Positions 1 to 64,000 of a stretch of 64,000 bases of DNA are shown piece by piece (the first letter of the stretch is position 1; every line of letters begins with the position of its first letter). The DNA comes from Vulcanisaeta souniana JCM 11219 (GTDB lineage: Archaea > Thermoproteota > Thermoprotei > Thermoproteales > Thermocladiaceae): NCBI RefSeq assembly GCF_026000775.1, contig NZ_AP026830.1:434001-498000 (forward strand). Reading direction: 5' to 3'. The notes below the pieces were generated by a model. The model was not told where the DNA came from, did not search any database, and saw only the letters and a list, made by a program, of their open reading frames with translations. The position numbers were made by a program, and so were the translations under genes.

Positions 1-396
1 TACCCTAATGCCTGCAGAGTTTAGTTCCTTAACAATTGGCGAGTCTATATTATCAACACCAATAATATTGGTGGGCCTAAGACCAACCTCCCTGAGTAGA
101 TAATCACCAAGGTTCTTTGAAACAAATAGGTTCTCTCCAGGTATTCTTCGCGGAACCTCAATTGTTGAGTACCCAATGAGGGTTGTTTCATTATCAACGA
201 TACTACGGACCCTTTGTAGGTCTAGCCTTGGAACTATTAGTGTAGTATCTAATGATCTATTTATTATGAGCATCAAACCACTATCAATACCCGTGAGATA
301 TTCAAGGTTTGGTTCATTAAGTATTATTAATATGTCTAGGCTTAGTTCGTCAAAGAGTTCGATTGTTTTCTTAGTGCGGTTCTTAATTAACCCCAC
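1..396 (-). CDS. Xaa-Pro dipeptidase-like M24 peptidase, N-terminal part (runs off the window)
   Basis: The 132 visible codons read from a GTG at 396 towards the window edge. They encode an alpha/beta N-terminal domain with an NLEYLTGI segment near residue 33 and a later IVPRLDLQR strand. That is the pattern of the creatinase/prolidase N-terminal domain that precedes the metal-binding pita-bread domain of M24 peptidases. The catalytic part lies outside the window, so activity cannot be judged. A GTG start was chosen because the only upstream in-frame ATG is cut off by a stop. The family trims dipeptides with C-terminal proline in the cytoplasm. It is divergent from the hypothetical gene at 451. 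Confidence 0.72.
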   Translation of the reverse strand, partial: MGLIKNRTKKTIELFDELSLDILIILNEPNLEYLTGIDSGLMLIINRSLDTTLIVPRLDLQRVRSIVDNETTLIGYSTIEVPRRIPGENLFVSKNLGDYLLREVGLRPTNIIGVDNIDSPIVKELNSAGIRV

Positions 397-450
397 GAAC
401 CTGTTTTAAAAGTTATACATTTTTAAATTGCTTTTCTTTATTCATTACTA

Positions 451-1161
451 ATGATGGGCTGGAGTGTGGAGACTGAGGATGCATTGATGACTACGTACGT
501 GCACAGGTACTCAGTACTTGGGAAGTCCATAGAGGTTAGGGCCGTTTTTGATAAGGTACTCAATAAGTATAAGTTGAGGTTTATATCAATAAAGCCAGCC
601 AATGAGACCGAGGTGTCCCTACTCACCATATTAACGCCTCATTTTAAGTTCACGATAGACTACGTCCAAGATGGCAAGGTGGTTATGATATACCCAAACC
701 CTGAGGTGGAATTGTTTGATGATATGCAGTCAATAACGATGTACGTTGATTCATTGATATCACTAATAATCGAATTAATAAGCTACTCAAGCAATCCGCT
801 TTTAAGGTCAGAAATTAATTATGACCTAGTGTCTAGGGGCTGGATACTCGATCTAAGCGGGTCCTTGGCAAGCATGTTTAAGGTTTATGACACTAAGGCT
901 GGTATAATAAGGGTCAACGTAGAACTTGAGCAGAGACAACTTGAACTGGGTAAGGTAAGGGTAGATGTCTTGATTAGGGCGATAACAGCATTAAGATGCA
1001 TGGTGAACACACTAAGTAATAAGGGATTTAATGTATCAATAATCTATGATGATCTAGGCATAGCGCATTTAACCGGTGAGTTCCCAAGTCTCGGCATATT
1101 AACATTAATAGCCCTAAAGATCGATGGCATGATCAATGAAACGGAGAAGTCTTGTTCATAG
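451..1161 (+). CDS. Conserved hypothetical protein (236 aa)
   Basis: I do not recognise this family. The protein is soluble and acidic, without signal peptide, membrane segments or cysteine clusters. Regular alternation of strands and helices (for example the helical stretch around residues 95-115) suggests a compact alpha/beta fold. A TATA-like element centred near 425 lies about 26 nt before the ATG, so the transcript is probably leaderless. It starts with two consecutive Met codons and either could be used. It is divergent from the M24 peptidase and followed by the membrane-anchored regulator. No function is proposed. Confidence 0.7.
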   Translation: MMGWSVETEDALMTTYVHRYSVLGKSIEVRAVFDKVLNKYKLRFISIKPANETEVSLLTILTPHFKFTIDYVQDGKVVMIYPNPEVELFDDMQSITMYVDSLISLIIELISYSSNPLLRSEINYDLVSRGWILDLSGSLASMFKVYDTKAGIIRVNVELEQRQLELGKVRVDVLIRAITALRCMVNTLSNKGFNVSIIYDDLGIAHLTGEFPSLGILTLIALKIDGMINETEKSCS

Positions 1162-1232
1162 GCATGCGTAGATGGGCGAGACGATACCGGAGTACTGCTT
1201 TATCGTAATACTACCCCATTCCAAGTGTAGTG

Positions 1233-1250
1233 TAACTTATAAATAAGTTA
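1233..1250. promoter_or_regulatory. Perfect palindrome overlapping the TATA box of the membrane-anchored regulator
   Basis: TAACTTAT-AA-ATAAGTTA is an 18-nt perfect inverted repeat with 8-bp arms. Its centre (TTATAAATA) is also the best TATA element for the downstream winged-helix gene, about 26 nt before the ATG at 1269. A dimeric winged-helix protein bound here would block TBP, so autoregulation by the product of the next gene is a natural inference. It is not demonstrated. Confidence 0.55.
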
Positions 1251-1268
1251 TGATGCGCCGTGATCAGT

Positions 1269-1745
1269 ATGGTTTTAATGAATTTATACAATTACTACAT
1301 AATGGTTTCCATAGCTTTAATCCAAATAGCCATACTATCCTCATTCATATACCAAGTGTTTAGGGAATCGAAAAAACCCATAGAAAAGGAGCGGGATAAT
1401 GTAAGAGTCGCAACCTCAAGAACATCAGTGAGCCAGTTGGAGTTTGATGAAACAGCAAGCAAGGCAGTTACAAGTAATAAGGCCATGAGCGAATTGAGTG
1501 ATGCTGTAAATGAAGATGAGATAAGCGTCCTCTCGTTCCTGTTATCTAAGGGTGGTGAAACGTACCAAGCTGAGATAGCCAGGGAATTAGGGCTTCCAAA
1601 GAGTACGGTTTCTAGGATCATTAGGAGATTGCATGATAAGGGATTAGTAACGGTCAGGAGGGTTAGTAAGTACAGTTACGTGCAGATAACCGACATGGAC
1701 TACGTAAGTGACTTAATTAGTAGATCAAGACTTAATAATTCGTGA
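1269..1745 (+). CDS. Membrane-anchored winged-helix transcriptional regulator
   Basis: The N-terminus holds one hydrophobic segment (about residues 6-28) followed by a charged, low-complexity linker of some 60 residues. The C-terminal half is a winged helix-turn-helix: LSFLLSKGGETYQAEIARELGLPKST gives the first two helices, VSRIIRRLHDKGLV the recognition helix, and VTVRRV the wing. It resembles MarR/IclR-type archaeal membrane-bound regulators. The ATG at 1269 fits the TATA distance; a GTG at 1260 is in frame and would add three residues. The last 21 nt overlap the end of the convergent PfkB kinase gene. The target is unknown; the palindrome over its own promoter suggests self-control. Confidence 0.8.
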   Translation: MVLMNLYNYYIMVSIALIQIAILSSFIYQVFRESKKPIEKERDNVRVATSRTSVSQLEFDETASKAVTSNKAMSELSDAVNEDEISVLSFLLSKGGETYQAEIARELGLPKSTVSRIIRRLHDKGLVTVRRVSKYSYVQITDMDYVSDLISRSRLNNS

Positions 1746-2615
1746 AGCAAGGACATCAGCTATTTCATTAATCTGAGCCCTACTTATGGTACCGTAGGGG
1801 CCATCACCCATTGTCTTAGCCACAGCGGTTGCATTCGAGTAAATAAAAGACCATAATGGGTCCTCACCGCTACTAAGCATGTGCGTGATCATGCAAGTCA
1901 ATACGTCCCCAGCACCGGTTGGGTCTCTAACGTGGACCACGCTGTCCGTTGAGACCTGGAACTTATGACCGTTGTGTAGCATTAACGAACCACGGGCACC
2001 CATTGATAATATTATTGCCTTACTTGGGAATTGCCTTGCCAAAGAGTTCACAAGGATATTTACATCCGGCATTTGTAGATCATCAATGCTCATCTTAATT
2101 ACATCAGAAACTTTAATTATCTTGGTTAAGGCATCCGTGTTAGCTGCAGTACTTACATAGTTATCCTTATTAAATACCCTAATGAAGCCCTGTATGTCAA
2201 CACCCACAAACTCGGTATTGCTCCTTATATATTCAAGCACCTCCAGGCTTACCTCACGGGCTATTGGATTAACCACAACAACGCCAGGCAAATTCCTTAA
2301 ATCATCAAGCACAAAATCCCTACACCTAGATAATAGCCTTAATTTTCTGCTACTGTCATTATAGTATGTTATTTCATATGACGTTGTGCCACAGCCATCA
2401 GAAACGCAGATCCTATCAACCGGAATATTTCTCCTGGCGTATTCCATAATGTACTCACTAAAGTCCCTACCTACCACAGATATTGGCAGCAAGTCAACAC
2501 CTAGTTGCCTTAAATAAAATGAGCAATAGGTCGGAGCGCCTCCAGGGGATTTCCTTAGTACCGCGCCTCTTTTTATTATGTCAATGGCGGCGTGCCCCAC
2601 GATACCGAGCATCAC
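1725..2615 (-). CDS. PfkB-family sugar/nucleoside kinase
   Basis: This is a ribokinase-fold ATP-dependent kinase of 296 residues, the usual length. An N-terminal PGGAPTY segment (residues 24-30) lies in the substrate-side glycine region. The signature DPTGAGDVL (231-239) carries the anion hole and the catalytic base Asp237. The substrate cannot be fixed from sequence; PfkB members phosphorylate ribose, adenosine, fructose or 2-keto-3-deoxygluconate. It starts inside the last 4 nt of the upstream hypothetical gene (2612-3337), so the two are probably translationally coupled. It converges with the winged-helix gene, overlapping by 21 nt. Confidence 0.88.
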   Translation of the reverse strand: MMLGIVGHAAIDIIKRGAVLRKSPGGAPTYCSFYLRQLGVDLLPISVVGRDFSEYIMEYARRNIPVDRICVSDGCGTTSYEITYYNDSSRKLRLLSRCRDFVLDDLRNLPGVVVVNPIAREVSLEVLEYIRSNTEFVGVDIQGFIRVFNKDNYVSTAANTDALTKIIKVSDVIKMSIDDLQMPDVNILVNSLARQFPSKAIILSMGARGSLMLHNGHKFQVSTDSVVHVRDPTGAGDVLTCMITHMLSSGEDPLWSFIYSNATAVAKTMGDGPYGTISRAQINEIADVLASRIIKS

Positions 2616-3337
2616 CCACCCTTACCACCTAGGGTTATTAAATTATTGGGGATGAAGACATCGAGTATTGTTCTCACGGAATGCCCTATCCGGCCTAGCC
2701 TCACATCGTTTATGACTCTAGATGATCTTATTAATGACATTATAACGCTCGTGAATTGATCAAGACCCTCCAATGTGGAGATTAAGGATAGCCTAACCTC
2801 ATTGCCGCTACCCTCCTTAATAATTACTAGTCCATCCCTGCTATAAATCTTAATCCTGCCCCTAACATATTCCCTATACCCAGTGAACCTAATACCATTA
2901 TTAACCACGAGCCTTAAGTAGGCTGTGTATATCATAAAACTCGACTTTATGTAACTCGTTAATACCGTATTGATCACGCCTAGAACATCATTTACGGCAT
3001 CACCAGAAAGGCTAATGCCCCTTAGGAATTCCTCATTAACACGGTACTTTACATAGGACGCCTTACCACCCTTAATACTAAGTTCATAGAGGGCAAGTTC
3101 GTCTCTTAACAATGCATAGACCTCGGTATTCAACACACCATTCCATACAGCTGGTTCTACGGGTTTGTTACCTACGTAGGAGCCTTGATACGGAATTATG
3201 ACTATGTAATTACCTGCCATATCGCAGGGCAGTAGAAAGTCTAGGTACTTATCCCTGTGCATTATGCATAGATTGCCATTATCCAGTCTCAGCGGTAGTA
3301 CAGGGTGTCTCTTTGTTAGCAGAAATCTGGGCGGCAC
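2612..3337 (-). CDS. Conserved hypothetical protein coupled to PfkB kinase
   Basis: The family is not recognised. It is 241 residues long, with no signal peptide, clear transmembrane span or metal motif. The first third is beta-rich (YIVIIPYQGSYVG) and the rest is mixed. A 4-nt overlap with the kinase start implies co-translation and perhaps a shared pathway, but no reaction can be assigned. A TATA-like element near 3363 is placed for a leaderless start at 3337. Confidence 0.68.
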   Translation of the reverse strand: MPPRFLLTKRHPVLPLRLDNGNLCIMHRDKYLDFLLPCDMAGNYIVIIPYQGSYVGNKPVEPAVWNGVLNTEVYALLRDELALYELSIKGGKASYVKYRVNEEFLRGISLSGDAVNDVLGVINTVLTSYIKSSFMIYTAYLRLVVNNGIRFTGYREYVRGRIKIYSRDGLVIIKEGSGNEVRLSLISTLEGLDQFTSVIMSLIRSSRVINDVRLGRIGHSVRTILDVFIPNNLITLGGKGG

Positions 3338-3390
3338 GGTCTAGGATACACCGTGATATTTAATAGCCTAAAACTCAATTTTTACAAGTA

Positions 3391-3822
3391 TTACTTAATT
3401 CTTTTAAGGAGGACTAATGGACCATACTTCTCGAGAACACTGGATATTAAGCCCAGAACACCCTCGTCCCTATTAGAAAAACCAATCGCCCTAACGTCCT
3501 TAGCGCTCAATCTAACGTAGTGATCAAGATCAAACCTGATAATAACCTCCTTAGGACCAAAGATCACCTTAAACTTGACTCTATTCTCCACAAGTTTCCT
3601 AACGGCATCTGCAGTCACTGATAGCTGCTTAGGCGTTGGTTTGCCCCTTGGGCTTCTCTTACGTAATTCACCGAGTTCCTTCTTTGCTTCCTCATCCTTG
3701 ATCCTGACTATGCCCCTTACCTCATCAATCACTATGGAATCATCTTGATAATCAACGACTTCGAAATTCTCGATATTATTAACCATATTCATTAGTTCAT
3801 CCAGTGATACTTGCCTCACCAT
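3391..3822 (-). CDS. Conserved hypothetical basic/acidic small protein (143 aa)
   Basis: It is a small soluble protein with an acidic N-terminal half (MVNNIENFEVVDYQDD) and a mid-section of basic residues (KRSPRGKPTPKQ, about 75-86), followed by a helix and a beta-hairpin-like region. I do not recognise it. The basic loop could contact nucleic acid, but that is a guess. A TATA-like element at about 3848 (AATTTAAAT) supports a start at 3822. It lies between the kinase operon and the zinc-finger gene, each with its own promoter. Confidence 0.65.
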   Translation of the reverse strand: MVRQVSLDELMNMVNNIENFEVVDYQDDSIVIDEVRGIVRIKDEEAKKELGELRKRSPRGKPTPKQLSVTADAVRKLVENRVKFKVIFGPKEVIIRFDLDHYVRLSAKDVRAIGFSNRDEGVLGLISSVLEKYGPLVLLKRIK

Positions 3823-3861
3823 ATTATTACCACTATAAGCCCCTGGAATTTAAATGCATTA

Positions 3862-4089
3862 TTATGCATTGCTCAGGTGAGAGAGAAACTTTCTATACTT
3901 ATTATCATGGGTAATTAGGTGCCGAACTGCATCATTTAAATTAAAAAATAAGGCACCGCATTCCTTCCCATCCCTGTCTACGTATTTACATTTTATGTGC
4001 GCTGTATTGCCTTCATACGTCATCTCAAGCACAGGTCTTAATTCAACAGGTATTTCGGTCGGGTTATTGCTGCTCATTCCATTAGCCAT
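3862..4089 (-). CDS. Small C2H2-like zinc-finger protein (75 aa)
   Basis: The C-terminal half contains C-K-Y-V-D-R-D-G-K-E-C followed by a hydrophobic helix ending H-L-I-T-H, so two Cys and two His are arranged as in C2H2 fingers. The Cys-Cys spacing of nine residues is longer than classical. A charged C-terminal helix (NKYRKFLSHL) follows. Such single-finger proteins are common in Crenarchaeota and often bind DNA, but no target is evident. The start at 4089 fits a TATA-like AT stretch at about 4104-4115. A shorter form starting at Met5 is also possible. Confidence 0.62.
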   Translation of the reverse strand: MANGMSSNNPTEIPVELRPVLEMTYEGNTAHIKCKYVDRDGKECGALFFNLNDAVRHLITHDNKYRKFLSHLSNA

Positions 4090-4182
4090 AGTAGAGCGGT
4101 GTATTTTAATAAATCACCCACTTATGTAGGCTATTATCCTTAAACATTTATTAATCAGTTACTTACTGGTGAAATGACCTAG

Positions 4183-4398
4183 ATGGAACCACAAAGAGAC
4201 ATAGGGACCGTGTTATCATCAGTACCGCATTATAGCCTAAACCCCTACATAAGCAAGTGCCCGAGTTGTGGCTCAGTTATGGCCATTGATGGCGAGTGGA
4301 TTAGGGAGGACAGTAGGCATAGGGTTAAGCTAGTTGAAAGGTCTCTTTCGTGCCCACATTGCAAGGTTAAGATAAGGCAGTACGTATACTTGCAATAA
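4183..4398 (+). CDS. Small zinc-ribbon protein (71 aa)
   Basis: A pair of CPSCG and CPHCK knuckles (about residues 26-30 and 58-62) with an antiparallel hairpin between them is a typical zinc ribbon. No other domain is present. GGTGA precedes the ATG by about 10 nt. It ends 16 nt before a small membrane-protein gene on the same strand, so the pair may be an operon. Function unknown; small zinc ribbons of this size often act as adaptors or RNA/DNA-binding parts. Confidence 0.66.
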   Translation: MEPQRDIGTVLSSVPHYSLNPYISKCPSCGSVMAIDGEWIREDSRHRVKLVERSLSCPHCKVKIRQYVYLQ

Positions 4399-4414
4399 CC
4401 TTAGGTGCCCAGTT

Positions 4415-4963
4415 ATGCATCAGAGTGATGCTCAAAGATTAATGGAGAGGTCTTCCATGTACATGTTCATATCCGCAGTGGCAGCCCTAGTCTCGGTAAT
4501 AATGATTATAATAGCCGCAGACTTCCTATCCAATGACCTACCGCCGGCAATAGCCGTTAAGTACTTTCAAACTCTCACTTTCCCTGAACTAAACGTCGTT
4601 ACTGGTCTGGTTACCCTATCTTCCATAATGGCCGTAATTGGGGGATTCATAGTATACATGGCTAGGGCCAGCCTAAACAGGAGGGAGATCACTGGTTTGT
4701 CAACCATAGTGATGACAGGCCTTGTTCTGTTCATAGTGGCCTTGGCATCATCAGTAGGCACTTACGTAGTTTACCAATACTATGTTGGGTCCGCCGGCAT
4801 GTTTGGGCCGTTGTTCCCAGGCACATTATCCCTGTTTATATCAATGATATTGTTGCTGGTGTCCACGGTACTCACGATATTAACCCTAATTATGATTAAT
4901 AAACTGAGGAGGTTGTACTCACCACGTAGGATTAGGAGGCAACGTCCACCACCTCAAGCATGA
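4415..4963 (+). CDS. Four-TM membrane protein (182 aa)
   Basis: Four strongly hydrophobic segments lie at about residues 15-37, 60-80, 92-115 and 128-155. A short basic, proline-rich tail (RRIRRQRPPP) is probably cytoplasmic. There is no transport or enzyme motif that I recognise. It follows the zinc-ribbon gene closely and precedes the RimK-like ligase, which has its own promoter. Confidence 0.66.
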   Translation: MHQSDAQRLMERSSMYMFISAVAALVSVIMIIIAADFLSNDLPPAIAVKYFQTLTFPELNVVTGLVTLSSIMAVIGGFIVYMARASLNRREITGLSTIVMTGLVLFIVALASSVGTYVVYQYYVGSAGMFGPLFPGTLSLFISMILLLVSTVLTILTLIMINKLRRLYSPRRIRRQRPPPQA

Positions 4964-5041
4964 GACCTGAGGCAGTGGTAAAATATTATTGTGCATATTA
5001 ATGTTAAAGGTTTATAAATTAATTAAAGTTGGGCACGGTGT

Positions 5042-5935
5042 ATGCCTAATACAGTCGTTGTAATAGGCGATTCACCGATACCAGATAGACCGAGTAGAGA
5101 CCTAGTAATTTATGCAAGAGACTTGGGGTTGAATGCTACGTATGTGCCGGTTTCACGAATATCAATCAAGGTCAATAAGGACGGCTCGCTAGTCGTAATC
5201 AGGGACAAGCCATTCAAGGTTGATGGCGCATTTCTCAGAAGCCTGGGTGTCCTTATAGACGTAGAGACGTTTTTCAGGAGGACAATAACAATTAAGTTAA
5301 TTGAGGAGGGAGGCACCGTAGTCATAAACCCACTCGAGGGTTTATTGAAGACTAGAAATAAGCTTGAGACAACCGTAATACTAAGGGATAAGGGATTACC
5401 CGTACCTGATACAATAGGCACTGAGGACATACTGTATGCGTATGACATGGCAAAGAACATGAAGAACATAGTAATAAAGCCCCTGCAGGGCTCCAGAGGA
5501 TACGGTGCAGTGAAGATCAGCGATGCTGATATAGCATTCCAAATAATGAAGACACTGCTCACCTACAAAAAGCCAATATATTTACAGAAGTATATCGAGA
5601 AGCCAAATCGGGATATAAGGGTCATGGTTATTGATGGCGAGGTATTTGGCTGTATGATAAGGGTGGCGTTAAATGGACAGTGGAAGACAAACGTTGCTCA
5701 GGGAGCCATTGGTAGGCCATGCATAGGCATTGACAAGGCCGTTATGGAAATAGCAGTGAGGTCTGTGGAGGCCCTGGGCCTTGTATACGGTGGTGTTGAC
5801 ATAGGTGAGAGTAGGGATGGTTATGTAATCTTTGAGGTGAATGGATCACCAGATTGGGCCGAGTTAACCGCAGTTACTGGCAAGAATCCTGCGAAGGCGC
5901 TTATTTCATCAATGATGAGAAGATTAAAGGCGTGA
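5042..5935 (+). CDS. RimK/LysX-type ATP-grasp ligase
   Basis: This is an ATP-grasp enzyme that joins an amino acid (typically glutamate or aminoadipate) to a carboxylate through an acyl-phosphate. The visible parts are an N-terminal Rossmann-like lobe, KPLQGSRGYG (146-155) for the nucleotide lid, QKYIEKPNRDIRV (182-194), NVAQGA (217-222), GVDI (251-254) and the Mg site FEVNGSPDW (264-272). The 297-residue length is right for LysX, RimK and the cofactor-glutamylating MptN/CofF type. No LysW-like carrier or lysine/arginine genes are nearby, so a general alpha-L-glutamate ligase call is safest. A TATA box centred at about 5016 gives a leaderless ATG. Confidence 0.85.
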   Translation: MPNTVVVIGDSPIPDRPSRDLVIYARDLGLNATYVPVSRISIKVNKDGSLVVIRDKPFKVDGAFLRSLGVLIDVETFFRRTITIKLIEEGGTVVINPLEGLLKTRNKLETTVILRDKGLPVPDTIGTEDILYAYDMAKNMKNIVIKPLQGSRGYGAVKISDADIAFQIMKTLLTYKKPIYLQKYIEKPNRDIRVMVIDGEVFGCMIRVALNGQWKTNVAQGAIGRPCIGIDKAVMEIAVRSVEALGLVYGGVDIGESRDGYVIFEVNGSPDWAELTAVTGKNPAKALISSMMRRLKA

Positions 5936-5985
5936 GTTAAACTGGGTAAAGATTTATTTTACTGTTATTGAATTACTGAGTGCTT

Positions 5986-6198
5986 ATGACGAGGTGGCTG
6001 GTTAAATGTGATAAGTGCGGTGAGGAGTCAATATTCAATGCAGGTTATGACTTAACAAACCTAGGTAGTAAAGTATACATGTATTGTGGTAGGTGTAGGA
6101 GGAACACTGAACATACGGTGCTTGGTTATTATGATGATGATACAGGGGAGTTCATACCATTCGAGAAGGCATTATCATTTAAGTACAGGTCGTTATAG
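5986..6198 (+). CDS. Small zinc-ribbon protein (70 aa)
   Basis: It has CDKCG near the N-terminus and CGRCRRNTEH about 25 residues later, forming a four-cysteine zinc ribbon with an acidic C-terminal tail (YYDDDTGEF). The ATG at 5986 is preferred; an in-frame GTG at 5980 would add two residues. It converges with the CdvA-like gene, whose stop is 2 nt away. Family not identified; the second half (RCRRNTEHTVLGYY) resembles rubredoxin-like or eL42/eL44-like ribbons only superficially. Confidence 0.66.
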   Translation: MTRWLVKCDKCGEESIFNAGYDLTNLGSKVYMYCGRCRRNTEHTVLGYYDDDTGEFIPFEKALSFKYRSL

Positions 6199-6200
6199 CC

Positions 6201-6860
6201 CTAGTAGCACTCTTTCTCGAGTTCCATTCTTAGTGAGAGTAAATCTGACCTCACCTTCCTAAGCCTATTAATCAAGTCATCAAGTCCCACTAACTCATTC
6301 TTATCATCGTCCCTCAACTCACCAACAACTTGCTTGATCATTAACTCACCCTTCCTTTTCTCGGCATCGCTTATTTTTTTATCTATTTCAGATAACGTGT
6401 CATTTATCGCGCTAATCTTATCATTACACTGCCTAATCCACTTAGTTCTCTCCTTCTCAAGTCTCTCTCTAATGTCCCTATAAAGATCTTCCTTAATTTC
6501 ACCCTTGATAAGAAGCTCACTCAACTTATTCAGCTTATCCATAATGTCCCTAAGCCTCTCCTCAATACTAGCCGCCTCATTCTTTAACGCACTAACAAAA
6601 CCTGAATACTCATCACTAAACTTCTGAAGCACAACCTTGTCTGCTGTGAATGTTGCACCAACGTCATTAACATTGAATTCCCTAAGGCTACCATCATTCA
6701 TCTTCACAGTTATAGAGACAGGCCTTAGGTCATTCTTACTCAGCCTTATACTGACTATTGCGCCTATTGTCCTGCCATCGCCTGTCACTACGGGCTTTCC
6801 CACATACTTCTTGAACTTCTTCTCTGCAGATTTTGTGGAACTAAAGAATTTAAATACCAT
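6201..6860 (-). CDS. CdvA-like protein: PRC-barrel domain plus coiled coil
   Basis: Residues 15-80 form a small PRC-barrel-like beta domain (KKYVGKPVVTGDGRTIGAIVSI). Residues 85-219 are almost continuous coiled coil, broken by an LLIKGEIKEDLYRDI segment. This order and length match CdvA, the crenarchaeal membrane- and DNA-associated protein that recruits ESCRT-III in Sulfolobales. A C-terminal ESCRT-III-binding tail was not recognised, and no cdvB or cdvC neighbours are present. The ATG at 6860 is 26 nt from a TATA element (6881-6890), so I prefer it to the ATG at 6872. A role in chromosome or membrane organisation is inferred from family only. Confidence 0.7.
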   Translation of the reverse strand: MVFKFFSSTKSAEKKFKKYVGKPVVTGDGRTIGAIVSIRLSKNDLRPVSITVKMNDGSLREFNVNDVGATFTADKVVLQKFSDEYSGFVSALKNEAASIEERLRDIMDKLNKLSELLIKGEIKEDLYRDIRERLEKERTKWIRQCNDKISAINDTLSEIDKKISDAEKRKGELMIKQVVGELRDDDKNELVGLDDLINRLRKVRSDLLSLRMELEKECY

Positions 6861-6889
6861 CAACACGAACATTAAAATGCAATATAAAT

Positions 6890-6931
6890 AGGTATTATTC
6901 GATAAACACCGTATTAGTATGAGTAATACGG
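6890..6931. promoter_or_regulatory. Three GTATTA half-sites upstream of the CdvA-like gene
   Basis: CCGTATTA (6909-6916) and TAATACGG (6924-6931) are perfect 8-bp arms around a 7-nt spacer. A third direct half-site, GGTATTA, lies at 6891-6897 next to the TATA element of the minus-strand CdvA-like gene. The arrangement looks like an operator cluster at about -30 to -70 of that promoter. Confidence 0.45.
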
Positions 6932-7108
6932 ATCAACTGGGCTATGTAACTCCTTGATCATAGTAAACGTATACGTTACCATAATTCAATAAATCATTTA
7001 TAACAAGTCTTATTTCTTGTTTTTGTTTCCCATCTCTTTCTCATTATATCTCTATGGCTCTTTCTAAAGCGATATATTTATAAATCTGCGTTGTGAAAAG
7101 GTCTATGT

Positions 7109-7300
7109 ATGGTGTCCCTTGAGGATCTGGCGAGGAAGGAGTATGAGGTTGAGGGTAGGAGGTTGAAGCCCAGTAAGGTTTGGAAGGTGCAGCCTAAGGG
7201 TAGGAAGGGCTTCGTAATGGCCCTCTTCAAGACACCAGACGGAAAAACAGTAAGAAAAGTCATAGCAAAAGTAGACGAACAAGGAAACATAATAACCTAA
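7109..7300 (+). CDS. cren7: Cren7-family chromatin protein
   Basis: It is a 63-residue basic protein with the Cren7 core: [11 protein letters not shown] (residues 24-34), MALFKTPDG (37-45), then a basic beta-strand. In Cren7 the three-strand sheet and the GRKG loop contact the DNA minor groove, bending and compacting crenarchaeal DNA. The N-terminal region ([19 protein letters not shown]) differs from the Sulfolobus form, as expected across orders. A TATA box (ATATATTTATAAAT, about 7071-7084) lies upstream. The ATG at 7105 is out of frame, so 7109 is the start. No partner gene is needed. Confidence 0.85.
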
Positions 7301-7352
7301 ACAAACAAAAACCCTAAAAACAATCAAAACTAAATTTTATTAATTAGGTGCA

Positions 7353-7676
7353 ATGAATTGCTGGTTAATTTTTACCAAGGATTGTTCAAGACCATGCAAT
7401 TGCTTAATCGAACATCCACTAGTATTAAATTCAAATCCAGGTATTATGGAGAATGATTACGTAATAATTATTGATGAGGAAGCAAGAATTCCCTGTTGCA
7501 TGGCTACAATAAATAGAATTAGGGTTTCGCAGGTAAATGGAAAAACGAGGGTGTATATTTACCTGATGCATTGCGATGTTCTTAATGAGGCTACGATGAA
7601 TAGAGTCATGAGAATAATGAGATCCGTAGATCCCATAATTACCATTATAAATGCAAACCAAGACCTATGCGGATAA
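7353..7676 (+). CDS. Cysteine-rich hypothetical protein (107 aa)
   Basis: The family is not recognised. About eight cysteines are spread along the protein, including CSRPCNC near residues 11-17 and a CC pair near 48. There is a beta-rich centre (ENDYVIIIDEEARIPC) that could be a small barrel. There is no export signal. A TATA-like stretch AAATTTTATT lies upstream. It sits between Cren7 and tRNA-Arg on the opposite strand. Codon use is like its neighbours, so I accept it as a gene with moderate confidence. Confidence 0.55.
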   Translation: MNCWLIFTKDCSRPCNCLIEHPLVLNSNPGIMENDYVIIIDEEARIPCCMATINRIRVSQVNGKTRVYIYLMHCDVLNEATMNRVMRIMRSVDPIITIINANQDLCG

Positions 7677-7762
7677 TGACACGTTTTGTTTATCCATAAA
7701 AATAAATCTTAGCGTAACTAGGTAAACTTTGTTTGTTCTTTGGAGGCAGATTAAACAGGAAC

Positions 7763-7840
7763 TGGCGGCCCCGGTGGGATTCGAACCCACGACCTACGGC
7801 TTAGGAGGCCGCCGCTCTATCCTGGCTGAGCTACGGGGCC
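7763..7840 (-). tRNA. tRNA-Arg (anticodon CCU)
   Basis: A 7-bp acceptor stem (GGCCCCG/CGGGGCC), D-arm, anticodon arm GCGGC-CTCCTAA-GCCGT, and T-arm GTGGG-TTCGAAT-CCCAC give a full cloverleaf with anticodon CCU, reading AGG. Discriminator G and a genome-encoded CCA (7763-7765) are present. No intron is seen. Confidence 0.95.
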
Positions 7841-8105
7841 TTGGTATGATTAATTACTTGGTTTTTTAGTTTTTCGCATGGTTAGTTTCATGGGTGGTGT
7901 TGGTTAGGGTCTATGTGTGATGCCGTGTTTCCCATTAGAGGGTGAATGCGTGTTTAGCGGTGTCCTTTATGCTGGGTTCTATATGTAAGTTCTTTGTGTT
8001 ATGGGTTTGTGTATTTAAAATAAATAAGATTATGTACAGTTTATTTATTTGTTAATATACTTAGTAAAGGAAAAATGTTAAAGAAGTAATAATGGATTAG
8101 TGGTA

Positions 8106-9929
8106 ATGAATGAAAGTGAGTTTCTTAAGTGGTTTGATAGGAAACGCGAGGAACATTTTAGGAGGTTAAGTCCCTCGGTCCCTCTTAAACCCGTGTATCC
8201 TCTTGGGGTTATGCCGATTCATAGGTATTTGATGGTTAGGGCGGTTGAAAACCCCGATAAAACTGCCCTTATTTACTACGGTACTAGGATAACCTATGGT
8301 GAATTGAATGCTATGGCCAATAAATTTGCGAATTACCTCATAGATTCGCTTAGGGTTGGTAAGGGGGACCGTGTTGGTATTGTGCTTCCCAACTGCCCTG
8401 ACTTTTACATAACGTACTACGGGATCCTCAAGGCCGGTGGAGTGGCACCGCTGTACAGTGTTATGTATAGGGAGATGGAACTTAGGCACTTATTGAAGGT
8501 TTCTAGGCCCAGGGCCATTGTGGTCGCCGATAACCTGGTGCCAATGCTCAGGAGGGTCGTTAATGAGGTTGATCCAAGCATTAAGTTAATATGCGCAAGT
8601 GACCTTGACTTCCTTCCAACAACCCCCGAGCTCCCGGTTCACGAGTCCATGAAGAGGAGCAAGGATTGCGGTGGAGAGCTTGATTTAATTACCATATTAC
8701 GTTCAAGTGATTACTCGGATGAGGAGCCTACGGTTGAACACACCGAGGTTGACGTTAGTGTTAATGATCCAGCCGTGATGTTATTTACATCCGGCACCAC
8801 CGGTTTACCTAAGGCCGTGGTTCATAAACACTTCGGCATACTCTATAAACAAGCTGCGGCGTTTACGTACGGCCCCTACGACTACTTAATACCCAGGGGT
8901 AGGGAGTTTGATTACCGTGTGTTCCTCAATGAAGTGGCTAAAAGCGAGGTGAGACTTGTGGTACTACCGATATATTGGGTTGCGGGTAAGGACTTCGGCC
9001 TGGATTCCCTGCCCGTCGTCGGCTATACCGCGGTTTTATTGGCTCGCTACGATCCGAGGGTGGTGCTCCTCGCCATTCATAAGTATAGGGTCACATACAC
9101 GTACCTAACGTTTGATGCGTATCTTGACATATTGAATAGTCCGTTGATTAACGAGGTTGATAGGTCGAGCTTGAGGTTTGCCGCTGGTTCCTCGTTCATA
9201 GCTAGGTTGAACAGGGAGCTTCGTAGGAAGTTCAATTCTTTCTTCCCAAACGCAGTGATTTATGAGGCTAGTTACGGCTTAACGGAGACGCATACCTACG
9301 ACGTAATTAACCTGGGAATGCTACTTGACGACCTGGACCTAGCCCTTAGGGAGAGGTATGGTTCACTTGCTGTTGGGCCAACCGTGCCTGGGACTTACGT
9401 CAAGATACTTGATCCAGAAACCGGCGAGTTACTGCCTCCAGGTAAACCAGGTGTTATCTGGATAAGATCACCGGCACTAGTCGAGGGGTACCTGGAGAGA
9501 CCAGAGGAGACCACCAGGGACTTTAGAGATGGTTGGTTTAACACTGGGGATTATGGGCTGGTTGATGAGAATGGTTACCTGCACTTCATACAGAGGATTA
9601 AGGACATGATAAAGGTGTCCGGCGTTTCAGTGTCTCCTGTTCTAGTTGAGGAGGAATTGAAAGAATTAGCGCCGGAGATTAGGGAGGTAGCGGTCATAGG
9701 TGCTAAGGACCCGGAGACAGGTGAGGCGCCAATAGCCTTCGTGGCCCTTAAGGACGAGTTTAGGGGCAAAATAACGGAGGAGGAAATTCTGAATAGGTGT
9801 AGAGGTAAAATGTCTAGGTACCACATTCCTCGGAGGGTGATATTCATGGATCAACTCCCAAAGACGCCCTCTGGCAAGATAGTGAAGGAGGATTTAAAGA
9901 GGGCTTGGGAAGAATTGAAAAATAAATGA
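8106..9929 (+). CDS. AMP-forming acyl-CoA synthetase (first copy)
   Basis: This is an ANL-superfamily ligase of about 607 residues that activates a carboxylic acid to its adenylate and then to the CoA thioester. Motifs are the P-loop TSGTTGLPKA (about 227-238), YGLTETH (about 390), DGWFNTGDYG (about 492), and near the C-terminus LPKTPSGKIVK with the adenylation lysine. Large insertions after the P-loop (260-300) differ from acetyl-CoA synthetases, so a fatty or aromatic acid is more likely. It is followed head-on by the lactonase/ligase pair. ATG 8106 was chosen over an in-frame GTG at 8100. 4-Hydroxybutyrate-CoA ligases of the dicarboxylate cycle belong to the same superfamily, so that role cannot be excluded. 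Confidence 0.88.
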   Translation: MNESEFLKWFDRKREEHFRRLSPSVPLKPVYPLGVMPIHRYLMVRAVENPDKTALIYYGTRITYGELNAMANKFANYLIDSLRVGKGDRVGIVLPNCPDFYITYYGILKAGGVAPLYSVMYREMELRHLLKVSRPRAIVVADNLVPMLRRVVNEVDPSIKLICASDLDFLPTTPELPVHESMKRSKDCGGELDLITILRSSDYSDEEPTVEHTEVDVSVNDPAVMLFTSGTTGLPKAVVHKHFGILYKQAAAFTYGPYDYLIPRGREFDYRVFLNEVAKSEVRLVVLPIYWVAGKDFGLDSLPVVGYTAVLLARYDPRVVLLAIHKYRVTYTYLTFDAYLDILNSPLINEVDRSSLRFAAGSSFIARLNRELRRKFNSFFPNAVIYEASYGLTETHTYDVINLGMLLDDLDLALRERYGSLAVGPTVPGTYVKILDPETGELLPPGKPGVIWIRSPALVEGYLERPEETTRDFRDGWFNTGDYGLVDENGYLHFIQRIKDMIKVSGVSVSPVLVEEELKELAPEIREVAVIGAKDPETGEAPIAFVALKDEFRGKITEEEILNRCRGKMSRYHIPRRVIFMDQLPKTPSGKIVKEDLKRAWEELKNK

Positions 9930-10013
9930 GCATGATCTATAACCTAGTCCATGGAAATAACCAAGTGAATACATGCAATTGCTTTAAATTGGGATCCCAT
10001 GTAATTTGCGTAT

Positions 10014-10964
10014 TCACGACCTCCCTGAGAAGAGTCTTCTCGGATTATCCATGAGTATTTTATCCACTTGTTCCTGAGTTACACCCTCGTCTCTTAGCCT
10101 CGGTATTACCTTCTCGAATATCAGTGTCATTGACCAATCGGGTACCATGTTCCTCACAGTCTCCGTCGGATACCAGTCAATGACTGGGCAGTAATCGTGG
10201 GACAGGAGTATTTGGTCGACCCAACCCCTCCTTATTAACTCAATGGTGGTCCTAACCCTCTTCTCAAGCGGTAGGTATAGGTCAAGGCCAAATCTGTCGA
10301 GACCCACGAATGCGCCCTCCCTCAGTACTTGCTCTATGAAGGATACATCGTCGGTATCACCAACATGACCTATGACAGCCCTTGATAGATCAACGCCCTC
10401 CTCCTTGAAAATCCTAATGAGTTCAAGGCTAGACCTATTACCAACGAATGAGTGGGTAATTATTGGGGCCCCGGTCTTTACATGAGTTCTTGCTACGGCC
10501 CTAATGGCCATTTCCACATCCCTAGTTAACCCCGGTGAGTCAATGACGGCCTTAACGAATACAGCCCTGGTATTGGTTCCCTGAATACCAATGGTTATGT
10601 CATGCATGAAGACATCAACGAGCGAATCAATACCCCTATTCCTGAAGTAAAACGGTAACTCCGTATACGTATAGAAACCAGTACCCATTATTATGTTAAC
10701 ACCGGTTGCCCTGGCAACCCTCTCATCAAACCTAACATCTCTTCCTATTCCAGCAACCGTAAGGTCTACGATAGTCTTAACACCAAACCTCTTAACCGCA
10801 TTAACCGCATCAACAGCTCTCCTAAACTCCTCGCTCTCATTGTACAAGTGCGGCCAGTTCCAACGAACGACCTCAGTGGTCAGCCTAAGGTGTTCATGGA
10901 ATAGTGTTAAACCCATGTCACTAGGGCTTATTTCTCCCCCACCAACCACGGGTATTTTATTCAT
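10014..10964 (-). CDS. Phosphotriesterase-like lactonase (PLL family)
   Basis: This amidohydrolase-fold, binuclear-metal hydrolase opens lactones and slowly hydrolyses organophosphates in characterised archaeal members. All metal ligands are visible: HEH at 23-25, carbamylated Lys138 (FVKAV), His171 (ITHS), His200 (IGHVGD) and Asp257 (SHDYC). Arg224 and Cys259 match the lactone-side residues of SsoPox-type enzymes with an offset of one. It overlaps by 4 nt the upstream acyl-CoA synthetase gene, so hydroxy-acid formation followed by CoA activation is an attractive coupling. The true substrate, long-chain lactone or other, is unknown. Confidence 0.9.
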   Translation of the reverse strand: MNKIPVVGGGEISPSDMGLTLFHEHLRLTTEVVRWNWPHLYNESEEFRRAVDAVNAVKRFGVKTIVDLTVAGIGRDVRFDERVARATGVNIIMGTGFYTYTELPFYFRNRGIDSLVDVFMHDITIGIQGTNTRAVFVKAVIDSPGLTRDVEMAIRAVARTHVKTGAPIITHSFVGNRSSLELIRIFKEEGVDLSRAVIGHVGDTDDVSFIEQVLREGAFVGLDRFGLDLYLPLEKRVRTTIELIRRGWVDQILLSHDYCPVIDWYPTETVRNMVPDWSMTLIFEKVIPRLRDEGVTQEQVDKILMDNPRRLFSGRS

Positions 10965-12709
10965 TGCCCACCGCCTCTCCTTCTTTCCTGCTCCTGAAGC
11001 ATCCTCCAGTCTATTTTACCGGTTGCAGTCTTCGGTAACGAGTCGACAAACTCCACGAACCTTGGGTACTCATACGACGACATCCTCTCCCTCGCCCATT
11101 GTATTATGTCCTCAGGCTTTACCTTGCCCTTATATTCCGGCTTAAGGACCACGTACGCCTTAACCTCCTCACCAACCCTTGGGTCTGGTATTGCCACTAC
11201 GGCAACCTCAAGAATGGCTGGGTGCATGTACAGTATGTTCTCAACCCTGTACGGCCAAACCTTATAACCAGCCCTATTAATCATTCTCTTAATCCTATCA
11301 ACGTAGAAGAAGTAGCCCTCATCATCCATGTAAACAACGTCACCAGTCCTAAAGTAAAGCTTACCATCGATCTCAATAAACGCCTCCTTAGTTTCCTCAG
11401 GCTTCTTCCAATAACCCTTAAACACGTTTGGTCCCCTAACCACAAGCTCCCCATTTTTACCGGCCGGTAGGACCTCCTTCGTATCTGGGTCTATTACTAA
11501 GGCGTCTGTACAGGGCTGTGGAATACCGAGGTCACTACCAATCTTAACCCTGTGCGGTGGATTAACGTGGGTTTGTGAGAAGGTCTCAGTAAGTCCATAA
11601 CCAGCCAGGTAATCAAGCCCAGTTAACTCCTTAAACCTCTTGGCAACGGCCTCAGGCATTGGCGCACCGCCTCCACCGGCCAGTATTAGTGAGGATAGGT
11701 TCCTCCTTTCAATCCCTGGCATTGCCAGTAGGTCCACAATCATTGTGGATATGCTTGTCCAGTGGGTTATCCCGTATCTCTCGATTGCATCAACTACCGT
11801 TTCCCTATCCCAGGTAGTCATTAGAACCATTGTTGAGCCGGCGTATAGGGGCACTAGTACGGAGTGTACGAGGCCAGTCACGTGGAACATAGGTAGTACT
11901 GTCAGTACAATACCACTTGGTGCAATGTTGTACCAGACAGCTGCATTCAGTGTTGATGCCCACATCGTGCCATGACTATGCATAACACCCTTAGGAATGC
12001 CCGTTGTACCTGATGTATATGGGATCGCAGCGAGATCCTCATGCGTAACCTTCACAGTGGGTGGATTACCATTGAATGCCACGGCCTCCTTCCAATTAAT
12101 GGCTCCCTGGGGAGCCTCGGGATCCATGAGCATTAACTGTGGCAGCTTAAATTCGGTTTTGTTAGGGAGGTAGTCCCTGTACCTACCGGTGATCACGTAC
12201 CTAAGTGATGGGACTTTATCCCTAACGCTGAGTAGTCTGGGTAATAATTGTGTTAGTGTGATCACGGCCTTAGCCCCAGTCTCCCTAAGTATGTACTCAA
12301 GTACGTCTGGGGCAACCAATGGGTTTATTGGTACGGCGATTGCGTTCGCCCTTAACACGCCGAATAATGACATCACCCAATGAGGAGTGTTGGGCATGTA
12401 TATGGCTACCCTATCACCCTTTTCGATGCCCAGATCATGCAGGAACGCAGAGAGCCTTAGTATCGAGTCCCATAGTTCTGAGTACTTAATCCTGAAACCG
12501 TAGTAGATAATTGCGTCCTTGTCGGGGTACCTCATTGCCGAGACCTCCACCAAGTTAAACAGGGGAGTCCTTGGGTAATCCATTCTTCTTAGGATCCTCG
12601 GAGGCCAGTACCTAAACCACGGCCTATCGGCATGCTCCTCACAGACATAATCCCCCTCAGGAATTACCTGGACCTCCGTATCCCCTACTTGTCTTGTTAC
12701 TAATTTCAT
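10961..12709 (-). CDS. AMP-forming acyl-CoA synthetase (second copy)
   Basis: This ANL-superfamily CoA ligase has 582 residues. Motifs are YTSGTTGIPKGVM (231-243), AGYGLTETFSQTH (about 380), FRTGDVVYMD (about 465) and the C-terminal lysine in LPKTATGKIDW. It is closest in style to medium/long-chain fatty-acyl-CoA synthetases. It is first in an operon with the PLL lactonase (ATGA overlap). The divergent 68-nt region to the HpaB-like gene carries AT-rich promoters for both, and a TATA-like CTTAATAAG near 12735 is 26 nt from its ATG. It shares only moderate sequence with the other synthetase in the island, so the two probably take different acids. Confidence 0.88.
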   Translation of the reverse strand: MKLVTRQVGDTEVQVIPEGDYVCEEHADRPWFRYWPPRILRRMDYPRTPLFNLVEVSAMRYPDKDAIIYYGFRIKYSELWDSILRLSAFLHDLGIEKGDRVAIYMPNTPHWVMSLFGVLRANAIAVPINPLVAPDVLEYILRETGAKAVITLTQLLPRLLSVRDKVPSLRYVITGRYRDYLPNKTEFKLPQLMLMDPEAPQGAINWKEAVAFNGNPPTVKVTHEDLAAIPYTSGTTGIPKGVMHSHGTMWASTLNAAVWYNIAPSGIVLTVLPMFHVTGLVHSVLVPLYAGSTMVLMTTWDRETVVDAIERYGITHWTSISTMIVDLLAMPGIERRNLSSLILAGGGGAPMPEAVAKRFKELTGLDYLAGYGLTETFSQTHVNPPHRVKIGSDLGIPQPCTDALVIDPDTKEVLPAGKNGELVVRGPNVFKGYWKKPEETKEAFIEIDGKLYFRTGDVVYMDDEGYFFYVDRIKRMINRAGYKVWPYRVENILYMHPAILEVAVVAIPDPRVGEEVKAYVVLKPEYKGKVKPEDIIQWARERMSSYEYPRFVEFVDSLPKTATGKIDWRMLQEQERRRGGGQ

Positions 12710-12777
12710 GCTTTACATATATATTATGTCTTAATAAGCATTATTAATTCACTATCTATATAATTCCCACAAATAAT

Positions 12778-14319
12778 ATGATCGGCTATGTATTTATAAT
12801 ACAAAGCACGTTAATTAATGCTTTACCAACTCATTATAATGTGGTTAGGTCCTTTGAGGATTATGTGAATAGTCTGCGTGACGGTAGGATCATCTACTAT
12901 AGGGGTAAGCCCGTGGATGATGTCACTAGGCATGAGATCTTGAGAGCAGCAATAAACCATGCTGCTGAGCTTTACAGGTGGCAAGCCGATCCCGAGTTAA
13001 GGAGGTTCCTGACCTTTGACGATCCTCAGTACGGAACAATAAGTAGGTTCTACAAGGCACCCAGGGGTCCTGGGGATTTAATCGAGAGATTCAGGTTGAT
13101 CTACAACACCACGCTGCTCGGTAGGGGCATGTTCAACATCATGAAGACCATCGGTTCAGATGCATTGTTCGGCCTTATGATAGCTTCCAGGCAATTGGAT
13201 AGGGCCAGGGGCACGAACTATTATGATAGGGTTATGAGGTATTATGAACGTGTTGTTAAGGACGATGTTACAATAGCGGTTGCTCAGACGGATGTTAAGG
13301 GCGATAGGATGCTTAGGCCTCATCAACAGGAGGATCCAGACGTGTATGTACACATCGTTGGTAGGGAGCCCGACGGCATTATTGTTAAGGGGGCCAAGGT
13401 GCATACGACCCAGTCCATTGCTGCCAACGAACTCATTGTCCTGCCTTACAGGAACATGATTAAGGAGGACACTGATTATGCAGTTGCCTTTGCGCTACCG
13501 GTCAATACCAAGGGCATTACCTTGATACCCAGGCCACTTAGGGAGGTTGAGATTAACATGCTTGGTGACGAATTCCCAATGGGCAGGACGAACGTGGAGG
13601 TTGAGACACTGACAGTATTTGACAACGTCAAAGTCCCCAGCGACAGAGTATTTCTAGCTGGTGAGTATGACTTCGCGGCGTCCTATGGATTAACCTTCGC
13701 CCTATTCCACAGGTTCACCGCAATTTCCTACAGGGCAGCACTGGCAGATATAGTGCTAGGTTACGCCAAGCTATTCGCTGAGTACAACGATGTCGAGGGC
13801 GCATCCCACATTAGGAGGGACATTGTTGACATAATAACGTATAAGGAGTACCTGGTCTCCAGCGCCATAGCTTCAGCTGAGAGGTGCATCAGAGACCCAA
13901 ACGCTGGCATCTGCATACCAAACCCAATATACACAAACGTTGGTAAACTAACGGCAAATGCCAAGTATCTCGATGCCATTAAGGACATGATCGACGTGGC
14001 CGGCGGCCTACTCGCAGACATACCATCAACGAGCGAGTTAAACAACCCAACCGAGGAGAAGTACCTGGTCAAGTACCTGGTCGGTAAGAGGGGGACGGAC
14101 CCAAGGGTCAGGATTAGGCTCTTCCAGATAGCCCGTGAATTCCTATCAGCCCTTGGTGCCTTGCTGTCTGTCGGCATGATACATGCCGAGGGATCCATAG
14201 AGGCAAGCGTAATAGAGTTGTTCAGGTCGTATAACTACGATATAAGCAGGACAGCCGCGTTATACAATGCGGACCTGGCAAAGATGGACGATGTAAAGAA
14301 GCTGCTAGAGTGGTGGTGA
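12778..14319 (+). CDS. 4-hydroxybutyryl-CoA dehydratase / HpaB-family flavoprotein lacking Fe-S cysteines
   Basis: The protein has the fold signature of the family that includes 4-hydroxyphenylacetate 3-monooxygenase and 4-hydroxybutyryl-CoA dehydratase: an N-terminal FEDYVNSLRDGRIIYYRG, a central QTDVKGDR (170-177) and VHTTQSIAANELIVLP (208-223), and an EYDFAASYG segment (296-304). The dehydratase ligates a 4Fe-4S cluster with three cysteines and a histidine. Here the only cysteines are 370 and 379, while His311 is followed by Tyr318 where a Cys would be expected. A bona fide dehydratase is therefore unlikely, and an FAD-dependent hydroxylase or a paralogue is more probable. The start may instead be GTG 12841 (VVRSFEDY), with a TATA box at about 12791. 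Confidence 0.8.
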   Translation: MIGYVFIIQSTLINALPTHYNVVRSFEDYVNSLRDGRIIYYRGKPVDDVTRHEILRAAINHAAELYRWQADPELRRFLTFDDPQYGTISRFYKAPRGPGDLIERFRLIYNTTLLGRGMFNIMKTIGSDALFGLMIASRQLDRARGTNYYDRVMRYYERVVKDDVTIAVAQTDVKGDRMLRPHQQEDPDVYVHIVGREPDGIIVKGAKVHTTQSIAANELIVLPYRNMIKEDTDYAVAFALPVNTKGITLIPRPLREVEINMLGDEFPMGRTNVEVETLTVFDNVKVPSDRVFLAGEYDFAASYGLTFALFHRFTAISYRAALADIVLGYAKLFAEYNDVEGASHIRRDIVDIITYKEYLVSSAIASAERCIRDPNAGICIPNPIYTNVGKLTANAKYLDAIKDMIDVAGGLLADIPSTSELNNPTEEKYLVKYLVGKRGTDPRVRIRLFQIAREFLSALGALLSVGMIHAEGSIEASVIELFRSYNYDISRTAALYNADLAKMDDVKKLLEWW

Positions 14320-14366
14320 CTTGAAAAGACGGGAACCTCTCCTAATATTAAAAATAATTAAAGCAT

Positions 14367-15191
14367 ATGCTTATAGCAAGAGGCCTTAATTCTGGGAATA
14401 TGCAGTCAGTGGAGGACTTGAGGAGGATCGGTCGTGAACTGAGGGGCGAATTAGGACTACGCACCCACCCAGTGGGTATTAAGTTCTGCCCTGAGTCCTG
14501 CGACCTAACCGGCTTTAGGAGACCCAGGAATTTCGGCATACACATGACTGTTTGCCAGGTCATAAATGCAGCTAGGTATGGGTGGGCCATGGCGTTTACC
14601 CTAGAGGACATGTTCTGCATTGGTGGCGCATACCTATTTGGATTGGTGCCTGAGTATCCAGAGTTCCTTGAAACACCAATTAGCAGGCATACATCCAGTG
14701 ATGATGCAAAGAAGCACATTAACTCAAGGTACCTAGAGAATGCATTACCGAAGGGTAGTGTTAAGGCGGTCCTGGTGGCACCACTGGAGAGCATTAATTT
14801 CATACCTGACGTAATCGATGTGTACGGCACACCAACACAGATAAACACAATAGCCAAGTCCCTAATATGGCACGGAATATTCCCAGAGACTGAGCTCCTT
14901 GGCTTGATATCGTGCTCCGTAGTCACTAGGGCCTACAAGACGAGGAAACCCCAGGTAAAGATACCAGGCTCGGGTGAGATTGCGTGGGGTAGGACCGAGG
15001 AAGACGAAGTGAGCATTACGATACCACTGGAGCACATTGATAAGGTGCTAAGCGGATTAGAAAATATCAAGAGGTTAAATCCATACCCACCACCGAGGTT
15101 CTGGTGGTACGAGCCAATAGCACCCAAGGGATATACAATAACCTATAAGGATTACGAGGAATGGAAAAAGAGGAAAAACCCACAGGCCTAA
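14367..15191 (+). CDS. DUF169-family protein
   Basis: This 274-residue protein has the conserved cysteines of DUF169 (COG2043): KFCPESCDLTGF near 42-53, a VCQVINAARYG segment near 63-73, then an MFCIGGAYLFGL region and a later ISCSVVTRAYKT. The family has no settled function; some members sit next to anaerobic and aromatic-degrading enzymes, and the cysteines suggest metal or Fe-S binding. It follows the HpaB-like gene by 47 nt on the same strand. A TATA-like run near 14345 fits a leaderless ATG at 14367; ATG 14400 is an alternative start. Confidence 0.78.
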   Translation: MLIARGLNSGNMQSVEDLRRIGRELRGELGLRTHPVGIKFCPESCDLTGFRRPRNFGIHMTVCQVINAARYGWAMAFTLEDMFCIGGAYLFGLVPEYPEFLETPISRHTSSDDAKKHINSRYLENALPKGSVKAVLVAPLESINFIPDVIDVYGTPTQINTIAKSLIWHGIFPETELLGLISCSVVTRAYKTRKPQVKIPGSGEIAWGRTEEDEVSITIPLEHIDKVLSGLENIKRLNPYPPPRFWWYEPIAPKGYTITYKDYEEWKKRKNPQA

Positions 15192-15220
15192 CGGCAATTG
15201 CACGCCATAGGCATTATGTA

Positions 15221-16321
15221 TTAAATCGTGTAGAGGATTATTAATGATACCAGGGGCCCCAATGCAAGGCTTAAAACACCGAGTATTGGACTTATGCTTA
15301 TTGCGAAGCCTACGAATATTGGGGCCACCATGGAGCCCACTTGGGATACCGCATTTGCGTAACCCATGGATGTGCCGGCGTTTTCATTACCCATAATCCT
15401 TATTATCAACACGTCAGTTGGCGGTCTATACAGGAATGAACTTATTCCAAATATAAGGAAGATTGGGAAGAGGAGTAATGGGTCCTTAAGGAGGGTTGCT
15501 GCCAGGAAGTCACAGGCTATGAAGGCCGCCAGTGAAACCTCGATCACCCTCCTCTCACCCATTAACTTGGGTAGTGTTGATGCCAGGAATATGGAGACCA
15601 ACTGCCCCAGGGAGTAAGTGAAGAAGAGTAGTACGGGTAGTATTCCCTTGATTCCATCATAGAGGACTAGGAATGGTAGGAGCCAACCTGATGTTCCCCA
15701 GGACCCCCATAACTCCCCTGCCCTCATTACCACGGCCTTCGCCACCCTTGAGTTCATTAACACACTTTTAGGCCTGGCATCCCTGCTACCACCTATTTTG
15801 AGGCTAATTGAGGATAGCGACGCGATGAGTAGGGCCAGGAATATCACCAGGTAGAAGATCCTCCAGTGGGTGATTATTAATGGAGATGCCGCACTTAGTA
15901 TTATTAGGACCATCGGTGCCGCGCTCTCTAGTAACGCAACTCTCCCATGCACTCTCTCTTGGGTTGAGCGACTTGCTATCTTCATTGCTGATGGGAATAA
16001 GCCGGCGGTTAGGAAACCAGCCAATAAGTAAAGAAGTAGTATTTGCGTGAAGTTGCTTGCGAGGAACAGCATCAGGATCACGGCACTGGATAGGGTTCCG
16101 GAAATGAGTATTGACTTACTCGGCCCAAATCTGTCAATGAATACTCCCCAAGGTATTGAGGAAGCCACATAACCAATATAAAACAGGGTCAAAACAAGCC
16201 CTATCTGCACCGAGTTAAGCCTCAATAACTCTGCCACAGCCACACTAACAACTCCCCAACCAAGCCTCACGGACAGTTGCAGAAAGGTCACGCTCCATGC
16301 AATAACGAAACCCCTATCCAC
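15221..16321 (-). CDS. MFS transporter
   Basis: A protein of 366 residues has about 11-12 hydrophobic helices. The loop between TM2 and TM3 reads PWGVFIDRFGPSKSILISG, the major-facilitator motif A variant (G-x-x-x-D-R-x-G). A second, weaker copy follows the middle loop. The substrate is not evident. Its place beside the CoA-ligase/lactonase island hints that it imports the acid or lactone used there, but it lies convergent to DUF169 and has no overlap with those genes. Confidence 0.84.
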   Translation of the reverse strand: MDRGFVIAWSVTFLQLSVRLGWGVVSVAVAELLRLNSVQIGLVLTLFYIGYVASSIPWGVFIDRFGPSKSILISGTLSSAVILMLFLASNFTQILLLYLLAGFLTAGLFPSAMKIASRSTQERVHGRVALLESAAPMVLIILSAASPLIITHWRIFYLVIFLALLIASLSSISLKIGGSRDARPKSVLMNSRVAKAVVMRAGELWGSWGTSGWLLPFLVLYDGIKGILPVLLFFTYSLGQLVSIFLASTLPKLMGERRVIEVSLAAFIACDFLAATLLKDPLLLFPIFLIFGISSFLYRPPTDVLIIRIMGNENAGTSMGYANAVSQVGSMVAPIFVGFAISISPILGVLSLALGPLVSLIILYTI

Positions 16322-16366
16322 CTAGTTGTCCATGAACAAACCATTTATTAAGATAGCCCCAACGCG

Positions 16367-16792
16367 TTAGGTCTCATCGCCGATTATCCGTGCCAATGCA
16401 TTACTAGTACCGCTCATGAAGTGTCTCTTTATCCAGGACTTCATTATTAGGAAGAGCGGGCTTATACTAATGTTCCACTGACTAATCAATGAGTTTCCAC
16501 TTATGTAATTCATAACGTAACCCTTTATCGGGCCCTTCACGTAATTTATTAATACGAGTTTACCATCATTATGTACCTCAATCCTGGCAAGGCCCCTATT
16601 ACTTGGTCCAGGGAATGCGAACCTAATCCTGGCAATGTACGTATTATTATCTGCATTAAGTATTTCTATTTCCCTATGGCCCCTCCAGTACCTAGGCATG
16701 CTACTAATGTCACTAAGTGCCCGCCACACCCTCTCCAAATCCCCTGGGTCTATCTCCCTACTTACTGTAAACTCTATGCCCAGTATTGACAT
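16367..16792 (-). CDS. SRPBCC (START-like) domain protein
   Basis: A single small domain of about 141 residues begins FTVSREIDPGDLERVWRALSDISSMPRYWRGHREIEIL, the strand-helix-helix start of polyketide cyclase/START-like folds that bind hydrophobic ligands in a deep cavity. The rest alternates strands and ends in a long helix. The ATG at 16792 (MSILGIEF) is preferred to 16807. It lies upstream of the MFS gene on the same strand (46-nt gap), so a ligand-binding or carrier role beside the transporter is possible. Confidence 0.66.
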   Translation of the reverse strand: MSILGIEFTVSREIDPGDLERVWRALSDISSMPRYWRGHREIEILNADNNTYIARIRFAFPGPSNRGLARIEVHNDGKLVLINYVKGPIKGYVMNYISGNSLISQWNISISPLFLIMKSWIKRHFMSGTSNALARIIGDET

Positions 16793-17077
16793 GATAATTA
16801 GGTGCATTACTGCAATTAACTAAATAGTGTTTTCCTTTGGTAATTTTAAGAAAACTACCGAATTTCAATTACTAATTCTCATGCAACCAATATTTCCCCA
16901 AGATATATTAACAACGCACCATTGGTGAATCCCATGCCTTAGCGCCCTTCTATTGGTCTTCTTCACCAACCCACGTCATGGAACTTAATTTCCTTGGTTT
17001 ACCCATGCTCTTATAAATAACTATATACTTAAATGAAATAATAAATAAGGCGAGTAATGGGGGTCAATAACCCATCA
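16793..17077. other. Gene-free stretch (285 nt)
   Basis: It is AT-rich and holds promoter-like elements (for example CTTATAAATAACTATATACTTAAATG near 17010-17035). No open frame with coding character was seen on either strand, and no RNA gene. A weak hairpin (GGGT-CAATA-ACCC) sits just past the end of the 17078 gene. Confidence 0.4.
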
Positions 17078-17380
17078 TTATTTAGCCTCGGCCTCCTCTT
17101 TTGGTTTTCTCTTCTCACGTTTCTCCTCAATGCTCTTCCTGAGTAGGTTCACGTGGAATAGGAGTTCATTAATGCCCAGCTTATTACCGACTTCCTCACC
17201 ATACTTAAGTAACTCCTCGGCCTCGGTAAGGTCTATTGACCTACCCCTGGCGATAAGCCCCTGCGCAGTATATACAATGCACTCCACAAGTTTCTCCCTA
17301 AATTCCAGCGACTTTCCCTTATTACCTTCCCTCTCAGCCTTCTCAATCAATCTCTCCCACTTCGAACAGGTTATCGCCAT
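17078..17380 (-). CDS. Small helical protein (100 aa)
   Basis: The sequence is almost entirely helical and highly charged, with a Lys/Glu-rich tail (EEKREKRKPKEEAEAK). The pattern ARGRSIDLTEAEELLKYGEEVG suggests TPR-like or four-helix packing. Family not recognised. It lies 45 nt downstream of another small helical gene of similar style (17426-17677), so the two may act together. No catalytic or metal residues are visible. Confidence 0.62.
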   Translation of the reverse strand: MAITCSKWERLIEKAEREGNKGKSLEFREKLVECIVYTAQGLIARGRSIDLTEAEELLKYGEEVGNKLGINELLFHVNLLRKSIEEKREKRKPKEEAEAK

Positions 17381-17425
17381 ATCACCACCAAGTCTCAGTG
17401 TGTTGGTTGCGGCTTAATTTAAAAA

Positions 17426-17677
17426 TTATGCCCTTCCTTCCCTAGTCTTGGTCTCTTGGGCAGCCTTCTCCAGCTGCCTTGTCTCATTGATGAGCCTCCT
17501 GATCCTCCTAATAATGGCGATGTAATTATCAAAGAGCTTTGCATCCTTCGCCTCCTTAGTGGCCTCCTTAAACAGTTTAATACCGTCATCGAGTTTACCG
17601 TTCCTTATTAAGGCCTCCGCTGTCCTGAGCTTGGACACTAATTCCCTTGCCTTGTTGGTTAATTCCTCAGTCGACAT
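17426..17677 (-). CDS. Small helical TPR-like protein (83 aa)
   Basis: It has three predicted amphipathic helices. AEALIRNGKLDDGIKLFKEATKEAKDAK (about 20-47) has the small-large residue rhythm of a TPR hairpin. Family not identified. A TATA-like CTTAATAAG near 17703 is placed for a leaderless ATG at 17677. It is the upstream member of a probable two-gene operon with 17078-17380. Confidence 0.62.
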   Translation of the reverse strand: MSTEELTNKARELVSKLRTAEALIRNGKLDDGIKLFKEATKEAKDAKLFDNYIAIIRRIRRLINETRQLEKAAQETKTREGRA

Positions 17678-17800
17678 CGAAACAACGAGACCTAACCCCC
17701 TTAATAAGATTTATTAGTTGGTACGCCCCTGGTTAATGTTTATGAGTCAATGATTAGGGTCTGGAGCACTGAGTATTGTGATGAATGGTGGGCACGAATT

Positions 17801-18004
17801 TCAATACTCATTAACATTCTTATTCTTTGACCTATATTCCCTTACCAATTGATCAGCAATGTCAGTGGGAAGCCTTATTGTGCATAGGTGGTGCTTTAAC
17901 CTAGCCTTTAGTTTCACGTAATCAGGATACCTCTTAACCCTAATCTCCTCGGCTGCATCTGCATATTTCCGCCACAGCTCAACTAGGAATACCTCCTTAG
18001 GCAC
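17801..18004 (-). CDS. rpl38e: Ribosomal protein eL38
   Basis: This 67-residue basic protein has the eL38 plan: MPKEV at the start, then RVKRYPDYVKLKARLKHHLCTIRLP (about 22-46), matching the eukaryotic VKIKKN-x-x-VKFKVRCSRYLYTL strand pair, and a C-terminal helix. eL38 is a large-subunit protein shared by eukaryotes and some Crenarchaeota. The gene stands alone and is divergent from geranylgeranyl reductase. A TTTTTTAA TATA element about 26 nt upstream suits a leaderless ATG. The call rests on pattern, since the family is very short. Confidence 0.7.
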   Translation of the reverse strand: MPKEVFLVELWRKYADAAEEIRVKRYPDYVKLKARLKHHLCTIRLPTDIADQLVREYRSKNKNVNEY

Positions 18005-18069
18005 GGCATTGCCGATGCAGGGGATTTTTTAAGGATTTCTACAGAAATAATTAATTCCCCAACCTTGGG

Positions 18070-19281
18070 TTGACTAGTGTGGACGTTAAAACAGATGCCC
18101 TAATAATTGGTGGTGGACCTGCAGGTTCCTACCTGACCCGTTACTTGGTTAAGAATGGCTTTAACGGCGACGTAATGCTCATTGACAAGAAACACGTAAT
18201 ATACGCACCAGTAATATGCGGTGAACTACTGCCCACCGAGGACCTACTGCGGCCCTGGATCAATGGGGGGCTCCACGACGTATTACTAACAACATTAAGG
18301 GAATCTCTACGCAGGGAATTCATTGTAAATGAGATCAAGTGGTTGAGGCTCGTTATTAACAACCGGGATGTAGCGCGCCTGCCGTTCATGACATACCTAA
18401 TTGACAAGTCTGCAATGATCAGGAATGTGATTAATGAGGCCGAGTACATGGGCGCCAGGGTGCGCTTCGGAGTGACTGCCGTGAGATGCACGGCTAAGAA
18501 TAATAACTATGAGTGTCTTGTTCATGATAAGGATGGTGGAGAGTACGTGATAACCACGAGGATGTTGATCGGTGCGGATGCCTACCCGTCAATAGTAGAC
18601 TTAAGCCTAGGTATAACCAATGGGTTTAGTGCTGAGGATCTGATAGTAGCCACCAGTGCCAGGGCTGTGGGTAAGTACGCGGATGACGAGGCAGTCATTG
18701 TGATGGACCCAGAGGTCGCTCCAGGGGGCTTTGCATGGATCTTCCCAAGGGGCGATGGTTCACACAACATTGGTGTTGGTGTTAGGAACAACATCGCATG
18801 GAGGGGAAGCAATCCATTGGATCACCACATGCTCTTTGTCAAGAGGTTTGGGCTCGAGCAGATCAGGAGGTCTGTGCTCATGAAAACACTACCAGTCGGT
18901 GGATTACTAAATAGGTACAGTGTTGGGGAAGCCCACCTAATCGGCGATGCTGTTGGTTCGGTAATACCAACTAACGGAGCTGGTATAAACCCAGCCATGA
19001 TAACCGCCCACTTACTCGGCGAGTCAATGATACGTAGTAGTGACTACTCAGTGTCCATGAATAGATTACTTAAGCCGTTAATGGACAGAACCGCCCTATT
19101 TAGGAGGATTGGCGACCCATTGTTAATGAATAGGAGGGCCATGGAGAAGGCATTGCGGATTTCCAGGGCTTTAATAGCTGGTTCGATCTATGAGGCCACA
19201 CTTTCATCAATGAGGACCGGGACACTAATCAAGTTCCTACTCAGTAATCCATTGATTAAACTGATATCCAATCTGACCTAA
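18070..19281 (+). CDS. Geranylgeranyl reductase family FAD oxidoreductase
   Basis: This 403-residue flavoprotein begins with a dinucleotide fold (ALIIGGGPAGSYLTRYL, about 10-26) and an acidic end to the second strand (LIDKK). In the middle is AYPSIVDLSLG with the family's DG/DAYPS region, and later GDAVGSVIPTNGAGINPAM (about 298-316), the FAD-pyrophosphate motif of GGR and squalene-epoxidase-like enzymes. GGRs saturate the prenyl chains of archaeol or menaquinone. It is followed 49 nt later by a prenyl diphosphate synthase, consistent with lipid or quinone synthesis. The start is TTG 18070 or GTG 18079; neither is decisive. Confidence 0.88.
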   Translation: MTSVDVKTDALIIGGGPAGSYLTRYLVKNGFNGDVMLIDKKHVIYAPVICGELLPTEDLLRPWINGGLHDVLLTTLRESLRREFIVNEIKWLRLVINNRDVARLPFMTYLIDKSAMIRNVINEAEYMGARVRFGVTAVRCTAKNNNYECLVHDKDGGEYVITTRMLIGADAYPSIVDLSLGITNGFSAEDLIVATSARAVGKYADDEAVIVMDPEVAPGGFAWIFPRGDGSHNIGVGVRNNIAWRGSNPLDHHMLFVKRFGLEQIRRSVLMKTLPVGGLLNRYSVGEAHLIGDAVGSVIPTNGAGINPAMITAHLLGESMIRSSDYSVSMNRLLKPLMDRTALFRRIGDPLLMNRRAMEKALRISRALIAGSIYEATLSSMRTGTLIKFLLSNPLIKLISNLT

Positions 19282-19330
19282 CGTACATGTAGTGTTTATT
19301 AAGGCATAGGTTTAGGAAGTAATGAAGTAA

Positions 19331-20221
19331 ATGGCCGTATTGAACCCAAATAAGTACATGGAATTACTACCAGGTGAGGTGAAGACTGCCCTCACCAAGG
19401 TCATTCATGTACTCGAGGAATCATTCATGGGATTCTGGATACCAGACAAACTACGCGATGCCACGTATCACTATATTCGGAACAGGGGTAAGTTAATAAG
19501 ACCCACACTGGTGCTTCTGATGGCCTATGCACTTGGGAACGGGAATGGACTAGAGAAGGCAATACTGCCCGCGGCTTCCGTGGAATTGATACACACCGCC
19601 TCCTTGCTCCAGGACGACATAATGGATCAACAAAGGATCAGGAGAGGTATGGAGACACCATACAGCATTTATGGCAGCCACACCGCAATGCTTGCCAGCG
19701 ACCTAATAATTGCTAAGGCCGTGGAGTTCGCCATAAGGAGTGGTGATAACGATATCGTGTTTGAACTCCTCAATTCATCGGTTAAACTTGCCATTGGGCA
19801 AAGCCTCGAATCCGAGCTCAGTTGTAAGTACGATACTACAATCGACGACTACCTAAGGCTCATCTACTACAAGACAGCATCCCTAATTGAGTCCTCAATG
19901 ATTGTCGGTGCATACTCGGTTAACGTTAAAGACACAGAAATAGTGAGTAGGATTAGGGATGTGGGAAGGTTTGTGGGCACCGCCTTTCAGGTCAGGGACG
20001 ACATAATTGACTACCTAAACATGGACAGCAAGAACCCCGGCACTAATTACAATGAGATAAACATTGTGAGGATAATGAGTAGGTATGACGGTAACGTAAA
20101 TGACGCAATAAGCAAGGCAAGGGGCCTTCTCAATGAAATGCTTGATAAGGCCATAGGCACACTCAGAGAAACTATGAGTAATGAGGTCCTCGTAAAGTAC
20201 ATAAGTCTCCTAAGGATTTAA
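19331..20221 (+). CDS. Trans-isoprenyl (geranylgeranyl-type) diphosphate synthase
   Basis: It elongates allylic diphosphates with isopentenyl diphosphate. The GKLIRPTL segment (53-60), first Asp-rich motif DDIMD (95-99) followed by RRG (104-106), GQSLE (157-161) and second motif RDDIID (222-227) are all intact. The two residues between the Asp pair and the last Asp follow the short archaeal form, which usually makes C20 or C25 products. Chain length cannot be fixed from sequence alone. It lies directly behind the geranylgeranyl reductase gene, a sensible lipid pair. The start ATG follows a short AT-rich leader. Confidence 0.92.
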   Translation: MAVLNPNKYMELLPGEVKTALTKVIHVLEESFMGFWIPDKLRDATYHYIRNRGKLIRPTLVLLMAYALGNGNGLEKAILPAASVELIHTASLLQDDIMDQQRIRRGMETPYSIYGSHTAMLASDLIIAKAVEFAIRSGDNDIVFELLNSSVKLAIGQSLESELSCKYDTTIDDYLRLIYYKTASLIESSMIVGAYSVNVKDTEIVSRIRDVGRFVGTAFQVRDDIIDYLNMDSKNPGTNYNEINIVRIMSRYDGNVNDAISKARGLLNEMLDKAIGTLRETMSNEVLVKYISLLRI

Positions 20222-20315
20222 GAATTAATCAGTTAGGAAGCGCAGTAATAAGCCATGTATTACCTGCGTAAAATAAGTCATCCCTAAATTTAAACCGCAG
20301 ATTACACAACAAGTA

Positions 20316-20843
20316 ATGAGCGAAGTCTTCATAATAGACGATGTCCCAGTCAAGTACGAGGACCTGTTCAGGGCGCCAGAAAAGGAGGGAGCAGTGGTGT
20401 CGGTCAGGGTACACAAGTCAGTCAAGGAACTCCTAACCAAGTTGGCGGAGAAGGAGGGACTTGACGGTGTATCAGAACTACTTAGGTACCTAGTGGCTGG
20501 CTACATAATGGGTAAGTACAAACTAGTAAGGCCGGAGCCAAAGGTAATTACGCAACCAATATTCCTAAACGTAAACATAAGCAAAAAGGCCATTGAGGAA
20601 CACACAGACATGGCACAAATGGGTCTCAAAATGGAAATCGACGAATTAATAAAGGAATCAATGGACGTAATAGGTAAGGTAAAGAAGGGAGTAATAAACC
20701 CAAAGGGCAACGAATACATTAGAAGGCTTAGGAACAAGGCCGTCAAATACATGATCAAGGCACTAAAATATGGGCTCGAGGAAGACTATGAGAAACTAAA
20801 GACCATACAAATGACGCTAACGACACTCCTCGAAGAACAATAG
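20316..20843 (+). CDS. Ribbon-helix-helix-like hypothetical protein (175 aa)
   Basis: Residues 27-60 (VVSVRVHKSVKELLTKLAEKEGLDGVSELLRYLVAGYI) fit a ribbon-helix-helix DNA-binding domain. The C-terminal 90 residues are helical and lysine-rich. A TATA-like TTTAAAC centred near 20290 predicts a leaderless ATG. It stands alone between prenyl synthase and tRNA-Ser. It is likely a DNA-binding regulator or nucleoid protein, though target and ligand are unknown. Confidence 0.66.
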   Translation: MSEVFIIDDVPVKYEDLFRAPEKEGAVVSVRVHKSVKELLTKLAEKEGLDGVSELLRYLVAGYIMGKYKLVRPEPKVITQPIFLNVNISKKAIEEHTDMAQMGLKMEIDELIKESMDVIGKVKKGVINPKGNEYIRRLRNKAVKYMIKALKYGLEEDYEKLKTIQMTLTTLLEEQ

Positions 20844-21025
20844 GTAAAACCCTAACCAACCCTCCTCAAGCACTGAGGATAGGTTTCCCTAGGTCCCAGG
20901 AATTATGCCCCCTTCAATAGTCGCTGCTCCACCATGAAATACGAGGAATAAGAGTGGTTCCTTGACGGTTGCCTTAACACTCCTGCGATAAAAAATTTAA
21001 AACAAGCAAACTAATTGAAAAACCC

Positions 21026-21114
21026 GCCGGGGTGGCCGAGCCAGGTCCAAGGCGCAGGACTTGAGATCCTGTCCCCGCAAGGGGGCCCGGGTTCGAATCC
21101 CGGCCCCGGCACCA
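21026..21114 (+). tRNA. tRNA-Ser (anticodon UGA), long variable arm
   Basis: Acceptor GCCGGGG/CCCCGGC, D-stem GCC/GGC, anticodon arm CAGGA-CTTGAGA-TCCTG (anticodon UGA), variable arm CCCC-GCAA-GGGG and T-arm CCGGG-TTCGAAT-CCCGG form a complete type II tRNA. CCA is encoded (21112-21114). The discriminator is A, whereas serine tRNAs normally carry G73. A TTTAAAA promoter element lies about 25 nt upstream. No intron is seen. Confidence 0.93.
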
Positions 21115-21355
21115 AGCCGTTTTATTGATCCATAGTAAACGGAAAATGAGGACATGTAAGGCGTTGAGCCGGTATAAAGTAAATAACATGATTTTTGCAT
21201 GCTGTTATGAATAAGTACCTACGTTACTAAAGCAATGCTTGTCGAATTTCTCAATAGTACTTTAATGAACCTTGTAACTGGGGTTTAAGTTACGAGGAGT
21301 TAGTGGGTATGTCGTGGACTTAGCTTTAAATAATTCTTAATTGATTTGCTCGTTA

Positions 21356-21916
21356 ATGGCTTTGCCCATGAGTGATAAGAAGTTGGTGAAGTCGGCTGGG
21401 GTTTTGGGCTTCGTTGGTGGGGTTCTTTCGTTAATACCTGAGATTAACATTATTGGTTACGTGCTAGTCCTAATTGCAATGCGTGGGTTATCCAGGGCTT
21501 ATAATAATGATGTCATTTGGAGAAATGCCGTACCTGCCGTTGCAATGAGTATCACCGGCATGATAATCGCCAACTTTGCCTACGTCAAGGCCATGACAGT
21601 AGCAATCCTAGGACCACTTGCTACTAATTCATGGGAGGCCACGGCTACCTGGATGTTGGCTGCCATTGCCGCGGCGTGGTGGTTTATCATGGCCATGTAC
21701 ATTGTGTTCCTCATCGGCGGTCTTTACTGGTTGAGGACTTACGGTGAACTCGTAACGGTGAGTGGTATTCAATACTTCGCTAGGTCATCGAAGCTGTATT
21801 GGCTTGGCTCAGCACTCCTGATAATTGGTGTTGGTGCAATACTCGTGTTAATTGCAGGGGTATATGCCATACTCGGTTTCCGCAGGCTTTCGAGACAATA
21901 TGATATCAAGTCCTAA
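21356..21916 (+). CDS. DUF996-like membrane protein
   Basis: The 187 residues carry five hydrophobic segments, starting with GVLGFVGGVLSLIPEINIIGYVLVLIAM and ending with LLIIGVGAILVLIAGVYAILGF and a cytoplasmic RRLSRQ tail. This matches the DUF996 family of archaeal membrane proteins, whose function is unknown. A CTTTAAATAA TATA box near 21331 gives a leaderless ATG at 21356; an in-frame TTG at 21341 is not needed. No partner gene is close. Confidence 0.72.
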   Translation: MALPMSDKKLVKSAGVLGFVGGVLSLIPEINIIGYVLVLIAMRGLSRAYNNDVIWRNAVPAVAMSITGMIIANFAYVKAMTVAILGPLATNSWEATATWMLAAIAAAWWFIMAMYIVFLIGGLYWLRTYGELVTVSGIQYFARSSKLYWLGSALLIIGVGAILVLIAGVYAILGFRRLSRQYDIKS

Positions 21917-22018
21917 TCCTCTCCCGCATCTGGATTAGGCGTTGAAATCAAGGAGACAATCATTGATGTTATAGATACGGCATTGTTAATGAAGATTCTG
22001 CCTAACTACGTAAATAAA

Positions 22019-22381
22019 TTATTTACCCTGGACCACCTCACTTAATTTATCGCAACAGGTTACCAGGAAAATTTTAGCACTACGGAAGACCCTCGCAACC
22101 ATTGGGTCGGCTCCACCCCTGGCATGAACAACCTTATGAACACACATTGCTGAGGTAATCTCCCCGCGCTTCCTGAGTAAGCCCTCACTGACTTCAACCT
22201 TCTTTCCATCCCTTAGCTCGGCCTTGCCATCAACCTCCTCAACTATGATAACCCTATCACCGCATATTAATGCGTAATCCGCGTGGGGTGGCTTATCACC
22301 ATGACCAGTAATGTTATCAACATACTCGTCTAAGTCAATAAGCCGGCAATCAGCACGCTTAATCCTACATCTACCCTTCAT
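22019..22381 (-). CDS. Small partner protein of the AAA ATPase, nuclease-like strands
   Basis: It has 120 residues and follows the ATPase gene by 2 nt, so the pair must be co-transcribed. The centre reads HADYALICGDRVIIVEEVDGK (Asp35, Glu48, Glu49, Lys53), reminiscent of the Asp ... Glu-x-Lys strands of PD-(D/E)XK nucleases, but the spacing of the last lysine is off. It may be degenerate or a different fold. Cysteines at 5, 12, 40, 79 and near the C-terminus have no clear metal pattern. Family not identified; it could be the effector or regulator of a defence-type ATPase. Confidence 0.6.
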   Translation of the reverse strand: MKGRCRIKRADCRLIDLDEYVDNITGHGDKPPHADYALICGDRVIIVEEVDGKAELRDGKKVEVSEGLLRKRGEITSAMCVHKVVHARGGADPMVARVFRSAKIFLVTCCDKLSEVVQGK

Positions 22382-22383
22382 AA

Positions 22384-23787
22384 TTAACTCCTCGCCTTCA
22401 TACTCCTGATGAGTGAGGATTCCTCAGCCAGTTCCGTGGCCACCTTACTGAATTCCTCCTCCTCAATACCATCAATGCTCACGGGAATCCTCTCAAGAAC
22501 CGAGGCACCCTTCTCCGGCTCAGCCTTGACCAGGTACACGGCAACCTTATCCGGGCTTAATACATCGCTCCTGTCCAACCCACGCCTCTTCAGTTCCTTA
22601 TCACTGAGTCCACTAGCCTCAATAAGGTTGCTCAACCCGTAGAGCAGGTAATCACTGTGGGTCGATAGTATTACCCACTTACCCCTGTTAACGGTCCTGG
22701 CAATAACCCTAGCCAACCTGGTAATAGCCCTGGGATGAAGATGAGCCTCTGGCTCTTCAATAATCACAGCCTCACCCTTATCATTAATTAAGGATAATAC
22801 TGGCAAAAGTGATTCCCTAACCCCAGAAGGCGCTATATCAAGCGGTATTACGTAACCATTCCACGTGACCACATAGGGCACGTATAAGCCCCTCTCAAAC
22901 TCCACCTTAATGTCCCTAACACCAAGCTCATCGAGGAAATCCCTAATCAACTCAATACCCTTAATACCCCCATATGCACCCTCCATCATCTTAAAGTACT
23001 TATACCTAAATACCTCATCGGGCTCAAGGAGACCCTCAATCTTTACCTGAGGTTTCATAATCGATCTAATAAGTCCTGCCCTACCATCAACAAAAAAGTC
23101 AACATAATCATCACCTAAAAACCATGGCTTAAAACAATCACTTACAGTATCCTTTACTATTGAATTTAACGAATAATAATTAAATATAGTATTATCTATA
23201 TCAATAAGCACACTAGTTGGAGACTCGCAACCTTCCGTCCAAATTACGATGAACTTTTTATTTTCTGTCTCTAATTCCTTCAATCCTAACTCTTCTAATT
23301 TTCCTATGTTAATATTATTAAATAAATCTTCACATTCGACATAACTTATCACAATTTTATTCTCTGAAAGCTTAAATTCAATTTCGCATTTATCGCTTCC
23401 CTGCACTGATATTCTCATTTGCTTATTTCTCGAAAGCTTTGCCGGTCCTACCCCAAAGGTTTTCTTGAAGGATTCAGTTAGGAAGTATGAGTATCCCTGA
23501 ATTATTTCCCTAATAATACTAATTATTACCTTACGTAACTCATCTTCGCCCTTGGATGCCGCTTCCTTTAAGCCCATTATCATTTTGCGCAGGTTTTCAT
23601 CCACCTCGACTAAGGCTGGCACGTTTGGTTCAAGCCTCATTAGTAGCCAGGTTAGGTATAATAAATGGCTTTTCCCCACGCTATTCCTACCTATCAATAT
23701 GGTGAGTGGCTTTAGCGTTAATCTCGTCTCTTCGAATACCGAGAAATCCCTTACGTATAACTCGACATTTACCTGCTCCTTATTCAT
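22384..23787 (-). CDS. AAA/OLD-like (ABC-fold) ATPase
   Basis: This 467-residue ATPase has Walker A GRNSVGKS (33-40), a signature-like PSGVRES (320-326), Walker B with catalytic glutamates VIIEEPEAHL (341-350) and a switch histidine STHSDYLL (375-382). The arrangement is that of the AAA15/AAA21, OLD and RecF-like SMC-type ATPases used in several phage-defence systems. No TOPRIM domain follows, so it is not a full OLD nuclease. The insert between about 110 and 260 is AT-richer than its surroundings, which may mark recent acquisition. It is the first gene of a two-gene unit with 22019-22381. Confidence 0.82.
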   Translation of the reverse strand: MNKEQVNVELYVRDFSVFEETRLTLKPLTILIGRNSVGKSHLLYLTWLLMRLEPNVPALVEVDENLRKMIMGLKEAASKGEDELRKVIISIIREIIQGYSYFLTESFKKTFGVGPAKLSRNKQMRISVQGSDKCEIEFKLSENKIVISYVECEDLFNNINIGKLEELGLKELETENKKFIVIWTEGCESPTSVLIDIDNTIFNYYSLNSIVKDTVSDCFKPWFLGDDYVDFFVDGRAGLIRSIMKPQVKIEGLLEPDEVFRYKYFKMMEGAYGGIKGIELIRDFLDELGVRDIKVEFERGLYVPYVVTWNGYVIPLDIAPSGVRESLLPVLSLINDKGEAVIIEEPEAHLHPRAITRLARVIARTVNRGKWVILSTHSDYLLYGLSNLIEASGLSDKELKRRGLDRSDVLSPDKVAVYLVKAEPEKGASVLERIPVSIDGIEEEEFSKVATELAEESSLIRSMKARS

Positions 23788-23972
23788 TGTTCTTCTTAAG
23801 CCATTATTACATTTTGTAGATATATGTTTTATGTTTTTAGTATGATGAAAGACGACAAGATAGAGACGCCTCTGGAAGCATTGGCATTAACTGCGCCGAT
23901 AGGCCCGTTTGTTCTCCGTATTTTTGACCTGGCTGGCATTATATTTAATAATGTGTATACTTTATTGGTCAT

Positions 23973-26312
23973 GTGTCGCTTGGTGTTGAGTTGTACGTGG
24001 TTGAGCTTAGGTTTAGGTTTGGGGATTTGACGTATGAGGGTGTTGTGGATGTTCATGTTAGTTCTGTGGGTGATTTATTGCTTAATGCTGTTGATCTTGG
24101 TATTAGGTCTGTTGAGGTTGATGGTAGGCCTGTTGATTATTCCTACGATGGTAGGGTTTTGAGGGTTCGGGGTCCCATTAGTGGTGTTGTTAGGGTTTTG
24201 TTTAATGGTAGGGTTGGTGATAGGTTGTTGGGTATTTATAGGGCTCCGTATAGGGACGGCTACATGATAACGACGCAGTTCGAGCCCACGGGCGCTAGGT
24301 ACTTCATACCCTGTGTTGATCACCCTGCTGTTAAGGCTAGGTTTAGGGTTCGGGTCTTGGTTGATGGTGATTACGACGTGATATTCAACACACCGCCTAT
24401 TAGGGTTTACTGGGATGGTCCCTGGAAGGTCTTTGAGTTTGCGGAGACCCCCAGGATGTCCACATACCTCCTCTACCTGGGCATTGGCAAGTTCTTCGAG
24501 TCCAGGGTTAGGGTCGGTAATGTTGACGTAATCTTCGCCACGCCGGTTAGGGATAGGGTTGAGGATGGCAGGTTTGCGCTTGATGTTGCTAAGGGCGTGC
24601 TTGAATTCTACAGTGGTTACTTCGGGATACCGTACCCACTGCCCAAGCTTCATTTGATTCACGTTCCTGAGTTTGCGGCTGGGGCTATGGAGAATTGGGG
24701 CGCCATTACGTTTAGGGAGACCGCACTGCTGGTGGGTAGGGGTAGTACTGAGTTGACTAGGAGGAGGGTTGCGGAGGTTGTTGCCCATGAGATTGCCCAT
24801 CAGTGGTTTGGTAATTTGGTCACGATGCGTTGGTGGGATGACCTTTGGCTTAATGAGTCCTTCGCCACATTCATGAGTTATAAGGCCATGGATAGGCTCT
24901 TCCCAGGGTGGGGTGTTTGGTATAGGTTCTTGGCCGATGAGACCACGGGTTCCATGCTCAGGGACTCATTGGTGAGTACGCACCCCGTTCACGTACCCAT
25001 TGGTAGTGAGGAGGAGGCCTTTGAGATATTTGATGATATTAGCTATGGTAAGGGCGCCTCACTCCTTAGGATGCTCGAGAACTACGTTGGCGAGGAGGAA
25101 TTCAGGAGAGGCCTTAGTAATTACCTCAGGAGGTACGCGTACTCAAACGCCACCGAGGATGACCTGTGGGGTAGTATTGAGGAGGTTAGTGGTAAGCCCG
25201 TGACAAGGGTCATGAAGGCCTGGGTTGATAAGCCAGGGCACCCGGTCATAATCCTTGAGGAGTCAGGCAAAGGCGTTACACTTAGGCAGTCAAGGTTCAT
25301 ACTCAATGGTAATACCGCAGATACCTGGCCCATACCCATTGTTTATAGGTTTAATGGTGCTGTGAATACCGTACTCATGGAGCACGATACGTTAATGCTC
25401 AGTGGGTCGTCGGCGTCCCTATTCCTAAATGTTAATGGTAGTGGTTATTACAGGGTTAGGTACACTGATTGGTCTAGGGCATTGAGCAATGCGTCCAATC
25501 ATTTCGAGAGGTGGAGTGTGATAAATGATGCCTATGCCCACCTACTTCAGAGCTCCATTGACTTAAACGAGTACCTGGGCCTGGTTAGGTCTGTGAGTGA
25601 CATAGTTAATTACCTATTGACGACTACCATAATTGCCCAATTAAGTACATTGTACTCAATAAAGCCCTCAGTTGTTAAGGACGTATTCAATGAGTATCTG
25701 AGGATACAGGGTAATTCCCTTGAGGGTGTTTCAGGTATGGATGATGTTAGGGAGTTGGTTCTCTCTCGCCGTGCGTTGATTGATGAGGGCTACGCAAGGT
25801 CCATAGTGGGCTTGATTAGGGATTACCAGGGCTTAAGCCCGGTTATGAAGCAAGCGGTCGTAAATGCCTACGCAGTGGTTGGTGATAAGCCATTCGAAAT
25901 CCTTAGGGAACTCTATAGATCATTAACTACTGATGAGGATAGGACCAAGGTCCTTGCAGCCATGCTGAGCATTACCAATAGGGATGAGTATCAGAAATCC
26001 CTTGACTTCTTGGTATCGAGTGAGGTTAAGAGGCAGGACCTCCAATTCTTCACTGTTGGTTCTAGGAACCCGTACGTGCGTGACATAAACCTGAGGTGGT
26101 TAATGAATAATTATAAGCGTTTCATAGAGGCCTATGGAGATCCCGGCGTATTGTCCAGGATACTTACGTACTCAGTGCCTCTCATAGGTATAGGTCAGGA
26201 GGAGGAAATGAGGAAATTCCTAGGGGAATTGAATATATCGGGTATTGAGATGGGGGTTAAGGCAGGCCTTGAGCTTATGGATGTGTATTCGCGGTTGGTG
26301 CGTAGGATTTAA
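23973..26312 (+). CDS. M1-family zinc aminopeptidase
   Basis: This 779-residue gluzincin is close in plan to tricorn-interacting factor F3. The exopeptidase motif GAMEN (237-241), zinc site HEIAH (272-276) and second glutamate in LNES (Glu295) are intact, followed by the large helical C-terminal domain. It removes N-terminal residues from oligopeptides made by the proteasome or tricorn-like proteases in the cytosol. A GTG start at 23973 follows a TATA-like ATTATATTTAATA at about 26 nt. It is divergent from the AAA ATPase and followed by an M42 aminopeptidase, making a small peptide-recycling pair. Confidence 0.95.
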   Translation: MSLGVELYVVELRFRFGDLTYEGVVDVHVSSVGDLLLNAVDLGIRSVEVDGRPVDYSYDGRVLRVRGPISGVVRVLFNGRVGDRLLGIYRAPYRDGYMITTQFEPTGARYFIPCVDHPAVKARFRVRVLVDGDYDVIFNTPPIRVYWDGPWKVFEFAETPRMSTYLLYLGIGKFFESRVRVGNVDVIFATPVRDRVEDGRFALDVAKGVLEFYSGYFGIPYPLPKLHLIHVPEFAAGAMENWGAITFRETALLVGRGSTELTRRRVAEVVAHEIAHQWFGNLVTMRWWDDLWLNESFATFMSYKAMDRLFPGWGVWYRFLADETTGSMLRDSLVSTHPVHVPIGSEEEAFEIFDDISYGKGASLLRMLENYVGEEEFRRGLSNYLRRYAYSNATEDDLWGSIEEVSGKPVTRVMKAWVDKPGHPVIILEESGKGVTLRQSRFILNGNTADTWPIPIVYRFNGAVNTVLMEHDTLMLSGSSASLFLNVNGSGYYRVRYTDWSRALSNASNHFERWSVINDAYAHLLQSSIDLNEYLGLVRSVSDIVNYLLTTTIIAQLSTLYSIKPSVVKDVFNEYLRIQGNSLEGVSGMDDVRELVLSRRALIDEGYARSIVGLIRDYQGLSPVMKQAVVNAYAVVGDKPFEILRELYRSLTTDEDRTKVLAAMLSITNRDEYQKSLDFLVSSEVKRQDLQFFTVGSRNPYVRDINLRWLMNNYKRFIEAYGDPGVLSRILTYSVPLIGIGQEEEMRKFLGELNISGIEMGVKAGLELMDVYSRLVRRI

Positions 26313-26369
26313 AATAGAATGGCGAAATAAGGTTATCCTTTAAACAAGCCCTTCGGTTAGTTATTACGT

Positions 26370-27479
26370 ATGGCACCGCAGGAGTTCATAGACCTTCTTA
26401 AAAAGTTGAGTGAGGCCTTCGGGCCATCTGGTTTTGAAGACGAAGTTCGGGACCTAGTAATTAGGGAGTTGGGGCCATACGTTGATGACTTAATAACCGA
26501 TAAATGGGGCAACGTAATTGGTATTCGCTATGGTAAGTCGAGGGATTTGAAGGCCATGGTTGCTGCTCATATGGACGAAATCGGTTTATTAATTGACAGT
26601 ATTGATAAGAATGGTTTCCTGAGATTCAGGGCCATTGGTGGTTGGAACGAGGTGACCTTGGTTAGCCAGAGGGTTGTTATTAAGACCGTTGATGGTAGGA
26701 AGATTAAGGGAGTAATTGGAGGTAGGCCGCCCCACGTTACGCCACCCGGTAAGGAGAGGGAGGCCCCTGAGCTTAAGGACTTATTCATGGACGTTGGTGC
26801 CTCAAGTGATGAGGAGGTTAGGAGGCTAGGCGTTAGAGTTGGCTCTGTGGCTGTCCTTGATAGGGACTTTGAGGTCCTTAATGAGGGTGTTGTCACGGGT
26901 AAGGCGTTTGATGATAGGGTTGGCCTTGCCGTAATGCTTTGGGCCGCCAGGCAGTTAAGGGATAGCGAGGTTACTGTGTACTTCGTGGCTACGGTGCAGG
27001 AAGAGGTTGGCCTCAGGGGCGCCCAGATCGCGGCCGATAGGGTATATCCAGATTTTGCGATTGCCCTTGACACTACGATTGCTGCTGATGTTCCTGGTAT
27101 TAACGAGCGTGAGTTCGTGACGAGGATTGGCAAGGGGCCTGCCATTAAGGTTATGGATGGTGGTAGGGGCAATGTCTTCCTCGCTCATCCAGCACTGACT
27201 AACTTCCTAGTATCAACTGCCGAGGAGTTGAAGATACCGTACCAACTGGAGGTATTGATTGGCGGTACAACTGATGCGTTGGGGATAGCCTTTAGGAGGG
27301 ATGGCATACCGGCGACTACGATATCAATACCCACTAGGTATGTTCATAGCCCTGTGGAGTTATTGAACATTGACGACGCAATCAATGCAGCTAAACTACT
27401 CAGTGGGGCATTATCAAAGGCTGATGAAAAGTTCGTTCAAAGCCTTAGGGAGAACATTATTAAGGTTAAGTCAAGGTAA
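26370..27479 (+). CDS. M42-family aminopeptidase (TET-type)
   Basis: This 369-residue co-catalytic metallopeptidase assembles into tetrahedral dodecamers in characterised archaeal members. Ligands and catalytic residues are visible: AHMDEIG (His67, Asp69), GKAFDDRVG (Asp181 or Asp182), VQEEVGLRG (Glu211, Glu212), ALDTT (Asp234) and RYVHSPVE (His326). A TATA element CCTTTAAAC near 26341 makes the ATG leaderless. It follows the M1 aminopeptidase on the same strand and ends 6 nt before the convergent phosphohexomutase. Substrate preference (Leu, acidic or Lys type) cannot be read with certainty. Confidence 0.93.
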   Translation: MAPQEFIDLLKKLSEAFGPSGFEDEVRDLVIRELGPYVDDLITDKWGNVIGIRYGKSRDLKAMVAAHMDEIGLLIDSIDKNGFLRFRAIGGWNEVTLVSQRVVIKTVDGRKIKGVIGGRPPHVTPPGKEREAPELKDLFMDVGASSDEEVRRLGVRVGSVAVLDRDFEVLNEGVVTGKAFDDRVGLAVMLWAARQLRDSEVTVYFVATVQEEVGLRGAQIAADRVYPDFAIALDTTIAADVPGINEREFVTRIGKGPAIKVMDGGRGNVFLAHPALTNFLVSTAEELKIPYQLEVLIGGTTDALGIAFRRDGIPATTISIPTRYVHSPVELLNIDDAINAAKLLSGALSKADEKFVQSLRENIIKVKSR

Positions 27480-27485
27480 ATAGGT

Positions 27486-28907
27486 TCAATGCCCCAGCAA
27501 TTGATTAACGATGCTCACTGTATTATTTATCAACCCCTCAACTCTTTCCATGCTCAAGGCCTCACTATAAATCCTCAACTTAGGTTCGGTTCCACTACCC
27601 CTGATCAGTACCCAGGAATTGTCACCATAAACGACCTTAACACCATCAATTGTTATGGGTCTCGGGCTCGACCCCAATGAACTCAGTAACTTAAGTAAGG
27701 TCTCCTTATTGTCATTTACGAACTTCTTCGAATTCCTCATCTCAATATCGATTCTCTTGAAGTATGCCCTACCGTACTTACTCCTAACATCGCTTATCAA
27801 GTTAGTTAGACCTTTGTACTCTGAGGCCATGGCTATTATTAGGGATGCCGTGTATATACCATCCTTATCTGGTATATGCCATGAATAAACGAGTCCACCG
27901 CTCTCCTCACCGCCCATGTCAGCCTCGCCGCTCAGTATTGCCCTAGCCACGTACTTAACGCCCACCGGGACCTCAACAACCTTAAAACCGTACTTAGTAG
28001 CTATATTATCGAGTATGTGCGTCGTGGATACCGTCCTGACAATGCCGATCTTAATCATTGATGCCGAGGCCAGTCTCTCAACGACTATTGGTAGTATGTC
28101 ATTGGCGCTTAGGTAGCCGTGAACCCTATCAACGAGAGCGATCCTATCGGAGTCACCGTCGTGTGATATCCCAATGTCATACTTGCCGGTCGTAACCTCC
28201 TGAATTAACTCGGGAATGTTCTGTGGTTCTGGATTTGGTTCCCTGCCTCCAAAGTTTGGGTCATAGTTATTGTGTATCTCTGTAACGTCCATGCCGAGCT
28301 TCCTCATGATCTCGCTTGTGTAGCCAATTGAGGTTGCATAGATTGGATCAATAATGACCTTAAACCTGTTCCTCGGTTTGAACATCCTTGTTACGCTTTC
28401 ATATACGTAGTTTATGTACTCTGGGGCTGGGTCTACCGCGGGTATGGGTCTCAGTTCAAGGGTTTTAACGGACCTCGTAATATCACTATACTCATCGCTG
28501 TATAATTTCTCTATTTGGTCTGTGTCTTCTTCCTGGGCTGGTGAACCCCTATTTGTTATTACCTTAAATCCATTATAAGTTGGTGGGTTATGACTAGCCG
28601 TAATCTGAATAACCAAGTCAAAACCAAACTTATTGCCGTACCAAGCAGCTGTTGGGGTTGGAGTGGGTTTGCTAACCATGACGGTGTCCAGTCCGTGGTT
28701 TAATGCTACACCTGCCACTATTTGCGCGAATTCCTTGGACTTCCTCCTGGCATCAAAGCTAACGAATAACCTGCGTAATCCATACTTTCTTGACCAATAA
28801 CGTATTGTGGATTCTGCAAGAACTGCAACCAGGAACTCCGTGAATTCCTCATCAATTACCCCGCGCACACCATCCGTGCCGAAGTGAAATGTGAGTCTAC
28901 TGCTCAT
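27486..28907 (-). CDS. Phosphohexomutase (phosphomannomutase/phosphoglucosamine mutase family)
   Basis: This alpha-D-phosphohexomutase has all four domain signatures: FGTDGVRG at the N-terminus, the phosphoserine loop TASHNPPTYNG, the Mg site SHDGDSDR and the C-terminal phosphate-binding RGSGTEPKLRIY. It interconverts 1- and 6-phosphates of mannose, glucose or glucosamine for glycan and exopolysaccharide synthesis. An ATG at 28907 (MSSRLTFHFGTDGVRG) begins exactly at the family's usual N-terminus; an in-frame ATG at 28961 would overlap the upstream glycosyltransferase by 11 nt and add 18 residues. The two genes are probably co-transcribed, which supports a sugar-nucleotide role. Confidence 0.9.
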   Translation of the reverse strand: MSSRLTFHFGTDGVRGVIDEEFTEFLVAVLAESTIRYWSRKYGLRRLFVSFDARRKSKEFAQIVAGVALNHGLDTVMVSKPTPTPTAAWYGNKFGFDLVIQITASHNPPTYNGFKVITNRGSPAQEEDTDQIEKLYSDEYSDITRSVKTLELRPIPAVDPAPEYINYVYESVTRMFKPRNRFKVIIDPIYATSIGYTSEIMRKLGMDVTEIHNNYDPNFGGREPNPEPQNIPELIQEVTTGKYDIGISHDGDSDRIALVDRVHGYLSANDILPIVVERLASASMIKIGIVRTVSTTHILDNIATKYGFKVVEVPVGVKYVARAILSGEADMGGEESGGLVYSWHIPDKDGIYTASLIIAMASEYKGLTNLISDVRSKYGRAYFKRIDIEMRNSKKFVNDNKETLLKLLSSLGSSPRPITIDGVKVVYGDNSWVLIRGSGTEPKLRIYSEALSMERVEGLINNTVSIVNQLLGH

Positions 28908-28950
28908 TGCCTTAATCCCAATAAGTCGACCTTTTATTACTTTATCTTTC

Positions 28951-30030
28951 CTAACCACCATTGAGAATCACGTGAATTGCACTTAACCACTCATTGATTA
29001 TCCTAGGCATGCTAAAGGCCATAGCTCTTTTCCTGGCTTTGGTCCTCATATGATTATCATAACCGTGCATCCACAGCCTAATCGCCAAGTTAACAAAATC
29101 ACTGGGATTGCTCACCAGCCACCCAGTCTCGTTGTTAATCACGGTCTCCCCAGGGCCTTGCCTATCATAGGTGAGGACCGGTGTTCCGCAGGCCATGGAT
29201 TCAACAGGTACGTAACCAAAGGGTTCATGCATGAAGGGGAATACCGTGAATTTGGCATTTGCATATAGCCTAACCAACTCCTCATCACTGACCCTACCCC
29301 TATAATCAATGTTCCTATGCTTAATAAACCAGTGTGGTAACCAGGGAACCTTCGAACCAAAGGCCACCATCCTAATCCCAGCATCGGCCATGGCCCTAAT
29401 AATATCAAACTGGGTCTCCTTACCCACATAGGTCAATACATAGTCCTGGGTGGGGTTAAGCACCGGCCTGAAGAGGTCTGTATCCACTGGAGGATTTATT
29501 ATCCTCCATACCCTCGCGCCCCTCGAGATTACTGATTCCATGGAATACCTGGAATTTGCAATTACGTACTTAGAGAGCGAGAGGGCCCTATGATACGTGG
29601 AATCAGCCATGCGAATAAGGGGTAGCGCAAGGTAATAACCCAGCCTATAATGCGCGGGAAACCCACTACCTAAATCCCTTAGTAGGTCGCCAACATATCC
29701 CTGTGCGTAGAAGGCAGTTGACGGAATGGGTAGCTCAAAGGACAAGTTGATCAGTACGCAATCATCATTGTAATTAATCACACCCTTCATGCCATTGATC
29801 AACCATATCAAAAGATGCCTAGATTGACCGGAAAATAACGACTTAGCGCCAAGTACCTTTACCTTAATGCCCACGTACTCAAGGTCTTTCCTCACATCCT
29901 CATCTACGTACGGCGCAACCACATTGACATTGAATCCCAACCCAATGAGTGATTTACCAAGTAGGTAAGCAACACGGATGGGTCCCGTAATGCCATCAAT
30001 ACCATCAGTTATCAATGATATGCACGTCAT
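28951..30030 (-). CDS. Family 4 (GT-B fold) glycosyltransferase
   Basis: The protein has 359 residues. The C-terminal half shows the GT4 donor site HEPFGYVPVESMACGTPVLTYDRQGPGE with the E-x7-E spacing and conserved glycines. The N-terminal lobe starts with a Rossmann-like strand and acceptor loop (ITDGIDGITGPIRVAYLLG). It transfers a sugar from a nucleotide donor to a glycan or lipid. It is sandwiched between the hexapeptide protein (2-nt gap upstream) and the phosphohexomutase, so a surface-glycan or glycolipid pathway is likely. The acceptor is unknown. Confidence 0.86.
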   Translation of the reverse strand: MTCISLITDGIDGITGPIRVAYLLGKSLIGLGFNVNVVAPYVDEDVRKDLEYVGIKVKVLGAKSLFSGQSRHLLIWLINGMKGVINYNDDCVLINLSFELPIPSTAFYAQGYVGDLLRDLGSGFPAHYRLGYYLALPLIRMADSTYHRALSLSKYVIANSRYSMESVISRGARVWRIINPPVDTDLFRPVLNPTQDYVLTYVGKETQFDIIRAMADAGIRMVAFGSKVPWLPHWFIKHRNIDYRGRVSDEELVRLYANAKFTVFPFMHEPFGYVPVESMACGTPVLTYDRQGPGETVINNETGWLVSNPSDFVNLAIRLWMHGYDNHMRTKARKRAMAFSMPRIINEWLSAIHVILNGG

Positions 30031-30032
30031 GG

Positions 30033-30554
30033 TTATAGGTTAACCCCATTGTCCATATACATCCTCGCTAGCCTGAGGTAGGCCTGATAATTATTCCTAA
30101 TGTACTCCCTATCCGCATCCGTGGCCTGCCTAACGACCTTAGCCGGCACGCCGACCACAATGCTGTTAGGTGGTACCTTGGTTCCCTGCGTAACGATGGC
30201 GCCAGCCCCCACGATACTTTCACTACCGATTACCGCACCGTTGAGCACGATGGCGCCCATGCCTATTATTACCTCGTCCTCCACGGTAGCACCGTGCACA
30301 ATGGACCTATGTCCAATAGTAACGCCACGACCAATCCTTGCAGGGAATCCCACATCCGTGTGTATCACTGCGCCATCCTGAATATTCGAGTTATCACCAA
30401 TCACGATACTATCCTCATCACCCCTTATGACCGCGTGGGGCCAGATACTCACGTTATCCCCAATAACCACGTCCCCAATTACGTAGGCCGTACTCGCTAT
30501 GAAGACGTTCCTACCAATCCTCGGTACCTTATCCCCAACCCTCACGATTGGCAT
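30033..30554 (-). CDS. Gamma-carbonic-anhydrase-like left-handed beta-helix protein
   Basis: Repeated isoleucine/valine hexapeptides fold as a left-handed beta-helix, followed by a C-terminal helix. Three zinc histidines of the gamma-carbonic anhydrase type are present: His65 (AVIHTD), His82 and His87 (GHRSIVHG). The acidic-loop insertion of the archetypal Cam is absent, as in CamH or YrdA/PaaY-type proteins. Possible roles are bicarbonate/CO2 interconversion or hydrolysis of a CoA or carnitine thioester. It starts an operon with the glycosyltransferase (2-nt gap). Confidence 0.86.
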   Translation of the reverse strand: MPIVRVGDKVPRIGRNVFIASTAYVIGDVVIGDNVSIWPHAVIRGDEDSIVIGDNSNIQDGAVIHTDVGFPARIGRGVTIGHRSIVHGATVEDEVIIGMGAIVLNGAVIGSESIVGAGAIVTQGTKVPPNSIVVGVPAKVVRQATDADREYIRNNYQAYLRLARMYMDNGVNL

Positions 30555-30882
30555 AGCCTAATCATTAAAATGCATTAATTTAAAGTATTAAGGCATGTAT
30601 CATACTGGAAGTAGCAAAGTCAGTCCTTAGGTGTCCCAAGGTTCTGGTTATACTCACTTAATAACGAAAGAGTAAGGTAAGGGGTTATTCACGAAACACT
30701 AAGTCCTGCTAATAATAATCATTACCTTTAATGTCATGCATTATGAGGCTTATGACTAATACGCGGTGTTGTGTTTGCCGCCCTTGAGTTTTCGTTATTT
30801 TCAATCTTATGCTTAAGTTAATCCAGTATTAGGTTAGTAGTAGTTTATTAATTTAGTTGATAAATAATCTTATGGATGTTTC
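30555..30882. other. Gene-free stretch between gamma-CA and the PaRep2b-like gene
   Basis: This region of 328 nt has no open frame with coding character. Remains of the missing N-terminal part of the molybdenum hydroxylase found at 32468 were looked for by translation and not seen. AT-rich elements near 30580 (AATTTAAAG) and 30845-30868 could serve as promoters for the divergent flanking genes. Confidence 0.4.
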
Positions 30883-32427
30883 ATGGCTCTTAATGGCTTG
30901 AGGATTTGCTGGGACATTAAAGTCAGGGACGAGAAGAGGTTAAGGTGTGACGAGGAAGTCGGCGATCCAAGAACTACCGAGGAAGTAATGAAATTAATAA
31001 ACGAATTCCTTAATCGCGTTGAGAAGCACAAAGCTATTCTGCTCAGCAATTTAATAACACCATTTGACCACACTATTAGTGCACTAAATGAATGGCTAAG
31101 GAAGATTGAGACAAATATCGAAGCGAGTAATGATAGAAATGTTGCCGAGCTAAGGAAGACCATGTATGAGTTAAGTATGGGGATTAGAGAACTAGCACAA
31201 CAAGTAAGAGAGGCATGGTTATCCAAGTACCGAAGTGAACTTGAAGAACTAATAGTTAAATTGATGAAGGGTGAAGTAACAGTTCTTATAAAAGGCGATG
31301 CATTAAATAAAAACAAAAGTTTCATTGTAAATTTACGCGCAAGACATCTTTCTGTCGCTATCGAGAGAGTCGCTGTATCGGGTAGTATAACAATAACGCT
31401 ACGGCTAATCGGACGCAAAGGCATATACATAGTTGCACCTAGATTACTTAGCAATAATTTGTTAAAGCCAGCAGAGTACGGCTTACTTTTAACGGATGGT
31501 ACGATCGATAAGGATGGCTATCCAAAAATGAACACTAACCATCTTTGGCAAATTATAGTTTTCTCGCTGGCTTACCCAGGTAAGGTCCGCCTGGCCATAG
31601 ATAGTGTGAATCTCAACGATGGCGATGTAAAGGTTAAGTGGGAATTAAGGGCTATTAGTCATAAGGACAAGTTTAAAAGCAAGGCTAAGATCACCAAGAA
31701 AGTCCTCAAGCTTAACTATGACGAATTTTTAACGTTCTTATTATTCGCTGTTCTCGGGGATGGTAACATCTATATCAAGAGGAAAAAGAAGGTTATCGAT
31801 ATCACAATTGGCGGTTCAAAACACGAATTATGGAAAGGTATTATTGAGAGGATGGAAAGTCTTGGCTTCAAGAATTACGGTAGTAGAAATACTAAACGGT
31901 ATGAGCTACGTAGCTCTAAGGCTGTTGCGCTTGCCAAGGAGTGGCTTAATGATACGTTGGTTAAAGTAATAGTTGAGTGCCTTAGTCAATTACCCGATGC
32001 GGATAAACTCAGGAACTTAATTACACTGGCTAGTATGAGGGTTAAGCCACACGGTAGGTCAATGATTGAGATTATTGATGACGTATGGATGAACATAAAC
32101 GTGAGAGACGCCGGTTATGTGGAGCTTAGGGCTTGGCGTAGAAGGCTTGAGGATGCCAGGGCGATTCAGGAAGCCCTAAGAAGGGCTGGGTATGAAGCTA
32201 AGTTGAGGGAGGCTCGTGGAGGATTTGAAATCTATATAAATAAAGGTCAAGCAAAGAGGAGCCCAGAGCTCTTAATTAAAATCTGTGGTGCATTGAGAAA
32301 AATGTATGAGGATGCAATAAGTGAGAACAACGAAAGGAAGGCAGAAAAGATAGCAAGAGCGATAATAACTCTGAACTGCCCAGTACCCTGCTCAGGGTCC
32401 ACGAGACTGAAAATCCTCCCTCTTTGA
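30883..32427 (+). CDS. PaRep2b-like protein with two LAGLIDADG-like motifs
   Basis: The protein has 514 residues. The N-terminal 125 residues are helical coiled-coil-like. The middle contains YGLLLTDGTIDKDG (199-212) and FLLFAVLGDGNIYI (285-298), a pair spaced about 87 residues apart that resembles the two LAGLIDADG motifs of homing-endonuclease or maturase folds. A basic C-terminus follows. The architecture agrees with the PaRep2b repeat family known from Pyrobaculum and its relatives, whose function is undetermined. AT content is higher than in the neighbours. It ends 41 nt before a truncated molybdenum hydroxylase gene, suggesting insertion or replacement. Confidence 0.66.
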   Translation: MALNGLRICWDIKVRDEKRLRCDEEVGDPRTTEEVMKLINEFLNRVEKHKAILLSNLITPFDHTISALNEWLRKIETNIEASNDRNVAELRKTMYELSMGIRELAQQVREAWLSKYRSELEELIVKLMKGEVTVLIKGDALNKNKSFIVNLRARHLSVAIERVAVSGSITITLRLIGRKGIYIVAPRLLSNNLLKPAEYGLLLTDGTIDKDGYPKMNTNHLWQIIVFSLAYPGKVRLAIDSVNLNDGDVKVKWELRAISHKDKFKSKAKITKKVLKLNYDEFLTFLLFAVLGDGNIYIKRKKKVIDITIGGSKHELWKGIIERMESLGFKNYGSRNTKRYELRSSKAVALAKEWLNDTLVKVIVECLSQLPDADKLRNLITLASMRVKPHGRSMIEIIDDVWMNINVRDAGYVELRAWRRRLEDARAIQEALRRAGYEAKLREARGGFEIYINKGQAKRSPELLIKICGALRKMYEDAISENNERKAEKIARAIITLNCPVPCSGSTRLKILPL

Positions 32428-32467
32428 GTGTGTTTTCCATCTTGAACTTGCTCTGTCACGTAACGAC

Positions 32468-33391
32468 TTGTTCTCCCTTAGGGATGAGAATACGGGTGTT
32501 GGTATTGCGGTATCAACAGATCCATCTACACCGCAGGGTACCGAGGGTATTAAGTTGAGGATTAAGAATGGTAGGATAATTGTTGGGCTTGGGTTTGGTG
32601 GTGAGGGTCAGGGTAATGAACACACGGTTGTTAAACTTGTATCCCAACTCCTTGATATACCAATGGAGTGGATTACGTACGAATACCTACCGAGCAATGA
32701 GAGCCCGGAGGCCTTTGGGCCGGGTGGTAGTCGTATGGCTGTATTCACGGCAGGTGCGGTGCTCGGTGCAGTTGAGGAGCTAAGAACAAGGCTATACAAT
32801 AAGGCAGTTAATGTGCTCAGTAGCAGCATCACTTATGAGAAGGGGTACTTCCGTTCAAGTGATGGTAGGAGGATTAGTATTCTTGAGCTTGGTGATGAGG
32901 AGGTCACCTTCACATACACTGCTGAGGCGAAGATCGGTAGGTACATCGCATACCCATTTGCCTGTGACATTGCCGTTGTTAGGTATGAGGATGGTAGGTT
33001 TAGGCCTATAAAGCACGTGGTTTACCTGGACCCGGGTAATGTAGTAGATGAGGATCTCGTTAAGGAGCAGGTAATGGGTGGTACCGCGATAGGAATCTCA
33101 CTGGCGCTTTATGAGGCTTATAGGTATGATGAAGATGGCAACCTACTAACGCTGAGCTTCGGTGATTATGGGTTGCCAAACTCCATGGATATGCCGGAGA
33201 TTGAGGTCCACCTAGTCTCATCACCATCCCCAGTGACGCCAATGGGTGTTAAGGGGATTGGTGAGGTGCCTGTTGGTGTGGCCGCGGCTGCCGTGACCAG
33301 CGCCGTAGAGGATATACTAAGGAGGAGGGGTAGTAGGGTTAGGATTGATAAGGTGCCCATTGACCCAGTATTACTTGCACAAAGTATTTAA
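32468..33391 (+). pseudogene. C-terminal fragment of a molybdenum hydroxylase large subunit (CoxL/XdhA type)
   Basis: The open frame starts at TTG 32468 and is clearly the last 40 percent of a xanthine-dehydrogenase/CO-dehydrogenase large subunit: GGEGQGNEHTV (44-54), FGPGGSRMA (83-91) and the catalytic glutamate in VKGIGE (Glu266). The family is normally 700-780 residues with molybdopterin ligands in the missing part, so this 307-residue piece cannot bind cofactor alone. The frame is open only back to a TGA at 32408. The CoxM and CoxS partners are absent nearby. The 5' part appears displaced by the PaRep2b-like gene. It may be silent or a domain relic. Confidence 0.8.
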
Positions 33392-33415
33392 ATTGAGTAT
33401 TAATTAAGCCGTGGT

Positions 33416-34231
33416 ATGTCCTCAACCGCGGTATTCGACATAAAGATTAAGTCTATACCACGGGATCCACGGAATACGTTAATCATGGCATGTCCTGAAC
33501 CATCACTAGCCTCCATAGTGGCCATTGAGTACCTCGTGGAGACCCTCAAGATGGAAGAGATTGGTTCAATAAAGCCGAGGGGCCACATACCAATTGTCAC
33601 GGTTATTAATGGTGCAGCAAAACTACCCTATAGGTTATTCTTTGATAGGGAGCACGCCATAGTGGTCATTAGACAGCACGTGCCGATCCCGCCAATGCTT
33701 TATGATCAGTTCGTTAATAAGATCCTGGATTGGGCTGAGGATAACTCCGTGGGTAGGGTTGTATGCCTAACATCGACATCACTACTCACCGAACAGGAGA
33801 CCGACAACGTGTATTTTGTAAGTGAGGAAAGCCATACTGATGAATACAGACAAATGGGTTTAATGCCGCTTCAAGAGACCACAATAACCGGTATTGAGGC
33901 CGTGTTCCTCGACTCAGTACTATCCAGGAACATAAACGGCGTCCTGCTACTCGCCGAATCAAAGGTGCTAACAGCCATCAATAAACTAATCGAAAGTGGT
34001 AAAATATCGAGCCATAAGGATGTCCTGGCCATACTTAATCAAATGGTTGGCAGGTATGGGCCTGACGTTACAGCAGCCCTTAAGTTAATAAAAGCCCTAA
34101 GCAAGGTTGTTGGTTTTGAGATACCTGCCGATAAATTAGCCGAGCATGCAAATAAGTATGCATTCTTGGTGGATAAGAACCTTGAGATGTACATGAAGCC
34201 GCCAAAGGAAGAATTACCAGTATTTTATTAA
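33416..34231 (+). CDS. PAC2-family protein (proteasome-assembly-chaperone-like)
   Basis: The protein has 271 residues with the PAC2 plan: a nucleoside-phosphorylase-like alpha/beta core (LIMACPEPSLASIVAIEYLVETLKMEEIGSIKP), a central VCLTSTSLL strand and TTITGIEAVFLDSVLSRNINGVLLLAES, then a helical tail. Archaeal members (PbaA/PbaB-like) help 20S proteasome assembly or act as quality-control factors. A TATA element GTATTTAAATTG centred at 33388 predicts a leaderless ATG. It follows the truncated hydroxylase, with which it shares no function. Not in an operon. Confidence 0.8.
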   Translation: MSSTAVFDIKIKSIPRDPRNTLIMACPEPSLASIVAIEYLVETLKMEEIGSIKPRGHIPIVTVINGAAKLPYRLFFDREHAIVVIRQHVPIPPMLYDQFVNKILDWAEDNSVGRVVCLTSTSLLTEQETDNVYFVSEESHTDEYRQMGLMPLQETTITGIEAVFLDSVLSRNINGVLLLAESKVLTAINKLIESGKISSHKDVLAILNQMVGRYGPDVTAALKLIKALSKVVGFEIPADKLAEHANKYAFLVDKNLEMYMKPPKEELPVFY

Positions 34232-34357
34232 TTATAATCAAAACGTATTCACGCCCCGGTATTTCAAGAGTATTATAACCATTGCATATTCTATGGATCT
34301 ACGGGTCCTAATGTTGATGTCCTTGCATCATACTTAAAGTTCCCCCTCCCTTTGTAC

Positions 34358-35149
34358 CTAGAACACGCACTTCACGTAGCCTCCATCGATTAGTATCATT
34401 GAGCCATTTATGTATGCTGCCTTGTCGCTGGCTAGGAAGGCCACTAGGTAACCTATCTCCTCGGGCTTTCCATACCTGCCTGCCGGTATTTCCTTACTCC
34501 ATGCCTTAATAACCTCATCAACACTAACGCTCCTCGCCCTGGCCTCCTCTTGAGCCAGTTGGGTTATTCTCTCTGTCATTATGTAGCCTTGCATTATCCC
34601 ATTAGCCGTTATTCCATGTGGCCCGTACTCTACGGCGAGTGACTTAACTAGGCCGGCTAGGCTGAGCCTGACAGTGTTTGATAGGACAAGGTTTGGCACT
34701 GGTTGTCTAAGGGTTAGTGATGTTACGTATATTAACCTGCCCCAGCCCCTGCTAACCATGTTATTAATCACGCGCCTAGTGAGCCAGACAGCGCTGAGTA
34801 GGAGTAGTCTCGTTGCATATTCCCAATCATCCTCACTTAATTGGGAAAATGTGCCCGGTTTCGGTGGACCTGCATTGAAGACAAGTACGTCAATATTACC
34901 GAAGGTACTCATGGCTTCCTTAACGAGTTTGTCTATGTCGTCCCTGACCGTTAGGTCAGCCTTAACGGCCAGCACCTCAGCGCCACTTTCCTTAGTAATG
35001 ATTTCCCTAGCCTTGGCTAGTTCATCATCACGCCTGGCACTGATAATGATCCTAGCGCCCTCCTGGGCAAACACCCTGGCTATCCCAAGCCCAATCCCCC
35101 TGCTGGATGCCGTCACAAGGGTGACCCTATTCCTCAGCCCTAGATCCAT
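34358..35149 (-). CDS. SDR-family oxidoreductase with non-canonical active site
   Basis: This 263-residue Rossmann protein resembles 3-oxoacyl-ACP reductase. It has the NAD(P) loop TASSRGIGLG (13-22), an NAG strand (VLVFNAGPP) and the usual C-terminus with GSMILIDGGY. The catalytic Tyr-x-x-x-Lys is missing: where YSASK is expected it reads LSNTVR. This is the signature of the BKR-like divergent subgroup of SDRs, so ordinary ketoreductase chemistry cannot be assumed. It is monocistronic and divergent from the Fe-S-type gene at 35255. Substrate unknown. Confidence 0.85.
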   Translation of the reverse strand: MDLGLRNRVTLVTASSRGIGLGIARVFAQEGARIIISARRDDELAKAREIITKESGAEVLAVKADLTVRDDIDKLVKEAMSTFGNIDVLVFNAGPPKPGTFSQLSEDDWEYATRLLLLSAVWLTRRVINNMVSRGWGRLIYVTSLTLRQPVPNLVLSNTVRLSLAGLVKSLAVEYGPHGITANGIMQGYIMTERITQLAQEEARARSVSVDEVIKAWSKEIPAGRYGKPEEIGYLVAFLASDKAAYINGSMILIDGGYVKCVF

Positions 35150-35254
35150 TATGAATGAGAGTGCTTGCGCTTATTTCAATGTGATCCCATCGTCATTAAT
35201 CCAAGCATATAATACCAAGGTTTATATTTCAGTGGCTTCACGCATTTAAAACCA

Positions 35255-36253
35255 ATGAGTTCTCTCGAAATTGACCTGAGGAATAGGGATAAGTACGAGA
35301 ATGTAATAAGGGCTATTGATGAATATGGATTATCAATTAAGGAGTCAATATTTGAGAATTTACCGAGTGAATTAATGGTTACGTATCAAAGAATACGTGA
35401 AATATACGTTCAAGAGGTAACCAGGGACCGAGGTAGGGTTGATGTTGATTCGCTGATTCAATTATATATGAATGTGCCAAAGACCGAGGAACTCCTCCGA
35501 TACCTACTACTGGCCACAGTATTATTCACTGGATTTCAAAACCTGAGGAATGAGTTGATATATAGGGTTATGATGAAGAATTACGAGGCAATAAGCAGGG
35601 TAATAACGAACCCCAGTTACTCATTGATAAGTGATATAAGCATAAAGCTATTGAGTGATTATGAGAATGAGAGGGCCAAGAGGGAGAGTATCCAAGACAT
35701 TAACGAGGCAATGCACAGCTTTATTTATGGCTTGAGGAAGCTAACTAAGTCCTATGGAACAACATTGATCAAGTGGTTACCCAAGTTCAGGAACATAGAA
35801 GCATTCGAAAGAGCGCTACCCATATTCTATCCACCCAAGGTAAACGAGAGGAGGAGGAGGGCCATTAGGACATTCATTAGGTGGGTATCTCATGAGACCA
35901 ACTTACCAATAGCCCTCGGCATACTAACCAGGGGTAACTATAGGCATTACACATTGATAGCTGATGTGTATAGTACAATGGTCACAATAAGGAGTGGCGC
36001 CTTCCTTGCACTAAACAATGATCACGCACTAAGGATAATAAACAAGATACTGCCCAATAAGGACAGTGGCTTGACAATAAAGGTTGATGAGGTTAAGGGC
36101 TTGGTTAGAGCAGTTGGTAAATTAAGCGGTGACCCAATAATCTACGAAAGAGGTGCATTCAGAATAGGGCATGAATACTGCTCAAGACTTAAATGCAGCG
36201 AGTGCCCCCTGAATAAGGTATGTATGAAGTTAACCTGGGTGAATATTAAATGA
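35255..36253 (+). CDS. Helical protein with C-terminal four-cysteine (probable Fe-S) loop; HhH-GPD-like candidate
   Basis: The 332-residue protein is mostly helical. It ends with C309-x4-C314-x2-C317-x5-C323, very like the 4Fe-4S loop that closes endonuclease III/MutY-type glycosylases (C-x6-C-x2-C-x5-C). The preceding segment RRRRAIRTFIRWVSHETNLPIALG resembles the helical part of DUF2400-like HhH-GPD relatives, but no clear helix-hairpin-helix or catalytic Lys/Asp could be placed. A DNA-binding Fe-S protein is an inference. It overlaps by 4 nt the next gene, which is probably translated with it. Confidence 0.6.
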   Translation: MSSLEIDLRNRDKYENVIRAIDEYGLSIKESIFENLPSELMVTYQRIREIYVQEVTRDRGRVDVDSLIQLYMNVPKTEELLRYLLLATVLFTGFQNLRNELIYRVMMKNYEAISRVITNPSYSLISDISIKLLSDYENERAKRESIQDINEAMHSFIYGLRKLTKSYGTTLIKWLPKFRNIEAFERALPIFYPPKVNERRRRAIRTFIRWVSHETNLPIALGILTRGNYRHYTLIADVYSTMVTIRSGAFLALNNDHALRIINKILPNKDSGLTIKVDEVKGLVRAVGKLSGDPIIYERGAFRIGHEYCSRLKCSECPLNKVCMKLTWVNIK

Positions 36254-36519
36254 GCATAGACATACCGGAGGAGATAAGGAGGATTGTTGAGGAGATAACA
36301 ATAAACAAGCTAAGCGACATCAAGGGAAAAACCGAGACACTGAGTTTCGTAGATTCAGTAATCGAGGAGCTCAGAAAAAGGGGCATCAACCTAAACGATG
36401 ACCTGGAGGCAATGGTAAGGCCGTACATAGTTGACATACTGTGGACACTAAGAAAAAGAGGTACGGTGTCAATGGACGACGACCTACTACACTTCTCAGT
36501 AACAAAGCAGGGATCTTAA
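36250..36519 (+). CDS. Small hypothetical protein coupled to the Fe-S-type gene
   Basis: It is an 89-residue, charged, helical protein (SFVDSVIEELRKRGINLNDDLEAMVRPYIVDILWTLRKRG) with no cysteines. Its ATG overlaps the stop of 35255-36253 (ATGA). The C-terminal half resembles a winged-helix or helix-turn-helix remnant, but is too short to call. No function assigned; co-translation suggests a partner subunit. Confidence 0.62.
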   Translation: MSIDIPEEIRRIVEEITINKLSDIKGKTETLSFVDSVIEELRKRGINLNDDLEAMVRPYIVDILWTLRKRGTVSMDDDLLHFSVTKQGS

Positions 36520-36610
36520 CCAATACTAATAAATTAATTACCGACTAGTCAATAATGCCCCCTGCATGCACTCACGCAGCGGGCCCACCTGGGCATTGGG
36601 CCCGGGTGGG

Positions 36611-37170
36611 TCATAATTTATTCAACCCCACATTAACTGCGCCATCAATGTCTATTATTACATAGTAACCATTGATTAGCGGACCTGGATTAACAATAAT
36701 GGTATTACCCAATTTATCGACGCCACGGAATTCATGAACGTGGACGCGCAATATGGCTAACGGCTTAACTCTCTCAATTAACCTATGTACTGGTCTACTA
36801 TCAATATGTACCCCATTCCATGCCTTATCAACGTTAGTTCCACAAGGCGGATAATGTGACGCAAGTACTAGCCTGGGCCCCAAGTCCTTAATGGGCACTT
36901 GCATTGATTAACCGGCTAAGTAAAGTGAGACAATGGTTATTACACGACCATTAATCAAAAATTGCTGGGTCATTGACCTAGTGTCATAGGGATCCGCATT
37001 ACCCATGACTGCGTATACAGGTTTACCGTAATTATCCAATTAAGTATTTCTGGGTTCTCAAAATCACCACTAACGATTATTATGCTAATTCTCTTTGCGA
37101 TATTTCCTATTGAGTTTATATAATACCTATCACCATGTACAACGGATATATGTAGTATCTTGATGTTCAT
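36611..37170 (-). pseudogene. Frameshifted metallophosphoesterase gene
   Basis: Three reading frames in series spell a calcineurin-like phosphoesterase. The N-terminus is ILHISVVHGDRYYI ... IIVSGDFENPE in the first frame. Then VYAVMGNADPYD, the GN-x-D motif, appears in a second frame. Last comes LVLASHYPPCGT ... RVHVHEFRG ... NTIIVNPGP in a third. Two frame changes are therefore needed, and the first metal ligand (normally HISDVHGD) is now Val. The gene is dead in this strain unless sequencing errors explain it. It lies between the small coupled gene and the transporter pair. Confidence 0.82.
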
Positions 37171-37252
37171 TAATATTTACTGAGTTAATAGAATCTAAAT
37201 TAAGTTTATCTGCTGGGTATTGCTTAAAAATGATCATAGTGCATTGATTATT

Positions 37253-37477
37253 ATGACGACGGAGGCAAGTAAAAATATACATACCTGGCGTAAGGTTGTT
37301 GCTGGCATACTCTTCATAATACCATGGATATACTACACATTACTACCGTTATATAATACAGTCCAGCCAGAACTTGGTGGCGTGCCATACTTCTACTGGT
37401 CCCAAACACTATGGCTCCTAATATCCTCAATACTCTTCGTAATAGGCGTAATCCTACTCTACCCAAGTAAGAGGTGA
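37253..37477 (+). CDS. Small membrane subunit (DUF3311-like) of a solute:sodium symporter
   Basis: The 74-residue protein has two hydrophobic helices (KVVAGILFIIPWIYYTLLPLYN and LWLLISSILFVIGVILLYP). Small DUF3311-like proteins commonly sit directly upstream of SSS-family monocarboxylate or amino-acid symporters, as here: the gap to the transporter is 6 nt. The start ATG 37253 is preceded by a TATA-like GCTTAAAAATG centred near 37227, and an in-frame TTG at 37220 is less likely. It likely helps assembly or coupling of the symporter. Confidence 0.72.
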   Translation: MTTEASKNIHTWRKVVAGILFIIPWIYYTLLPLYNTVQPELGGVPYFYWSQTLWLLISSILFVIGVILLYPSKR

Positions 37478-37483
37478 GGGAGC

Positions 37484-39004
37484 ATGGCAAGCTCATTGAT
37501 AGGCCCATTGGGTTGGGGCATATTCCTCGGCTTTTTCGTAATATTCATATTCCTTGGTTTCTACGGCGCCAGGTGGCGCAGGGGCGACCTCAATCAATTA
37601 CATGAGTGGGCCTTGGCTGGTCGTAGGTTAGGTACATTCCTTGCATGGTTCCTCGTCGGTGCTGATCTTTACACAGCCTATACATTTGTCGCAGTACCAT
37701 CTGGTGTATTCGCCAGTGGCGCCCTCTATTTCTATGCAGTTCCCTATGTAGCCACCGTATTTGCCCTGGCCGCTGTTACAATGCCGGCGCTTTGGAGATG
37801 GAGTAGGTTGAGGAATTACGTCACCGCCGCTGATTTTGTTCAGGAAAGGTTCAATAGTAAGTTGCTTGCTGGTTTCGTTGCAGCCACGGGTATTGTTGCC
37901 GAATTCCCATACATTGCATTGCAGATAGTTGGCATGCAAGCTGTACTGACAGTAATGCTCCTTGGCGTTGTTAAGAACGTTAAGCTGGTCAGCGACATAG
38001 CGCTAACTATATCTTTCATAATACTGGCGGCTTTCGTATACACTAGTGGGCTCAGAGGCGCCACACTGACGGCTGTTTTTAAGGATGCCCTAATTTTCCT
38101 AGGTGTAATCGCAATATTGGTCGCCGTCCCATTCGCGATACATGGTGGCTTCTCGGCAGCCTTTAATGCAGCCACGCTTAAGGCGTTACCAACGGGCGTC
38201 TCCACATTGAAGGATCCATACTTCATAACATACACGACACTTTGGATCGGTAGTAGCCTAGCCCTATACCTATACCCTCATTCCGTTAATGGTGCGTTGA
38301 GTGCTGAGAGTGATAAGAAGCTTGCCATGAGCACAGCCCTACTGCCCATATATGGCATTGCCCTGGCGCTGCTCGCAATGTATGGTATATTGATATACGG
38401 TAGTCCAGAGGCCATGAAGATACTGAGCCTATTCCCGGCGTCAGCCAGGGGTAGTTTGGTGATACCGACACTGGCAGTAACCACATTACCCGAGTGGTTA
38501 GCCGCCCTAGCCCTACTTGGCGTTTTCGTTGGTGGTCTCGTGCCTGCCGCGATCATGGCAATGGCCCAGGCGAATTTACTAATTAGGAATGTCGTTAAGC
38601 CAATATACCCAAGGATAACACCGCAGGGAGAGACTAGGGCCGCCAAGTGGTCCTCTGTAATATTCAAGTTCCTAGCGTTGGGTTTCGTATTTATTGTCCC
38701 AGCGACCTACGCAATATGGCTTCAGTTACTTGGTGGCATAATAATTACGCAAACCCTGCCTGCGGTGTTCCTGGGCCTTGTTACGAATAAGTTTGATAAG
38801 TACTCATTAATGACTGGTTGGGCTGTTGGTTTGGGGCTAGGTATCTACCTATTCATAACTCCGCATAAACCCTCTGCAATGTCACCGCTTTACCCAATAG
38901 CCGGCCACCTCGTGTTCATAGCCATCATAGCACTTGCCGTAAACCTACTTATAGTGCTTGTTGGTACTGGCATAGCCATGGCTGTTAAACGAGGCATGTC
39001 CTAA
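37484..39004 (+). CDS. SSS-family sodium:solute symporter
   Basis: A 506-residue transporter has about 13 hydrophobic segments. GRRLGTFLAWFLVGADLYTAYTFVAVPSGVF and RLRNYVTAADFVQERFNSK near the N-terminus match the SSS family, in particular the MctP-like monocarboxylate/proline branch that uses a DUF3311 partner. The likely substrate is a short organic acid or amino acid; the sequence cannot narrow it further. It is coupled with the small membrane gene upstream and precedes the rpo3 cluster, which has its own promoter. Confidence 0.88.
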   Translation: MASSLIGPLGWGIFLGFFVIFIFLGFYGARWRRGDLNQLHEWALAGRRLGTFLAWFLVGADLYTAYTFVAVPSGVFASGALYFYAVPYVATVFALAAVTMPALWRWSRLRNYVTAADFVQERFNSKLLAGFVAATGIVAEFPYIALQIVGMQAVLTVMLLGVVKNVKLVSDIALTISFIILAAFVYTSGLRGATLTAVFKDALIFLGVIAILVAVPFAIHGGFSAAFNAATLKALPTGVSTLKDPYFITYTTLWIGSSLALYLYPHSVNGALSAESDKKLAMSTALLPIYGIALALLAMYGILIYGSPEAMKILSLFPASARGSLVIPTLAVTTLPEWLAALALLGVFVGGLVPAAIMAMAQANLLIRNVVKPIYPRITPQGETRAAKWSSVIFKFLALGFVFIVPATYAIWLQLLGGIIITQTLPAVFLGLVTNKFDKYSLMTGWAVGLGLGIYLFITPHKPSAMSPLYPIAGHLVFIAIIALAVNLLIVLVGTGIAMAVKRGMS

Positions 39005-39055
39005 TGCAGTAGAGATGAGAAATGTTTATTTACTCAAAATCACAATCATCATTCC

Positions 39056-39961
39056 GTGGTTTTGGTAAGAGTTATTGAGAAGTCGGACCTATACCTTAAG
39101 GCTATTGTGGACGGCATCACACCGCCCCTCATTAATGCACTGCGCAGGGTACTTATTTCTGACGTTCCTGTACTTGCCATAGATGACGTCATAATCCTGG
39201 ACAATACCTCCGTCCTTTACGATGAAGTTCTAGCCCATAGGCTCTCCATGATACCAATAAGGACAGACCTAAGGAAACTACCGAAGATTGAGGAATGCGA
39301 GCAGGAACTCGTTGATCCAAGCCTGTGCCAGGTCAGGTTTGAACTTAATGTGGAGGCTAAGGAACCAACGGTTGTTTATAGCAGGGACCTGAAGTCTGAT
39401 GATCCCAGCGCCAGGCCTGTTTATGAGGATATGCCCATTGTCAAGTTAGTACCCGGTCAAAAGGTTGTTCTTGAGGCTTATGCCAGGCTTGGTAGAGCCA
39501 GGAACAGTGTTAAGTGGCAGGCTGGCTTGGCGGCTTATTACTATTACCCAAGGGTGAATGTTGTTGATAAAGCTACTGATAAATGCCGCGTATGTATGGA
39601 TGTGTGCAATGGCGCACTTGAGATCAAAGACGATGGATCAATAGTTATTAACGACGTACTCAAGTGCACCTTCAATAAGTGGAAGGCCTGTGAACAAATA
39701 TGCCCAGCGCTGAGGGTTGGTTGGGATGAGAATAAGTACGTGTTTTGGGCAGAGAGTTTCGGCAACATACCAATTGAGGACATGGTCAGGGAAGGCTTCA
39801 GGATACTTAAGGGTAAGTTCCAGGAGTTTGTGAGCGAGCTGGAGCTTGAGTTATCAAGAGGGCAAGCGCCCAGCGGTGGGTTACCCACTGAGGAAGAGGA
39901 GACCACCCAAGCAACGGGGGAGGAACTCGGTACCACTGAGGAGGGTTTCATCGAGGAGTAG
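39056..39961 (+). CDS. rpo3: RNA polymerase subunit Rpo3 (RpoD) with ferredoxin-like domain
   Basis: This is the alpha-like subunit that dimerises with Rpo11 to begin RNAP assembly. NALRRVLISDVPVLAID (27-43) and LAHRLSMIPIRTD (59-71) are conserved N-terminal domain parts. A ferredoxin-like insert carries Cys177, Cys180, Cys184 and a second group Cys204, Cys212, Cys216, which in related Crenarchaeota bind an Fe-S cluster. An acidic, Thr/Glu-rich tail of about 30 residues follows. The GTG start at 39056 is 26 nt from AATGTTTATTTA. It leads the ribosomal-protein/RNAP run. Confidence 0.96.
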   Translation: MVLVRVIEKSDLYLKAIVDGITPPLINALRRVLISDVPVLAIDDVIILDNTSVLYDEVLAHRLSMIPIRTDLRKLPKIEECEQELVDPSLCQVRFELNVEAKEPTVVYSRDLKSDDPSARPVYEDMPIVKLVPGQKVVLEAYARLGRARNSVKWQAGLAAYYYYPRVNVVDKATDKCRVCMDVCNGALEIKDDGSIVINDVLKCTFNKWKACEQICPALRVGWDENKYVFWAESFGNIPIEDMVREGFRILKGKFQEFVSELELELSRGQAPSGGLPTEEEETTQATGEELGTTEEGFIEE

Positions 39962-40024
39962 GTTGTGTATTCACCACATACGGTTGCGAATTATTTAAAA
40001 AGGGTTGTGTAATCGTTATCAGGC

Positions 40025-40393
40025 ATGCCGCCAAACCCCACAGGTCCTACGAACATGGAGCTTCGTATGCTGGTAAGATTCCTTAGACGTGCGGCTAATG
40101 AGTATAAGGCAGGCATTTGGGATTACGTGGCCGACCTCCTTGAGAAGCCCACTAGGCGTAGGGTTGAGGTTAATGTCAGCAAGATAAATAGGTTTGCTAA
40201 TGATGGTGATGTGGTCGTCGTACCAGGCAAGGTGCTTGGTTACGGCGTATTGAACAAGAAGGTAACAATTGCTGCATGGTCGTTCTCCAGGGGCGCCCTT
40301 GACGCCATTAAGAAGGCTGGTGCCGAGGCAATAACAATACCTGACCTGGTCAGGAAAAATAGCAGGGGTAGTAATGTTAAGATTATTATCTAG
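40025..40393 (+). CDS. rpl18e: Ribosomal protein eL18
   Basis: This 122-residue protein matches eL18 along its length: RFLRRAANEYKAGIWDYVADLLEKPTRRRVEVNVSKINRFANDGD, then VVVPGKVLGYGVLNKKVTIAAWSFS. It is a large-subunit protein shared with eukaryotes and lies between rpo3 and uL13, as in many archaea. A TATA-like ATTATTTAAAAAG centred near 39995 gives it its own promoter. Confidence 0.95.
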   Translation: MPPNPTGPTNMELRMLVRFLRRAANEYKAGIWDYVADLLEKPTRRRVEVNVSKINRFANDGDVVVVPGKVLGYGVLNKKVTIAAWSFSRGALDAIKKAGAEAITIPDLVRKNSRGSNVKIII

Positions 40394-40422
40394 GGTGATG
40401 ATCAATGTGTAGTAAGGTGATA

Positions 40423-40977
40423 ATGGTAGACAGGAATCCTCCTCAGTTGAATGAGGTTGTTGTTGATGCCGCGAATCACGTTGTTGGTAGGCTCGCGTCA
40501 ATAGTGGCCAAGTGGGCGCTTGAGGGTAGGAGGGTGGTCATTGTTAATGCCGAGAAGGCGGTGGTTACTGGGGACTTCAACATGGTGCTTAATTGGTATA
40601 AGACGAGGATAAGCGAGTGGTTAACGCACTATAACCCTGAGAAGGTTGGTCCTAAGATACCCAGGAAACCCGATAGAATATTAAGGAGGGTCATCAGAGG
40701 AATGCTGCCCAGGAAGGAGACCAGGGGCAAACAAGCCTACAAGAGGATTAGGGTCTTCATGGGTGTTCCTCCACAGTACATTAACGTGGACAAGGTCATT
40801 ATAAGAGGCGCATTACTATCCATCAAGCCCGGTGCCAAGTATGCAACACTTGAGGAGCTTTGGAGCCACATAGAGCCCAAGCAGTATGAGGCTTGGAGAA
40901 AGGCGAGGGAGGCTTGGGAGACTAAAATGGCGAAGCTTAAAAAGGCTGAGGGTGAGGGTAAGGGTGGTAGCGCATGA
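40423..40977 (+). CDS. rpl13: Ribosomal protein uL13
   Basis: It is uL13 of archaeal type: VVVDAANHVVGRLASIVAKWALEGRRVVIVNAEKAVVTGD at the N-terminus, LRRVIRGMLPRKETRGKQAYKRIRVFMGVP in the middle, and a basic C-terminal helix. AAGGTGATA sits directly before ATG 40423; ATG 40405 is in frame and also follows a purine-rich stretch, so six extra residues are possible. Its stop overlaps the start of uS9 (ATGA), so the two are translationally coupled. Confidence 0.95.
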   Translation: MVDRNPPQLNEVVVDAANHVVGRLASIVAKWALEGRRVVIVNAEKAVVTGDFNMVLNWYKTRISEWLTHYNPEKVGPKIPRKPDRILRRVIRGMLPRKETRGKQAYKRIRVFMGVPPQYINVDKVIIRGALLSIKPGAKYATLEELWSHIEPKQYEAWRKAREAWETKMAKLKKAEGEGKGGSA

Positions 40978-41450
40978 GTGAGCAGGGAAGTGTGTCTTCG
41001 GCATTACCCAGGTCTGTGCCCAATGTGACCGTCCAGGAGGTAGCTGGAGCTAGGGTAGTGATTGCTGTTGGTAAGAAGAAGACGGCTATTGCCAAGGCAA
41101 TTGTTAGGCCTGGTATTGGTAGGGTTAGGGTTAATGGTGTTCCCGTTGAGATTTGGCCCATTGAGATGGCCAGGATCAGGATGATGGAACCACTGTTACT
41201 CGCAGGTAAAGAGTTAATGGGCAAGGTGGATATTGATGTAACCGTTAGGGGCGGTGGCTTCATGGGGCAAGCCACGGCAGTTAGGATAGCAATTGCCAGA
41301 GGGCTTGTTGAGTATTTCCAGAATCCCAAGTTGCTTGAACTATACATGGTTTATGATTCATCGATGATTAAGGGAGATCCAAGGAGAACAGAACCAAAGA
41401 AGCCTGGACTTAAGCATGCCAGGAGCAAGAAGCAAAAGGCGTATAGATGA
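40974..41450 (+). CDS. rps9: Ribosomal protein uS9
   Basis: It is the small-subunit protein uS9: VIAVGKKKTAIAKAIVRPGIGRVRVNGVPVEIW, GGGFMGQATAVRIAIARGLVEYF and the universally conserved basic tail that reaches the P-site tRNA (HARSKKQKAYR). The 158 residues include an N-terminal extension of about 20 residues before the first strand. It overlaps uL13 by 4 nt and precedes rpo10, a standard archaeal order. Confidence 0.96.
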   Translation: MSEQGSVSSALPRSVPNVTVQEVAGARVVIAVGKKKTAIAKAIVRPGIGRVRVNGVPVEIWPIEMARIRMMEPLLLAGKELMGKVDIDVTVRGGGFMGQATAVRIAIARGLVEYFQNPKLLELYMVYDSSMIKGDPRRTEPKKPGLKHARSKKQKAYR

Positions 41451-41519
41451 ACTTCGTAATGATTCTTCCTCAATACAGCACAAAAATAATTTAAAGGGGC
41501 TCTTTATTACGTTATCTTA

Positions 41520-41726
41520 ATGATTGTACCCATTAGGTGTTGGACTTGCGGAAGGCCGCTTGGTCATCTTTGGGAGCCATTTAGGCGGAGGGTTCTTAGT
41601 GGTGAGAACCCTGAGAAGGTGCTTAATGATCTAGGTGTCACGCGTTATTGTTGCAGGAGGACTTTATTGTCGCATATTGAGTTGATTGATAGGGTTCTTG
41701 AGTATTCAGGTATTGAGAGCGAATAG
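41520..41726 (+). CDS. rpo10: RNA polymerase subunit Rpo10 (RpoN)
   Basis: It is the zinc-bundle subunit of archaeal RNA polymerase, 68 residues. [12 protein letters not shown] (Cys7, Cys10) and [11 protein letters not shown] (Cys44, Cys45) make the atypical C-x-x-C/CC zinc site shared with eukaryotic Rpb10. It lies between uS9 and SmAP. A TATA-like AATTTAAAGG centred near 41494 predicts its own leaderless transcript. Confidence 0.95.
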
Positions 41727-41764
41727 GAATCACTTTATTCTATATAAGGTCAATGTTACTACTT

Positions 41765-41787
41765 TTAACACTCTTAGATGGTGTTAA
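41765..41787. promoter_or_regulatory. Inverted repeat upstream of the SmAP promoter
   Basis: TTAACAC (41765-41771) and GTGTTAA (41781-41787) are 7-bp perfect arms separated by 9 nt. They lie directly upstream of the TATA element TTTAAATATAGG (41790-41801) that serves the SmAP gene at 41821. A regulator site is possible; a chance repeat of this size is also possible. Confidence 0.35.
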
Positions 41788-41820
41788 GATTTAAATATAG
41801 GCTTTCTCGGCACGTCATTA

Positions 41821-42066
41821 ATGGAGAGACCCCAACAACCAATGAAAACGTTGCAGAAACTCGTTGGTAAGCACGTAACTGTCAGACTAAAGAATAATAA
41901 GGTGTTGAGGGGAGTCCTTGTTAATTACGATGACTGTATGAACTTAATAATTGATGAGGGTGAGGAGCTTGATCAGAAGGGTGAGAACGTGGTTGTTAAA
42001 TACGGCAGATTAGTAATTAGGGGTACCCAGGTATTATATATAACCTCTGAAGAGACGATGGGGTGA
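41821..42066 (+). CDS. Sm-like archaeal protein (SmAP/LSm)
   Basis: This 81-residue Sm-fold protein has Sm1 motif [26 protein letters not shown] (30-55) and Sm2 motif [13 protein letters not shown] (62-74). Such proteins form heptameric rings that bind U-rich RNA and take part in RNA processing and tRNA/sRNA metabolism. ATG 41821 is leaderless by its TATA distance. Its stop overlaps the next start (TGATG), which joins it to S-adenosylmethionine synthetase. Confidence 0.93.
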
Positions 42067-43301
42067 TGGGCATGGCGAAGACAATAACAGTAAACACGAT
42101 AGAAAGGGCCCCAGTCTCAGGGTTAAATGTTGAGTTAGTGGAAAGGAAGGGCCTTGGACACCCGGACTATATTGCTGACTCTGCATCGGAGGTTGTAAGC
42201 AGGGCCTTGTCCAGCTATTACCTTGAGAAGTACGGCGTAATACTTCATCACAATGTTGATAAGGTTCTCATAGTTGGTGGTCAGGCCAATCCACGGTTTG
42301 GCGGCGGTGATGTAATTCAGCCAATATACATACTCGTTGCCGGTAGAGTAACTACTGAGGTTAGGACGGCTACTGGTGTTGAAAAGGTACCTATCGGTAC
42401 AATAATAATATCATCAATTAAGGATTGGATAAGGAACAACTTTAGGTTCCTTGATGCTGATAAGCACGTGGTTATTGATTATAGGGTTGGCATGGGCTCG
42501 ACTGACTTAGTGGGTGTTTATGAGCTTGGTGTTAAGGCTACAAAGGTCCCGTTGGCTAACGATACCTCAATCGGCGTAGGCTTTGCGCCTTTAACGGACA
42601 CCGAGAGACTTGTGCTTGAGACGGAGAGGTTACTCAACTCCAGGGAGTTTAAGGCCAAGCTTCCTGAGGTTGGTGAGGATGTTAAGGTCATGGGACTTAG
42701 GATCGGTAAGGAGGTTAAGTTAACGATAGCCGCTGCATTAATATCATCGCTTATTAAGGATAAGGATCACTATCTCAATGTTAAGGATGAGATTAGGAAT
42801 AGGGTTCTCGATCTAGCCACTAAGATATCGCCTAGTTTGAATGTTAATGTGACGGTGAATGCGGCAGACAAGCCAGAGCATGGGATATTCTACCTAACTG
42901 TTACCGGTACTTCTGCGGAGCATGGCGATGATGGAGCCACAGGACGTGGTAACAGGGCTAATGGCTTAATAACACCCATGAGGCCTATGACCATGGAGGC
43001 AACAGCGGGTAAGAACCCTGTTAGCCACATTGGTAAGCTCTATAATGTACTTGCCAACAAAATTGCTGAAAGGATCTATGGCGAGGTTAAGGGATTGAAG
43101 GAAGTCTACGTTTACCTACTAAGCCAAATCGGTAAACCAATAAACGAGCCCTTAGTGGCCAATGTGGACATATTGACTGAAAATGGCGTGGTACTTAGCG
43201 GTGAGATTAGGAATGAGATTGAGGGCATAGTTAATGAGGAACTTGAGAACATAACAGCAATAACGGACCTAGTGGTTAAGAACAAGGTGTCATTATTCTA
43301 A
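42066..43301 (+). CDS. mat: Archaeal-type S-adenosylmethionine synthetase
   Basis: It makes S-adenosylmethionine from methionine and ATP. The archaeal class is distinct from bacterial MetK; recognisable parts are [24 protein letters not shown] (27-50 on the longer form), [43 protein letters not shown] and [20 protein letters not shown]. The start could be GTG 42063, ATG 42066 or ATG 42072. I chose 42066, which overlaps the SmAP stop by one base. It is convergent with the DUF460 gene, overlapping 9 nt. Confidence 0.95.
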
Positions 43302-45251
43302 TGCGCCGCTCCTTAAACGCCTGTATTCATTAATTATTTTTCTTAAATGATCCTCATCAACGGCATTGAGAAGTTCCTTGCTAAGCACCTCAGTTGTCCT
43401 GTTAATGATTAAGCCATCGATGAACGCAATGGTACTTAACTGGCCCTTATACACCATGTTCAACGGAATAACCCTTAATCCCCTCTTCCATATCGGTCTC
43501 AATGTGTTCCTATCGTTAACGTCTATTAAAACCACGAGGTTAATACCAGTACTTATTATGTTTTCAATACCTATGTTCATTAACTCGCCAATGGTCATCA
43601 CAAGTACGGAATTACGCATTCGAGCCACCAAATCCAGGTCCAGATTCTCGGAAAATCGTATTAATACATACCTATTGCCCTTAAGGTACTCCAGGAAGCC
43701 ACTAATGAGCTCATTCATGTTATCCTCAAGCTCCTTGATCCTAAGCCTACTCTTCTCAATATCACCCTCAAGAATACCAATCCTGGCATATAACGACTTG
43801 ATCACTTGGTCCCTCCTGACCTCAAGATCATAATTATTAATCAGTTCCTCAACCCTCTCCCTCTCCTCGTTATATAACTTATTAAGTCTCTCAATTTCGG
43901 CGTTTAAAGTCCTTATTACCCCCTCATATTCATCGCGCAACTTATCGCACTCGCACTCACACCTTTCTTGCCTCATTATCCTAATCTCCTGTTGAGGTTG
44001 AACATCAATCCTCCTACTAACCTCATCAATCGCCTGCTTTATCGACATACCCTTTATTACGAGCGCCTTTGCATCATCAGCAGCCCTCACGTAGGCTCTT
44101 CTAATTTCCTCCTCAACTCTATCTAGCTTAGGTCTCAATTGCATGAATGATTTATATGCAGCGGCCAATGCATCCCTCATATGTGGATCCTTAACATTAA
44201 CCCCCTGCTCCTGGGATACCTTAATGGCTATTTCGCTCTTCTCCGCAATACTTAGGTCCTTATCTGGGTAATAAATTGCAGCACCAACCATGGCTGCGAG
44301 CTTCTTGGCATAATCAGAGGGCTTGGCCGTGTCCACTGCAATTAGGACAGGCGTACCGTATTGATAAACAATCCTAAGTACGTGCCTCCTGCTAAGGTTC
44401 TTACCACTATGAAGAGCCAACACATTCCCGCTTAGGTCAAGCACGGCAACGCCGGTCACAATACCAGGGTCTATACCAACGATCAGTTTCCGATCTCTAG
44501 CGGCATTAATGTTCTCTATGCCCTCGCTCTCGGCTAAGCCAACGAACTTTATGGCATCGGTAGGTACCGACTCCACGATTACCTTAACATCCATACTTCT
44601 ACGGGGCTTAACAACGGATCTAACAATGCTTCTATCTGCATATACAATAAATACCACGGATCTTAAGCCCTCGCTCTCTGAGGCTATGAACATGTCGTAG
44701 TCAATACCATTACCTTCAAGTCTCTCCTTGATCTCCTTAGCCAAGTACCTAATCCTATGTGCAATGTTTCTCTCGAACCTATTCCTGCTCATACCGCCAG
44801 GTGTTGTTGATATTACTGCCTTGACTATGATCTTTGTTTCAGGCTCATAAACCTTAACAATGGAGCCAATGCCCATTGCGCAGAGCCTTGCCAGGAATTC
44901 CGCCGTGTTATCAGGATCAAGCTTAACCACGTTCAACCCAAAATACTTATTAACAAGGGACTCCATGGTTTCATCAGACTCCGGACTAACCTTAGTTACC
45001 TGAATTAAGTGGACATTAAATGGTAACCTGCCCAGTCTCTTAATTACAGCAGGGCTCAGTTCCATTATTTCACCAATGTTATCAATGGCTATGGCCTTCG
45101 GTCTCACCTTCTTAACGATCTTAATTAAATCCTGTGGGTCAATGATTCCCCTATCGGTTACCTCACCGTTAGTAAGTATTGCATATGAGAATCTCCTGCC
45201 GTTTATGTCAATCCCAATTATGGGTCCCGAGCTCAATTCCTCAATAAGCAT
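43293..45251 (-). CDS. DUF460 protein, RNase H-like fold with long coiled coil
   Basis: The 652-residue protein belongs to the archaeal DUF460/COG2433 group. It has an RNase H-like core: the first strand starts [14 protein letters not shown] near 13, and the second domain has [16 protein letters not shown] (258-273, Asp261) with later aspartates VDTAKPSD. A four-cysteine-rich CECECDKL near 435 precedes a coiled coil of about 80 residues, then a C-terminal alpha/beta domain. RuvC-like nuclease activity has been proposed for the family but is not established here. It is convergent with mat. Confidence 0.82.
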
Positions 45252-45312
45252 AGTAATTACTTATTAATATTGGTAACTACCGCAGCCCTTAAATTTATTT
45301 ACTCTGTAATAC

Positions 45313-46311
45313 CTACGTATCCTCAAACTCCTCTTCCTTCTCGGAACCCATGAGTTCATTTAAACCCTCGCTACCAAGCAATTCCTCAAGGGCCTCTTCA
45401 ATATCCTCCTCCCTAACCTCCACGTTGCCAACCACGTAATTATAAACCTCACCAGCATCAACATCAAGTCTGAACCTCTTCATGAAGTACTTAGTCACGT
45501 TGGTAATGTCTCTACGTAACATGTCCAGGGCACCAGGTGCATTCCTAGGAACCCACTGAGGCCAATCAATGATGTAAGGTTCGCCATTATCCAAGTCGAT
45601 CATTATGTTGAACTCACTGAGATCACCATGTACAATACCAACCTCAGTAAACAGCCTCTTTACGTCTTCAATAATACTCCAGTAGGTATCTTCGGTTTCC
45701 TCCATGTTTTCGAACTCCGATAACTGTGCACCGTTTATATAAGACATGACTACGGTATGCCTATTAACAGTTATTGGCCTAGGCACGTTAATTCCGGCAT
45801 TGTATGCAAGGACCAAGGCCTTATACTCAGTGTGTGCCGAGAGCCTGGATTCATAGAGCCAGGTTATGTGCCTCCTATTCCCAATCCAAACCCTAAACCT
45901 CCTAATCTGCCTAAAGCTCGTCCTGCCAAGCCTATGGAACTTAAGCACGACCTTACCATCACCGACAGCATCACCTGCATATACGTCAGACTCCTTACCA
46001 ACACCAATGGGTGTTGGACTAACCCTCTCGATAATCCCTCTCTTAGCCAGTGTATGCAGTGCAAGTATGTCATAGCCTGTAAAGGTTAGCCTATAACCAG
46101 TGTAATTACCCCTGTACCTAATCACCATCCCAAGGGCATTGAGCTTCCTTAGAGACCTACTGACCAACTCCTCAGACCTTTTGCTCCAATCAGCAATTAC
46201 ATCAAGAGGAACAAACTCGAACTTCCTATGACCAATCTCAATGACCCTAAGTACCCTTAGGTCAAGAGGCTCCAGTTGATCATAGGCATAAATAATACCC
46301 TTAATACTCAA
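45313..46311 (-). CDS. rio2: RIO2-family serine/threonine kinase
   Basis: An N-terminal winged helix (about 1-90) is followed by a RIO kinase domain. The P-loop-like GVGKESDVYAG (103-113), ATP lysine Lys124, catalytic loop HGDLSEFN (228-235; Asp230, Asn235) and metal-binding IIDW (Asp249) are all present. RIO2 acts in late small-subunit ribosome maturation in archaea and eukaryotes. An acidic tail follows. The gene is monocistronic between DUF460 and an MFS transporter on the other strand. Confidence 0.93.
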   Translation of the reverse strand: MSIKGIIYAYDQLEPLDLRVLRVIEIGHRKFEFVPLDVIADWSKRSEELVSRSLRKLNALGMVIRYRGNYTGYRLTFTGYDILALHTLAKRGIIERVSPTPIGVGKESDVYAGDAVGDGKVVLKFHRLGRTSFRQIRRFRVWIGNRRHITWLYESRLSAHTEYKALVLAYNAGINVPRPITVNRHTVVMSYINGAQLSEFENMEETEDTYWSIIEDVKRLFTEVGIVHGDLSEFNIMIDLDNGEPYIIDWPQWVPRNAPGALDMLRRDITNVTKYFMKRFRLDVDAGEVYNYVVGNVEVREEDIEEALEELLGSEGLNELMGSEKEEEFEDT

Positions 46312-46409
46312 CTAACCACCACAATTATGCACCACAATACACCTAATTTAAATCAAACTAAGTTAATTCTCTGGGAAAAATATATTAAATAGTATCAAAA
46401 TATGTTCAC

Positions 46410-47717
46410 GTGTTTAGTAGCACGCCGAGGCAATTAACCCTTAGGCAAAGCCTACTTGCTGCCATCAGTACAATGCTTGTCTGGGGCCTCGAGTACTACG
46501 ACATAATACTCTTCGCATCGCTAGCACCAATACTGGAGGCGTACTTCTTTCCATCAAAAATCGCCATAATAGGCGCAATAGAGACCTGGGGTGCCTTTGC
46601 AACTACGTATTTCGTCAGGCCCGTGGGTGCGATAATATTTGGGTGGATTGGTGATGTACGTGGTAGAAGGTTAGCCACAATATTAGACGCGGCACTCGTT
46701 GGATTGGCAACACTTCTCATAGGATTGTTACCAACGTACGGTACCGCCGGAGTGTTAGCACCAATTCTATTGTACTTAATGAGGACCCTCCAGGGCATTG
46801 GGCTTGGTGGTGAGGCCGGTGGTGGTGCAACCTGGGCCCTTGAACTAACGCCTAGGAATACCAGGCCCTACATAAATGGTGTCATGTACTCGGGGCTTTC
46901 CTGGGCCGTGTTCCTAACGTCATTCGTGACCCTAAGTGTAAAGTCAGCAATGCCGCAAACCTTTAGTGTCTATGGCTGGAGAATACTCTTCATAACCGGA
47001 GCTGTACCGGCCTTGATAGCACTGGTAATTAGGCTTTGGGGTTCGGAATCGCCTGAGTGGATTGAGCAAGTTAAATCTAAGGGTGTTGCTAAGGTACCGC
47101 TTGGCGTTGTTTTATCTCGCTATTGGGTGCCTTTCATAGCGTTGATACTGATTAACTTGGGATTAACGATTTATTACTACGGTGGATCAGGCTATTGGGC
47201 TTACGTAATGCCGAAGTTAGTCGCGCCAAAACTCCAGGTATCAATTAATAGGGCATATACATGGGCCCTAGTGCTCGGTATGTATGGCGGTATTGGTGCA
47301 GTAATCGGTGAAGTGCTCAGCGGATTCCTAGTGAGGTCAGTGGGCATTAGGGGTTCCTTCATTGTGCCATCAATGCTCCTACTGGTGACAAGTCCGTTCA
47401 TTGTATACCTGGCATTTACATTGAACCCGTTGTCAAAGTACACGAGCTTATTAATGGGTATTCTATTTGGCCTAACCGCTGCACCACAGACTTTGTACTT
47501 CGCGTCAATATTCCCAACAGAGGTTAGGTGGAGTGCCGTGGCCTTTGGATGGAACTTAAACGCATCAATAGGTCCATTAACCACAATGGCTGTGATACTA
47601 CTCCTAGAACTAGCGCCAAGTAATCCCATGGTGCTTGCAATATATGGCTCAGTAATAATGATCATTGGCGCATTATTAGTGGTTTTAGGATCACTAATAA
47701 GAACTAGGGAGTATTAG
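46410..47717 (+). CDS. MFS transporter, metabolite:H+ symporter type
   Basis: The protein has 435 residues and 12 hydrophobic helices. RPVGAIIFGWIGDVRGRRLATILD (motif A) and RTLQGIGLGGEAGGGATWALELTP (helix 5 motif) are hallmarks of the MHS/sugar-porter-like MFS branch, which moves dicarboxylates, aromatic acids or osmolytes. The substrate cannot be fixed. The GTG start at 46410 is 26 nt from ATATATTAAAT. It overlaps the convergent phosphatase by 14 nt. Confidence 0.87.
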   Translation: MFSSTPRQLTLRQSLLAAISTMLVWGLEYYDIILFASLAPILEAYFFPSKIAIIGAIETWGAFATTYFVRPVGAIIFGWIGDVRGRRLATILDAALVGLATLLIGLLPTYGTAGVLAPILLYLMRTLQGIGLGGEAGGGATWALELTPRNTRPYINGVMYSGLSWAVFLTSFVTLSVKSAMPQTFSVYGWRILFITGAVPALIALVIRLWGSESPEWIEQVKSKGVAKVPLGVVLSRYWVPFIALILINLGLTIYYYGGSGYWAYVMPKLVAPKLQVSINRAYTWALVLGMYGGIGAVIGEVLSGFLVRSVGIRGSFIVPSMLLLVTSPFIVYLAFTLNPLSKYTSLLMGILFGLTAAPQTLYFASIFPTEVRWSAVAFGWNLNASIGPLTTMAVILLLELAPSNPMVLAIYGSVIMIIGALLVVLGSLIRTREY

Positions 47718-48210
47718 TGCCACTATTCCTAATACTCCTTAAATAATGTTCAAAGGCCACAAGGGCTAGGTATTGTTCATTAGTTATCGAAACCTCATCA
47801 TTATACCTACTAACGACCTCAATGGCATCATTGGCGTTCAACCCCCTCCTATACATTAGGTATGCCGCTATTACCGTGGGCGACCTGCCAATACCTGCAT
47901 GACAGTGAACAAGTACTGGTTTACCGTTCATTATGTTCCTGTCAATCCAAGTGGATATACTGTAAAGGGTTTCCTCGGTTGGGGCGTAGCCGTCTCTTGT
48001 GGGTATATGAAGGTAATCCATGCCAAGTCTCCTTAGTGTGTTTATGTAATCGTGAAATTCCCACCCTTCCATTGCGAATTCCCACTCCTCAACGAGTACT
48101 ACAATAGCCCTTATACCCATCTTATGCCACATAGCTACGGTATCCTCATCATATGGCATTGATGAACCAGCCAATGCGCCCTCCACAACCCAATAGGGGA
48201 ACTTAACCAT
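47704..48210 (-). CDS. Dual-specificity protein phosphatase
   Basis: The compact 168-residue DSP fold has VLVHCHAGIGRSPT (100-112: nucleophile Cys103, Arg109) and a general-acid candidate Asp73 in TRDGYAP. Archaeal members dephosphorylate Tyr and Ser/Thr and probably counter RIO-type or other Hanks-like kinases; a RIO2 gene lies 1.4 kb away but not in the same transcript. Promoter AATTTAA near 48234 suits a leaderless ATG. Confidence 0.92.
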   Translation of the reverse strand: MVKFPYWVVEGALAGSSMPYDEDTVAMWHKMGIRAIVVLVEEWEFAMEGWEFHDYINTLRRLGMDYLHIPTRDGYAPTEETLYSISTWIDRNIMNGKPVLVHCHAGIGRSPTVIAAYLMYRRGLNANDAIEVVSRYNDEVSITNEQYLALVAFEHYLRSIRNSGTNTP

Positions 48211-48361
48211 TGGGCCCAGACCTATCCGGTGGAATTTAATGCTTATCTTTGGTTACTTGATTTGTTTCAGTATTTCATATTGTTTATGTATATATTTAAC
48301 TGAATATTATTAAATAATCGATAACAACACAATTATATACTACCCCTAATAAAGTAATTCT

Positions 48362-50218
48362 ATGACAGTTTTCAGGATACTGAGGATTGACCTATCAAGG
48401 GAGCAATTCACCGAGGAGATCATTAAGGAGGATCTACTAAAGAGATTCCTTGGTGGCAGGGGATTAGGGGCATACATGGCTCTCAAGGAAATACCAAGGG
48501 GCATCGACCCACTAAGCCCAAGTAATAGGCTATACATATTCTCAGGGCCACTGAGTGGCATAGCCACAATTTCCTCAAGCAGGGTAAACGTAACCACCAG
48601 GTCACCATTAACCGGCGTCTACACCCATGCAAATGCCGGCGGTAACTTCTCATATTGGCTCAGGAAATCAGGATATGATGGCTTAATAATTGAGGGTAAG
48701 GCCGAGGAACCAGTATACCTAGTCATTAAGGATGGAGAAGCAATGCTAAAGCCCGCCAAGCACATCTGGGGCAAGTGGACAGGGGCATCTACTAAGATAA
48801 TACTTGAGGAGAATGGGTTTCCACCAGACGAGACTAAGGCAGGCGTTGCAGTGATAGGACCGGCAGGTGAAAACCTAGTTAAGTTCGCGGGCATTAGGAT
48901 GAGTGATTACGAGAGGTTCGCGGGAAGGGGCGGCGTTGGCGCCGTAATGGGTAGTAAATTACTCAAGGGCATATTGGTCTGGGGAACAAGGGACTTAAGC
49001 AAGGAACTCATTGATAAAGCTAGGTTCATGAAGGTTAATACCGATATCGTTAAGAGGATAGCTACCCATGATACGACCAAGGTACTTCATAAGTATGGCA
49101 CAAACGTGCTAATGAACATCGTGCAATCAATAGGTGCCCTACCACATTACAACTTTGGTGGTACTGGGAAGCTTAAGGACGTAACTCCGGTTAGCGAGGA
49201 GTATATAAAGGATCACTACCCAACGGAGACCCACGGTTGCTACAACTGCCCAATAGCTTGTACGCAGATGCCCACGGTTAAGTCAGGGCCATTCAAGTTC
49301 ACTGTTACGGAGAAGTACGTCAAGCAGGAGTATGAGAATACCTGGGCTCTCGGTCCTAATATCGGCTTAACTGACCCAGAGGCAGATATGAAGTTTCAGA
49401 AGCTGGCCAATGAGCTTGGCCTTGACACAATAACCCTAGGGAATACCCTTTCAATGGCCGTGGAGTTAGCCAAAAACGGCAAACTGAACCTAGACATTGA
49501 CTGGGGTGATGCAGGTTCCCTCGAGTACTTAATACACAAGATTGCCTACAGGGATGGCATAGGTGATGATTTAGCCGAGGGCGATTACAGGCTTGCAGTT
49601 AAGTATGGTATGCCACAATTATTCACTGGTTCAAGGGGGCAGGGATTACCTGCCTACGACCCAAGGGCACTCAAGGGGTTCGCATTGGCCTACTACACGG
49701 CCAATAGGGGTGGTGACCACCTGGAGGCCTACACGCCAACATGGGAAATATTCGGTGTTCCCGAAAAGGTTGATCCGTTCTGCGAGACACAGGAATGCAT
49801 TGAGAAACAAGCCAGGATTGTTAAGTGGAACCAAGAGATATTCGCCGTAGTCGACTCAACGGTATTCTGCAAATTCGAGAACCTAATGCCCAACATAGAC
49901 ACCGAGAAGGACTTCGCGGACCTATACAACGCAGCCTTCGGATGGGACCTAACATCGCAGGACGTACTCACGATTGGCGAGAGGATATTCAATGTGGAGA
50001 GGCTTCACTGGGTTAGGGAGGGTAAATGGGTTAAGGATGAGTTACCGCCTAGGATGAGGGAACCAATACCAGATGGTCCAGCCAAGGGCCACACTGCATC
50101 TAAGATGTTTGATGAGGGTATAAAGACGTATTACAAGTTAAGGGGTTGGATTGATGGTAAGCCAACCAAGGATGCACTAAAGAGACTTGGCCTTGAGGAA
50201 TTTGACTACCTACTCTGA
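48362..50218 (+). CDS. Aldehyde ferredoxin oxidoreductase (tungsten-type)
   Basis: The 618-residue protein shows N-terminal GGRGLGAYMA (31-40), SSSRVNVTTRSPLTG and the pterin segment typical of AOR. Cluster cysteines GCYNCPIAC (Cys293, Cys296, Cys300) with a distant Cys503 (VFCKF) bind 4Fe-4S, and GDHLEAY and similar segments bind the bis-tungstopterin. It oxidises aldehydes to acids with ferredoxin in peptide and sugar catabolism. A TATA-like AATTATATAC centred near 48337 makes the ATG leaderless. No ferredoxin gene is adjacent. GOR and GAPOR relatives are alternatives. Confidence 0.93.
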   Translation: MTVFRILRIDLSREQFTEEIIKEDLLKRFLGGRGLGAYMALKEIPRGIDPLSPSNRLYIFSGPLSGIATISSSRVNVTTRSPLTGVYTHANAGGNFSYWLRKSGYDGLIIEGKAEEPVYLVIKDGEAMLKPAKHIWGKWTGASTKIILEENGFPPDETKAGVAVIGPAGENLVKFAGIRMSDYERFAGRGGVGAVMGSKLLKGILVWGTRDLSKELIDKARFMKVNTDIVKRIATHDTTKVLHKYGTNVLMNIVQSIGALPHYNFGGTGKLKDVTPVSEEYIKDHYPTETHGCYNCPIACTQMPTVKSGPFKFTVTEKYVKQEYENTWALGPNIGLTDPEADMKFQKLANELGLDTITLGNTLSMAVELAKNGKLNLDIDWGDAGSLEYLIHKIAYRDGIGDDLAEGDYRLAVKYGMPQLFTGSRGQGLPAYDPRALKGFALAYYTANRGGDHLEAYTPTWEIFGVPEKVDPFCETQECIEKQARIVKWNQEIFAVVDSTVFCKFENLMPNIDTEKDFADLYNAAFGWDLTSQDVLTIGERIFNVERLHWVREGKWVKDELPPRMREPIPDGPAKGHTASKMFDEGIKTYYKLRGWIDGKPTKDALKRLGLEEFDYLL

Positions 50219-50252
50219 AAATTTAACATTAAAAATAGAATTAAAATTGCTG

Positions 50253-51173
50253 CTACTTACTTAGTTCATTCCTGATCTTCACAGCTTCCCTAAGCACTAG
50301 ATCCTTTATTTCCTCACCATCGGCCTTACCATCGGCTAAAACCTCAATTATGGCTTGGTAAAGGCTCGTGCTCTGCCAGGTCTCGCCAACCTTAACTTTA
50401 ATGTTCCTGATCCTGCCGTCCCTTAGGGAATCCTTTAGTCTCTCCTCGAATATCCATGGATCAATACTCGAGGGTAAATCAATCCTGGCCCTAACGCGTT
50501 TAAACGGTGACATGTTCCTGTGTATTATAAGGGCATCGAGCATCACGTAATTAGGCACGGTATAGACCCAACCGCCATCACTAATAACCTCAGTGAACAT
50601 GAGGGATATGTTCCTAATAACGCCGGTAAAACCATTTGGCAATCCCTCGTGTGGGTACATGGCCCTTATTATGCCGTATCTCCAGTTGACAATCGTAACC
50701 CTATCACCGGGTTTGTACCTGTTAGTTATTATAATGACGATACCTGCAATGACATTCGATAGGGTTTGTTGCGCGGCGAGGCCCAGTATAATACCGACCG
50801 CAGTACCTGAGAATGCTGCTACTGATAATCCGAACTTCTCGAATGTTACTGCCAACGCTATTAATACGGCTACAATAACCACAGTATCTAGGATGAACTT
50901 AAGCACCGTGCCCCTAACATTATCATACTTACTAATGTAATCACCAATCCTCCTTCCAGTATCCCAAACAAGTATTGTGCCAATAAATACAATAATAACG
51001 GACCTAACAACACTATCATAAGTCAATAAAGTATTCCTCCAACTACTCGGTAGTAGGTAATTAATTACACTTATGTATAGAACGTAAATCAAAACACCAA
51101 TTATCGCAAGAAAGATCCACTCAAGGAGAAGCCTAACGACCAACCTACCAATCCTAATCCCACTACCCTCCAT
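50253..51173 (-). CDS. MscS-family mechanosensitive channel
   Basis: The protein has three hydrophobic segments (about 11-38, 50-66, 85-107), then the pore helix VAAFSGTAVGIILGLAAQQTLSNVIAGIVIII with the family's small-residue/glycine packing. A cytoplasmic beta domain follows (YKPGDRVTIVNWRYGIIRAMYPH, FTEVISDGGWVYTVPNYVML). It opens under membrane tension to release osmolytes. It is monocistronic with an AT-rich promoter near 51199. Length (306) is typical of small MscS. Confidence 0.93.
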   Translation of the reverse strand: MEGSGIRIGRLVVRLLLEWIFLAIIGVLIYVLYISVINYLLPSSWRNTLLTYDSVVRSVIIVFIGTILVWDTGRRIGDYISKYDNVRGTVLKFILDTVVIVAVLIALAVTFEKFGLSVAAFSGTAVGIILGLAAQQTLSNVIAGIVIIITNRYKPGDRVTIVNWRYGIIRAMYPHEGLPNGFTGVIRNISLMFTEVISDGGWVYTVPNYVMLDALIIHRNMSPFKRVRARIDLPSSIDPWIFEERLKDSLRDGRIRNIKVKVGETWQSTSLYQAIIEVLADGKADGEEIKDLVLREAVKIRNELSK

Positions 51174-51467
51174 ACCACTAATGCGATGAATAAAAATAAA
51201 GATAAAAGTTTCTCATTCTGAAAAGGGAAAGCACGGACTACATGTAAATAGCTTATGTACCAACGCCATTATCCTGACCTCACAAAAATAGGCAGGGCGT
51301 TGCAGGGATTCACGGATTATGAGACGCAAAAATACACAGAAGTACTTGGAAAATATACTTCATAATAAGGATAAATTGAGAAAAAAGAAGGGTCTTAATA
51401 AAGACCGTAATTCACGGAGTTAATAAACTGAATATTTAGGAGCATTTTCTATTGAGAATTAAAGGTT
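51174..51467. other. Gene-free stretch between mscS and tRNA-Val
   Basis: It has 294 nt without an open frame of coding character. It is AT-rich and contains promoter-like elements for mscS. No additional RNA gene or repeat was seen. Confidence 0.4.
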
Positions 51468-51604
51468 TGGTGGGCCCGCCGGGACTTGAACCTTATCCCA
51501 GGCCTTACCCAGCCAAGCCAGGCAGGGCCTGACGGGACCTCCCGCTCGTAAGGCTTCTGCGGACTTGTGCCCTGGACATCCTAACCAGGCTAGACTACGG
51601 GCCC
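51468..51604 (-). tRNA. tRNA-Val (anticodon UAC) with two introns at non-canonical sites
   Basis: Joining three exons restores a perfect cloverleaf: acceptor GGGCCCG/CGGGCCC, D-arm, anticodon arm TCCGC-CTTACGA-GCGGG (UAC), T-arm CCGGG-TTCAAGT-CCCGG, discriminator A and encoded CCA (51468-51470). Intron 1 (51555-51573, 19 nt) splits the anticodon stem at 29/30. Intron 2 (51493-51532, 40 nt) lies inside the T-stem, between positions 51 and 52. Intron 2 forms a strict bulge-helix-bulge: central helix GTCC/GGAT, bulges CG|T and AA|G, inner helix CAGGCC/GGCCTG. Intron 1 fits only a relaxed form (TGT/GCA core). The archaeal splicing endonuclease would remove both. Confidence 0.93.
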
Positions 51605-51805
51605 GGCATGGTTGTTCCTCACTAATTTAAAAGTATTTTTCTTCGGTTTTAATATGATTGGGTTGTTTCCCCTGCTAAGGACTGCGGTTAATTAAGCGAA
51701 TGCGAATATCTTAATTACCAATGAAGTGAGTAGCGAATGAATAGTTAAGGACTTGGGATTATTCAAGTAATTTGATGCTTACATAAACATAGGCATCTTT
51801 TTAAA

Positions 51806-53218
51806 TTATTCATATGATAAGCCAGCATTGGCCAGTATTTCTGGGTGCTTCTTCCAGTAATATATTGCCAATATAACGCCTATTATAAGCCATGCAAAGC
51901 TGAATAACACTGCCACATTGTATGGGTATGACGGCAATGGGTATACACTGTAGAAGAAGACTATGGCCCCCAGAATTGAGGCAACCGTGGGCACTAGACC
52001 ATGCTTAAGCCATTCCCTCCCCAGTATTCTCTGTTTGTAGGAGTAGATCGTTAGTGCTGAATTGGCGACTATATGCACAGCTATTATCCCAAGTCCTGCA
52101 AAGGTTAATAACCAAACACCGGCGTTTGTAGGGCCCATTATTAAGCCTGTAATTATATTAATGATTAGTATTATCGTTGCAAACCATAGTAGTGACTTAT
52201 ATGGTGTTTTATGCTTTGGATGGACTTGGTCCATACTCAATTTCTTGAACCAGAGGCCGTCCCTAGCAGAGCTAAACCAAATCCTACCCACTGCATTATA
52301 CTTAGCGGTCATGTAAGAGAAGTAGCTATTTATCGTGAAGGCAACAAGCAAGGCCCAACCAGCCAGTCCAAGGTACTTATAGTAAACTGTCAGGCCAGGG
52401 TCTGGTGATGTTGCGTACGTGCTCATTTGACTAACGCCCCAACCAACCGTTAATGCATAGGACGGTATAATGAGGGCCAGTCCCGACAGTATCCATGCAG
52501 TAACCAGAGCCCACCTAATGATCCTTCTCGGATCCTTAACCTCCTCAGAAACTGTTGTTGCTGTACCCAAGCCCGTGAAGTCTAGGATTGAGAATATTGC
52601 ACCAAAGAATACCGGCGCCCAAGCCCATTTAACTGGTGCGGGTGTCCAGACAATTAGGGTGTTTCTCGGACCAAGCATTGCAATTATTATTACCGCACTT
52701 ATAAATAGAAACATAGCCTCAGCAAAACCGGTGTACATCACGTACTCGAGCGACGGCCTTATGCCTAAGTATGATAGAGTAAAGCCGAAGGCCCATATTA
52801 TTACGGCGAAGGCGATCCATAGGTACGGTATTTTAGAAAACATGGGGCCAATTAGATATAGGAAGCCCGCCAGGCCAAGTATTCCGAAGGCAGGTCCAGT
52901 GAGATTCTCTAGGATCCAGTACCAAAGGGCCATAACGCCGAGGGCGCCATGAGCCCTAGCTGAGTATGCGTAGTAGCTGCCGGCATTAACTATGTACTTG
53001 GAGAATTCATAGGGAATAATAATCCATAGTCCATATATTATCCAGGCAAGTAATACTGCCAGTGGTGTGGCGCCTAGTGCGAATTGAGCCGTGCCCAGTA
53101 ACAGTATTGCTACGTCACCTGCTGGTGCTACGAATGAGAATGATTGAAAAACAGCATGCCAAAATGCCACGGCGCCCTTCTTTAACGGTGTCCTTCTAAT
53201 TTCGTCGTATGATGGCAT
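51806..53218 (-). CDS. APC-family amino-acid permease
   Basis: The 470-residue protein has about 12 hydrophobic helices. A short N-terminal cytoplasmic start (RRTPLKKGAVAFWHAVFQSFSFVAPAGDVAIL) holds the first unwound helix, and FTGLGTATTVSEEVKDPRR (about 214-232) contains the family's conserved E-x-x-x-P segment after helix 6. It imports amino acids or polyamines with ions. It is divergent from the class III aminotransferase; the start ATG lies 26 nt from a TATA element in the shared regulatory region, so transport and transamination may be controlled together. Confidence 0.88.
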   Translation of the reverse strand: MPSYDEIRRTPLKKGAVAFWHAVFQSFSFVAPAGDVAILLLGTAQFALGATPLAVLLAWIIYGLWIIIPYEFSKYIVNAGSYYAYSARAHGALGVMALWYWILENLTGPAFGILGLAGFLYLIGPMFSKIPYLWIAFAVIIWAFGFTLSYLGIRPSLEYVMYTGFAEAMFLFISAVIIIAMLGPRNTLIVWTPAPVKWAWAPVFFGAIFSILDFTGLGTATTVSEEVKDPRRIIRWALVTAWILSGLALIIPSYALTVGWGVSQMSTYATSPDPGLTVYYKYLGLAGWALLVAFTINSYFSYMTAKYNAVGRIWFSSARDGLWFKKLSMDQVHPKHKTPYKSLLWFATIILIINIITGLIMGPTNAGVWLLTFAGLGIIAVHIVANSALTIYSYKQRILGREWLKHGLVPTVASILGAIVFFYSVYPLPSYPYNVAVLFSFAWLIIGVILAIYYWKKHPEILANAGLSYE

Positions 53219-53317
53219 TATAAATCCTATATATTAACTATTTTTAAATTTAATCTTAGGTAAATAAATTATAATAAACAAAGTAAAGTTTAAATAGTTA
53301 AATTAGAGAAAAGGCCC
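53219..53317. promoter_or_regulatory. Divergent control region with mirrored ATAGTTAA elements
   Basis: Both promoters appear leaderless: the permease start (53218) and aminotransferase start (53318) are each about 25 nt from a TATA box. A 10-bp inverted repeat, TTAACTATTT (53234-53243) and AAATAGTTAA (53292-53301), places the same ATAGTTAA word at equal distance (about 16-26 nt) from each start. This symmetry suggests one regulator acting on both genes. Confidence 0.5.
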
Positions 53318-54712
53318 ATGACAGTTGAGGAGGAGTTGGAGGGTTTGAGTTTTCCTGAGGCGCCTAAGATAGTTGTCAAGCCTCCTGGGCCTAAGTCCCT
53401 GGAGTTGTTGAATGCCCAGCGCAAGCTTGAGACTAAGTCGTTGGTCTATCCAAAGGCTTTTAAGTTCGCTATTGATACCGCTAAGGGCGCCACTATTAGG
53501 GATGTTGATGGTAATTACTACATTGATTGGGTAGCTGGTATTGCCGTACTTAATGTCGGTCATAACAACCCGTATGTGCAGCAGGCAGTTAGGGAGCAAC
53601 TCGATCGTTATTGGCATTGGATGAGCGAAATACCCAGTGAGACTAGAATTAGGTTCCTCAGGAATTTACACTCAATACTCCCTGAGGGTCTTAGGGATAG
53701 AGCTAAGGTAATGACTACGGTAACTGGTGCTGATGCCTGCGAGGCTGCAGTGGCCCTTGCCAAGTGGATCACTAAAAAGCCTGTGATATTAGCGTTTGAG
53801 GGTGCATATCATGGTGTTCACCAGGGCATTGTAATGGCTACCGCAAAGACCGAGCTTCAGCAATACGCAGGTGTACCGTTGGTTAATGTCGTCAGGGCTC
53901 CATATCCATATCCATATAGGTGCCCATTACCGGCTAAGGATGCTGAGGACTGTGGTAATGCCGTACTTAATTACATTGATCACCTTCTTAGCGACCCATA
54001 TACTGGCATTGGTGAGGTTGGTGCAATACTCGTTGAGCCAATACAGGGTGAGGGTGGTTACATAGTACCACCAAGGAACTTCCTAAAGGGCCTTAGGGAG
54101 ATTGCCGATAAGCATGGGATACTGCTCATAGCTGATGAGGTTCAGACTGGTGTTGGTAGGACTGGTAGGTGGTGGGCCGTGGAGCACTTTGGCGTCACGC
54201 CGGACATAATGTGTATTTCCAAGGCTATTGGTGGTGGCATACCAACATCGGTGATAACCTATAGGGCTGAGTATGATGAGAGGTTGCCCGAAGAGGCATT
54301 CCATTTTGGTACATACAGGGCTAACCCGCTGGCCTTGGCCGCTGGTGCTGCTGTCATTGAGTACATACAGTCGAGGAACTTGCTTGATAGGACGCTACAG
54401 CTTGGTGATTATGCAAGGAGAGCCTTTGAGGACATTGCCGAGAGGTATTTAATAATTGGTGATGTTAGGGGTCTCGGGTTCATGATTGGTACAGAGCTCG
54501 TTAAGGACAAGGACACTAAGGAACCAGGGACTGAATTAGCCTCTGAGGTTAGGAGGAGGATGTTTGAAAGAGGTGTGTTGTTCCATACATGTGGTCACTT
54601 TGGGAATGTTATGAGGTTCATGGCACCACTGGTACTAACGAGGAGACACTTAGATGAAGGCATAAGGATATTTGAGGAAGTAGTTAGGGAGTTATCCCGT
54701 GAAGTTAAATGA
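53318..54712 (+). CDS. Class III aminotransferase (GABA/ornithine type)
   Basis: This PLP enzyme of 464 residues has the Schiff-base lysine Lys302 in ISKAIGGG, the PLP-ring aspartate Asp273 in ADEVQTGVGRTG, the phosphate site VTGADACEAAVALA and the usual N- and C-terminal domains. Omega-aminotransferases of this class act on GABA, ornithine, beta-alanine or similar. It pairs with the divergent amino-acid permease, hinting at use of an imported amino acid. It overlaps the next gene by 4 nt, so glycerol-1-phosphate dehydrogenase is made from the same message. Confidence 0.93.
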   Translation: MTVEEELEGLSFPEAPKIVVKPPGPKSLELLNAQRKLETKSLVYPKAFKFAIDTAKGATIRDVDGNYYIDWVAGIAVLNVGHNNPYVQQAVREQLDRYWHWMSEIPSETRIRFLRNLHSILPEGLRDRAKVMTTVTGADACEAAVALAKWITKKPVILAFEGAYHGVHQGIVMATAKTELQQYAGVPLVNVVRAPYPYPYRCPLPAKDAEDCGNAVLNYIDHLLSDPYTGIGEVGAILVEPIQGEGGYIVPPRNFLKGLREIADKHGILLIADEVQTGVGRTGRWWAVEHFGVTPDIMCISKAIGGGIPTSVITYRAEYDERLPEEAFHFGTYRANPLALAAGAAVIEYIQSRNLLDRTLQLGDYARRAFEDIAERYLIIGDVRGLGFMIGTELVKDKDTKEPGTELASEVRRRMFERGVLFHTCGHFGNVMRFMAPLVLTRRHLDEGIRIFEEVVRELSREVK

Positions 54713-55758
54713 GGGTTATTAAGCTGTCAATAAATATGGCAGTGGGACTTGGTTCATTAAGTGAGATAGTCCAGATATTTGAGGAGATTGCCTTCCCAAG
54801 AAGCGCAGTATTGGTTACAGGCCCAAATACCCTTAAGATAGCCGGTAATTACGTAGCCGATAAATTAGTAGATGCGGGTTATAGCATTGATGTTAAGATC
54901 GTTGAAGGGGGCGCAATTGCTGAAAATGCAGATTCATTACTTGAATATGTGAGGAAATCCGGGTTTAGTGGCATTATTGGTGTTGGTGGTGGTTCAATAA
55001 TTGACATAGTAAAGTACGTGGGCGCTAACTTAAATCTTAAGGTTGCTTCAATACCGACAACACTATCCAGTGACGCCATTGCGACTCCATTCAGTGTATT
55101 GTGGAGAGGCGGAAAGTCGCAGGCCATTAGGACAATGTCTCCTAACATAATAATTGGTGATTATTCAATACTGATGAACGAGCCACATAGGTACGTGGCC
55201 GCTGGCTTCGGCGACATGATTGCTAAGTACACATCGCTTCATGATTGGTGGTTGGCTTACTGGTTAGGTGATGAGCCCTACCTGGATTTCGCAGCTCAAT
55301 TAGCTAATGGCACAACCGAGTTACTAATTAAGAGAGCTAATAATATTGCTAAGCAGGACTATATGGGTATCGAAACGCTCTTCTATGCTGAGGTACTTGA
55401 TGGCTACCTAATGGAATTAGCAAACACCACTAGGGTTGCAGCTGGCAGTGAGCATTTGATTGCGTTTGCAATAGAGAATTTAACTGGTAAGGGATTACAT
55501 GGAGAGCAGGTGGGTATTGGTACAATAATTAGTGCTTATTTACAGAGTAGGGATTGGAGGTTAGTGAAGGATTTGCTCAGCAGGGTTGGCGCTCCGACTA
55601 CTATTGATGAACTTGGCATAACTAAGGAAGAAATGATCAAGGCATTACAGGTGGCACCGCAAATGAGGAATTGGTACACAATACTCGGCACTAGAGGATT
55701 ATCTGAGGTAAAAGCTGAAAGACTTCTTAGGTACACTGGTATTCTAAGAAGTCACTGA
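54709..55758 (+). CDS. egsA: Glycerol-1-phosphate dehydrogenase (EgsA)
   Basis: It reduces dihydroxyacetone phosphate to sn-glycerol-1-phosphate, the stereo-specific backbone of archaeal membrane lipids. It is a 349-residue member of the iron-alcohol-dehydrogenase/DHQ-synthase fold: NAD loop GVGGGSIIDIVKY (94-106), IPTTLSSDAIATPFSVL (115-131), the metal site in AAGFGDMIAKYTSLHDW and later His residues in GSEHLIAF and LHGEQVG. The start ATG lies inside the aminotransferase stop (ATGA), an unexpected pairing of lipid and amino-acid genes. The next gene on the strand is 0.8 kb away. Confidence 0.93.
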   Translation: MRVIKLSINMAVGLGSLSEIVQIFEEIAFPRSAVLVTGPNTLKIAGNYVADKLVDAGYSIDVKIVEGGAIAENADSLLEYVRKSGFSGIIGVGGGSIIDIVKYVGANLNLKVASIPTTLSSDAIATPFSVLWRGGKSQAIRTMSPNIIIGDYSILMNEPHRYVAAGFGDMIAKYTSLHDWWLAYWLGDEPYLDFAAQLANGTTELLIKRANNIAKQDYMGIETLFYAEVLDGYLMELANTTRVAAGSEHLIAFAIENLTGKGLHGEQVGIGTIISAYLQSRDWRLVKDLLSRVGAPTTIDELGITKEEMIKALQVAPQMRNWYTILGTRGLSEVKAERLLRYTGILRSH

Positions 55759-56245
55759 TTTGTAATGCAAGTTCATAAGAATGTTTAGACAGTAAATGGT
55801 CTAGTAATGGATTATGGGCATGCATTTTAGGTAAAGGAAGTCATTAATTGTCTAAATCCGCATTAGGTATTAATTATTACCTTAAGGCACTTCACGTGTT
55901 TCTATTTATTTGCTCATTCACTGGCATTATTAGGTAATTGGTAACTTGTTCATTCTTTGGTTTAGGTCGTTCATGAGCCTAATACCCATGTACCTACTCA
56001 ATGGGGTCTTGATAATGGCCTCGCGACCATTTATAATGAGTTCATGAGAGATTTTGTATACGTGCATTAATACGAATACGTATTGAATTAGCACTAGGTA
56101 TATGAGGGATTCTTTATTGTTGTAGAGGAGATGCATGGGGTAACCAAGTTCTGAGCGTAAAGTTCAGTTCCCCAAGGGCTGCGCTGACGTCTGTCCAACC
56201 ACAGATGACCCTGTCAATACCATTAATGCAGAATAAGATAAGAGA
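55759..56245. other. Long gene-poor stretch downstream of egsA
   Basis: It has 487 nt of intergenic DNA. A minus-strand open frame of 68 codons (55930-56136) exists but has no homologue I recognise and no promoter at the right distance; it may be a relic. No RNA gene or repeat was found. The region ends at the decayed toxin-antitoxin genes. Confidence 0.4.
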
Positions 56246-56430
56246 ATGCGGTTGAGGTTATTGTTAAGGTTATCCTTGTTGGGAAGAGTAGGACCAGGAT
56301 TAAGTTGGATAGACCTATCACTGTTGAGCAGATTGAAAGAGCAATTAAGGAGGTGATGGTTGAAAAGTGCTCGTTTATACAAACGTGTTGGTTTACGATA
56401 ACGTGGAGGATAGTGAGCACTGCAGCAATG
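56246..56430 (+). pseudogene. Decayed VapBC-type toxin-antitoxin pair
   Basis: Removing 2 nt after the ATG at 56246 gives a VapB-like antitoxin start: MVEVIVKVILVGKSRTRIKL followed by DRPITVEQIERAIKEV. A strong GGAGGTGATG then starts a PIN toxin whose frame shifts again before LVYTNVLVYDNVEDSEH, read from GTG 56367. This resembles the VapC N-terminus (VLVDTNVLVYD), but the metal-binding Asp is now Tyr, and the homology ends near 56430 out of about 390 nt expected. The pair is a remnant upstream of the GINS-MCM operon and cannot work as a toxin. Confidence 0.62.
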
Positions 56431-56456
56431 TGGGTATGAATATTGATGGATGGTTG

Positions 56457-56508
56457 AGGCACTACATAGGATCTCATCAATATTACTTATCCTTTTCCTG
56501 TAGTGCCT
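56457..56508 (+). repeat. Inverted repeat / hairpin in front of the GINS promoter
   Basis: AGGCACTACA (56457-56466) and TGTAGTGCCT (56499-56508) are perfect 10-bp arms separated by 32 nt, extended by GGA/TCC pairs. The second arm runs into TTTTTAATTGG, the TATA element of the GINS gene (ATG 56539, 26 nt on). It may be an operator, a terminator of the relic transcript, or an end of a lost element. Confidence 0.5.
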
Positions 56509-56538
56509 TTTTAATTGGTTTGTGGTTAGTTGCTATTG

Positions 56539-57042
56539 ATGGGTTTTTCATACCTAGTGCCCAGTGTTAGGGCTGTGTTGACGCGGGATGTGGATGGCGT
56601 TGACCTAGGGCTAATCAGCATTGCCCCTGCCAAGGCCGGTTCAATCATTAATGCGCCGCCTAATGTGCTTGAGGTCCTTATTAAGCGTGGCGTTGTTTCA
56701 CTGCTTGATGAGGATAAGGTCGGTAGTGAGGAGATTCTTAAGAGGGTTTGGCTTGAGAACAGGGCTCCCAGTGAATTGAGGGAGTTGCCCAGGGACTTCT
56801 ACGTAAGGGCTAGGCTCAGTATGGTTGGTGGTGACCAGAAGAGCGTTAGGATCTATGCACAGCAGTTGAGGGAGTTAGCCCAGTTGAGACTTAGAAAGAT
56901 ACTTACGCTACTGGCGGTTAATCCAGGCATTGCTGACTCGAGGGACTTCTTAGATAAATTGACTGTGGAGGAGGAAATGCTCGTTAAATCCATCGCGCCT
57001 TTAATAAAGGATTTCCTGAATGTCCTGGTGGGTCTACAATGA
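56539..57042 (+). CDS. GINS complex subunit
   Basis: The 167-residue protein shows LPRDFYVRARL, RELAQLRLRKILTLLA and LTVEEEMLVKSIAPLIKDFLNVLVG, which match the helical A-domain of GINS subunits. GINS links MCM to polymerase/primase in the replisome. Its placement directly before mcm, with a 4-nt overlap, is the order seen for gins23 in Sulfolobus, but I do not assign 23 or 15 firmly. The start ATG 56539 is leaderless; TTG 56530 is in frame but unnecessary. Confidence 0.8.
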   Translation: MGFSYLVPSVRAVLTRDVDGVDLGLISIAPAKAGSIINAPPNVLEVLIKRGVVSLLDEDKVGSEEILKRVWLENRAPSELRELPRDFYVRARLSMVGGDQKSVRIYAQQLRELAQLRLRKILTLLAVNPGIADSRDFLDKLTVEEEMLVKSIAPLIKDFLNVLVGLQ

Positions 57043-59102
57043 CAGAGCCAGAGGTTGCTGAAGTTAGTTTGGATACATTGGTCCAGGGACTTAGGGGTTT
57101 CATTGAGTCCAGTGATAGGTATATTGACGAGATCAACAACATGATTATACAAAGGAAGAGATCCCTCGTGATCGACTTTCACGACTTGCTAATCAGCAAT
57201 AAGGACCTCGCTGACATGCTCCTGGAGAGGCCTCAATTGATTGTTCAGGCTGGTTCCGAGGCCGTTAGGCAGGCAATAACCGAGAGGGATCCCGAGCTGG
57301 CTAAGTCCGTTAGGAACTTCTACATGAGGTTTAGGAGGCTCCCTGAGTCCCTGCCCATTAGGAGGTTAAGGAGTGAGGTCCTGGGTAAGTTGATAATGGT
57401 TGAGGGTATAATAACCAGGCAGACACCGCCCAAGCATTACCTCAGGAAGTCCGTATTTAGGTGTTCGCAGTGTGGTTATGAGGTTGAGATTCCGCAACCA
57501 ACCACGGGCTTTGTCCAACCACCGAAGCGATGCCCCAAGTGCGGTGCATTTAACAGTATGGTATTTGCTGAGGAGAGGAGTGAGTTCATTGATTGGCAGA
57601 AGGTAATTGTTCAAGAGAAACCTGAGGAATTGCCACCAGGCCAGTTGCCGAGGAGTATAGAGGCGATACTACTCGATGACTTGGTTGATACCGTGAAGCC
57701 TGGTGATAGGGTTTACCTGGTAGGCATCATGAACCTAGACCTGGCTGACTTAAGGAAGGGTAGGCCACCCGTCGTCTCTAGTTTCATGGAGGTTAATTTC
57801 GTTGAAAGCCAACAGAGGGAGTTGGTGGAGATTGAGATTACGCCTGAGGATGAGAAGAAGATCCTAGAGCTCTCAAAAATGCCAGATGTTCGGGAGAGGA
57901 TAATCAAGTCAATAGCGCCCTCGATATACGGTATGGAGGACATTAAGGAATCCATAGCATGCCTGCTCTTTAGCGGTGTACCTAAGGTTTACCCTGATGG
58001 TATTAGGGTTAGGGGTGACATACACATATTACTGGTCGGTGATCCGGGCATGGCAAAGACGCAGTTGCTGAGGTTCGTCACAAAGATCGCACCTAGGGCT
58101 GTGTATACAACAGGTAAGGGTAGCTCGGCGGCGGGTCTGACTGCAGCCGTTGTGCGCGAGAAGGACACTGGTGAGTTTTACCTAGAGGCTGGCGCCCTTG
58201 TTTTAGCTGATACGGGTGTGGCGGTCATTGATGAGATTGATAAGATGGATACGAAGGACAGGGTAGCCATTCATGAGGCCCTTGAGCAGCAAACGGTCTC
58301 CATAGCCAAGGCAGGCATTGTAGCAACGCTAAACGCCAGATGTAGCGTCTTAGCCGCTGCTAACCCAGCCTTTGGTAGGTACCTGCCCAATAGGACTGTG
58401 GCCGAGAACGTTGACTTACCAGTAACGTTACTATCGAGGTTCGACCTAATATTCATTATTAGGGATGAACCGAACCTAGATAGAGACAAGGCAATTGCCG
58501 AACACATAACAACACTACATGCTGGCGAAGTCCCTGAGGGCTTCGCCGATATTATACCACCGGACCTACTCAGGAAGTACATAGCCTATGCCCGCAAGCA
58601 CATCAGGCCAGCACTAACGCCTGAGGCTAGGGATAGGGTTGTTCAGTTCTATGTTCAGATGAGAGCCAAGTCAAGGGAGCCGGACTCACCAATAGCGATA
58701 ACCGCGAGACAGTTGGAGGCACTAATCAGGCTTGCCGAGGCCGAGGCCAAGATGAGACTTAGCCCCGTGGTTGAGGCTGAGGATGCCGATAGGGCCATTA
58801 GGCTCTTCATGAAGTACCTGAGCAGTGTTGGTATTGATGTCGAGTCTGGGAAGATAGACATTGACATAATAATGACCGGTAAGCCTAAGTCAACCCAGGA
58901 AAGGATGGCATTAATAATGAATCTATTGGCTCAACTCGAGGAGTCCAGTGGCGGTAAACCCGTGAGGATTGAGGATCTGTATAAGGAAGCTGAGTCGGCA
59001 GGGCTCGATAGACAGGCAGTGGACAAAGCCATAAACATGTTGCTTAAGTCTGGCGACATATACATGCCAAAACCGGGTTATGTGAAAAGGGTCCTTGTAT
59101 GA
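57039..59102 (+). CDS. mcm: Replicative helicase MCM
   Basis: The 687-residue helicase unwinds replication-fork DNA as a hexamer. N-terminal domains are followed by a four-cysteine zinc site (Cys142-x2-Cys145 ... Cys165-x2-Cys168) and the AAA+ core: Walker A GDPGMAKT (334-341), Walker B VAVIDEIDKMD, sensor 1 AAANPAFGRY and arginine finger LLSRFDLIF. A winged-helix C-terminus follows. No intein is present. It is coupled to the GINS gene by a 4-nt overlap, forming a compact replication operon. Confidence 0.97.
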   Translation: MTEPEVAEVSLDTLVQGLRGFIESSDRYIDEINNMIIQRKRSLVIDFHDLLISNKDLADMLLERPQLIVQAGSEAVRQAITERDPELAKSVRNFYMRFRRLPESLPIRRLRSEVLGKLIMVEGIITRQTPPKHYLRKSVFRCSQCGYEVEIPQPTTGFVQPPKRCPKCGAFNSMVFAEERSEFIDWQKVIVQEKPEELPPGQLPRSIEAILLDDLVDTVKPGDRVYLVGIMNLDLADLRKGRPPVVSSFMEVNFVESQQRELVEIEITPEDEKKILELSKMPDVRERIIKSIAPSIYGMEDIKESIACLLFSGVPKVYPDGIRVRGDIHILLVGDPGMAKTQLLRFVTKIAPRAVYTTGKGSSAAGLTAAVVREKDTGEFYLEAGALVLADTGVAVIDEIDKMDTKDRVAIHEALEQQTVSIAKAGIVATLNARCSVLAAANPAFGRYLPNRTVAENVDLPVTLLSRFDLIFIIRDEPNLDRDKAIAEHITTLHAGEVPEGFADIIPPDLLRKYIAYARKHIRPALTPEARDRVVQFYVQMRAKSREPDSPIAITARQLEALIRLAEAEAKMRLSPVVEAEDADRAIRLFMKYLSSVGIDVESGKIDIDIIMTGKPKSTQERMALIMNLLAQLEESSGGKPVRIEDLYKEAESAGLDRQAVDKAINMLLKSGDIYMPKPGYVKRVLV

Positions 59103-59190
59103 CATCCTTGTTCTAAAGGCGATGTTTTGGGTACGTTGTAAAATAATCCCATTTGCCTTGATGATTTGATTCAATTGGAGACCTGTCGGA

Positions 59191-59208
59191 ATGCTTTAAT
59201 AAAAGCAT
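59191..59208. promoter_or_regulatory. Palindrome over the TATA box of the 59226 gene
   Basis: ATGCTTT-AATA-AAAGCAT has perfect 7-bp arms (59191-59197 and 59202-59208), and its centre supplies the TATA element (CTTTAATAAAAG) 26 nt before the ATG at 59226. It is similar in placement, not sequence, to the palindrome at 1233. Confidence 0.42.
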
Positions 59209-59225
59209 ATGACTAGTTTTGATAC

Positions 59226-59594
59226 ATGATTGACAGATTAAATATGATAATCTCAGGCCTCAAGAATGCCGTAAACCTCACCGTGGAAAATGTGCTTGCC
59301 AGGCTTAAGGAAATGAAAGTAGAAGTGACCGAGGAGGACACCGCAGGTGATTGGGGTTGGAGTGTGATTTCAAAGGCAATTGATGTTGGAATACTGAACT
59401 TGAGCGATGCTGATATTAACGCTATGTACTATGTATTCAGGAGGTGCGCCACACTAGAAGAGATGGTTAAGGAGGCATTGTTAAGGCCTGGGGAGATTGA
59501 TGAGAATTTCGTGGACAACCTAATGGATGACTTTAGGGAGAACATGGAGGCTCTCACAAGGATTAGGGAGAGGATTAATCAATTGATTACGTAA
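59226..59594 (+). CDS. Conserved hypothetical helical protein (122 aa)
   Basis: The family is not recognised. It is an acidic, all-helical protein with no cysteine cluster or membrane span; CATLEEMVKEALLRPGEIDENFVDNLMDDF marks the centre. It has a leaderless start under a palindromic promoter and stands between mcm and the oxidoreductase operon. No functional assignment. Confidence 0.64.
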   Translation: MIDRLNMIISGLKNAVNLTVENVLARLKEMKVEVTEEDTAGDWGWSVISKAIDVGILNLSDADINAMYYVFRRCATLEEMVKEALLRPGEIDENFVDNLMDDFRENMEALTRIRERINQLIT

Positions 59595-59722
59595 AGCTAT
59601 AAATACTATATATCATTGTTTATAAACCAGAGTTGTCGTAAAACACGTATCGAGAGTGTTATTTTTAATATACCAGGGAATGCACTGCTTTAAAAGTACA
59701 ATGTAATTATCGTGTGATTAAA

Positions 59723-60823
59723 ATGTCTGTTCAAGTCCCAGGCATATATACGATAGAGATAATTTATAGAGGTATACATCAAAGGCATCTTGCGAGGAAT
59801 TTGGCTAGGGGTATTGCCTATGCGGCCCGAATGGCTGGCAATGTGGCGCTGTCCTACCAGAGATATGGTGATGACCCAGAAAGAGATGGTTCACCTGCGA
59901 AGTACTTTGTGGTAATTGCCAAAGGCGCCAGTGAGGAGGTTCTGGACGCCGAAGCAGCCAGGGTTGAGCCTGACTACGTGGATGCATCCATAGTGCTTGA
60001 TGACTCAATACTTAAGGGCGTCGAGTCTTGGGCATGGCAGGGTATTCAACCGGTACACCTGAAATTAAGGCCCAGTGGGCTACTTATCGTAATCTCTAAG
60101 AGAAACCCTGATGAATTAATTAAATTTATACCATCCAGGGACTCTCCGTACACTCTTGTCGTTGCTTATGGAGAAAGAAGTATCGGTGATTTCTGGACAT
60201 TCCAAGATGATGGCACAGTGGAAAGGGTTCTTGGAGCAATAGCCAGAGTTTTGCCGAATGTCCTAAGTCTCGATGACGTGAAAAAATACTTGGGAAGCCT
60301 CGATAAGCCTAGTGAAAGGATTAATAGGGCCTTGGAGGCCTATCAATCACTCGTTAAGTTGAGGGAGGTTAAGCCAGGCGAGGGCTTGCCGTATAAGTAT
60401 GAACCACCGCACCTACCCGGTTGGAAGGACATGATGATTGGTGCTGCCATACCTGGATTGAAACCGAACCAGAGGAACCCGTACTTCACAGGTGGCACCG
60501 CTAAGCATTACAGGCCTGTGATTAATTTTGATAAGTGCATTAAGTGCAGTCTATGCTGGGAGTACTGCCCAGACTCCGTATTTGATGTAACACCGGATGG
60601 CTACTTCAACCCAGCCCTAGCCTACTGCAAAGGTTGCGGCATATGCGCCGAGGTTTGCCCAGTTCCTGACACCATAATCATGGTTGATGAAATGGAGTTC
60701 GAGGATGGGTATGGAAAGTTCATCGATGAATATAAGGCATGGAAGGAGAGTAAGGAGGCCTATAGGAAGTGGTTCGAGTCATTATTACCAAAGGCACAAA
60801 TAATAAGCGTGAGGAAGAGGTGA
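59723..60823 (+). CDS. 2-oxoacid:ferredoxin oxidoreductase, fused gamma and delta subunits
   Basis: The first 180 residues form the gamma domain (IIYRGIHQRHLARNLARGIAYAARMAGNVALSYQRYGDDPERDG). The C-terminal 110 hold the delta ferredoxin domain with two 4Fe-4S sites, CIKCSLCWEYCPD (near 272) and CKGCGICAEVCPVP (near 302). The fusion replaces two genes of the classical four-subunit enzyme. Its neighbours downstream are the alpha and beta subunits. ATG 59723 fits a TATA element CTTTAAAAG near 59695; GTG 59714 is an alternative. Confidence 0.9.
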   Translation: MSVQVPGIYTIEIIYRGIHQRHLARNLARGIAYAARMAGNVALSYQRYGDDPERDGSPAKYFVVIAKGASEEVLDAEAARVEPDYVDASIVLDDSILKGVESWAWQGIQPVHLKLRPSGLLIVISKRNPDELIKFIPSRDSPYTLVVAYGERSIGDFWTFQDDGTVERVLGAIARVLPNVLSLDDVKKYLGSLDKPSERINRALEAYQSLVKLREVKPGEGLPYKYEPPHLPGWKDMMIGAAIPGLKPNQRNPYFTGGTAKHYRPVINFDKCIKCSLCWEYCPDSVFDVTPDGYFNPALAYCKGCGICAEVCPVPDTIIMVDEMEFEDGYGKFIDEYKAWKESKEAYRKWFESLLPKAQIISVRKR

Positions 60824-60828
60824 GGGGC

Positions 60829-62076
60829 ATGTCAGTCTCAGCACTTGAATCCAAACGCCTTGATATGGTGCTTAAGGGGGATGAGGATGTTGAGGTCGTT
60901 GGCACAGGCACTGATGCAGTGGCCTATGCATTAATGTTGGCAGATGTAGATGTTACATCGGCATATCCAATAAGGCCCTACGGCGGTGTCATGCAGACCG
61001 TGGCCAGGTTAATAGCCGATGGTTACATGAAGGCTGAGTACATAGTGGCCGCCCATGAACATGATCAGTTCGAGATTGTCAAGCACGCATCTGCAGTCGG
61101 CGCCAGGACATTCGTGGGATCAAGCGGAGTTGGTTGGTTATTAGCCATCGAGGCCATAGTGGCCACTAGCACGGATAGGTACCCAGTAGTTGCATTAATA
61201 GGTAATAGGGCCCTTGATGACCCAGGAGCGTATGGTGTGGAGCATAATGATGCACTAATGGTTAGGGACGTGGGTTGGTTATTGACGTGGGTTGACGCCG
61301 CACAGGAGGCACTGGATACTACATTGATAGCCTATAGGGTCGCTGAGGATCCAAGGATCATGCTACCAGTGGGTATATCAATGGATGGTGCATTTCTAAC
61401 GCATAGTGAGCATGCATTTAAGATACCGCCCAAGTCCAAGGTCCAGAAGTTCCTACCGCCATATGACTTGGGCAATAGGAAGTTGCACCCAAGCAACGTA
61501 ATTAGCGTTGCGCCGCAGGTCAATGAAGATTGGGTTACAGAACTTAGGAAACAGATGGATGAAGCGATGAAGAATGCTAGGAAGGTGATTGAGGAGGCCT
61601 ATAGGGACTTCGCGAAGATATTCGGTAGGGACTATGGTAATCCATTCGTTGAGCCATACATGGTTGAGGATGCTGATGTAGTCATGATTGGCATGGGCAC
61701 GGTTTCCAAGCCAATTAAGGAGGCGGTTAGGAGGTTGAGGGCTAGGGGTGAGAAGGTTGGTTTCCTGAGAATTAGGTGGTTTAGGCCATTCCCAACTGAG
61801 GACATCATACGCTACCTAAGCGGTGTTAAGGTTGCAGCTGTGGTGGATAGGGACTATTCATTTGGCTCTCCATTTGATGGTGGCGCAGTCTTTACGGAAA
61901 TTAGGAGCGCATTGTATGAGGCTGAGCATAGGCCGTTAATGATGAACTTCATTGGTGGGCTCGGTGGTAGGGAGATTACTTATAACGATGCGATTAATAT
62001 GTTCAATATGGCTTTGGATGCAGCTAGAAAAGGTAAGGTTGAGCAGAGGGTGATTTGGTATGGAGTTAGAGAGTAA
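60829..62076 (+). CDS. 2-oxoacid:ferredoxin oxidoreductase alpha subunit
   Basis: The 415-residue alpha chain carries the PP and C-terminal transketolase-like domains: VVGTGTDAVAYALMLADVDVTSAYPIRPYGGVMQ (23-56), EHDQFEIVKHASAVGARTFVGSSGVGW and VAAVVDRDYSFGSPFDGG. In pyruvate enzymes the first stretch reads YPITP, whose Thr contacts the substrate; here it is YPIRP, with Arg49. The substrate may therefore differ from pyruvate. GAGGTGAGGGGC precedes ATG 60829, and the gene begins 5 nt after the gamma-delta stop. Confidence 0.88.
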   Translation: MSVSALESKRLDMVLKGDEDVEVVGTGTDAVAYALMLADVDVTSAYPIRPYGGVMQTVARLIADGYMKAEYIVAAHEHDQFEIVKHASAVGARTFVGSSGVGWLLAIEAIVATSTDRYPVVALIGNRALDDPGAYGVEHNDALMVRDVGWLLTWVDAAQEALDTTLIAYRVAEDPRIMLPVGISMDGAFLTHSEHAFKIPPKSKVQKFLPPYDLGNRKLHPSNVISVAPQVNEDWVTELRKQMDEAMKNARKVIEEAYRDFAKIFGRDYGNPFVEPYMVEDADVVMIGMGTVSKPIKEAVRRLRARGEKVGFLRIRWFRPFPTEDIIRYLSGVKVAAVVDRDYSFGSPFDGGAVFTEIRSALYEAEHRPLMMNFIGGLGGREITYNDAINMFNMALDAARKGKVEQRVIWYGVRE

Positions 62077-62124
62077 AATGGGAAAAGAAGAAAAATTTAT
62101 AAGGAGCGAAGGGGGTGACTAGGT

Positions 62125-63138
62125 GTGACAGTCTCAATTAGGTTGGCTCGAACAGTCAAGGACTTGCTACAGATGGCTCAGACAGAGTACTTTGATGCTG
62201 GTCACAGGACCTGCCAGGGATGCGAATCAGCAATGGTTCTTAGGTGGGTTGCTAAGGCAGCTGGCCCTAACACAATTGTTATTGGTGCGACTGGATGCAT
62301 GTACGTAGCAAACACAACCTACTACACAACAGCATGGGCACTACCCTGGATACACACCCAACTATCCGGCACTGGATCAGCTGTTGTTGGTACCGCAGCA
62401 GCATTAAAGGCGCTTATGGAGAAGGGTAAACTACCAAGTGAGAAGATAAATGTAATTGGCATATGTGGTGACCTGGGTTGTGCGGATGCAGGTCTATCCG
62501 AGGTCTCCAACGCATTAACGCACACAAAGTATAACTTCCTAATACTCATGTATGACAATGAATCCAGTGCCAACACGGATATACAGGAAACAACAATGAC
62601 ACCATTCGGAGCCCTAACAACCTTCAGCCCAAGCGGTAAGCAGATCAGGATTATGAAGTATAGGTGGAAGAAGAACATGGCAGCAATGATGGCCGTTGGA
62701 CACCCAGAGATCAAGTATGTGGCCACAGCAATGGCGGCAGACCCAATAGACCTATACAACAAGGTGAGAAAAGCCCTAGAAATCGGTGGACCAACATTCA
62801 TACACACCCTAGACCCATGTCCCAAGGGTTGGGGCTATGATCCCAAGTATAGCCATGAAATAGGTAAGTTGGCGGTGGAGACAGGTCTATGGCCGCTCTT
62901 CGAGATAGAGAATGGCAAGTTTAGGCTAACAGGCACAAGCGCTAGGATAGCCAGTGGCGAGATTAAGAGAAAACCTGTTAAGGAATACATAAGTAGACAG
63001 ACGAGGTTTAAGCACCTTACTGATGAGGATATCGAGTACATACAGAGGAAGGTTGATGAGATGTGGGAGAAGTGGTTAATACCTGGACTATTGCCATTAA
63101 CTAAGGAATTGCCGTATCCAGAGACAGCAAAAACTTAG
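62125..63138 (+). CDS. 2-oxoacid:ferredoxin oxidoreductase beta subunit (TPP-binding)
   Basis: The protein has 337 residues. Cluster ligands Cys30, Cys33, Cys58 and Cys232 and the region TGCMYVANTTYYTTAWALPWIHTQLSGTGSAVVGTAAALK identify the catalytic beta chain. TPP/Mg residues are atypical: GDLGCAD (115-121) instead of GDGDxxD, and DNESSANTD (144-152) instead of DNExYxNTG. It likely still binds TPP but as a divergent clade. A TATA element AATTTATAAGG centred near 62098 gives a leaderless GTG start at 62125, so beta can be transcribed separately from alpha. Confidence 0.88.
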   Translation: MTVSIRLARTVKDLLQMAQTEYFDAGHRTCQGCESAMVLRWVAKAAGPNTIVIGATGCMYVANTTYYTTAWALPWIHTQLSGTGSAVVGTAAALKALMEKGKLPSEKINVIGICGDLGCADAGLSEVSNALTHTKYNFLILMYDNESSANTDIQETTMTPFGALTTFSPSGKQIRIMKYRWKKNMAAMMAVGHPEIKYVATAMAADPIDLYNKVRKALEIGGPTFIHTLDPCPKGWGYDPKYSHEIGKLAVETGLWPLFEIENGKFRLTGTSARIASGEIKRKPVKEYISRQTRFKHLTDEDIEYIQRKVDEMWEKWLIPGLLPLTKELPYPETAKT

Positions 63139-63382
63139 TAAATAAGATGAATAGTTTTATTAAAATCTTTATTTATTTTCTTGATCTTAAATTACTACCT
63201 TTTAATTATCATTATTTATAATTATTAGTAATCTTTTATCAATTTTTAAAAAAATATTTAATTTAGCGAAAATATTTAATCGTTATGCGCTGAATTTAAT
63301 GATTATTTTTTAAGTAATTATGTATAATATAAAATATTATCTTAGCAACATTTTAATAATTATGAATAATTTTATCTAGCGT
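63139..63382. other. AT-rich intergenic spacer
   Basis: This spacer of 244 nt is exceptionally rich in A and T compared with the rest of the window and contains many TTTAAT-type words. The promoter of the following transporter (ATTTTAATAATT near 63355) lies at its end. No gene or RNA is visible; curved or easily melted DNA is plausible. Confidence 0.4.
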
Positions 63383-64000
63383 ATGGGCAGTGAGTCAAGA
63401 TTAACCGACAAGCAAATACTTGGTTTCAGTAGGTGGTTTGCGTTCGTCGGCGCATTCTTGGCTATGTTCATGATTAGTCCTTATGAGTATGCCTTTAGCG
63501 CTTTCTCTCATGACGTTACTCAGTTCTTCCATATCAGTGCTGTGTTCCTGGGTACCGTATTTACCGTCAACGTGTTCCTAGAATCAGTATTTGGCTGGCC
63601 GGCGGGTTTCATTAGGGATAAATATGGTCCTTGGTTTCTTCAATTAATAGCGGCATTCCTCGTTGGTATTGGATACTTCGCGGCAATCTTTGGTTCACCA
63701 ACTCTCCTAATGTGGGTTTATGCAGTCATAGGAGGCATCGGCGCTGGCATGGTATATAATAATAGTGTTACCGTGGCTAATAAGTGGTTCCCTGATTATA
63801 GAGCTACCGTGGCTGGCACTATATCGGCTGGGTTTAGTTGGGGTTCAATACCAATAATACTACTAGTTGGTATATTACCGAGTGTTCATCCAATAGCTGT
63901 GTTTAAGTCAATCATGCTAGGCCTTGCAATAACATCCTTCGTAATAATTTTAATCTCAGCTTTCCTAATGAGGAGGGATCCACCGAAGGGTTGGAAACCA
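63383..64000 (+). CDS. OFA-family MFS transporter, N-terminal part (runs off the window)
   Basis: The 206 visible codons are open to the window end. They encode the first six hydrophobic helices. GWPAGFIRDKYGP matches motif A of the loop between helices 2 and 3, and GAGMVYNNSVTVANKWFPDYRATVAG and RRDPPKGWKP match the oxalate/formate antiporter (OFA) branch. Members exchange oxalate, formate or other small carboxylates. The ATG at 63383 follows a TATA element at 26 nt. It starts after the 2-oxoacid oxidoreductase operon, so a carboxylate link is possible. Confidence 0.84.
   Translation, partial: MGSESRLTDKQILGFSRWFAFVGAFLAMFMISPYEYAFSAFSHDVTQFFHISAVFLGTVFTVNVFLESVFGWPAGFIRDKYGPWFLQLIAAFLVGIGYFAAIFGSPTLLMWVYAVIGGIGAGMVYNNSVTVANKWFPDYRATVAGTISAGFSWGSIPIILLVGILPSVHPIAVFKSIMLGLAITSFVIILISAFLMRRDPPKGWKP

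Follow-up and report, generated by a model that had tools for sequence, protein, structure and literature searches.

Did an ancient division scaffold outlive its ESCRT partners and change its mechanism? The Thermoproteales are usually described as ESCRT-free, and the question is raised here by a cdvA-like gene in a 64,000-nucleotide window of the closed 2.43-Mb genome of Vulcanisaeta souniana. How cells of this order manage to divide with neither FtsZ nor ESCRT is still regarded as an open question (PMC7617429). The original prediction had assigned a PRC barrel and a coiled coil to the open reading frame at positions 6201-6860, and this frame proved to be a real gene of a member of the Thermoproteales, located on the minus strand and encoding 219 amino acids between ATG6860 and a TAG stop codon at 6203-6201. 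Of the two in-frame ATGs, 6872 and 6860, the latter is the likelier start, as judged from the sequence, because a TATA-like box (TTTATATT, 6881-6888, minus strand) lies approximately 24 nt upstream of it, as in a leaderless archaeal transcript, and because the start codon occupies the same alignment column in 30 of 30 homologs. ATG6872 is disfavoured since the box would be too close to it.

Does the encoded protein resemble CdvA beyond a generic PRC barrel, as had been claimed? The matches of the single sequence to the relevant models are all sub-threshold, with 18.1 bits for PF05239 (PRC), 16.1 bits for PF18822 (CdvA coiled coil, curated cut-off 30 bits) and 13.5 bits for NF041007 (NCBIfam CdvA, curated cut-off 350 bits), the latter being a narrow equivalog model which only 10 of 115 matching genomes exceeded in the phylum search and which tests close membership only. 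Taken at face value, these scores would be in line with a barrel and a coiled coil that are both unrelated to CdvA and share nothing but a generic likeness with it. Yet single-sequence searches are a weak guide here, because coiled coils attract noise, and we chose profile-profile comparison with reversed controls over single-sequence HMM and PDB sequence searches. In this comparison the profile of the family matched that of canonical CdvA collinearly over both barrel and coiled coil (hhalign, E 2.2e-14, 98.3%, 159 columns), far over the reversed profiles, which retain composition and heptad periodicity (E 0.003-0.0045, 7.7-10.5%). In the same alignment the GEIKEDLYRDI stretch (residues 120-130; 6471-6503, minus strand), which had been singled out as a CdvA-type break in the coiled coil, falls on the hairpin turn EIPKxxYxEMKxKL of CdvA.

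The predicted fold agrees with the profile match. The AlphaFold model, for which Vulcanisaeta sequences alone served as input (mean pLDDT 82), shows a PRC barrel at residues ~19-80 (6621-6806, minus strand as for all parts of this gene), a region in which PF05239 matches 21 of 30 homologs (best 1.1e-7), followed by helices at residues 84-118 (6507-6611), 124-179 (6324-6491) and 184-218 (6207-6311), with the last of which the protein ends. The same succession of a barrel and three coiled-coil helices has been reported for CdvA (PMC12818579). Among 350,542 PDB chains searched with Foldseek, the first nine places were all taken by Sulfolobus islandicus CdvA (full length, 202-205 columns, E 2e-7 to 5.6e-6), and although PRC structures are also found among the matches, CdvA outranks every PRC-only match as well as all other PRC and coiled-coil chains. 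The TM-scores to S. islandicus CdvA are moderate (0.39-0.58), probably owing to a different angle between barrel and coil. A coiled coil of the three-helix CdvA type is thus indicated alike by the profile alignment over both domains, the helices of the model and the nine best fold matches. Moreover, proteins of the Thermofilaceae type, which also combine a PRC domain with a coiled coil, are placed between the Thermoproteales family and canonical CdvA in the phylogenetic tree and so form a bridge between the two groups. Taken together, we consider a merely generic likeness highly improbable, and judged by sequence comparison the gene is a strongly diverged Thermoproteales ortholog of CdvA.

The extent of this divergence is considerable. 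The canonical CdvA model gives strong matches in the rest of the phylum and no clear match in the Thermoproteales, whose sequences cluster (94/89) in a tree that contains several long branches, and identity between subgroups of the family falls to 19-20%. The subgroup from the Thermoproteaceae matches CdvA only weakly on its own (65.6%) and is tied to the family through the other subgroups and through synteny. Proteins from other families of the same class (L040, L041, L042, L045 and L055) are CdvA-like with a PRC domain and a coiled coil and intermediate in the tree as well, and they have neither the C-terminal E3B tail of canonical CdvA nor the cysteine pair described below. Within the collection of homologs, 38 of 41 genomes contain a match at E <= 0.01, and nearly all genomes of the Thermoproteales have a single full-length match. 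Synteny of the locus extends from Vulcanisaeta to Pyrobaculum (this name and Thermofilaceae are those inferred, in part from kinship, for the compared genomes): in 8 of 10 loci the gene is accompanied by a convergent gene for a small Zn-ribbon protein (72 amino acids; 5980-6198, plus strand) and by a gene for a RimK/MptN-like ATP-grasp ligase (5042-5935, plus strand), and most of the compared loci have further neighbours in common. This conservation supports orthology within the order, and it places the gene outside any cdvB/cdvC operon. Another neighbour, which recurs throughout the order at a distance of 3-6 kb, encodes a protein that combines a hydrophobic N-terminal segment with a winged helix (1260-1745, plus strand). 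The CdvB profile picks it up via the winged helix; however, its good score as a common HTH protein of the MarR/TrmB type leads us not to claim it as a detached winged helix of CdvB.

The presence of a diverged CdvA in the Thermoproteales is already known, as it was reported in 2023-24. According to Makarova et al. 2024, citing Zhao et al., diverged CdvA orthologs are found in almost all Thermoproteales, and two CdvA-related families, arCOG03733 and arCOG03734, are added there (PMC10936438). The gene described here is almost certainly this published ortholog, since no other PRC-containing protein with a likeness to CdvA was found in the genome. The idea of a CdvA-like protein in an order without Cdv machinery was therefore correct in outline, but not new. 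We found no mention of the cysteine pair, the loss of the E3B tail, the N-terminal tag or the synteny in the main text of PMC10936438. The term "stand-alone", too, holds in part only: there is no cdvABC operon, yet the same genome carries two CdvA-related paralogs, an adjacent pair of the arCOG03733/arCOG03734 type (G000, 676.3-677.6 kb), which we recognised by its published description (adjacent genes, the first with a Zn ribbon, and a CdvA-like hairpin) rather than by arCOG accessions. The cdvA-like protein itself belongs to neither of these families, as it contains a PRC barrel and its gene is single.

What, then, is left of the division machinery in this genome? FtsZ was found in 0 of the 45 genomes of the search, in which the positive control matched. 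As PF03357 (Snf7) proved insensitive to archaeal CdvB, with no control genome over the cut-off, that of S. acidocaldarius included, a purpose-built CdvB alignment was searched instead; it revealed no credible ESCRT-III core in the order, its better matches being winged-helix regions. Four matches to Vps4_C occur in the Vulcanisaeta genome, and the two of them that are listed lie in frames of 741 and 899 amino acids, a size that points to Cdc48-type ATPases and not to CdvC; no Vps4-sized protein is among the matches listed for this genome. Crenactin, by contrast with CdvB, is present both here and in most of the Thermoproteales. The expectation that the ESCRT-based Cdv machinery would be missing is thus borne out to the extent that no CdvB, CdvC or FtsZ is identifiable in the genome, CdvC with reference to the matches listed. 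Within the same class, genomes from sister orders have kept the complete cdvB-cdvA-cdvB-cdvC operon with a tail-bearing CdvA. The crenactin gene cluster (L135:3475-10403; G000:808-815 kb) is located approximately 370 kb from the cdvA-like gene. In it, the crenactin gene adjoins an open reading frame of 227 amino acids and a Rad50-like one of 826 amino acids, and on its upstream side lie a gene for a small-GTPase-like protein and another small open reading frame; by position the cluster is of the arcadin type. A compact ESCRT locus was observed in each of two genomes from another genus of the same family, as loci L164 (G013:C54:31.7-35.3 kb) and L166 (G016:C188:2.1-7.8 kb). In both, a Vps4 AAA protein, whose Vps4_C domain scores over the cut-off and whose MIT domain falls slightly short of it, stands next to a Snf7/PspA-like coiled coil, and an FHA protein is also present, in L166 together with a Ser/Thr kinase. 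The two loci resemble the kinase/FHA-associated ESCRT types as these are described in the main text of PMC10936438; the two assemblies are fragmented, and contamination is possible.

The cdvA-like family has features of its own at both ends of the protein. At the C-terminus of canonical CdvA a flexible linker leads into a hydrophobic peptide of conserved sequence (PIPVRVINTL, QVVVLEG-type), the E3B region, which binds the winged helix of CdvB. This peptide is missing from the family, in all 30 members of which the chain stops with the coiled coil, 0-3 residues past the last cysteine, and the loss of the tail coincides with that of CdvB. All 30 homologs share two invariant cysteines, Cys145 (codon 6426-6428) and the penultimate residue Cys218 (codon 6207-6209), with a spacing of 73 residues in 28 of 30, and besides this pair only two cysteines occur in the 6,690 residues of the family. 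Canonical CdvA has no cysteine near its C-terminus, and the pair is not found in the Thermofilaceae-type proteins. Since the midpoint between the two residues, (145+218)/2 = 181.5, coincides with the centre of the loop between helices 2 and 3 of the AlphaFold model, Cys145 and Cys218 should face each other across the antiparallel hairpin, a geometry that follows from helix register and not from coordinates. This, together with the documented richness of Crenarchaea in disulfides (PMC3177088), suggests as the simplest reading that an intramolecular Cys145-Cys218 disulfide staples the hairpin.

At the other end, most members open with a segment similar to M-h-[FLW]-[KRNS]-[FLI]-[FIL], such as MVFKFF, MFWRLF or MPLSFF. 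In Vulcanisaeta it reads MVFKFFSS (residues 1-8, 6837-6860) and is followed by a basic stretch; three aromatic residues within the first eight are seen in 2% of the open reading frames of the window. The tag resembles the N-termini of CdvB, whose N-terminal helices bind the membrane, and we offer its function as a membrane anchor as a suggestion only, the segment being short, variable, weaker in some lineages and disordered with low pLDDT in the model. As to polymerisation, the longitudinal filament interface of S. islandicus CdvA comprises A90, L94, I100, I149, M153 and I156, whose simultaneous mutation abolishes filaments. The residues corresponding to A90 (Lys112) and I149 (Gly/Ser/Glu171) are non-hydrophobic in Vulcanisaeta, I100 is kept as I122 in 29 of 30 homologs, and the equivalents of L94, M153 and I156 are hydrophobic in Vulcanisaeta, where L116, I122, I175 and V178 are all hydrophobic. 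With two of six positions non-hydrophobic, polymerisation through an interface of this type is uncertain.

Canonical CdvA forms double-stranded helical filaments and a ring at mid-cell. We propose, with a probability of roughly 60%, that the Thermoproteales protein is an ESCRT-independent CdvA filament scaffold which is probably used in cell division. It would most likely self-assemble into CdvA-type filaments, its hairpin locked by the Cys145-Cys218 disulfide, and would no longer recruit ESCRT-III, the E3B peptide and its partner CdvB both being gone. Tethered by its short hydrophobic N-terminal tag, the scaffold would probably act at the membrane or the division site, in concert with the CdvA-related arCOG03733/arCOG03734 pair and possibly with the crenactin/arcadin system. 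More tentatively, and rather doubtfully so, CdvA might be the very core of an ESCRT-free division apparatus in the Thermoproteales, having traded its tail for a stapled hairpin and an N-terminal anchor and recruited the arCOG03733/arCOG03734 proteins as partners.

But could a CdvA that has lost its ESCRT partners have left division altogether? It might have become a cytoskeletal or cell-cortex protein that takes no direct part in division, for instance a crenactin anchor or a determinant of cell shape. Crenactin is at hand here as in most of the order, its published localisation is an extended helix and not the division site (PMC5840170), and ESCRT partners were not found. Then again, the cdvA-like gene is unlinked to the distant crenactin cluster and the CdvA relatives of known function act in division, so that we regard this alternative as unlikely. 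Still less probable in our view is a mainly DNA-organising protein whose CdvA-like filaments bind the chromosome and compact or segregate it. CdvA of M. sedula was reported in DNA-containing filaments (PMC3132758), but the cryo-EM filaments of S. islandicus CdvA showed no DNA (PMC12818579), and that the coiled coil weakly matches SMC-type models is noise of a kind typical for such sequences. An ESCRT-independent division scaffold hence remains our preferred reading. The family provides a conserved, compact, single-copy division candidate in nearly every genome of the Thermoproteales, including that of the culturable Pyrobaculum, and its cysteine pair, lost E3B tail and N-terminal tag make this role biochemically testable.

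A link between a PRC barrel and a division system also exists in the euryarchaeal PRC-barrel division proteins described in the main text of PMC10936438; these, however, act with SepF and FtsZ, the latter of which is not found in the Thermoproteales. The arCOG03733 and arCOG03734 proteins share the helical hairpin of CdvA (hhalign to CdvA 84.6-85%, as opposed to 1-3.5% for reversed profiles), but unlike the cdvA-like protein they lack a PRC barrel, carry an N-terminal Zn ribbon in the first of the two and are encoded at a separate locus. Compared with CdvA of the Sulfolobales, the cdvA-like protein is devoid of the flexible linker and the E3B tail, shows the Cys145/Cys218 pair and the N-terminal hydrophobic tag as distinguishing marks, differs in two of the six filament-interface residues and is not encoded in a cdvABC operon. 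With S. islandicus CdvA (PDB 9s9g, 9s9h and 9s9i) it nevertheless has in common the PRC barrel, the three-helix coiled coil, the EIPK/GEIK hairpin turn and, the tail aside, approximately the same length.
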